Of a stretch of 21,378 nucleotides of DNA, positions 1 through 21,378 are shown piece by piece. Under the pieces are notes generated by a model. It saw nothing but the letters and a program-made list of their open reading frames with translations, made no database searches and was not told the origin of the DNA. The DNA comes from Chloroflexota bacterium (GTDB lineage Bacteria; Chloroflexota; Dehalococcoidia; UBA3495), in assembly GCA_002716645.1 (NCBI GenBank), contig PBBR01000027.1:1-21378 (forward strand), written 5' to 3'. Within the stretch, counting starts at the first letter, position 1. Each line of letters starts with the position of its first letter. A program made the position numbers and the translations under genes.

Positions 1-494
1 ATATTATTATGTTTGCAGACAGGCCATGGGAGATGCGTCTACCTACAATAGAACGGGGAAGGAGCCTACATAGAGAGTTTCACGGTACTGCGCCGCCTGA
101 TCTGATGATGACAGAGTTTGTAATCTGCGGTACTGATTTGGACCAATGTGAACAGGAAGCTCGAATGTATCAAGGGAAGTTCGTAGAGAGTAATTTTTAT
201 CACTACGAATTTTTAAGCGATCATTTCAAATCGGTAAAAGGATACGATTCCTATCAGCAGAAGGCTGAGATCGCACGGTCCGCTGGGTTGGAAGGTGCTA
301 TTGAAGGGTTTATGAGAGCTGCTAGTTGGGGGACACCAGACAAAATTCTCAATGGCCTGCAGGAACGCCGAGAGTTGTTGGGCACCTTTGAGTTAAATGT
401 TTGTTTCCGTTTTGGAGGTACTCCATACGATATAGCCGAAAGAGGTTTGAAGATTTTTGCCAAAGAAGTTCTTCCAGTATTGAAATCATGGTAG
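1..494 (+). CDS. LLM-class flavin-dependent oxidoreductase, C-terminal part (5' end outside window)
   Basis: This is the C-terminal part of a luciferase-like (LLM) flavin or F420-dependent oxidoreductase, a TIM-barrel enzyme family that oxidises small organic substrates. The reading frame is open to the first base of the window, so the ATG at 9 is probably internal and the true start lies upstream. The visible piece has the family's late-barrel character: a segment beginning FADRPWE, a helix rich in acidic residues (DLDQCEQEARMYQGKF), the HYEF...DHFKSVKGYDSY stretch seen after the barrel insertion in many LLM enzymes, and a final FRFGGTPYDIAERGLKIFAKEVLP helix region. It ends with TAG at 492-494 and converges on the next gene 54 bases away. 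The substrate cannot be inferred. Family assignment rests on motif resemblance and is fairly secure; cofactor choice (FMN or F420) is open. Confidence 0.8.
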   Translation, partial: IIMFADRPWEMRLPTIERGRSLHREFHGTAPPDLMMTEFVICGTDLDQCEQEARMYQGKFVESNFYHYEFLSDHFKSVKGYDSYQQKAEIARSAGLEGAIEGFMRAASWGTPDKILNGLQERRELLGTFELNVCFRFGGTPYDIAERGLKIFAKEVLPVLKSW

Positions 495-548
495 TGGTTT
501 AGATTGCTCTGGTCCTTTAGGTTGCATTTTGGCAGGTTAATATAGTAG

Positions 549-2726
549 TCACCAAGAGGCTTGTATTCTATCGTCCAAGGCTTCTCGTAGTCTTTGTGCT
601 TCAACGTTGTATGAACCTTTCTGCGTGATGTTCAATGAATGATTTAAATGTATTTCTGCTTTGTCGTATTTTTCTTCTGAGATATACAGATCAGTCAGCT
701 GATTGCGCAATGGCCAACTGTTAGGAATTAATTTGGATGTTTGCTCGTATAGCTCCAATGCCTCATCATATTTAAGCAGGTTGTCCGCAGAAACAGCCTT
801 TTCAAAAACTGATCGCCAGTAGAGCGGCTGCTGATTTACAGCTTTATCTGCTGATTGATATTTAATTTCTAAGAGGCATTGCCTATTGTTAATATCAGTG
901 TTCGTTATTGGACATTTAAAAGTATCCAGTGCAATGTTATTTTGTATTGCATCAGAGATAATCAAGTTTTTAAATAAGTAGTATGTTGGTATGTTTGGAG
1001 ATAGATTTATTGCCTGTTCTATCATGAGAAATGAGTTATTTAGATCCCCCGTAGCATAATGATGTCTTGCATCGGATGCCGAAAGAGCTGCTCGAAAGTA
1101 GTGTATGTGCCCTGCGCAGCTAATGTACAGGACTATTATAGTTGTTAGGCCAACTGGCAATACCCGCCACAGTGACGACGATTCGGTAGAGATTGATTTA
1201 GAGCTAGTAGCGTTTTTTGGGTTGCTATCATCGGTATCGTTATACGATTCATTGGTAAGAATGTTTGGCAAGGCTATCATAGTCCCTAGCATGACCCAGA
1301 AGACTGTCAAGTCTGAGATTCTTCCGATTCCTAGGGATTGTTCGACTGCTCGGCATATTATAGTAGAAATAATTCCAATGAGAATGATTCGATATTCAAT
1401 AGACACAATCGGAGATTTTTTGATTAGTAGTAGTATTGAAGATACTACTATGGATATGAATAAGAGTGATAACGTCAGTAGACCAAGAACCCCTTGCTCG
1501 AGGAGTTGATGTAGAAACAAATTATGGGCGTTATGGGCTTCTATAGGGAGATGGCTTTCTGAATTGTCTAGTGGGCTGTTAAGAGGAAATACAAAACTGA
1601 ACATGTCTGGCCCGTACCCCGTGGTAATGCCTAACCATTTATTCGGTGGGACTCGATCTTCAAACCATGCTCTAGAGACTATTATTTCCAAAGTAGATAT
1701 CCAAATTGGGATGCGCTGGTTCAGATTTCCATCTAATACTTCATACTGAATTGATGATAGACGACCTGCTATCTCAGATGCTGCTCTAGAATCCTCTTCT
1801 TCTAAGAGTAGGATTGAACCTAGACTTATAATCGTGGAGATAGAAAGTATTAAACTTACCTTTAATGCGAATCGCCAGCCAACATATATGCAAAGTCCTA
1901 TGCAGAAGATAGAAGCAAATACGGCAACTGATATCCAAGCTCCTCTGCTTAGTGTGTGCATCAGGCTAATTATCTGGATTGAGATTATAAGAATCCACAG
2001 GGCATGGTGGTATATAGGTGGTATCCTAGATGCTTTATGGAATTTTCTTTTGTACGTTACAACTGAACAAGTGATAAGAGTCGTTGCTATGGTGAGGCAA
2101 AGCAATGAAGCTGCAAATATTGGGTTCCCCATTGTTAGGGGAATTCGTCCCATGTTTGGCTTGTCGGAGAATTGAAAAGGATTGTAGCCCAGGCTCTGAA
2201 AGATTCCTAATACCCCTAAAATCACTCCTAACGCTATTATGGACGTTAATAATCTGTTTAATTGTCGCTTTGTTTTCAGATTGGCCGCGATAATAGAAAA
2301 TAGTGCTAAATATGAAAAAATATTTACTAAAGCATACCCATCCTGATTGGCGATACCACCCCATACGCTTGTTTGGAAGTTTGTAGAAAACAATGTTGCT
2401 ATTAGTGTAGATACACCCAAAGCCACTATTGCTACTAATGTCCATGAGTAATGTTTCTGTTTAACAAAGACATATATTGTTTTTGGTGTCAGGTTTAATC
2501 GGAATTTGTTAAGGTGTTTTGTTAGAGAGATTTTCCATAAGGTAATGACCACCATCAGGGTAACTAATATGCGTAGCAGAATAACTTTGGGAACTTCTAC
2601 GTTAGAGATAGATGACTCGGCCATAATTGATGTATATGGCATGGCGATTAATGGAATGCTTAGGACTGATGTCAGCCACATCGCTTCCAGAATGATTGTG
2701 GCTGCTTTAAGCTGGTTTATCTTCAT
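549..2726 (-). CDS. O-antigen ligase/polymerase-family membrane protein with C-terminal TPR-like region
   Basis: This is a 725-residue polytopic membrane protein of the O-antigen ligase (WaaL/Wzy-type, Wzy_C) superfamily, whose members transfer or polymerise lipid-linked glycans at the outer face of the membrane. Hydrophobic segments run from about residue 10 to 490, roughly ten to twelve of them. Visible family marks are GNPIFAAS (200-207), SRGAW (260-264) before a long helix, and a large outer loop (about 310-405) ending in HNAHNLFLHQLLEQG (398-412). The last 160 residues are soluble and helical, with TPR-like repeats (KYDEALELYEQ and EKYDKAEIHL), a known arrangement in long members of this family. 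No glycosyltransferase or sugar-nucleotide gene is next to it, so donor and acceptor are unknown. No strong Shine-Dalgarno precedes the ATG. It ends in TGA at 549-551. Confidence 0.8.
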   Translation of the reverse strand: MKINQLKAATIILEAMWLTSVLSIPLIAMPYTSIMAESSISNVEVPKVILLRILVTLMVVITLWKISLTKHLNKFRLNLTPKTIYVFVKQKHYSWTLVAIVALGVSTLIATLFSTNFQTSVWGGIANQDGYALVNIFSYLALFSIIAANLKTKRQLNRLLTSIIALGVILGVLGIFQSLGYNPFQFSDKPNMGRIPLTMGNPIFAASLLCLTIATTLITCSVVTYKRKFHKASRIPPIYHHALWILIISIQIISLMHTLSRGAWISVAVFASIFCIGLCIYVGWRFALKVSLILSISTIISLGSILLLEEEDSRAASEIAGRLSSIQYEVLDGNLNQRIPIWISTLEIIVSRAWFEDRVPPNKWLGITTGYGPDMFSFVFPLNSPLDNSESHLPIEAHNAHNLFLHQLLEQGVLGLLTLSLLFISIVVSSILLLIKKSPIVSIEYRIILIGIISTIICRAVEQSLGIGRISDLTVFWVMLGTMIALPNILTNESYNDTDDSNPKNATSSKSISTESSSLWRVLPVGLTTIIVLYISCAGHIHYFRAALSASDARHHYATGDLNNSFLMIEQAINLSPNIPTYYLFKNLIISDAIQNNIALDTFKCPITNTDINNRQCLLEIKYQSADKAVNQQPLYWRSVFEKAVSADNLLKYDEALELYEQTSKLIPNSWPLRNQLTDLYISEEKYDKAEIHLNHSLNITQKGSYNVEAQRLREALDDRIQASW

Positions 2727-2794
2727 AATATAGTCGCAATTTTACATGTTCTAAATATCTATAGTATATGCGTACACCGTTAAAATTTATGATG

Positions 2795-2800
2795 TATAAT
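2795..2800 (+). promoter_or_regulatory. Predicted -10 box upstream of the first MFS gene
   Basis: A perfect TATAAT lies 47 bases before the ATG at 2848. No good -35 hexamer is visible at 16-18 bases, so this is a tentative call. A start of transcription near 2807 would leave too little leader for the TTG at 2824, which favours the ATG at 2848 as the MFS start. Confidence 0.4.
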
Positions 2801-2847
2801 TTGCCACCAGCACAAATAAAGATTTGATTAAGGGATTTTGTTGGCGC

Positions 2848-4116
2848 ATGAAGGACCAGAAATCTAACAGTCAAAAACGCAACTATGGATGGGTAGTTCT
2901 AGGATTAATATTTGGAAACCTAGTTGTTGAGGGTGGAATTCGGAACAGTGCTCCGGTATTTTTGCCAGCCTTGAGGTCTAGTTTTGGGCAAAGTTCTGCA
3001 CTAACGGCAGCGGTATTTTCGATGTCAGGAGTAGTTGGTGGATTTATTGCTCCGGTTTTAGGACGTATTCTTGATAAAATAGGGCCCCGCTACCTGTTTC
3101 CTATTGCTGGAGTCATTATATTGCTGGGTTTCCTAGCCAGCAGTATGGTCAGTAACATATGGCAATTATTTATTTTTTATAGTGTCCTAGCTACGCTTGG
3201 TCATACTACGATTGGAGCATTTTCTGCAACAGCTGTATTGGCGCCTTGGTTCCCGAGAAATAAAGGCGTTATATTGGGGATTGCTGACTCTGGTAATCCT
3301 GCCGGACAGGCGATATTTACGCCATTATCACAACTTATTATCACCAATTATGGATGGAGATCAGGGTTTCAGGTATTAGGTGTTTTGTTCTTCTTGTTGA
3401 CTGCCCCGTTGAACCTTTTGTTCCAAAGGAGACCGCCAAATCCAAACGTAGATGAAGAGAATGGCTTCTCTGAGGATATAGTAGCAACTCCAGAGGATTC
3501 TGTTCCTGATATGTCAGTAAACGGAGGACAAGGAATAAAAGTTACTAGAGAGCCTGCTGTCTGGTTTTTGCTCATATCAAGGGCTACTGGAACTATTTCT
3601 CATCAAATGACAAATCTGCACATAATATCCTTTTTCATATTTGCAGGATATGGAGGTATACAGGCTGCTACTGCCCTGGGTATAGCTGGGCTGTTTGGTA
3701 TTGGTGCACGTCCCGTATTCGGAATACTTTCTGACAGGATAGGTAGGGAAATAATTTTCAGCGTTGCCATGGGTATGACTTTTATGTCGATCCTGGTAGT
3801 TTTATTGTTTACGGAAGGGGCGAACTTGTGGGCGTTGATTTTGTTCGTGGCCCTTACCGGTTTAAGCGATGGTCTGAACGGGCTTTTATTGGGTGCTAAG
3901 GCTGCAGATATTTATCCTTCAAATGTACTAGGTTCAGTTTCTGGAATGGTAGATGTCGGTAGAGGCATAGGCTGGGCAACCGGAGGTATCCTTACTGGTT
4001 TCATGTTCGATCAATACGGGGATTATAATTTAGCGTATTCTGTGGCTGCGGTTTTGGTCTTGCTCTCAATTGCTTCCGCATGGGTAGTGCGATTCGTGGA
4101 GCCAAAAACTTTTTAG
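2848..4116 (+). CDS. MFS transporter (paralogue A)
   Basis: This is a 422-residue major facilitator superfamily carrier with about 12 membrane helices in two halves separated by a polar loop (about residues 190-225). The loop between helices 2 and 3 carries GRILDKIGPRYLFP, and the matching loop of the second half carries GILSDRIGRE, the standard MFS gating motif. APWFPRNKGVILGIADSG resembles monocarboxylate or oxalate/formate antiporter-like carriers. I chose the ATG at 2848 over the TTG at 2824 because MKDQKSNSQKRNYG then lines up with MDQKKNTKPKRNYG, the start of the paralogue at 8107-9411; about two thirds of residues match by eye over the whole length. The substrate is unknown, probably an organic anion. 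The gene converges on the nitronate monooxygenase gene with 64 bases between and no clear terminator hairpin. Confidence 0.9.
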   Translation: MKDQKSNSQKRNYGWVVLGLIFGNLVVEGGIRNSAPVFLPALRSSFGQSSALTAAVFSMSGVVGGFIAPVLGRILDKIGPRYLFPIAGVIILLGFLASSMVSNIWQLFIFYSVLATLGHTTIGAFSATAVLAPWFPRNKGVILGIADSGNPAGQAIFTPLSQLIITNYGWRSGFQVLGVLFFLLTAPLNLLFQRRPPNPNVDEENGFSEDIVATPEDSVPDMSVNGGQGIKVTREPAVWFLLISRATGTISHQMTNLHIISFFIFAGYGGIQAATALGIAGLFGIGARPVFGILSDRIGREIIFSVAMGMTFMSILVVLLFTEGANLWALILFVALTGLSDGLNGLLLGAKAADIYPSNVLGSVSGMVDVGRGIGWATGGILTGFMFDQYGDYNLAYSVAAVLVLLSIASAWVVRFVEPKTF

Positions 4117-4180
4117 AATACAGGATAGTTATCGCGTTGTACGAATATGAACGGCAACGGTTCGCGAATATAGCATCAAG

Positions 4181-5218
4181 TTACATTCCAGAATTCATTT
4201 CATCCCGTAATGTAAACAGAAGTTGAGATGCTGTCATCTTTCTTGCTCTGTCATATCCTTTACCTGCCCATAAGCTTTGGTATTCCCCATTATTAAGCCT
4301 GTTAGCCAATTGGCGAACTGGCCCGGTTACTGTGTTTTGCATTGGGAATGGAAGGATAGGCTTGTTTGCCATCAACTGCATAAATTCATTATTTATACCT
4401 TGAGCACGCCTACCAGAGAATGCCCTGGTGAACGACGTTTTCCTACGACGTTCACTAAGTAAAAATTTCTTGTGCTCTGCTGTGGTACCAGATTCATCAC
4501 AAGTTAGAAAGGCTGTTCCCATTTGTACTGCGGTAGCTCCTAAGTTCAGCGCGTTATTAATATCATGCCCATCCATTATTGCGCCGGCTGCTACCAACGG
4601 GAGGTCCGTCACCTTTATGATTTCTTCGATCAATATGTTGAGAGGTAAATCATCATCGTTACTATTGGGATCGAATGTACCTCTGTGTCCACCTGCCTCA
4701 ATCCCTTGAGCGACTATAAAGTCAGCATCGGATTCCTTGATAGCTAGGGCCTCGGCAGGGTTAGTCGCGGTTATCCCTACGATTATTCCTAGAGAATGGG
4801 CTTTTTCAATAATACTCTGTGAGGGAATTCCAAAATGGAAAGTTAGTATTTCTGTTGGATTCAGCCAAATAGCCTCTAACTGAATATTGATATCTGGAAA
4901 AAACGGTTCCTTAGGAAGAGCTAGTTGAGTATCTCCTAGTATAGGTAAATCGAGCAAGGCTTCTAACGCTAACGATTGTATTTCTGCAGTAAGTGCTTCT
5001 ATAGGTTGGAATATAAAGAAGTTAGCGTTAATTGGACCATTTGTAAGTAATTTGGTGGTCGTTAAGTCGTCAATAATTTTCTCTGGAACGCTGTAGGCAA
5101 AACCAAAACTACCGATACCTCCATTGTTAGAAACGGCACTAACCAACTCAGGTGTGTTTGGGCCGCCGGCCATGGGAGCCTGCATAACTGGGATTTTCAA
5201 TTGTGAGAATTGGAACAT
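4181..5218 (-). CDS. Nitronate monooxygenase (2-nitropropane dioxygenase family)
   Basis: This is a 345-residue FMN-dependent TIM-barrel enzyme of the nitronate monooxygenase family, which oxidises alkyl nitronates to carbonyl compounds and nitrite. Motifs appear in family order: QAPMAGGPNTPEL (13-25) for the first FMN-binding strand, SNNGGIGSFG (30-39), GITATNPAEALA (148-159), VAQGIEAGGHRG (169-180) with the active-site histidine, and the phosphate-binding strands LVAAGAIMDG (208-217) and GATAVQMGTAFL (227-238). Length and motif set fit class I enzymes such as those of Pseudomonas. Start ATG is at 5218 and stop TAA-strand codon at 4181. The gene lies 30 bases downstream of the methyltransferase gene on the same strand, so both probably share the promoter at 6037-6065. 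Close homologues may instead act as enoyl-ACP reductases, but the GGHRG motif favours the monooxygenase. Confidence 0.9.
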   Translation of the reverse strand: MFQFSQLKIPVMQAPMAGGPNTPELVSAVSNNGGIGSFGFAYSVPEKIIDDLTTTKLLTNGPINANFFIFQPIEALTAEIQSLALEALLDLPILGDTQLALPKEPFFPDINIQLEAIWLNPTEILTFHFGIPSQSIIEKAHSLGIIVGITATNPAEALAIKESDADFIVAQGIEAGGHRGTFDPNSNDDDLPLNILIEEIIKVTDLPLVAAGAIMDGHDINNALNLGATAVQMGTAFLTCDESGTTAEHKKFLLSERRRKTSFTRAFSGRRAQGINNEFMQLMANKPILPFPMQNTVTGPVRQLANRLNNGEYQSLWAGKGYDRARKMTASQLLFTLRDEMNSGM

Positions 5219-5248
5219 ATATAAGTCTATTATATGACTAATGAATAG

Positions 5249-6013
5249 TTACATAGGGTCTGATAATTTTGTAGTGTTTATATATAACCAAGTGCTGCCC
5301 ATACCGAATGGTTCTCCGTCTATAGAACTATAAGCCTGGTGATTTCCAAACCCAGCTTTTTCTAGCATGGTAACGAGTTCTAAATAGGTATACAGTCGTT
5401 GGGATAGTATCTTTTTCTCTATTTGACCATCTTTAATAAAAGTCCATTCTGATTCTATCCTGCTGGTTTCATGGTCAAAAGTCCGCTCTTCTAGAGCAAG
5501 TAATTCTCCAACTGGCCACCATACTCTTTCTTGTGATTCCATTTCGGGAAGGCGAGTTTCGATTAAAGGTGTGTCTAGGATAAACGATGCTCCCGTTTTT
5601 AAGGACCTTGATACGCGTTGTAGGAAGTCCGCATTATCGGCTTCATTAAAATACCCAAAACTACTCCAGAAACATATAGCTCCGTCAAAATGGTCATGCC
5701 ACGGTAAATCGCGCATATCCATTTCTAACCAGTTAATATCGAGATTTATATCCTTGGCTTTGGTCTGGGCCAAATCTAATAACTCAGTATTTATATCTAT
5801 CCCCGTTACCTGATAGCCTCTCCGAGCTAATTCTATCGATATGCGTCCGGATCCGCATGGGACGTCAAGTATGGATGCTCCGGAATTTAATCCCAGGGAT
5901 TCTTCAATAAAATAGGTCTCATCAAGAGTAGTTTCTAGATCGCGAGACTCGTTGACAAAGTCTAGAACCGGGCCTGAAAAGAAATCTTGCCACCATTCGT
6001 GTTTATTACTCAT
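5249..6013 (-). CDS. Class I SAM-dependent methyltransferase
   Basis: This is a 254-residue Rossmann-fold methyltransferase of the Methyltransf_25/11 type. Motif I, ILDVPCGSGR (48-57), binds S-adenosylmethionine; GIDINTELLDLA (71-82) ends the second strand with the acidic residue that holds the ribose. MDMRDLPW (98-105) and FDGAICFWSSFGYF (109-122) follow as motifs post-I and II. The C-terminal half, LYTYLELVTMLEKAGF onward, forms the usual substrate-binding cap. The target (small molecule or macromolecule) cannot be read from the sequence. A Shine-Dalgarno GAGG sits five bases before the ATG. It is the first gene of a two-gene minus-strand operon with the nitronate monooxygenase and is divergent from the flavoprotein gene at 6174. 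Confidence 0.88.
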   Translation of the reverse strand: MSNKHEWWQDFFSGPVLDFVNESRDLETTLDETYFIEESLGLNSGASILDVPCGSGRISIELARRGYQVTGIDINTELLDLAQTKAKDINLDINWLEMDMRDLPWHDHFDGAICFWSSFGYFNEADNADFLQRVSRSLKTGASFILDTPLIETRLPEMESQERVWWPVGELLALEERTFDHETSRIESEWTFIKDGQIEKKILSQRLYTYLELVTMLEKAGFGNHQAYSSIDGEPFGMGSTWLYINTTKLSDPM

Positions 6014-6036
6014 AAATGCCTCTTGTTATTGGTAGG

Positions 6037-6065
6037 AGTCTAGCAATAGGCTGTTTATGGGTCAA
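6037..6065 (-). promoter_or_regulatory. Predicted promoter of the methyltransferase-nitronate monooxygenase operon
   Basis: Read on the minus strand, TTGACC (6065-6060) and TAGACT (6042-6037) are separated by 17 bases, and TGC precedes the -10 hexamer as an extended -10. Transcription would start near 6030, leaving a short leader that still contains the GAGG ribosome-binding site. Confidence 0.5.
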
Positions 6066-6082
6066 TCGAGGTGCAGTGATAG

Positions 6083-6103
6083 TTATCTAAATGATAATAT
6101 AAT
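6083..6103 (+). promoter_or_regulatory. Predicted -10 box with adjoining inverted repeat upstream of the flavoprotein gene
   Basis: TATAAT at 6098-6103 directly follows the inverted repeat TTATC-5 bases-GATAA (6083-6097). No good -35 hexamer is present, so the repeat could be an activator or repressor site. The gene starts about 70 bases downstream. Tentative. Confidence 0.35.
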
Positions 6104-6173
6104 CGCATATGCTGAGAGATGTACTCTATTCATTTAAGTAAGCTTTCATTCTCTTGATGTCCGGAGGTAAACA

Positions 6174-7346
6174 GTGACTGTTATTTTCCCTGAAGAACGT
6201 GAAGCCAAGCGTATAGCATTATTGGATACAGTTGAAAGTTTGCGTGATGTTTTTATCGATGGTGCTGATGAAGCAGAACAGACTGGTACCTTGCCCATTG
6301 CAACAGTAGATGCGATTGATGCTGCTGGGCTATTTTCATATAAAGCTGCACGCGAGTTTGGCGGAGCGGAAGCCGATGCTCTTACGCAATTGGATGTTAT
6401 AGAAGCAGCTAGCCGTATAGACCCTGCCGCCGGGTGGTGCATTATGATATGTTCTGGGTCTCAGTCAGGAATGTCGGCGTATCTAAGTGAAGAGTCTCTT
6501 AAAGAGATTTGTGTAAACGGTAAATTGCCTAGAGTAGCAGGTGCTGCTGCTCCTAGTGGCCAAGCTAAGGTGCTTGAGGATGGATATTGTGTGAGTGGTC
6601 GGTGGCAATTTGCTAGTGGAATCAGACATTCCAATTATCTGGCATTCGGTGCTATGACTGTTGGTGATATCGAGTCAAAACAGATCAGGGTCATATTGCC
6701 TACATCTGAAGCAAAGATACATGACAATTGGCATGTAATGGGAATGCAAGGCACAGGAAGCTGCGATTTTTCCATTGATGACGTTTTTGTACCTAAGAGA
6801 ATGACTTGGGAAGGCGAGACAAAACCGTTACGAGGTGGTCCGAATTTCTTTCTTGGTAGGCCAGGAATGCAGACGACAGGGCATTGTGGGGTTGCACTTG
6901 GTATAGGACTGAGAGCATTGGATGAAATAATAGAATTGGCAAAGACTAAAAAACGAGGATACCGTGGTACGAAATCCTTAATATCTGATCGAGGATCATT
7001 TCAACGATTCCTCGGAGAGTCAGATATGCGACTTAAAGCAGCTAAAGCCTTGGCAGTTCAAGTAATTGAAGAAGCTTGGATTTTAGTCAGCAAAGGAATA
7101 GTTCCTCCTCCAGAATTGCAGGCGCGTCTACGGGCTTCAAGCACGTACTGTACGGAAGAGGTGTCTGATGTTGTTTCTCAAGCGTTTCGTTTTGGTGGAG
7201 GCTCTGCGATGTTCAGTTCGCATATTTTGCAGAAATGTCTTAGAGATATACATGCTACGGCGGCTCACAACATGGTTAGTGATAGGTCATACGAAAATCA
7301 TGGTCAATTCATGTTGGAATTTCCTGATGCTAATCCTATGGGATAA
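6174..7346 (+). CDS. Acyl-CoA-dehydrogenase-fold flavoprotein, probably a monooxygenase/hydroxylase
   Basis: This 390-residue protein has the acyl-CoA dehydrogenase fold but more resembles the flavin-dependent hydroxylase branch (HsaA, DszC and relatives), which use reduced flavin and oxygen. The N-terminal helical domain includes AAREFGGAEAD (58-68). The beta domain has VSGRWQFASGIRHSNY (140-155) and NWHVMGMQGTGSCDF (185-199), the flavin-contact strands. The C-terminal helical domain ends with RDIHATAAHNMVSDRSYENHG (357-377), where true dehydrogenases carry the YEGT segment with the catalytic glutamate; that segment is missing. The start is GTG at 6174, supported by GGAGG six bases upstream. 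It is followed on the same strand by the nitroreductase gene, which could supply reduced flavin, but 120 bases and a possible promoter separate them. The substrate is unknown. Confidence 0.85.
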   Translation: MTVIFPEEREAKRIALLDTVESLRDVFIDGADEAEQTGTLPIATVDAIDAAGLFSYKAAREFGGAEADALTQLDVIEAASRIDPAAGWCIMICSGSQSGMSAYLSEESLKEICVNGKLPRVAGAAAPSGQAKVLEDGYCVSGRWQFASGIRHSNYLAFGAMTVGDIESKQIRVILPTSEAKIHDNWHVMGMQGTGSCDFSIDDVFVPKRMTWEGETKPLRGGPNFFLGRPGMQTTGHCGVALGIGLRALDEIIELAKTKKRGYRGTKSLISDRGSFQRFLGESDMRLKAAKALAVQVIEEAWILVSKGIVPPPELQARLRASSTYCTEEVSDVVSQAFRFGGGSAMFSSHILQKCLRDIHATAAHNMVSDRSYENHGQFMLEFPDANPMG

Positions 7347-7466
7347 TCAGACTGGTTTCCATAAATATCATGAGCCCATTAATTGCAATATTGTGCGTAA
7401 ATGGTAGTTATTTAGTACAATGTGTCCGGGAGGAAATCTAATAGGAGATGTGCAATATACACTCGT

Positions 7467-8036
7467 ATGAATAACTCTCATAGTATTATAGATATCATTA
7501 AGTCTAGAAGAAACACCAAACAATTTGTTAACCGCAACGTTACTGACAATGAGCTCCGGATTATCCTAGATTCCGCTGTATGGGCTCCTAACCATAGGAA
7601 TATCGAGCCTTGGAGATTTTTCGTAATCAGAAAAGATTCACCGATAAAATCTGATATAGCTAATGGGTTGATAGATCTTCAGGAAAAGGCTTCAGGAATT
7701 ACGTCGTCTGATATCCAAAAACAGCGAATTATTGGAGAAGTATCGGACTATCCTTCTTTGATATTTGTCTATAGCCTTGTTGATGATAGTGACGAGATGA
7801 CCGAAGAGAATTATGGCGCGGTCTGTTGTGCAATACAGAATATGCAACTAGTTGCCACTTCAATTGGCCTGTCTGCGGGTTGGTCAACCGGTAAAGTGGC
7901 TAAACTACATAACATGGATGCTGTCTTGGGGATAACTGAAAAATTGAAGATGGTCGGAGTTTTGACTATTGGAGAACCAGAAGATTCTGTAGATAAAGGT
8001 CGTACGAGTTATGAAGAATTAACTCAATGGTTTTAG
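7467..8036 (+). CDS. Nitroreductase-family protein
   Basis: This is a 189-residue FMN-dependent nitroreductase-fold protein; family members reduce nitro groups, quinones or flavins with NAD(P)H as homodimers. The FMN-phosphate site SRRNTKQF is at 13-20. APNHRNIEPWRFFVI (40-54) is the standard substrate/FMN loop, YGAVCCAIQNMQLVATSIGLSAGW (116-139) the central helix, and VGVLTIGEPED (163-173) the last strand. An in-frame GTG at 7422 would add 15 residues, but family alignment begins at MNNSHSIIDIIKSRRN, and a TACAAT -10-like box at 7416-7421 overlaps the GTG, so I chose ATG 7467. The ribosome-binding site is not ideal: AGGAG at 7443-7447 is about 19 bases upstream. The gene ends at a bidirectional terminator and converges on the second MFS gene. 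Confidence 0.85.
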   Translation: MNNSHSIIDIIKSRRNTKQFVNRNVTDNELRIILDSAVWAPNHRNIEPWRFFVIRKDSPIKSDIANGLIDLQEKASGITSSDIQKQRIIGEVSDYPSLIFVYSLVDDSDEMTEENYGAVCCAIQNMQLVATSIGLSAGWSTGKVAKLHNMDAVLGITEKLKMVGVLTIGEPEDSVDKGRTSYEELTQWF

Positions 8037-8055
8037 ATAACTAAATCTAAGTTAG

Positions 8056-8100
8056 TCAGAAGAGTGGCCATAGGTGAAATGCCTATAGCCACTCTTCTGA
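8056..8100. terminator. Bidirectional transcription terminator hairpin
   Basis: Two 19-base arms (8056-8074 and 8082-8100) pair with a single G-T type mismatch around a 7-base loop. The hairpin sits exactly between the convergent nitroreductase and MFS genes, beginning 20 bases after one stop and ending 6 bases before the other. Flanks are A/T-rich but lack a long T run. Confidence 0.75.
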
Positions 8101-8106
8101 TATTTA

Positions 8107-9411
8107 CTAGGTGTAATCTTCTGAATTTGGCTCCATAATTTTGACTGTCCACACGGCTACGGTTGACAGTAGTACCAATATAGCTGCAATCCAGTAAGCC
8201 AAATCATAGTTGCCGTTGATGTCAAACAGCAATCCCGTTAGTACGCCTCCCACCGCTATTCCGATACTTCTGCCTACATCTACGACACCCATAACAGACC
8301 CTAAAACATTGGACGGATAAATATCTGCTGCTTTAGCTCCTAGAAGTAATCCACTTAGCCCATCGCTCAGACCTGTTAGAGCGACAAATATTATCAAAGC
8401 CCATAAATTGGCGCCCCCAGTAAACAATATAACGACTAGTATTGCCGTGAATGTGAGACCCATAGCGATGGAGAAAACTACCTCTCTGCCAATCTTATCT
8501 GATAGTATCCCAAATGCTGGCCTTGCTCCTATACCGAATAGACCTGCAACACCAATGGCTGCAGCTGACTGCATTTCGCCATAGCCCGCTAGAACGAAAA
8601 ACGCGATGATGTGCAAATTTGTCATTTGGTTGGAAATAGATGATGTTGCCCGCGACGCTAATAGCATCCAGACAGCTGGTTCCTTTAATGCATTAAATCG
8701 GTACACATCATTCGATATATCTGCTGACTGGTGACTTGTATCTATGGTTGATTGCGTATTGGCTTCATTACTGTCAATTTCGAGAATATCTTCAGAATTG
8801 GATAACCCAGGATCTACAATTGGGGGACGTCTTTGTAGCAGAAAGTTTAAGGGCGCTGCTATTAGGAAAAAGACTACTCCAAAGATTCGAAATCCCGCTC
8901 GCCATCCATAATTTGTGACCGCGAGTTGAGCTAGAGGTGTAATAATAGCCTGGCCTGTGGGATTACCAGAATCAGCGATTCCGAGCATGACTCCTTTCGA
9001 TCTGGGGAACCAGGGAGCTAACACCGCTGTAACGGAGAACGAGCCAATAGTGGTATGACCTAGGGCAGATATTAGGCTATAAAATATAAATAATTGCCAC
9101 ATATGGCTGACCATACTGCTAGCCCACCATCCGACAAGAATGACTATACCTGCTAGAGGGAACATGTATTTGGGACCGATTGTATCCAGAAGTTTTCCGA
9201 GTATAGGAGCTGCGAATCCTCCAAAAAGTCCGGCAGCTGAGAATATAGCCGCTGTAATAGCTGCACTTCCCCCGAATCCTTGTCTGAGGGCTGGCAGGAA
9301 TACGGGTTGGCAGTTTTTGACCCCACCTTCTACGATGAGGTTTCCAAAAGATAGGGCTAAAATGACCAATCCATAATTTCTTTTGGGCTTTGTGTTTTTC
9401 TTTTGATCCAT
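8107..9411 (-). CDS. MFS transporter (paralogue B)
   Basis: This is a 434-residue major facilitator carrier with about 12 membrane helices, closely related to the protein at 2848-4116 (about two thirds of residues identical by eye, higher in the second half). Shared signature stretches include VLAPWFPRSKGVMLGIADSG, MTNLHIIAFFVLAGYG, IGARPAFGILSDKIGRE and GLLLGAKAADIYPSNVLGSV. The cytoplasmic central loop (about residues 195-245) is the main point of divergence and is longer and richer in Asp, Asn, Ser and Thr here. The RRPP motif ending helix 6 is kept in both. The two copies probably arose by gene duplication and now bracket the nitronate monooxygenase and nitroreductase block in opposite orientations. 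Substrate is unknown; an organic anion is likely from the family resemblance. Confidence 0.9.
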   Translation of the reverse strand: MDQKKNTKPKRNYGLVILALSFGNLIVEGGVKNCQPVFLPALRQGFGGSAAITAAIFSAAGLFGGFAAPILGKLLDTIGPKYMFPLAGIVILVGWWASSMVSHMWQLFIFYSLISALGHTTIGSFSVTAVLAPWFPRSKGVMLGIADSGNPTGQAIITPLAQLAVTNYGWRAGFRIFGVVFFLIAAPLNFLLQRRPPIVDPGLSNSEDILEIDSNEANTQSTIDTSHQSADISNDVYRFNALKEPAVWMLLASRATSSISNQMTNLHIIAFFVLAGYGEMQSAAAIGVAGLFGIGARPAFGILSDKIGREVVFSIAMGLTFTAILVVILFTGGANLWALIIFVALTGLSDGLSGLLLGAKAADIYPSNVLGSVMGVVDVGRSIGIAVGGVLTGLLFDINGNYDLAYWIAAILVLLSTVAVWTVKIMEPNSEDYT

Positions 9412-9637
9412 AGATTACCCGTGAGACCTTTCTTGACTCTTTACTGTAACCTTATATCTCACAAATCAAGATTGATCTACGGAATAAGGAATCCACTTTT
9501 ACATAGCAACAACAATAATAGATCAGGACGATATTCGGTGTATGATAGGGTATTGTCGTATCGCATGCATTGGACATTATATATGCATTTAAGACAAAAT
9601 TTTCTACGATATTACGATAACCGGGGAGAATAACTCT

Positions 9638-11038
9638 ATGTTTCTTAAAATAGCTACACTTCGCGAGCGCCTTCATGCTGTTATTTTGAATAAAGGTGAA
9701 CAGGGTTACGTGACCGAAGGTTTGGATAAAGAACTAGATTCTCTCCCTGATAGTTATGACAGACTAATTGAATTCGCGGAAGGCCTAGCTTCCTTATCAG
9801 TAAGATCAGATTGGAAATACGTGGAACCTAATGATCTTGACGGTATTTGGGCAGAAGCATCCCCCAATAGACCGGTAGGACAAATAGCAGATGTTAATTT
9901 TGACGATAGTACAAGAAGGGTAGAGGCGGCGTTTCTTGGTTCAATCTGTGGATGTATTTTAGGTAAGCCACTAGAGGCACGATTTACAGGTCACGAGATT
10001 AGAAAAGCGCTACAGCAAATTGGCGAATGGCCTTTGAATCAGTATGTATCCAAACAAATTGAAAGTGTCCTACCACGTGTCCACCGATCATTTCCTGAGA
10101 CGGCTAGAGAATACATCCGCTATGTGGCTCCCGATGATGATATTAACTATACGATTATGGGTATGCTTATTCTTGAAAGATTTGGTCCTGATTTTACTCA
10201 TGCGAATATGAAGGAACTATGGCTGCATCACTTGCCTATCAGTACCACTTTTGGGCCTGAGAGAACGCTGTTGCTGCAGTCTGGAGCAGAGTCCTTTGAT
10301 ATTCAGCACAGAGATTATTTTGCTGATAAGGGTGGTGTAGGATTGAGTGGTGTCTTGGTTCCAGATGAATCAGAAAGCTTCTTAAATGTTTTCAATGACA
10401 TTATGAACCCTGGAGCGGAACTTTGTGGCGCTGCCATCCGAGCGGATGCGTATGGATACGCTTGTCCAGGAAATCCGGAAATGGCAGCAAGTTTGGCATG
10501 GAAAGACGCTAGCTTTACGCATAAAGGGACTGGCATTTATGGGACTATGTTTATTGCGGCGGTTATTGCATGTGCACAAGTTATGCATGATCGTATGGAC
10601 ATAATTGAAACCGCTTTAAGATTCGTTCCCCGTAGGAGTCGTTTCTATGAACGTGTATCTGCTTCTTTGAAAGACGTTAGGGAGTCAGGTGACTGGGAAG
10701 AAGCTTATGCCAAGATCAATAATAAATTTGGGGAATATGGACATTGTCGTATATATCAAGAGATAGGAATGCTTATTAATACTTTTAGTTTTGCTGAAAA
10801 TGTCGGTCATGGAATATGTATTCAAGTCAGTCAGGGTGCGGACACGGATAGTTTTGGCGCTACGTCAGGGTCTATTCTAGGTGCGTATTTTGGGCCAGGT
10901 CATTTAGAATCTAGATGGCTTGAATTGTTTAACGATGATATACATTCTGGTCTGGCATGGTTCTTCGAAAGGTCTTTATCAAAGTTAGGAATTAGGATGG
11001 GTAGATTGCCAAGTACAGTTAAGGAATGGCTTGAATGA
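9638..11038 (+). CDS. ADP-ribosylglycohydrolase-family protein, enlarged
   Basis: This 466-residue protein contains the ADP-ribosylglycohydrolase (ADPRH/DraG) fold. Members use two Mg ions to remove ADP-ribose from proteins or to split related N- and O-glycosidic bonds. The first glycine-rich motif is GSICGCILGKPLEA (101-114). The metal motif APDDDINYT (164-172) stands in place of the usual TDDT, and the last metal motif is GADTDSFGATSGSILG (400-415). NPGAELCGAAIRADAYGYA (257-275) and HKGTGIYGTMFIAA (295-308) complete the core. About 90 extra residues precede the first motif, and the whole is longer than the usual 300-350. Variants with this kind of change often act on small substrates rather than proteins. 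GGGGAG nine bases before ATG 9638 supports the start. It is divergent from MFS paralogue B. Confidence 0.85.
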   Translation: MFLKIATLRERLHAVILNKGEQGYVTEGLDKELDSLPDSYDRLIEFAEGLASLSVRSDWKYVEPNDLDGIWAEASPNRPVGQIADVNFDDSTRRVEAAFLGSICGCILGKPLEARFTGHEIRKALQQIGEWPLNQYVSKQIESVLPRVHRSFPETAREYIRYVAPDDDINYTIMGMLILERFGPDFTHANMKELWLHHLPISTTFGPERTLLLQSGAESFDIQHRDYFADKGGVGLSGVLVPDESESFLNVFNDIMNPGAELCGAAIRADAYGYACPGNPEMAASLAWKDASFTHKGTGIYGTMFIAAVIACAQVMHDRMDIIETALRFVPRRSRFYERVSASLKDVRESGDWEEAYAKINNKFGEYGHCRIYQEIGMLINTFSFAENVGHGICIQVSQGADTDSFGATSGSILGAYFGPGHLESRWLELFNDDIHSGLAWFFERSLSKLGIRMGRLPSTVKEWLE

Positions 11039-11071
11039 TATGGTAAGAAATCTGTCCTAAGGAAGTAATTT

Positions 11072-12226
11072 CTATAAGAGTTTACGATAAGCCAAATTTT
11101 CCATTAAGGACGAAATTCCAAATTCCCATTTGGGACAGTCTGTTGAAAAGTTTACGGTGTTTGTAAGTTCTCCCAGTAGAGGTTCTGAGATTGTCACTCT
11201 ATCTCCTAGTTTATGCGTGAACCCTTCACCAGGTATATCTCTGTCTTCAGTAGGGGCAAATAATGTTCCCAAAAATAGCATGAATCCATCTGGATATTGG
11301 TGGTTAGCACCACATGTCTGCCGGACCAAGTCCCTTGGAGAGCGGCTGATTTCTCGCATTGAGCTTGTTCCATGCAGAATATATCCATCTGTGCCTTGAA
11401 CCTTTAATGTTAGCTCCGCAGAATTAACTTGTTCGATGCCAAATTCATCATCAAATAAACGTATGAATGGTCCAATAGAGCACGATGCATTATTATCTTT
11501 AGATTTTCCTAATAGGAGTGCAGATCTGCCTTCAATATCTCTTAGGTTTACGTCATTTCCCAGTGTAGCGCCCGATATAGCTCCGCGACTATTCACGGCT
11601 AGTACGATTTCGGGTTCTGGATTGTTCCATGTGGACGTCGGAAGTATACCGATATCAGATCCATGTCCGACAGAGGACAGGACAGGGCATTTGGTAAAAA
11701 CCTCTGCGTCAACTCCTATGCCCACTTCTAGATATTGGGACCATATACCTTCATTGATTAGTATTTCCTTAATTTCTTGAGCTTGCGAAGATCCAGGAAT
11801 GATATTTTTTAGGTTATTGCCAATTAGCTCGCCAATATTAATGCGGATGGCATCGGCTTTTTTAGGATCGCCAGCAGCCCGTTCTTCTATCACTCGTTCT
11901 ACCATTGAATTTGCGAAAGTAACTCCGCATGCCTTAATTGCCTGAAGATCGCATGGGGGAAGTAGGGAGATATTTAGACCGTTCTGATTTTCTTCAGGAT
12001 TTCTAATTGTGTTTTCTATATCCGATAAACTAGCTAATATTTCTCCGTTAAATGTGGTTGCGTAATGTTTAGGGTGGTCAAGTTCCAACAATTTGGTCAT
12101 TGTGGGTATGTCTTTGGAAGTGATATCCCAAATCATGTTATCTCTGATAGTAACTATGCTTGGGCCACAGACTTTGTGGTTCCATACTCTTCCTATAAAA
12201 GTACCCTGATCGTAAATTGTCATCAT
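11072..12226 (-). CDS. Fumarylacetoacetate hydrolase-family protein, resembling 2-keto-3-deoxy-arabinonate dehydratase
   Basis: This 384-residue protein belongs to the FAH superfamily and most resembles the AraD1-type group, in which 2-dehydro-3-deoxy-D-arabinonate dehydratase converts a keto-deoxy sugar acid to 2-oxoglutarate semialdehyde. Typical stretches are CGVTFANSMVERVIEERA (100-117), WSQYLEVGIGVDAEVFTK (162-179), WNNPEPEIVLAVNSRG (200-215), GNDVNLRDIEGRSALLLGK (223-241) and HQYPDGFMLFLGT. Likely metal ligands are E175, E204, E206 and D225. The double ATG at the start (MMTIYD) leaves a three-base ambiguity; AGGA precedes it. It lies downstream of the GMC gene on the same strand but beyond that gene's terminator. 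The sugar-acid role is supported by the neighbouring GMC oxidoreductase and HpaI-type aldolase; the exact substrate is inference. Confidence 0.85.
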   Translation of the reverse strand: MMTIYDQGTFIGRVWNHKVCGPSIVTIRDNMIWDITSKDIPTMTKLLELDHPKHYATTFNGEILASLSDIENTIRNPEENQNGLNISLLPPCDLQAIKACGVTFANSMVERVIEERAAGDPKKADAIRINIGELIGNNLKNIIPGSSQAQEIKEILINEGIWSQYLEVGIGVDAEVFTKCPVLSSVGHGSDIGILPTSTWNNPEPEIVLAVNSRGAISGATLGNDVNLRDIEGRSALLLGKSKDNNASCSIGPFIRLFDDEFGIEQVNSAELTLKVQGTDGYILHGTSSMREISRSPRDLVRQTCGANHQYPDGFMLFLGTLFAPTEDRDIPGEGFTHKLGDRVTISEPLLGELTNTVNFSTDCPKWEFGISSLMENLAYRKLL

Positions 12227-12260
12227 TTAATCCTGGTATCTATCTGTTGGGTGATAAGTA

Positions 12261-12288
12261 AAAGCCCCCTGACTCATCAGGAGGCTTT
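12261..12288 (-). terminator. Intrinsic terminator downstream of the GMC oxidoreductase gene
   Basis: Two 12-base arms (12261-12272 and 12277-12288) pair with one mismatch around the loop CTCA. On the minus strand the stem ends in GGCTTTTACTT, a short T tract. It lies 20 bases after the GMC stop and 35 bases before the FAH-family start, so that gene needs its own promoter or is reached by read-through. Confidence 0.7.
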
Positions 12289-12307
12289 AGATGTCTACAG
12301 TTGAGAC

Positions 12308-13882
12308 TTATTTAGGGGCTATCCACTCTACTACACGTTCACCAATCATTATTACGGTGGGATGAATGCCGCCTGAACGCGGTATACGGGGTATTACCGA
12401 AGCGTCTGCTATGAACAACTCTTCTACACCTTTAACGCGGCAATATTGATCTACTACAGCCATCGGATCGGAATCAGGACCCATTTTGCAGGTTCCTGAT
12501 ACGTGTCTTGCGGTGCCGACAGTCTGCCTGATCCATAAATCCAATGCGTCGTCGTCGTTTAAGATTTCGTCAGTTGGTTGTATACGGTGATCTAATACGT
12601 TTTCGTACGCTTCTGATTCTAGGACTTCGACTCCAAATCTTATGCCCTCACGTACCCGGCGGATATCGTTAGGATGTTGCAGATAACAATAATTGAATGA
12701 TGGCTGAACACTAGCCTCGTCAGACGCTAATCTTACGTGCCCTGTTCCATCAGGGAGTCCTAGAGTACATGATATTCGTGCTGCCCTGTCTGCGGGAACA
12801 TCTCCCGTCAAGTATTTGGTTCTTACACCAGCTACACGCTCTTCCCTTTCATCAATAACCGTTGTCGTTCGAAGTACCATGTCGTTCTTCTGTTCTGAAC
12901 CAGTAGAGGTATAGTGCAGCCCAAAGTGGGCTGCGTCCTCACCGGTTTCTAAAACAATTCCGTCCTTGACTTTAAAAGTGATCTGGGCACTTAGATGATT
13001 CATAAGATTCTGCCCAACCCCTGGAGACTCTTGTATTTGTGGGATGCCAAATTGCTCTAATTGTTCTTTGGGACCTATTCCCGATAACATGAGCAGCTGC
13101 GGAGACCTGATTGCTCCTGAACTTAGGACTACACGTCCCGCTCCGACTGTGAATATTTCACCCCCACTTTCTGCTTCCACACCAACAGCTTTCTTACCAT
13201 CGAATAGTATTTTTCTAACGTGGACTTGTCCTCGCACCGTGAGGTTGAGACAATGCCTCATTGGGTTTAGGTATGCTAGAGCAGTGCTCACCCTAACTCC
13301 GTCGAGATTATTTGTGGGGGAAACTCCGATACCGGAAGGGTTCGCCCCGTTAGTGTCTTCTACACTAGGGTAGCCTGCACCGGTTAAAGCAGTGTGGAAT
13401 GCCTTTTGTATGTCTGGTAAGGCTCCTGATTGGCGACGTCTTACCGGCATAGGTCCGTCGGTACCGTGAAAATCATCCCTAATGTCTGAATCATTTTCCA
13501 TTTTCCTAAAGAATGGTAGGACTTTTGTGTAAGACCATTCTTCATTACCTAATGATGCCCATGACTCGAAATCTTCTGGAAGTCCTCTCTGCATGGCTTG
13601 TCCATTAATGGACGATCCGCCACCAATTACTTTTCCTTGAGCAACATGGATTTCCCCTTGTTCTTCGGTTATCGTGCCACGTAGAGCCCAATTGTGATCT
13701 GATTCTGGTGACTCGGCATATCTGGTATGACCATACTTCACTTCGTCTGGTAACGCATCAAATTCAGGGTAGTCTGTACCTGCTTCTAGTAATAATACGG
13801 AAGTGTCGGGATCTTCCGCCAATCTGCTGGCTAGAACTGAGCCTGCTGCTCCTCCTCCGACTACTATAACGTCATATTTCAT
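12308..13882 (-). CDS. GMC-family FAD-dependent oxidoreductase (choline dehydrogenase-like)
   Basis: This 524-residue flavoprotein belongs to the glucose-methanol-choline family, which oxidises alcohols or sugars with FAD. The FAD site VIVVGGGAAGSVLASRLAE (5-23) with LLEAG (31-35) opens the protein. The first family signature is GKVIGGGSSINGQAMQRG (about 83-100), and the second is SSGAIRSPQLLMLSGIGP. The C-terminal active-site histidine is H460 in ARHVSGTCKMG; FIADASVIPRIPRSGG and HPTVIMIGER follow. The second catalytic His or Asn of the family falls in GGIHPT (503-509), where a histidine, H507, is one residue out of the usual place, so its role should be treated with care. GAGGTG five bases before the ATG is a good ribosome-binding site. 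The promoter overlaps two palindromes that a divergent XRE regulator could bind. Substrate unknown; sugar or alcohol likely. Confidence 0.92.
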   Translation of the reverse strand: MKYDVIVVGGGAAGSVLASRLAEDPDTSVLLLEAGTDYPEFDALPDEVKYGHTRYAESPESDHNWALRGTITEEQGEIHVAQGKVIGGGSSINGQAMQRGLPEDFESWASLGNEEWSYTKVLPFFRKMENDSDIRDDFHGTDGPMPVRRRQSGALPDIQKAFHTALTGAGYPSVEDTNGANPSGIGVSPTNNLDGVRVSTALAYLNPMRHCLNLTVRGQVHVRKILFDGKKAVGVEAESGGEIFTVGAGRVVLSSGAIRSPQLLMLSGIGPKEQLEQFGIPQIQESPGVGQNLMNHLSAQITFKVKDGIVLETGEDAAHFGLHYTSTGSEQKNDMVLRTTTVIDEREERVAGVRTKYLTGDVPADRAARISCTLGLPDGTGHVRLASDEASVQPSFNYCYLQHPNDIRRVREGIRFGVEVLESEAYENVLDHRIQPTDEILNDDDALDLWIRQTVGTARHVSGTCKMGPDSDPMAVVDQYCRVKGVEELFIADASVIPRIPRSGGIHPTVIMIGERVVEWIAPK

Positions 13883-13927
13883 GACTTCACCTCTTGTATA
13901 TTTAATAATGCTGGTGTGTTCTGGCCC

Positions 13928-13960
13928 GGTATTATACCAAAATGTTAGTAAAGGTATACC
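13928..13960 (-). promoter_or_regulatory. Predicted GMC promoter with paired palindromic operators
   Basis: On the minus strand a perfect TATAAT (13936-13931) lies within the 11-base palindrome GGTATAATACC (13928-13938). A second palindrome, GGTATACC (13953-13960), covers the position of the -35 hexamer at 17-base spacing, and no consensus -35 is otherwise present. Centres are about 23 bases apart, near two helical turns. Both lie between the divergent GMC and XRE genes, which suggests they are sites for the XRE protein. Confidence 0.55.
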
Positions 13961-14067
13961 AGAAAAAGAGTTTTAGGCTGCACTGTCAAAGTTCTGCTTG
14001 ATATATTGGTGTTTAGCGATTATAAACAACGTGACAATGATCAATATACAAGCGTTTGAGAGATGCG

Positions 14068-14508
14068 ATGCCTACGATACGAGAAGCACGAGTTAGTAAA
14101 GGGCTGACCCAGTTTCAACTTGCAGACATTATGAAAGTCACTATTAATCAAGTATCAGCCTGGGAACGCGGTATTAATCAACCAAGGTTAGCGAATGTTA
14201 AGAAGTTATGTTTTATCTTAGATCTCAGTATTGATAATCTTGATTTTCCGATGTCGCAAGAAGATGTTGATATATTATCTAGGATAAAAACAAACCAGTC
14301 TGAATTGGTGTTACACAGGGTCAATGCTATGATTGCTCAGTCAACGTTTGCCGAGGACGACTCACACAAAGACCTTGAGATTGTCAGTACCAACGACGAT
14401 AAACCGACAACCCGTCGTCGGAGGATGGATTTTACCAATCCATCTTACGAAGATACTTGGAATGTTAGATTCGTTGACCCTTACCGGATAGACCACGAGG
14501 CATCATAA
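14068..14508 (+). CDS. XRE-family helix-turn-helix transcriptional regulator
   Basis: This small protein of 146 residues has an N-terminal Cro/C1-type HTH at about 3-60: IREARVSKGLTQFQLADIM, then VTINQVSAWERGINQPRLAN as the recognition half and LCFILDLSIDNLDF as the last helix. The C-terminal 85 residues match no family I recognise; they are polar, with an acidic stretch (about 92-112), TTRRRR (114-119) and an aromatic tail (WNVRFVDPYRIDHEAS). There is no sensor domain, so it could respond through the tail or act by level alone. I took ATG 14068; a TTG at 14056 would add four residues. It is divergent from the GMC gene and ends only five bases from the convergent aldolase gene. Control of the GMC gene through the GGTAT/ATACC palindromes is inference. 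Confidence 0.85.
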   Translation: MPTIREARVSKGLTQFQLADIMKVTINQVSAWERGINQPRLANVKKLCFILDLSIDNLDFPMSQEDVDILSRIKTNQSELVLHRVNAMIAQSTFAEDDSHKDLEIVSTNDDKPTTRRRRMDFTNPSYEDTWNVRFVDPYRIDHEAS

Positions 14509-14513
14509 AAAAA

Positions 14514-15290
14514 TTACTTGTTTAATTCTGATGCCACCCTTTTCTGGAAATCCTCTGCTCCTAGACGTAGTAAACCTGTTGCGGATACGGTTACAAAATT
14601 TGCTCCTAATTTGATGAATTCTGCAACTCCTGCCGCATCAGATGGTGCGTTACCGCCTACCCCAACGTTTAATCCGGCCGCTCGAATCCTCGGTATAACG
14701 CTTGCCATTACTTTTCTTACTTCATCTCTTCCTGGATTGCCCATACTTTGTCCTAGATCTGACGCTGCTACGTGATATACATCAGGTCCTTTGGTGTCTA
14801 GGATTTGGTCAAGGTTTGAAACGGCTTCTACTTCCTCAACCATAGGTATTACCAGTAATTGTGAATTAACCCATTGGGTGGATTCAACGGGATTTGTTCC
14901 GATACCGTAATCATGAGCTCTCCCACCACCTGCCATCCCTCTATTTCCTTCTGGGTAATACCTTGCCGCTCGAGCTACATCTGAAGCATCCTCAGGGGTA
15001 TTAATATGTGGAACTATTATTCCTTGCAAGCCTCTGTCGAGGTACCTAAGTATTGTCGAGTCTTCGTGGTTTGGTATGCGTGCAATAGGAGTGATGTTGA
15101 ATGATTCTGCTGCCCTGACCATGTGCTCAACTTGGTCTAGGTTCATGGGCCCGTGTTCGCAATCGATCATCACAAAATCGAAACCTATGGCGCCGAATAA
15201 TTCTACTTGGTCTGGTGAATACCTAGATATAATGGCGCCGAATACTACTTTCCCTTCACTTAAACTTTTCTTAGTTGTATTAGTTCTCAT
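14514..15290 (-). CDS. HpcH/HpaI-family aldolase (2-keto-3-deoxy sugar acid aldolase type)
   Basis: This 258-residue TIM-barrel enzyme belongs to the HpcH/HpaI class II aldolase family, which cleaves 4-hydroxy-2-keto acids such as 2-keto-3-deoxyglucarate or 4-hydroxy-2-oxoheptanedioate to pyruvate and an aldehyde. Conserved residues line up with HpaI: the MIDCEHGP motif (41-48) with D43 and catalytic H46, R71 in ARIP, metal ligands E152 (PMVEE) and D178 (ASDLGQSMG, 176-184), and the glycine-rich RGMAGGGRAHDYG (117-129). Length matches the family. Start ATG at 15290 has GGGAG about 11 bases upstream. With the FAH-family and GMC genes it suggests oxidative breakdown of a sugar or sugar acid; the aldehyde product and true substrate are not determined. 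Confidence 0.9.
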   Translation of the reverse strand: MRTNTTKKSLSEGKVVFGAIISRYSPDQVELFGAIGFDFVMIDCEHGPMNLDQVEHMVRAAESFNITPIARIPNHEDSTILRYLDRGLQGIIVPHINTPEDASDVARAARYYPEGNRGMAGGGRAHDYGIGTNPVESTQWVNSQLLVIPMVEEVEAVSNLDQILDTKGPDVYHVAASDLGQSMGNPGRDEVRKVMASVIPRIRAAGLNVGVGGNAPSDAAGVAEFIKLGANFVTVSATGLLRLGAEDFQKRVASELNK

Positions 15291-15394
15291 ATTGTTCTAG
15301 CTCCCTCTAATGGCCTTGCTACCACATTTGTAGTTGTAATTTTTTATATGACAATTTAGACCGATATATTGAATATATTGTAGAGTCTTGACGG

Positions 15395-15423
15395 TTGACT
15401 GAGAAGCCCCCAGACAAGATACT
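15395..15423 (+). promoter_or_regulatory. Predicted promoter of the LLM-flavoprotein operon
   Basis: TTGACT (15395-15400) and GATACT (15418-15423) are separated by 17 bases and lie 52 bases before the ATG at 15475. A second TTGACG at 15388-15393 overlaps the same area. The leader ends in a strong GGAGGAG ribosome-binding site. Confidence 0.4.
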
Positions 15424-15474
15424 GTCGGAAACATGGTTGCCAAGTAAAGTATATGTAATTATTGGAGGAGTGAT

Positions 15475-16341
15475 ATGCAGACTGGAGCTATTTTTCCCCA
15501 AACTGAAATCGGTTCAGACCCTGTGGCAGTCAGAGACTTTGCTCAGGCTGCGGAAGAAATGGGATATGAGCATTTATTGGTGTTTGATCACATATTAGGA
15601 GCCGATGCGAGTAAGAGAGATCAATGGGATCGCCCATATCAGCATACGGATATGTTCCATGAACCATTTGTATTGTTCGGATATTTGGCAGGAGTTACAG
15701 AGAAGATACAAATGACTACGGGTATATTGATATTGCCACAACGACAGACTGCTTTGGTGGCTAAACAGGCAGCGGCAGTAGATGTTTTGACACGTGGAAG
15801 ACTGCGCTTGGGGATCGGAATTGGATGGAATGATGTTGAATATGAAGCCCTGGGTGAAGACTTTGGTAATAGGGGCCAACGTTCTTCAGAGCAAATAGAA
15901 TTGTTACGTATGTTTTGGACTCAGGATGTAGTCAATTATGAGGGTAGATACCATAAAGTTAGTCATGCGGGTATAAATCCTCCTCCAGTTCAGAGGCCAA
16001 TACCTTTATGGTTTGGTGGTGGCGCCCCACAGGTAGTTCGTAGGTTAGCTAGGTTAGGAGACGGATGGTTTCCACAGTTCCAACCAGATTCTGAAGGACA
16101 AGAGAAAATCGGACAGATGAAAGAACTAGTCAAATCCGCAGGAAGGACTCCGGATTCAGTTGGGATAGAAGGCCGTATTAACTATGGTTCCGGTAACGAG
16201 GACGAATGGAATAAACTCGCAGCTGCCTGGGATGAGGCAGGGGCAACTCACTTGTCAGTGAACACCATGAAGTCGGGGTTACAAGGTCCAGATGAGCATA
16301 TAGAAGCCATACGTAGATTTAAGGAAGCTATAACGGGGTAA
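15475..16341 (+). CDS. LLM-class flavin/F420-dependent oxidoreductase
   Basis: This 288-residue protein is a luciferase-like TIM-barrel oxidoreductase, most like the short F420-dependent type that adds or removes hydride on small organic substrates, though FMN-dependent monooxygenases share the motifs. Strand 1 is MQTGAIFPQTE (1-11). VRDFAQAAEEMGYEHLLVFDH (19-39) carries the usual gene-start pattern, TTGILILPQRQTALVAKQAA (81-100) the flavin cis-peptide region, and RGRLRLGIGIGWNDVEYEALG (107-127) the signature strand. IPLWFGGGAPQVVRRLARLGDGWFP (176-200) is the phosphate-binding part. GGAGGAG four bases before the ATG gives a firm start. The next gene follows after 22 bases, so the two form an operon. 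Together they recall two-component oxygenase pairs of an LLM plus an acyl-CoA-dehydrogenase-fold enzyme, as in DszA/DszC, but the substrate is unknown. Confidence 0.9.
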   Translation: MQTGAIFPQTEIGSDPVAVRDFAQAAEEMGYEHLLVFDHILGADASKRDQWDRPYQHTDMFHEPFVLFGYLAGVTEKIQMTTGILILPQRQTALVAKQAAAVDVLTRGRLRLGIGIGWNDVEYEALGEDFGNRGQRSSEQIELLRMFWTQDVVNYEGRYHKVSHAGINPPPVQRPIPLWFGGGAPQVVRRLARLGDGWFPQFQPDSEGQEKIGQMKELVKSAGRTPDSVGIEGRINYGSGNEDEWNKLAAAWDEAGATHLSVNTMKSGLQGPDEHIEAIRRFKEAITG

Positions 16342-16363
16342 TAAGTATAAGGAGAACGATAGT

Positions 16364-17596
16364 ATGGATTTCCAAATGGAACCGAATACCGACGCAGGGA
16401 AAAAAATGGTTGATCTTGCGGAAATGCATGCGTCGGACTTTTTTACCCGTTCTTCCACACATGATAAAGATAAGACCTTTGTCCATGAAAATATAGATAG
16501 CATAAGAAAAAGTGGATTTGCGGCCTCGGCTATTCCAGTAGAATACGGTGGTCTCGGTGTAACGTCTGCCCACGACTGTATGGTTGCTATGAATAGGTTA
16601 GGTAGAGGAGATGGTTCGACGTCTTTAGCATTCAACATGCACCTGTTTAGGACGTTGAATATATCCAGACTTTTACAAAGATCTATTTCTAACGGGGACA
16701 AACGCAGACAAATCCGTTGCGAAGACATGTTACGACAGATAGGTTCTGGAGAGGCAATCATATCGGTGGCCAATTCCGAACCGGGAGCTGATATAAGGAC
16801 CTCTAGAAGTCTAGCGGAGAAAGTTGAAGGCGGTTGGATTTTAAATGGGTCCAAGACGTTCGCGACAGGGTCTCCGTCAGCAGATTATCTAGCTGTGAGA
16901 GCCAGGTATCAGAATGAAGATGGGGAAGATAGGATGGGTTCTGCTATTGTACCCGTCGACAGACAAGGGGTAGAAATTTTAGATAATTGGGACGGTATGG
17001 GTATGCGTGGATCCGGTAGCCATGATGTCATATTCTCAGATTATTTTGTAAGTGATAATGAATTCGATGATATAGGGGAGTATGGGAAGTTTAATGCAGG
17101 GTTTCTGGCTACCTCTGGAGGGGCTACTTTAGGCCTATCTTCAGTATTTTTGGGTATAGCAGAGACAGCCCATTCCATTGTAGTGGAATCTATTATATCT
17201 AGAGATAGACAGCGGCAACCCTTAGTTCAGTCTTTGGCTGCAGAGAATGAGATTGGTATGGCTGCTGCTCGGGCTATGTTAACCCGAGGCGCAATAGCTT
17301 TTGACCAGTTCTATCTAGCCAACAATAGCTCTGGCAATGCAGGGAATGAACCGGTTTTGAATCCGTTTGTAGCTGTTAAGAATGCTGCCTGCACTAAAAA
17401 ATTTGTTAATGAAACTGCCAATCACATAGTTGATCGGTGTATAACTATGTCTGGTGGTTCGGGGTTTTTAGATAGTAATGTTCTGTCCAGATTGTACAGA
17501 GACGTTAGAGCTGGACCGCTTATGCAGCCTTTTGCCACAATGCAGGCCATAGAATTTATTGGCAAAGTCTCTCTGGGAGTAGATCCAAACGAATAG
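16364..17596 (+). CDS. Acyl-CoA-dehydrogenase-family flavoprotein
   Basis: This 410-residue protein has the acyl-CoA dehydrogenase fold. The N-terminal helical domain includes AIPVEYGGLGVTSAHD (56-71). The FAD-contact strands are ISVANSEPGADIRTS (133-147), GGWILNGSKTFATGSPSADY (156-175) and NWDGMGMRGSGSHDV (208-222). The C-terminal helical domain has TMSGGSGFLDSN, where dehydrogenases have QIFGGYGY. RDVRAGPLMQP (379-389) replaces the RDARV...YEGT segment, so the usual catalytic glutamate is not apparent. That points to an oxygenase-like or otherwise changed reaction, as also in the distant paralogue at 6174-7346. AAGGAG nine bases upstream supports the ATG. It is the second gene of an operon with the LLM enzyme and converges on coaBC with 34 bases between. 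Confidence 0.87.
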   Translation: MDFQMEPNTDAGKKMVDLAEMHASDFFTRSSTHDKDKTFVHENIDSIRKSGFAASAIPVEYGGLGVTSAHDCMVAMNRLGRGDGSTSLAFNMHLFRTLNISRLLQRSISNGDKRRQIRCEDMLRQIGSGEAIISVANSEPGADIRTSRSLAEKVEGGWILNGSKTFATGSPSADYLAVRARYQNEDGEDRMGSAIVPVDRQGVEILDNWDGMGMRGSGSHDVIFSDYFVSDNEFDDIGEYGKFNAGFLATSGGATLGLSSVFLGIAETAHSIVVESIISRDRQRQPLVQSLAAENEIGMAAARAMLTRGAIAFDQFYLANNSSGNAGNEPVLNPFVAVKNAACTKKFVNETANHIVDRCITMSGGSGFLDSNVLSRLYRDVRAGPLMQPFATMQAIEFIGKVSLGVDPNE

Positions 17597-17630
17597 TAGT
17601 CTTGGGAAGATATATAGTCGTACTTATTAG

Positions 17631-18830
17631 CTAACGAGTTGCAAGGACTTTTAAGACTCTATTTAGGATTTCGTTGCCGACATCATATTTGGTGAGTATA
17701 GGAAGATGTTCCGCTTGTAGCTGGTCATCTATAATGACAACTTTATTGGTATCTTTCCCAAAACCGCTATCCGGGTCAGTTATATCATTTGCGACTATTA
17801 GATCTAGCGATTTCCTGCCAATCTTTTCAGTAGCGTTGCTGACAAGATTTTCACTCTCGGCTGAGAATCCCACTTTTACAAAATTTCCCGTCGCTTTTTC
17901 CAATATATCTTCGGTCTTGGTCAGATCGATTGTCAGTCCAGAGTTAGATTTTTTTATCTTTTGCTCTGCAGACGTTTTGGGCCTATAGTCAGCTACCGCT
18001 GCAGACATTATTAGGGCGTCACTATCAATCACTTCTGACAGGACTAGACTGCACATCTCAGCAGCTGTTGTGACGTTCTTCACTGTTATAGAAGGAGGGT
18101 CCGGTAGTGTCGTTGGCGCAGTGATCAATATCACTTCTGCTCCGCGATCCCTAGCAGCCTCGGCAATAGCGTAACCCATCTTGCCTGAAGAGTTGTTCGT
18201 TATTACTCTTACAGGGTCTATAGGTTCTTGGGTTCCCCCAGCACTTATCACGATCTTCTTACCAGATAGGTCTCCCCTTTTCCCCAAAGCTGCTGCAATA
18301 TGCCCGACAAGCTGGGTAGGGTCTACGAGACGGCCTTTACCTGATAGACCAGACGCGAGATAACCCTGGTCAGGTCCAACGATTACTACTCCTCGTCGCT
18401 CAAGAATTTGCAGATTGTCTTGCGTCGCTGGATGACTGTACATATTGCCATCCATAGCTGGGGCGATGAGTAGAGGGGCTTCGGTGGCTACTACAGTAGT
18501 AGTTAGTGGATCATCGGCCATTCCCCATGCTAACTTTGCGATACAATTTACGGTTGCGGGAACTATAGTTACTATATCGGCCCTGCGAGCTAGTGCGACG
18601 TGTTCATTGCTAAACTCAGAATCTAAATCATAGAGGTCTGTAATCACGTCCCTGTGCGTAATACTTCTGAATGCTAGCGGTGTAATGAATTGTGTAGCGC
18701 CGTAGGTTAATATAGTGTCTACTAGCGCCCCTGCTTGAGTAAGTTTACTGGCCAGATCAATAGCCTTGTAGCTTGCTATGCTGCCAGTTACCCCAAGTAC
18801 TATATGTTTATTTACTAGTGGTCCGCTCAT
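17631..18830 (-). CDS. coaBC: Bifunctional phosphopantothenoylcysteine decarboxylase/phosphopantothenate-cysteine ligase
   Basis: CoaBC catalyses two steps of coenzyme A synthesis: ligation of cysteine to 4'-phosphopantothenate and decarboxylation to 4'-phosphopantetheine. The flavoprotein CoaC half (1-185) has VLGVTGSIASYKA (11-23), the active-site histidine H77 in NEHVALARRAD, PATVNCIAKLAWGMADD (91-107) and PAMDGNMYSHPATQ (124-137). The CoaB half begins at VISAGGTQEPIDPVRVI (194-210), with NNSSGKMG (212-219) and later SAAVADYRPK. Length, 399, is standard. Two CoaC positions differ from E. coli: Asp127 in place of the PAMN asparagine, and Ser160 (LASGLSGKGRL) in place of the flap cysteine. 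The start overlaps the end of coaX by 23 bases, with no clear Shine-Dalgarno, so translation is probably coupled. Confidence 0.95.
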   Translation of the reverse strand: MSGPLVNKHIVLGVTGSIASYKAIDLASKLTQAGALVDTILTYGATQFITPLAFRSITHRDVITDLYDLDSEFSNEHVALARRADIVTIVPATVNCIAKLAWGMADDPLTTTVVATEAPLLIAPAMDGNMYSHPATQDNLQILERRGVVIVGPDQGYLASGLSGKGRLVDPTQLVGHIAAALGKRGDLSGKKIVISAGGTQEPIDPVRVITNNSSGKMGYAIAEAARDRGAEVILITAPTTLPDPPSITVKNVTTAAEMCSLVLSEVIDSDALIMSAAVADYRPKTSAEQKIKKSNSGLTIDLTKTEDILEKATGNFVKVGFSAESENLVSNATEKIGRKSLDLIVANDITDPDSGFGKDTNKVVIIDDQLQAEHLPILTKYDVGNEILNRVLKVLATR

Positions 18831-19617
18831 GGTTATTCACTGATTTAACTTGTGATTTATTGAGATTGTAGATAGTTTTCAGACCCAACAGAGTTAAGTC
18901 TCTATTTATCTCGTCAAATATTGAGGTGTGCTGTGAGACAACATTTATCAGTCCGCCTGTTCCTATAACTTGAGCATCTTGTCCTACCTCAGATTTAAAT
19001 CGTTCTACCATAGTCGTTACTAACCCAGTATAACCTAGTACTAATCCTGATTGTAATGCTGTTGTAGTACTTCTTCCTATAGCTGAGTCCGGAGCGATTA
19101 ACTCTACGCGGCGGAGCTGGGACGTATTAAAGAATAGCGAGTCAGCGGCTAAATTTATACCTGGTGCGATAGCGCCGCCTAGGTATTCTTTGTTCTTTGA
19201 TATTGCGTCGAAAACAGTGGCTGTACCCAAATCAACGACTATAAGTGGGGCACCGTAAAGATCAATTGCAGCAACAGCGTCAGCTATTCTATCAGCGCCT
19301 ACATCTCGTGGATTATCGTATAAAATTGGTAATCCCGTACGGACTCCTGCTGATACAATCAGAGGCGATACGTCAAATAAAGTGTTACATACTTCGGTAA
19401 AAACGACTGTTAGTGGAGGGACTACACTACACATGCAGATCGAATCAATATCCGAAGGAGTAACGCCCTTTAGTATAAGAGCATTTGTTACCATGACTCC
19501 GTATTCGTCGGCAAGCCTTCTGGTATCAGTCGCTACTCTAAGAGTAGTCACCAACGTGGAATCATCGAAGACTCCCATTGTCACGACGGTATTCCCTATG
19601 TCCATTGCTAATAGCAT
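18808..19617 (-). CDS. coaX: Type III pantothenate kinase
   Basis: CoaX phosphorylates pantothenate, the first step of coenzyme A synthesis, and unlike CoaA is not feedback-inhibited by CoA. The 269-residue length is typical. Visible motifs of the ASKHA fold are MDIGNTVVTMGVF (5-17) for the phosphate loop with D6, CSVVPPL (63-69), NPRDVGADRIADAVAA (102-117) with catalytic D109, VVDLGTATVFDAIS (127-140) and LGGAIAPGINLA (146-157). The start could be ATG 19617 or the in-frame ATG four codons on; family members usually begin MLLAIDIGNT, so the first is used. A strong promoter lies just upstream at 19656-19684. It is transcribed with coaBC, placing three of the CoA steps in one operon. Confidence 0.95.
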   Translation of the reverse strand: MLLAMDIGNTVVTMGVFDDSTLVTTLRVATDTRRLADEYGVMVTNALILKGVTPSDIDSICMCSVVPPLTVVFTEVCNTLFDVSPLIVSAGVRTGLPILYDNPRDVGADRIADAVAAIDLYGAPLIVVDLGTATVFDAISKNKEYLGGAIAPGINLAADSLFFNTSQLRRVELIAPDSAIGRSTTTALQSGLVLGYTGLVTTMVERFKSEVGQDAQVIGTGGLINVVSQHTSIFDEINRDLTLLGLKTIYNLNKSQVKSVNNHERTTSK

Positions 19618-19655
19618 ATGTGTACGTTCCTTTGGGAAGAATTATAAGGTACCCC

Positions 19656-19684
19656 TTTATAAGGAGCAATGTTATTTCTGACAA
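19656..19684 (-). promoter_or_regulatory. Predicted coaX-coaBC promoter
   Basis: On the minus strand TTGTCA (19684-19679) and TATAAA (19661-19656) are separated by 17 bases, each hexamer one base from consensus. A second A/T-rich box, TATAAT (19646-19641), follows. The leader to the coaX ATG is about 30 bases and holds AAGGA. Confidence 0.6.
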
Positions 19685-19703
19685 TATGAATATGGTGTCT
19701 ATC

Positions 19704-19751
19704 TGAAAATAGTTTTCATCTTTGGGAGTACCTATGCTAAAATTTGGCATA
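19704..19751 (+). promoter_or_regulatory. Predicted promoter and inverted repeats upstream of the pentapeptide-TIR gene
   Basis: An extended -10 box, TGC then TAAAAT (19735-19743), would start transcription near 19750. The perfect inverted repeat TGAAAA-TAG-TTTTCA (19704-19718) covers the -35 area, and a second pair, TATGC (19733-19737) and GCATA (19747-19751), spans the -10 and start point. The -35 hexamer itself is weak. The arrangement would suit a regulated promoter. Confidence 0.4.
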
Positions 19752-19797
19752 CTTTGTTGTTGATAATTCTAACCTCTATAAATTTGGAGATACCACA

Positions 19798-21078
19798 ATG
19801 GCAGATATGGAACTAGTTCAAACGGTTAAGCAAGGTAGAGATGCTGTCGCCAAGTGGCGTGAGGATCACCCTGGTGAGATATTAGATCTCTATCAATGCT
19901 TTATGAGTCACGTCCGAATCCCAATGGTAGATCTTCGGGGCGCTGATATGCGAGACGGGGATTTCATGGGCGCTATGATGAGACGAGCAAATTTGGCCGG
20001 AAGCTATCTAAATCCAGCTCATCTCTATCGAAGTGACTTGCGGGAGGCAGACTTAAGTAAAACTCTATTAAACAGTGCTAACTTACGCGGAGCAGATCTG
20101 AGAGGGGCAAACCTGGAAGGTGCCGATGCCGATCAGGCTATCTTCTCTGATGCTAATCTTGAAGGTGCTAATTTGTCTGGAGCAAATTTCTCCCGAGTAA
20201 ATCTAACTGGGGCTAATCTTACAAATGCAAACTTAACGGGTGCTAACTTTAACGGGGCAGCTTTAAAGCGAGCTAATCTTAGTGGTGCTATTATGGACGG
20301 AGCAGATCTGTACGAAGCAGTATTGAATGATGTTCCGACTGTAGGCACTAATTTCGCGGGTTGCATTATTGGCTACACAGTTTTTCAAAACTGCGATATG
20401 AGTGAAGCTGAAGGTTTGAACTCAGTTCGTCACGATGCTCCGAGTACTTTAGGAATGGATACATTTTTCCGATCTTCTGGTAATTTGCCCGCAGAGTTTC
20501 TGCAAGGTGTTGGATCTCCTTCTGCAGCAATGGATTACCAGGCCTCTATAGGCAGTGCAGAGGGTCTTACTTCGGAATATTATATATCTTGTACCGCGTC
20601 GGATATTTCGTTTGCTGAAAAAATGCGAGATGATCTTAGAGCCCACGGGGTTAGGGTGTGGGTGTTCGCAGAAAATTTCAGGGGTAATGCCCTGGTAGAT
20701 CGCAGAAGTACATCTGAAGAAGAAGAAATCGAGCGATGGATAAGGCACTACGACAAGCTTATTGTTGTATGCTCACAACCTAGTTTTGAAAATGAAATTG
20801 TTCGAACTGATCTAACTCAGGCAAAAGATTTACAAACGTTGCGAGATGAATGGTTAGTATATTTAGTAGACCCTGACGGTTCATTGGATCAACCAAGCTC
20901 TAGGGCAGCACGGAATCTTAAGGCCGAACATGTTGTTTTTGATTTGCAGGGACAAAGTCAAGGATCAGATACTTATAACTCTGAGGTGTTAAGATTGGCA
21001 GAAGGTCTGAAATCTCAACAACCTTCGAAGGCAGGAATTCCCGCATTCGAGGGTGGCGGAAACAACTTGCAGTTGTAG
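19798..21078 (+). CDS. Pentapeptide-repeat protein with C-terminal TIR domain
   Basis: This is a 426-residue protein with three parts. Residues 1-43 form a helical cap (VAKWREDHPGEILDLYQ). Residues 44-180 are a pentapeptide-repeat right-handed beta helix of about 27 A(N/D)LxG-like units. A linker at about 200-240 (VRHDAPSTLGMDTFFRS, then PAEFLQGVG) matches a segment I know from other pentapeptide-TIR proteins. A TIR domain at about 259-400 opens with EYYISCTASDISFAEKMRDD, followed by LRAHGVRVWVFAENF and YDKLIVVCSQPSF. Bacterial TIR domains often cleave NAD or make cyclic ADP-ribose signals in anti-phage defence. Here the strand-helix segment with the catalytic glutamate reads SFENEIVRTDLTQA (329-342) without the usual S-x-W-x3-E pattern, so activity is uncertain. 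ATG 19798 is chosen over TTG 19744 because GGAG lies eight bases upstream. The gene stands alone. Confidence 0.88.
   Translation: MADMELVQTVKQGRDAVAKWREDHPGEILDLYQCFMSHVRIPMVDLRGADMRDGDFMGAMMRRANLAGSYLNPAHLYRSDLREADLSKTLLNSANLRGADLRGANLEGADADQAIFSDANLEGANLSGANFSRVNLTGANLTNANLTGANFNGAALKRANLSGAIMDGADLYEAVLNDVPTVGTNFAGCIIGYTVFQNCDMSEAEGLNSVRHDAPSTLGMDTFFRSSGNLPAEFLQGVGSPSAAMDYQASIGSAEGLTSEYYISCTASDISFAEKMRDDLRAHGVRVWVFAENFRGNALVDRRSTSEEEEIERWIRHYDKLIVVCSQPSFENEIVRTDLTQAKDLQTLRDEWLVYLVDPDGSLDQPSSRAARNLKAEHVVFDLQGQSQGSDTYNSEVLRLAEGLKSQQPSKAGIPAFEGGGNNLQL
19927..20337 (+). repeat. Pentapeptide-repeat coding region
   Basis: About 27 tandem 15-base units encode A(N/D)LxG-type pentapeptides within the TIR fusion gene. 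The best-preserved part is residues 93-165, where the units follow one another without a break. Codons vary between units (GCTAATCTT, GCAAACTTA, GCTAACTTA), so the array is kept by protein selection and is not a recent DNA expansion. Confidence 0.9.
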
Positions 21079-21104
21079 TCATTAATTGATGTTGTTAGTT
21101 ATAT

Positions 21105-21137
21105 AAAAAGACCGTGGGCATAGCCCACGGTCTTTTT
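21105..21137. terminator. Strong bidirectional intrinsic terminator
   Basis: A perfect 15-base inverted repeat (21105-21119 and 21123-21137) with a 3-base loop forms a GC-rich core flanked by A5 and T5 tracts, so it works as a classic terminator on both strands. It lies between the convergent pentapeptide-TIR gene and the partial minus-strand gene. Confidence 0.92.
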
Positions 21138-21162
21138 ATATATTCCGATATTCAGCGTAAGC

Positions 21163-21378
21163 TTAGATGTAATCGCTATCCTGATCCATCATCGCTACGT
21201 TGTCAGTGCTTAGAGCAAGTGCCCTTTCCATCTCTGCTTTGAAATCTTCCATCATGTCCTCGGTGATCTCTCCACCAGATGCCTTGGCTTTCTCCTTGAA
21301 CTGATCGAAGGCCCATTCGCTGGCATCGCCGTGAGGCATTGAGCTGAAGAAGTCACGCTCGAACTGAGGTAGTTCACC
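21163..21378 (-). CDS. Unrecognised protein, C-terminal 71 residues (5' end outside window)
   Basis: A minus-strand frame is open from the window edge to a TAA at 21165-21163 and is likely the end of a larger gene. The residues visible begin GELPQFERDFFSSMPHGDAS and end ERALALSTDNVAMMDQDSDYI after an acidic helical middle (EITEDMMEDFKAEM). I do not recognise the family. It is coding by base composition: GC is near 50 percent, above its neighbours, and codons such as TTC, GAG, AAG, ATC and GGT dominate, as in strongly expressed genes. A perfect terminator follows 26 bases downstream. The tail is rich in Asp, Glu and Met and has no membrane segment, so a soluble, abundant protein is likely. Confidence 0.7.
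   Translation of the reverse strand, partial: GELPQFERDFFSSMPHGDASEWAFDQFKEKAKASGGEITEDMMEDFKAEMERALALSTDNVAMMDQDSDYI

What the first reader, a model, noticed from the sequence alone, without database searches (positions are those of the whole stretch)
19798..21078. Stand-alone pentapeptide-repeat/TIR fusion as a candidate immune or signalling protein
A helical cap, about 27 pentapeptide repeats and a C-terminal TIR domain are joined by the linker (VRHDAPSTLGMDTFF) seen in other pentapeptide-TIR proteins. TIR domains in bacteria act as NAD-consuming defence effectors in several systems (Thoeris, TIR-STING, pAgo-TIR). The pentapeptide helix could sense or bind a partner, but no partner gene lies beside it: it is divergent from coaX, with a terminator behind it. 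The function of this architecture is, as far as I know, not settled.
Basis: partly seen in the sequence, partly recalled or inferred. Interest (0 to 1): 0.7.

Follow-up and report, generated by a model that had tools for sequence, protein, structure and literature searches.

The report
Core TIR protein, catalytic glutamate replaced
This bacterial gene joins a pentapeptide-repeat rod to a TIR domain, is found in nearly all genomes examined of its family and mostly among metabolic genes, and has an aspartate where NAD-cutting TIR domains have their key glutamate, so it likely does everyday scaffolding work rather than the phage defence first suspected.

Summary
ORF 19798-21078 (426 aa) is a helical cap, a pentapeptide rod, the HxxPS linker and a C-terminal TIR fold, divergent from coaX and followed by a hairpin. 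The immune reading is not supported. The orthologue is in 46 of 50 genomes of one family; the four without it also lack coaX, while a restriction-type marker is in 28 of 50. Neighbours are mostly metabolic and pairwise identities track those of coaX (r=0.97). At the NADase catalytic Glu position the family has Asp in 120 of 120 homologues and 41 of 41 genome-derived rows, plus a 7-residue BB-loop insertion; Glu is in 120 of 120 canonical pentapeptide-TIRs and 11 of 12 outgroups. One outgroup relative in the same gene slot, though inverted, keeps Glu and lacks the insertion, so both changes look derived. Best reading: an ancestral Glu-type TIR turned into a constitutive, probably non-NADase adaptor. 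Activity is untested. A new variant of a known kind.

The parts
19798..21078 (+). Pentapeptide-repeat/TIR gene, 426 aa
19786..19789 (+). Shine-Dalgarno-like GGAG before the ATG at 19798
   Evidence: read directly
19798..19869 (+). N-terminal helical cap, residues 1-24
   Evidence: helices 4-11 and 14-23 in both models; 12 of 24 positions at least 95% conserved in 41 rows
19870..20412 (+). Pentapeptide rod, residues 25-205, net charge -9
20413..20571 (+). Linker, residues 206-258, with RHDAPSTxGxD motif and three short helices
20572..21021 (+). TIR domain, residues 259-408
20671..20754 (+). BB loop and helix-B region, residues 292-319: about 7 residues longer than in relatives, strongly conserved, not confidently modelled (298-314 pLDDT under 50)
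20809..20811 (+). GAT codon of Asp338, at the position of the TIR NADase catalytic Glu
21100..21142 (.). Perfect 20-nt inverted repeat with T/A runs: probable bidirectional terminator
18808..19617 (-). coaX, type III pantothenate kinase, divergent neighbour
   Evidence: PF03309 2.8e-67
17631..18830 (-). coaBC (dfp) flavoprotein
   Evidence: PF04127 1.3e-67
21163..21378 (-). C-terminal end of the convergent neighbour (cluster 1, about 427 aa, weak 4Fe-4S signature), cut by the window end
   Evidence: clusters with genes in 32 of 42 loci; Fer4 hits below cut-off in the L002 member

Best explanation
The gene encodes a pentapeptide-repeat rod fused to a TIR domain that has Asp338 in place of the catalytic Glu of NADase TIRs, and it likely works as a constitutive, non-NADase TIR adaptor in a housekeeping role. 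Shown: domain order and fold match, Asp at the Glu position in all members examined, a lineage-specific BB-loop insertion, presence in 46 of 50 genomes of one family, mostly metabolic neighbours, and an outgroup relative in the same gene slot that keeps Glu. Inferred: an ancestral Glu-type TIR lost fast NAD cleavage through Glu-to-Asp and rebuilt its BB-loop/helix-B/helix-C surface; the rod would hold a cellular partner, and TIR-TIR contacts, perhaps with the second pentapeptide-TIR paralogue of the same genomes, would build the assembly. Partner and pathway are not identified.
For: Asp338: 120 of 120 homologues against Glu in 120 of 120 canonical pentapeptide-TIRs; Asp in 41 of 41 rows (window plus loci L001-L040); Glu in 11 of 12 outgroup rows, Gln in the other. 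The loci were found with family motifs that do not include this position. A profile of eight such TIRs finds AbTIR among its best solved matches (6e-10 and 1.4e-9), and its WxxxE Glu falls in the same column. Prevalence: orthologue 46 of 50, coaX 43 of 50, N6_Mtase 28 of 50 (46 against 28, Fisher p=6.5e-5). coaX or pyrB in 38 of 42 loci, the FeS-type gene in 32 of 42 (several loci are cut short). Pairwise identities correlate with coaX, coaBC, pyrB, der and gpsA at r=0.97, 0.88, 0.81, 0.88, 0.92. Outgroup L081 is sister to the family (support 99/96), keeps Glu without the insertion and lies between der-pyrB-hotdog and FeS-TPP. Published passages: Glu is needed for TIR NADase activity (PMC7075850), and Glu-to-Ala TIRs lose NAD hydrolysis but still assemble (PMC7188309).
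Against: Glu to Asp is conservative, so residual or altered chemistry is possible; strict invariance of Asp338 and of many charged pocket-side residues is more than a pure scaffold needs. Glu alone does not prove an NADase: PMC7075850 finds it in over 70% of all TIRs, so the ancestral activity is also inferred. The Glu-bearing relative in the same slot rests on one genome, and its gene is inverted relative to its neighbours. One of 20 variable neighbours scanned is a helicase matching defence models (BrxHI 7.2e-114), next to the gene in L004. Residues 298-314 are not modelled confidently. Loss of the Trp of WxxxE says little: SPARTA TIRs in the same alignment lack it. dS is saturated, so dN/dS is not usable. 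Core status does not exclude a core defence role. No expression or binding data.
Confidence: 0.5

Rival explanations
1. The TIR domain is still an enzyme or nucleotide-binding sensor with a remodelled pocket: Asp338 and the conserved acidic/arginine BB-loop and helix-B residues handle a different or slower reaction, or bind a nucleotide without cutting it.
For: Asp338 is invariant, not drifting. With pocket elements as named in PMC7075850 (betaA, AA loop, BB loop, alphaB, alphaC), 18 of 63 pocket positions are at least 97.5% conserved against 10 of 87 elsewhere in the TIR, p=0.011. The close paralogue group B1 has Leu there (57 of 58), so an acid can be lost but was kept here.
Against: The nucleophile position needs an exact reach; two literature searches listed no Asp-type TIR NADase. 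The conserved loop is low-confidence in both models. The element boundaries are mine, read from the model.
Confidence: 0.27
2. It is a stand-alone NAD-consuming defence effector, triggered when the rod binds a phage component.
Against: Asp at the catalytic position, no PADLOC match, 46 of 50 genomes and mostly metabolic neighbours, only one partial relative among 80 viral-contig stretches, no plasmid record covering 80% of the query among 212 matching records.
Confidence: 0.12
3. The rod is a DNA mimic that modulates gyrase like MfpA/Qnr, and the TIR domain serves only as a dimerisation handle.
Confidence: 0.06

Closest known systems
Canonical pentapeptide-TIR proteins (e.g. L041 genes, P0121-P0240)
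   Same: N-terminal cap, rod, HxxPS linker and C-terminal TIR in the same order
   Different: They keep Trp and Glu (119 and 120 of 120), lack the BB insertion, and in L041 occur as three tandem copies; the window family has Asp, the insertion and a mostly fixed single locus
AbTIR NAD(+) hydrolase and SPARTA TIR-APAZ
   Same: TIR fold; profile match and, for SPARTA, structural match
   Different: Catalytic Glu present there; no APAZ or pAgo match found here
MyD88-type TIR adaptors
   Different: No death domain, different domain of life, assembly untested here
HetL and other pentapeptide proteins
   Different: No TIR domain in HetL
Thoeris ThsB
   Same: TIR domain
   Different: No ThsB model match; no ThsA-type match among 8 window proteins scanned

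Membership tests
TIR domain superfamily | TIR fold / Pfam TIR model over cut-off | tested here: met
NADase TIR enzymes | Catalytic Glu in helix C (WxxxE region) | tested here: not met
   Asp in 120 of 120 homologues and 41 of 41 rows
NADase TIR enzymes | NAD+ cleavage activity | not testable with these tools
   needs an enzyme assay
Pentapeptide-repeat proteins | Pentapeptide Pfam match and quadrilateral rod | tested here: met
Thoeris (ThsB) | Match to ThsB models and adjacent ThsA | tested here: not met
   0 PADLOC families at E<=1 for the protein; no ThsA-type match among 8 window proteins scanned, coaX and coaBC included
SPARTA / pAgo-TIR | TIR-APAZ fusion with adjacent short pAgo | tested here: not met
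   no such match in the protein or in 8 window proteins scanned
TIR-STING / CBASS effector | STING or SAVED sensor domain | tested here: not met
   only pentapeptide and TIR families over cut-off
MyD88-like TIR adaptor | Signal-dependent TIR-TIR assembly | not testable with these tools
   needs biochemistry; fold similarity only
Defence-island gene | Patchy presence among genomes | tested here: not met
   46 of 50 genomes, the 4 others also without coaX
Defence-island gene | Defence genes beside it | tested here: inconclusive
   metabolic neighbours in 38 of 42 loci; 1 of 20 variable neighbours scanned, of 42 listed, matches defence models

The most novel reading that the evidence does not exclude
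An immune-type TIR enzyme was domesticated once, at one chromosomal slot, into a core housekeeping component of the SAR202-type lineage: Glu-to-Asp plus an acidic BB-loop insertion created a new TIR pocket function, and together with a second, Glu-less pentapeptide-TIR paralogue it forms a bacterial, non-immune TIR signalling pair.
Probability: 0.25. Interest if true: 0.78.

Novelty: new variant of a known kind. Interest (0 to 1): 0.52.

Why it matters
Bacterial TIR domains are mostly discussed as NAD-consuming immune effectors or virulence factors. A TIR kept in a core, apparently vertically inherited gene with Asp frozen at the catalytic position would show a TIR moved from NAD cleavage to everyday cell biology in a widespread ocean lineage, and it gives a natural before/after pair (L081 with Glu, the family with Asp) in one gene slot to test what that position does.

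Tried and rejected
Defence-effector reading: rejected as best explanation on prevalence, neighbours and the Asp. Viral origin: the viral-contig scan gave 80 pattern stretches (which may be a cap) and 1 relative, 43% over residues 27-191, rod only. Plasmid spread: 212 records match, none over 80% of the query. Phage records, metagenome contigs and E. coli genomes were not searched.

Operon partner: a FlK-like hotdog gene is the nearest clustered upstream neighbour in 13 of the 40 rows (39 loci and the window; L017 and L041 not included), at 53-68 bp on the same strand in six (L031, L034, L035, L037, L039, L040); an enolase-like gene lies 58 bp upstream in two (L030, L033). Neither is general, so no partner is claimed.

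dN/dS between window and L001: dS saturated or undefined, not used. A first pocket definition (21 of 55 against 7 of 95, p=6e-6) was drawn after seeing the conservation; the one after PMC7075850 (18 of 63 against 10 of 87, p=0.011) is reported. Trp loss as a sign of inactivity: dropped, since SPARTA TIRs lack it. A first comparison with canonical TIRs missed 71 of 240 rows through a strict text pattern; redone with all 240 plus 120 B rows. One outgroup row without a TIR (L083:472-1008) was left out of the count of 12. A PDB search with the single TIR sequence gave no TIR among its 32 hits. The class search with the window protein found matches in 53 of 294 genomes, mostly rod only, and a close orthologue only in the centre genome G001; a class search with L081 found 6 of 393; the order searches found 20 of 147 and 54 of 250, of which 49 are in the 50-genome family. 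Literature searches listed no paper that I could see to treat this architecture in this lineage; absence in print beyond those searches is not claimed.

Full report

Kin. The 120 best of 7884 database hits mostly share the domain set and a length near 425 aa, at 55-99% identity. In genome contigs 41 loci were found: 40 titled Dehalococcoidia, Chloroflexi/Chloroflexota or SAR202 cluster at 51-88% identity, and one Anaerolineales locus (L041) at 31%. The patterns used are motifs typical of the family, so this is no census of distant kin. That the window is of the SAR202-type lineage is inferred from these relatives; no genome is held for it.

Prevalence. The family of G001 (the genome of L001, the closest relative) gave 50 genomes when up to 80 were asked for. 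Of these, 49 match at E<=1e-25; in 46 the best match is a clear orthologue (3.9e-132 or better), in 3 (G318, G324, G329) only a paralogue, and G316 has none. All four also lack coaX, found in 43 of 50, so incomplete genomes would suffice as reason; completeness is not told. PF02384, a restriction-type marker chosen by me, is in 28 of 50. Over the order, 54 of 250 genomes match L081 at E<=1e-40, 49 of them in that family.

Place. Clustering ORFs of 42 loci (41 plus window) puts coaX in 22, pyrB in 16, one or the other in 38, and the 4Fe-4S-like gene of cluster 1 in 32. Some missing cases are loci cut by contig ends. Two upstream arrangements exist (coaBC-coaX, or gpsA-plsY-der-pyrB, often with a hotdog gene). 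Of 42 variable neighbours of at least 190 aa within four genes, 20 were scanned against PADLOC at E<=1e-5: 19 have no match, and one in L004, a locus without coaX or pyrB, matches BrxHI and other helicase models. Pairwise identity of the focal protein follows that of the neighbours (r 0.81-0.97), which fits vertical descent.

The catalytic position. On one alignment of 361 tails, position 338 is Asp in 120 of 120 family members, Glu in 120 of 120 canonical pentapeptide-TIRs, Leu in 57 of 58 close paralogues (B1, one gap), and mostly Phe, Leu, Ser or Val in 62 further ones (B2). In the window plus L001-L040 it is Asp in 41 of 41. Twelve outgroup proteins have Glu in 11 and Gln in 1, and none has the insertion. 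The canonical set comes from one query (L041), so it represents one branch. A profile of eight TIRs finds AbTIR chains best (6e-10 and 1.4e-9), with the WxxxE Glu in this column. Passages of PMC7075850 and PMC7188309 state that this Glu is needed for NADase activity and that Glu-to-Ala TIRs can still assemble; I read passages only. PMC7075850 also finds the Glu in over 70% of all TIRs, so Glu does not by itself prove NADase activity.

Polarity of change. In a tree of 50 tails the family is one clade (100/99), with L081 next (99/96) and L084 after it (95/77). L081 keeps Glu and lacks the insertion. It sits between der-pyrB-hotdog and FeS-TPP genes, the slot seen in the pyrB-type loci, 16 of 42, but its gene has the opposite strand relative to these neighbours, so a local inversion, or less likely a separate insertion, must be assumed. 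On this reading Glu-to-Asp and the insertion happened on the branch to the family. This rests on one genome (its family holds one).

Surface. Strongly conserved TIR positions gather in the elements that line the NAD pocket of other TIRs (18 of 63 against 10 of 87, p=0.011), above all residues 292-319, of which both models leave a large part at low confidence. This suits a loop that orders on binding a partner or ligand; it also leaves room for altered chemistry, hence the second explanation at 0.27.

Second paralogue. 45 of 50 genomes have a second match with an open frame of 363-546 aa (counted by hand; two, G327 and G324, have a stop inside the match, many matches cover only part of the query, and not each was placed in the B clade). 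The six such proteins read in full (L052-L056, L061, of 13 loci fetched) have TIR regions without the WxxxE motif. All six follow a co-oriented gene at 14-222 bp; Pfam names it luciferase-like monooxygenase in the two tested, and in L052-L056 it resembles that family by tblastn.

Verdict. The finding is real, its immune reading is not supported, and the better reading is a domesticated, probably non-NADase TIR adaptor. Function, partner and activity remain untested.

Noticed in passing
L052-L056 and L061 (B paralogue): Second pentapeptide-TIR paralogue with a TIR region lacking WxxxE, directly downstream of a co-oriented luciferase-like monooxygenase gene in all six loci read (Pfam in L055 and L061, tblastn in L052-L056).
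   Followed up: partly
G343, G338, G012 (two), G335, G319: Open frames of 237-286 aa matching only the cap and rod (within residues 1-203), possibly a third, TIR-less member of the set.
   Followed up: no
L041:1392-4896: Three tandem canonical pentapeptide-TIR genes in an Anaerolineales genome with 30 TIR_2 matches.
   Followed up: partly
L004:6459-9746: 1095-aa helicase gene matching BrxHI (7.2e-114) and other defence helicase models, next to the focal gene; the only such match among the 20 neighbours scanned.
   Followed up: partly
window 9638-11038: ADP-ribosylglycohydrolase family gene (PF03747, 4.8e-31), an ADP-ribose-related enzyme about 9 kb from the TIR gene.
   Followed up: partly
window 2824-4116 and 8107-9411: Two similar transporter-like genes on opposite strands about 4 kb apart; the first is MFS by Pfam, the second was judged by eye from its translation.
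   Followed up: no
window 14056-14508: Small HTH_3 regulator with a charged tail; weak PADLOC matches, mostly to regulator models.
   Followed up: no
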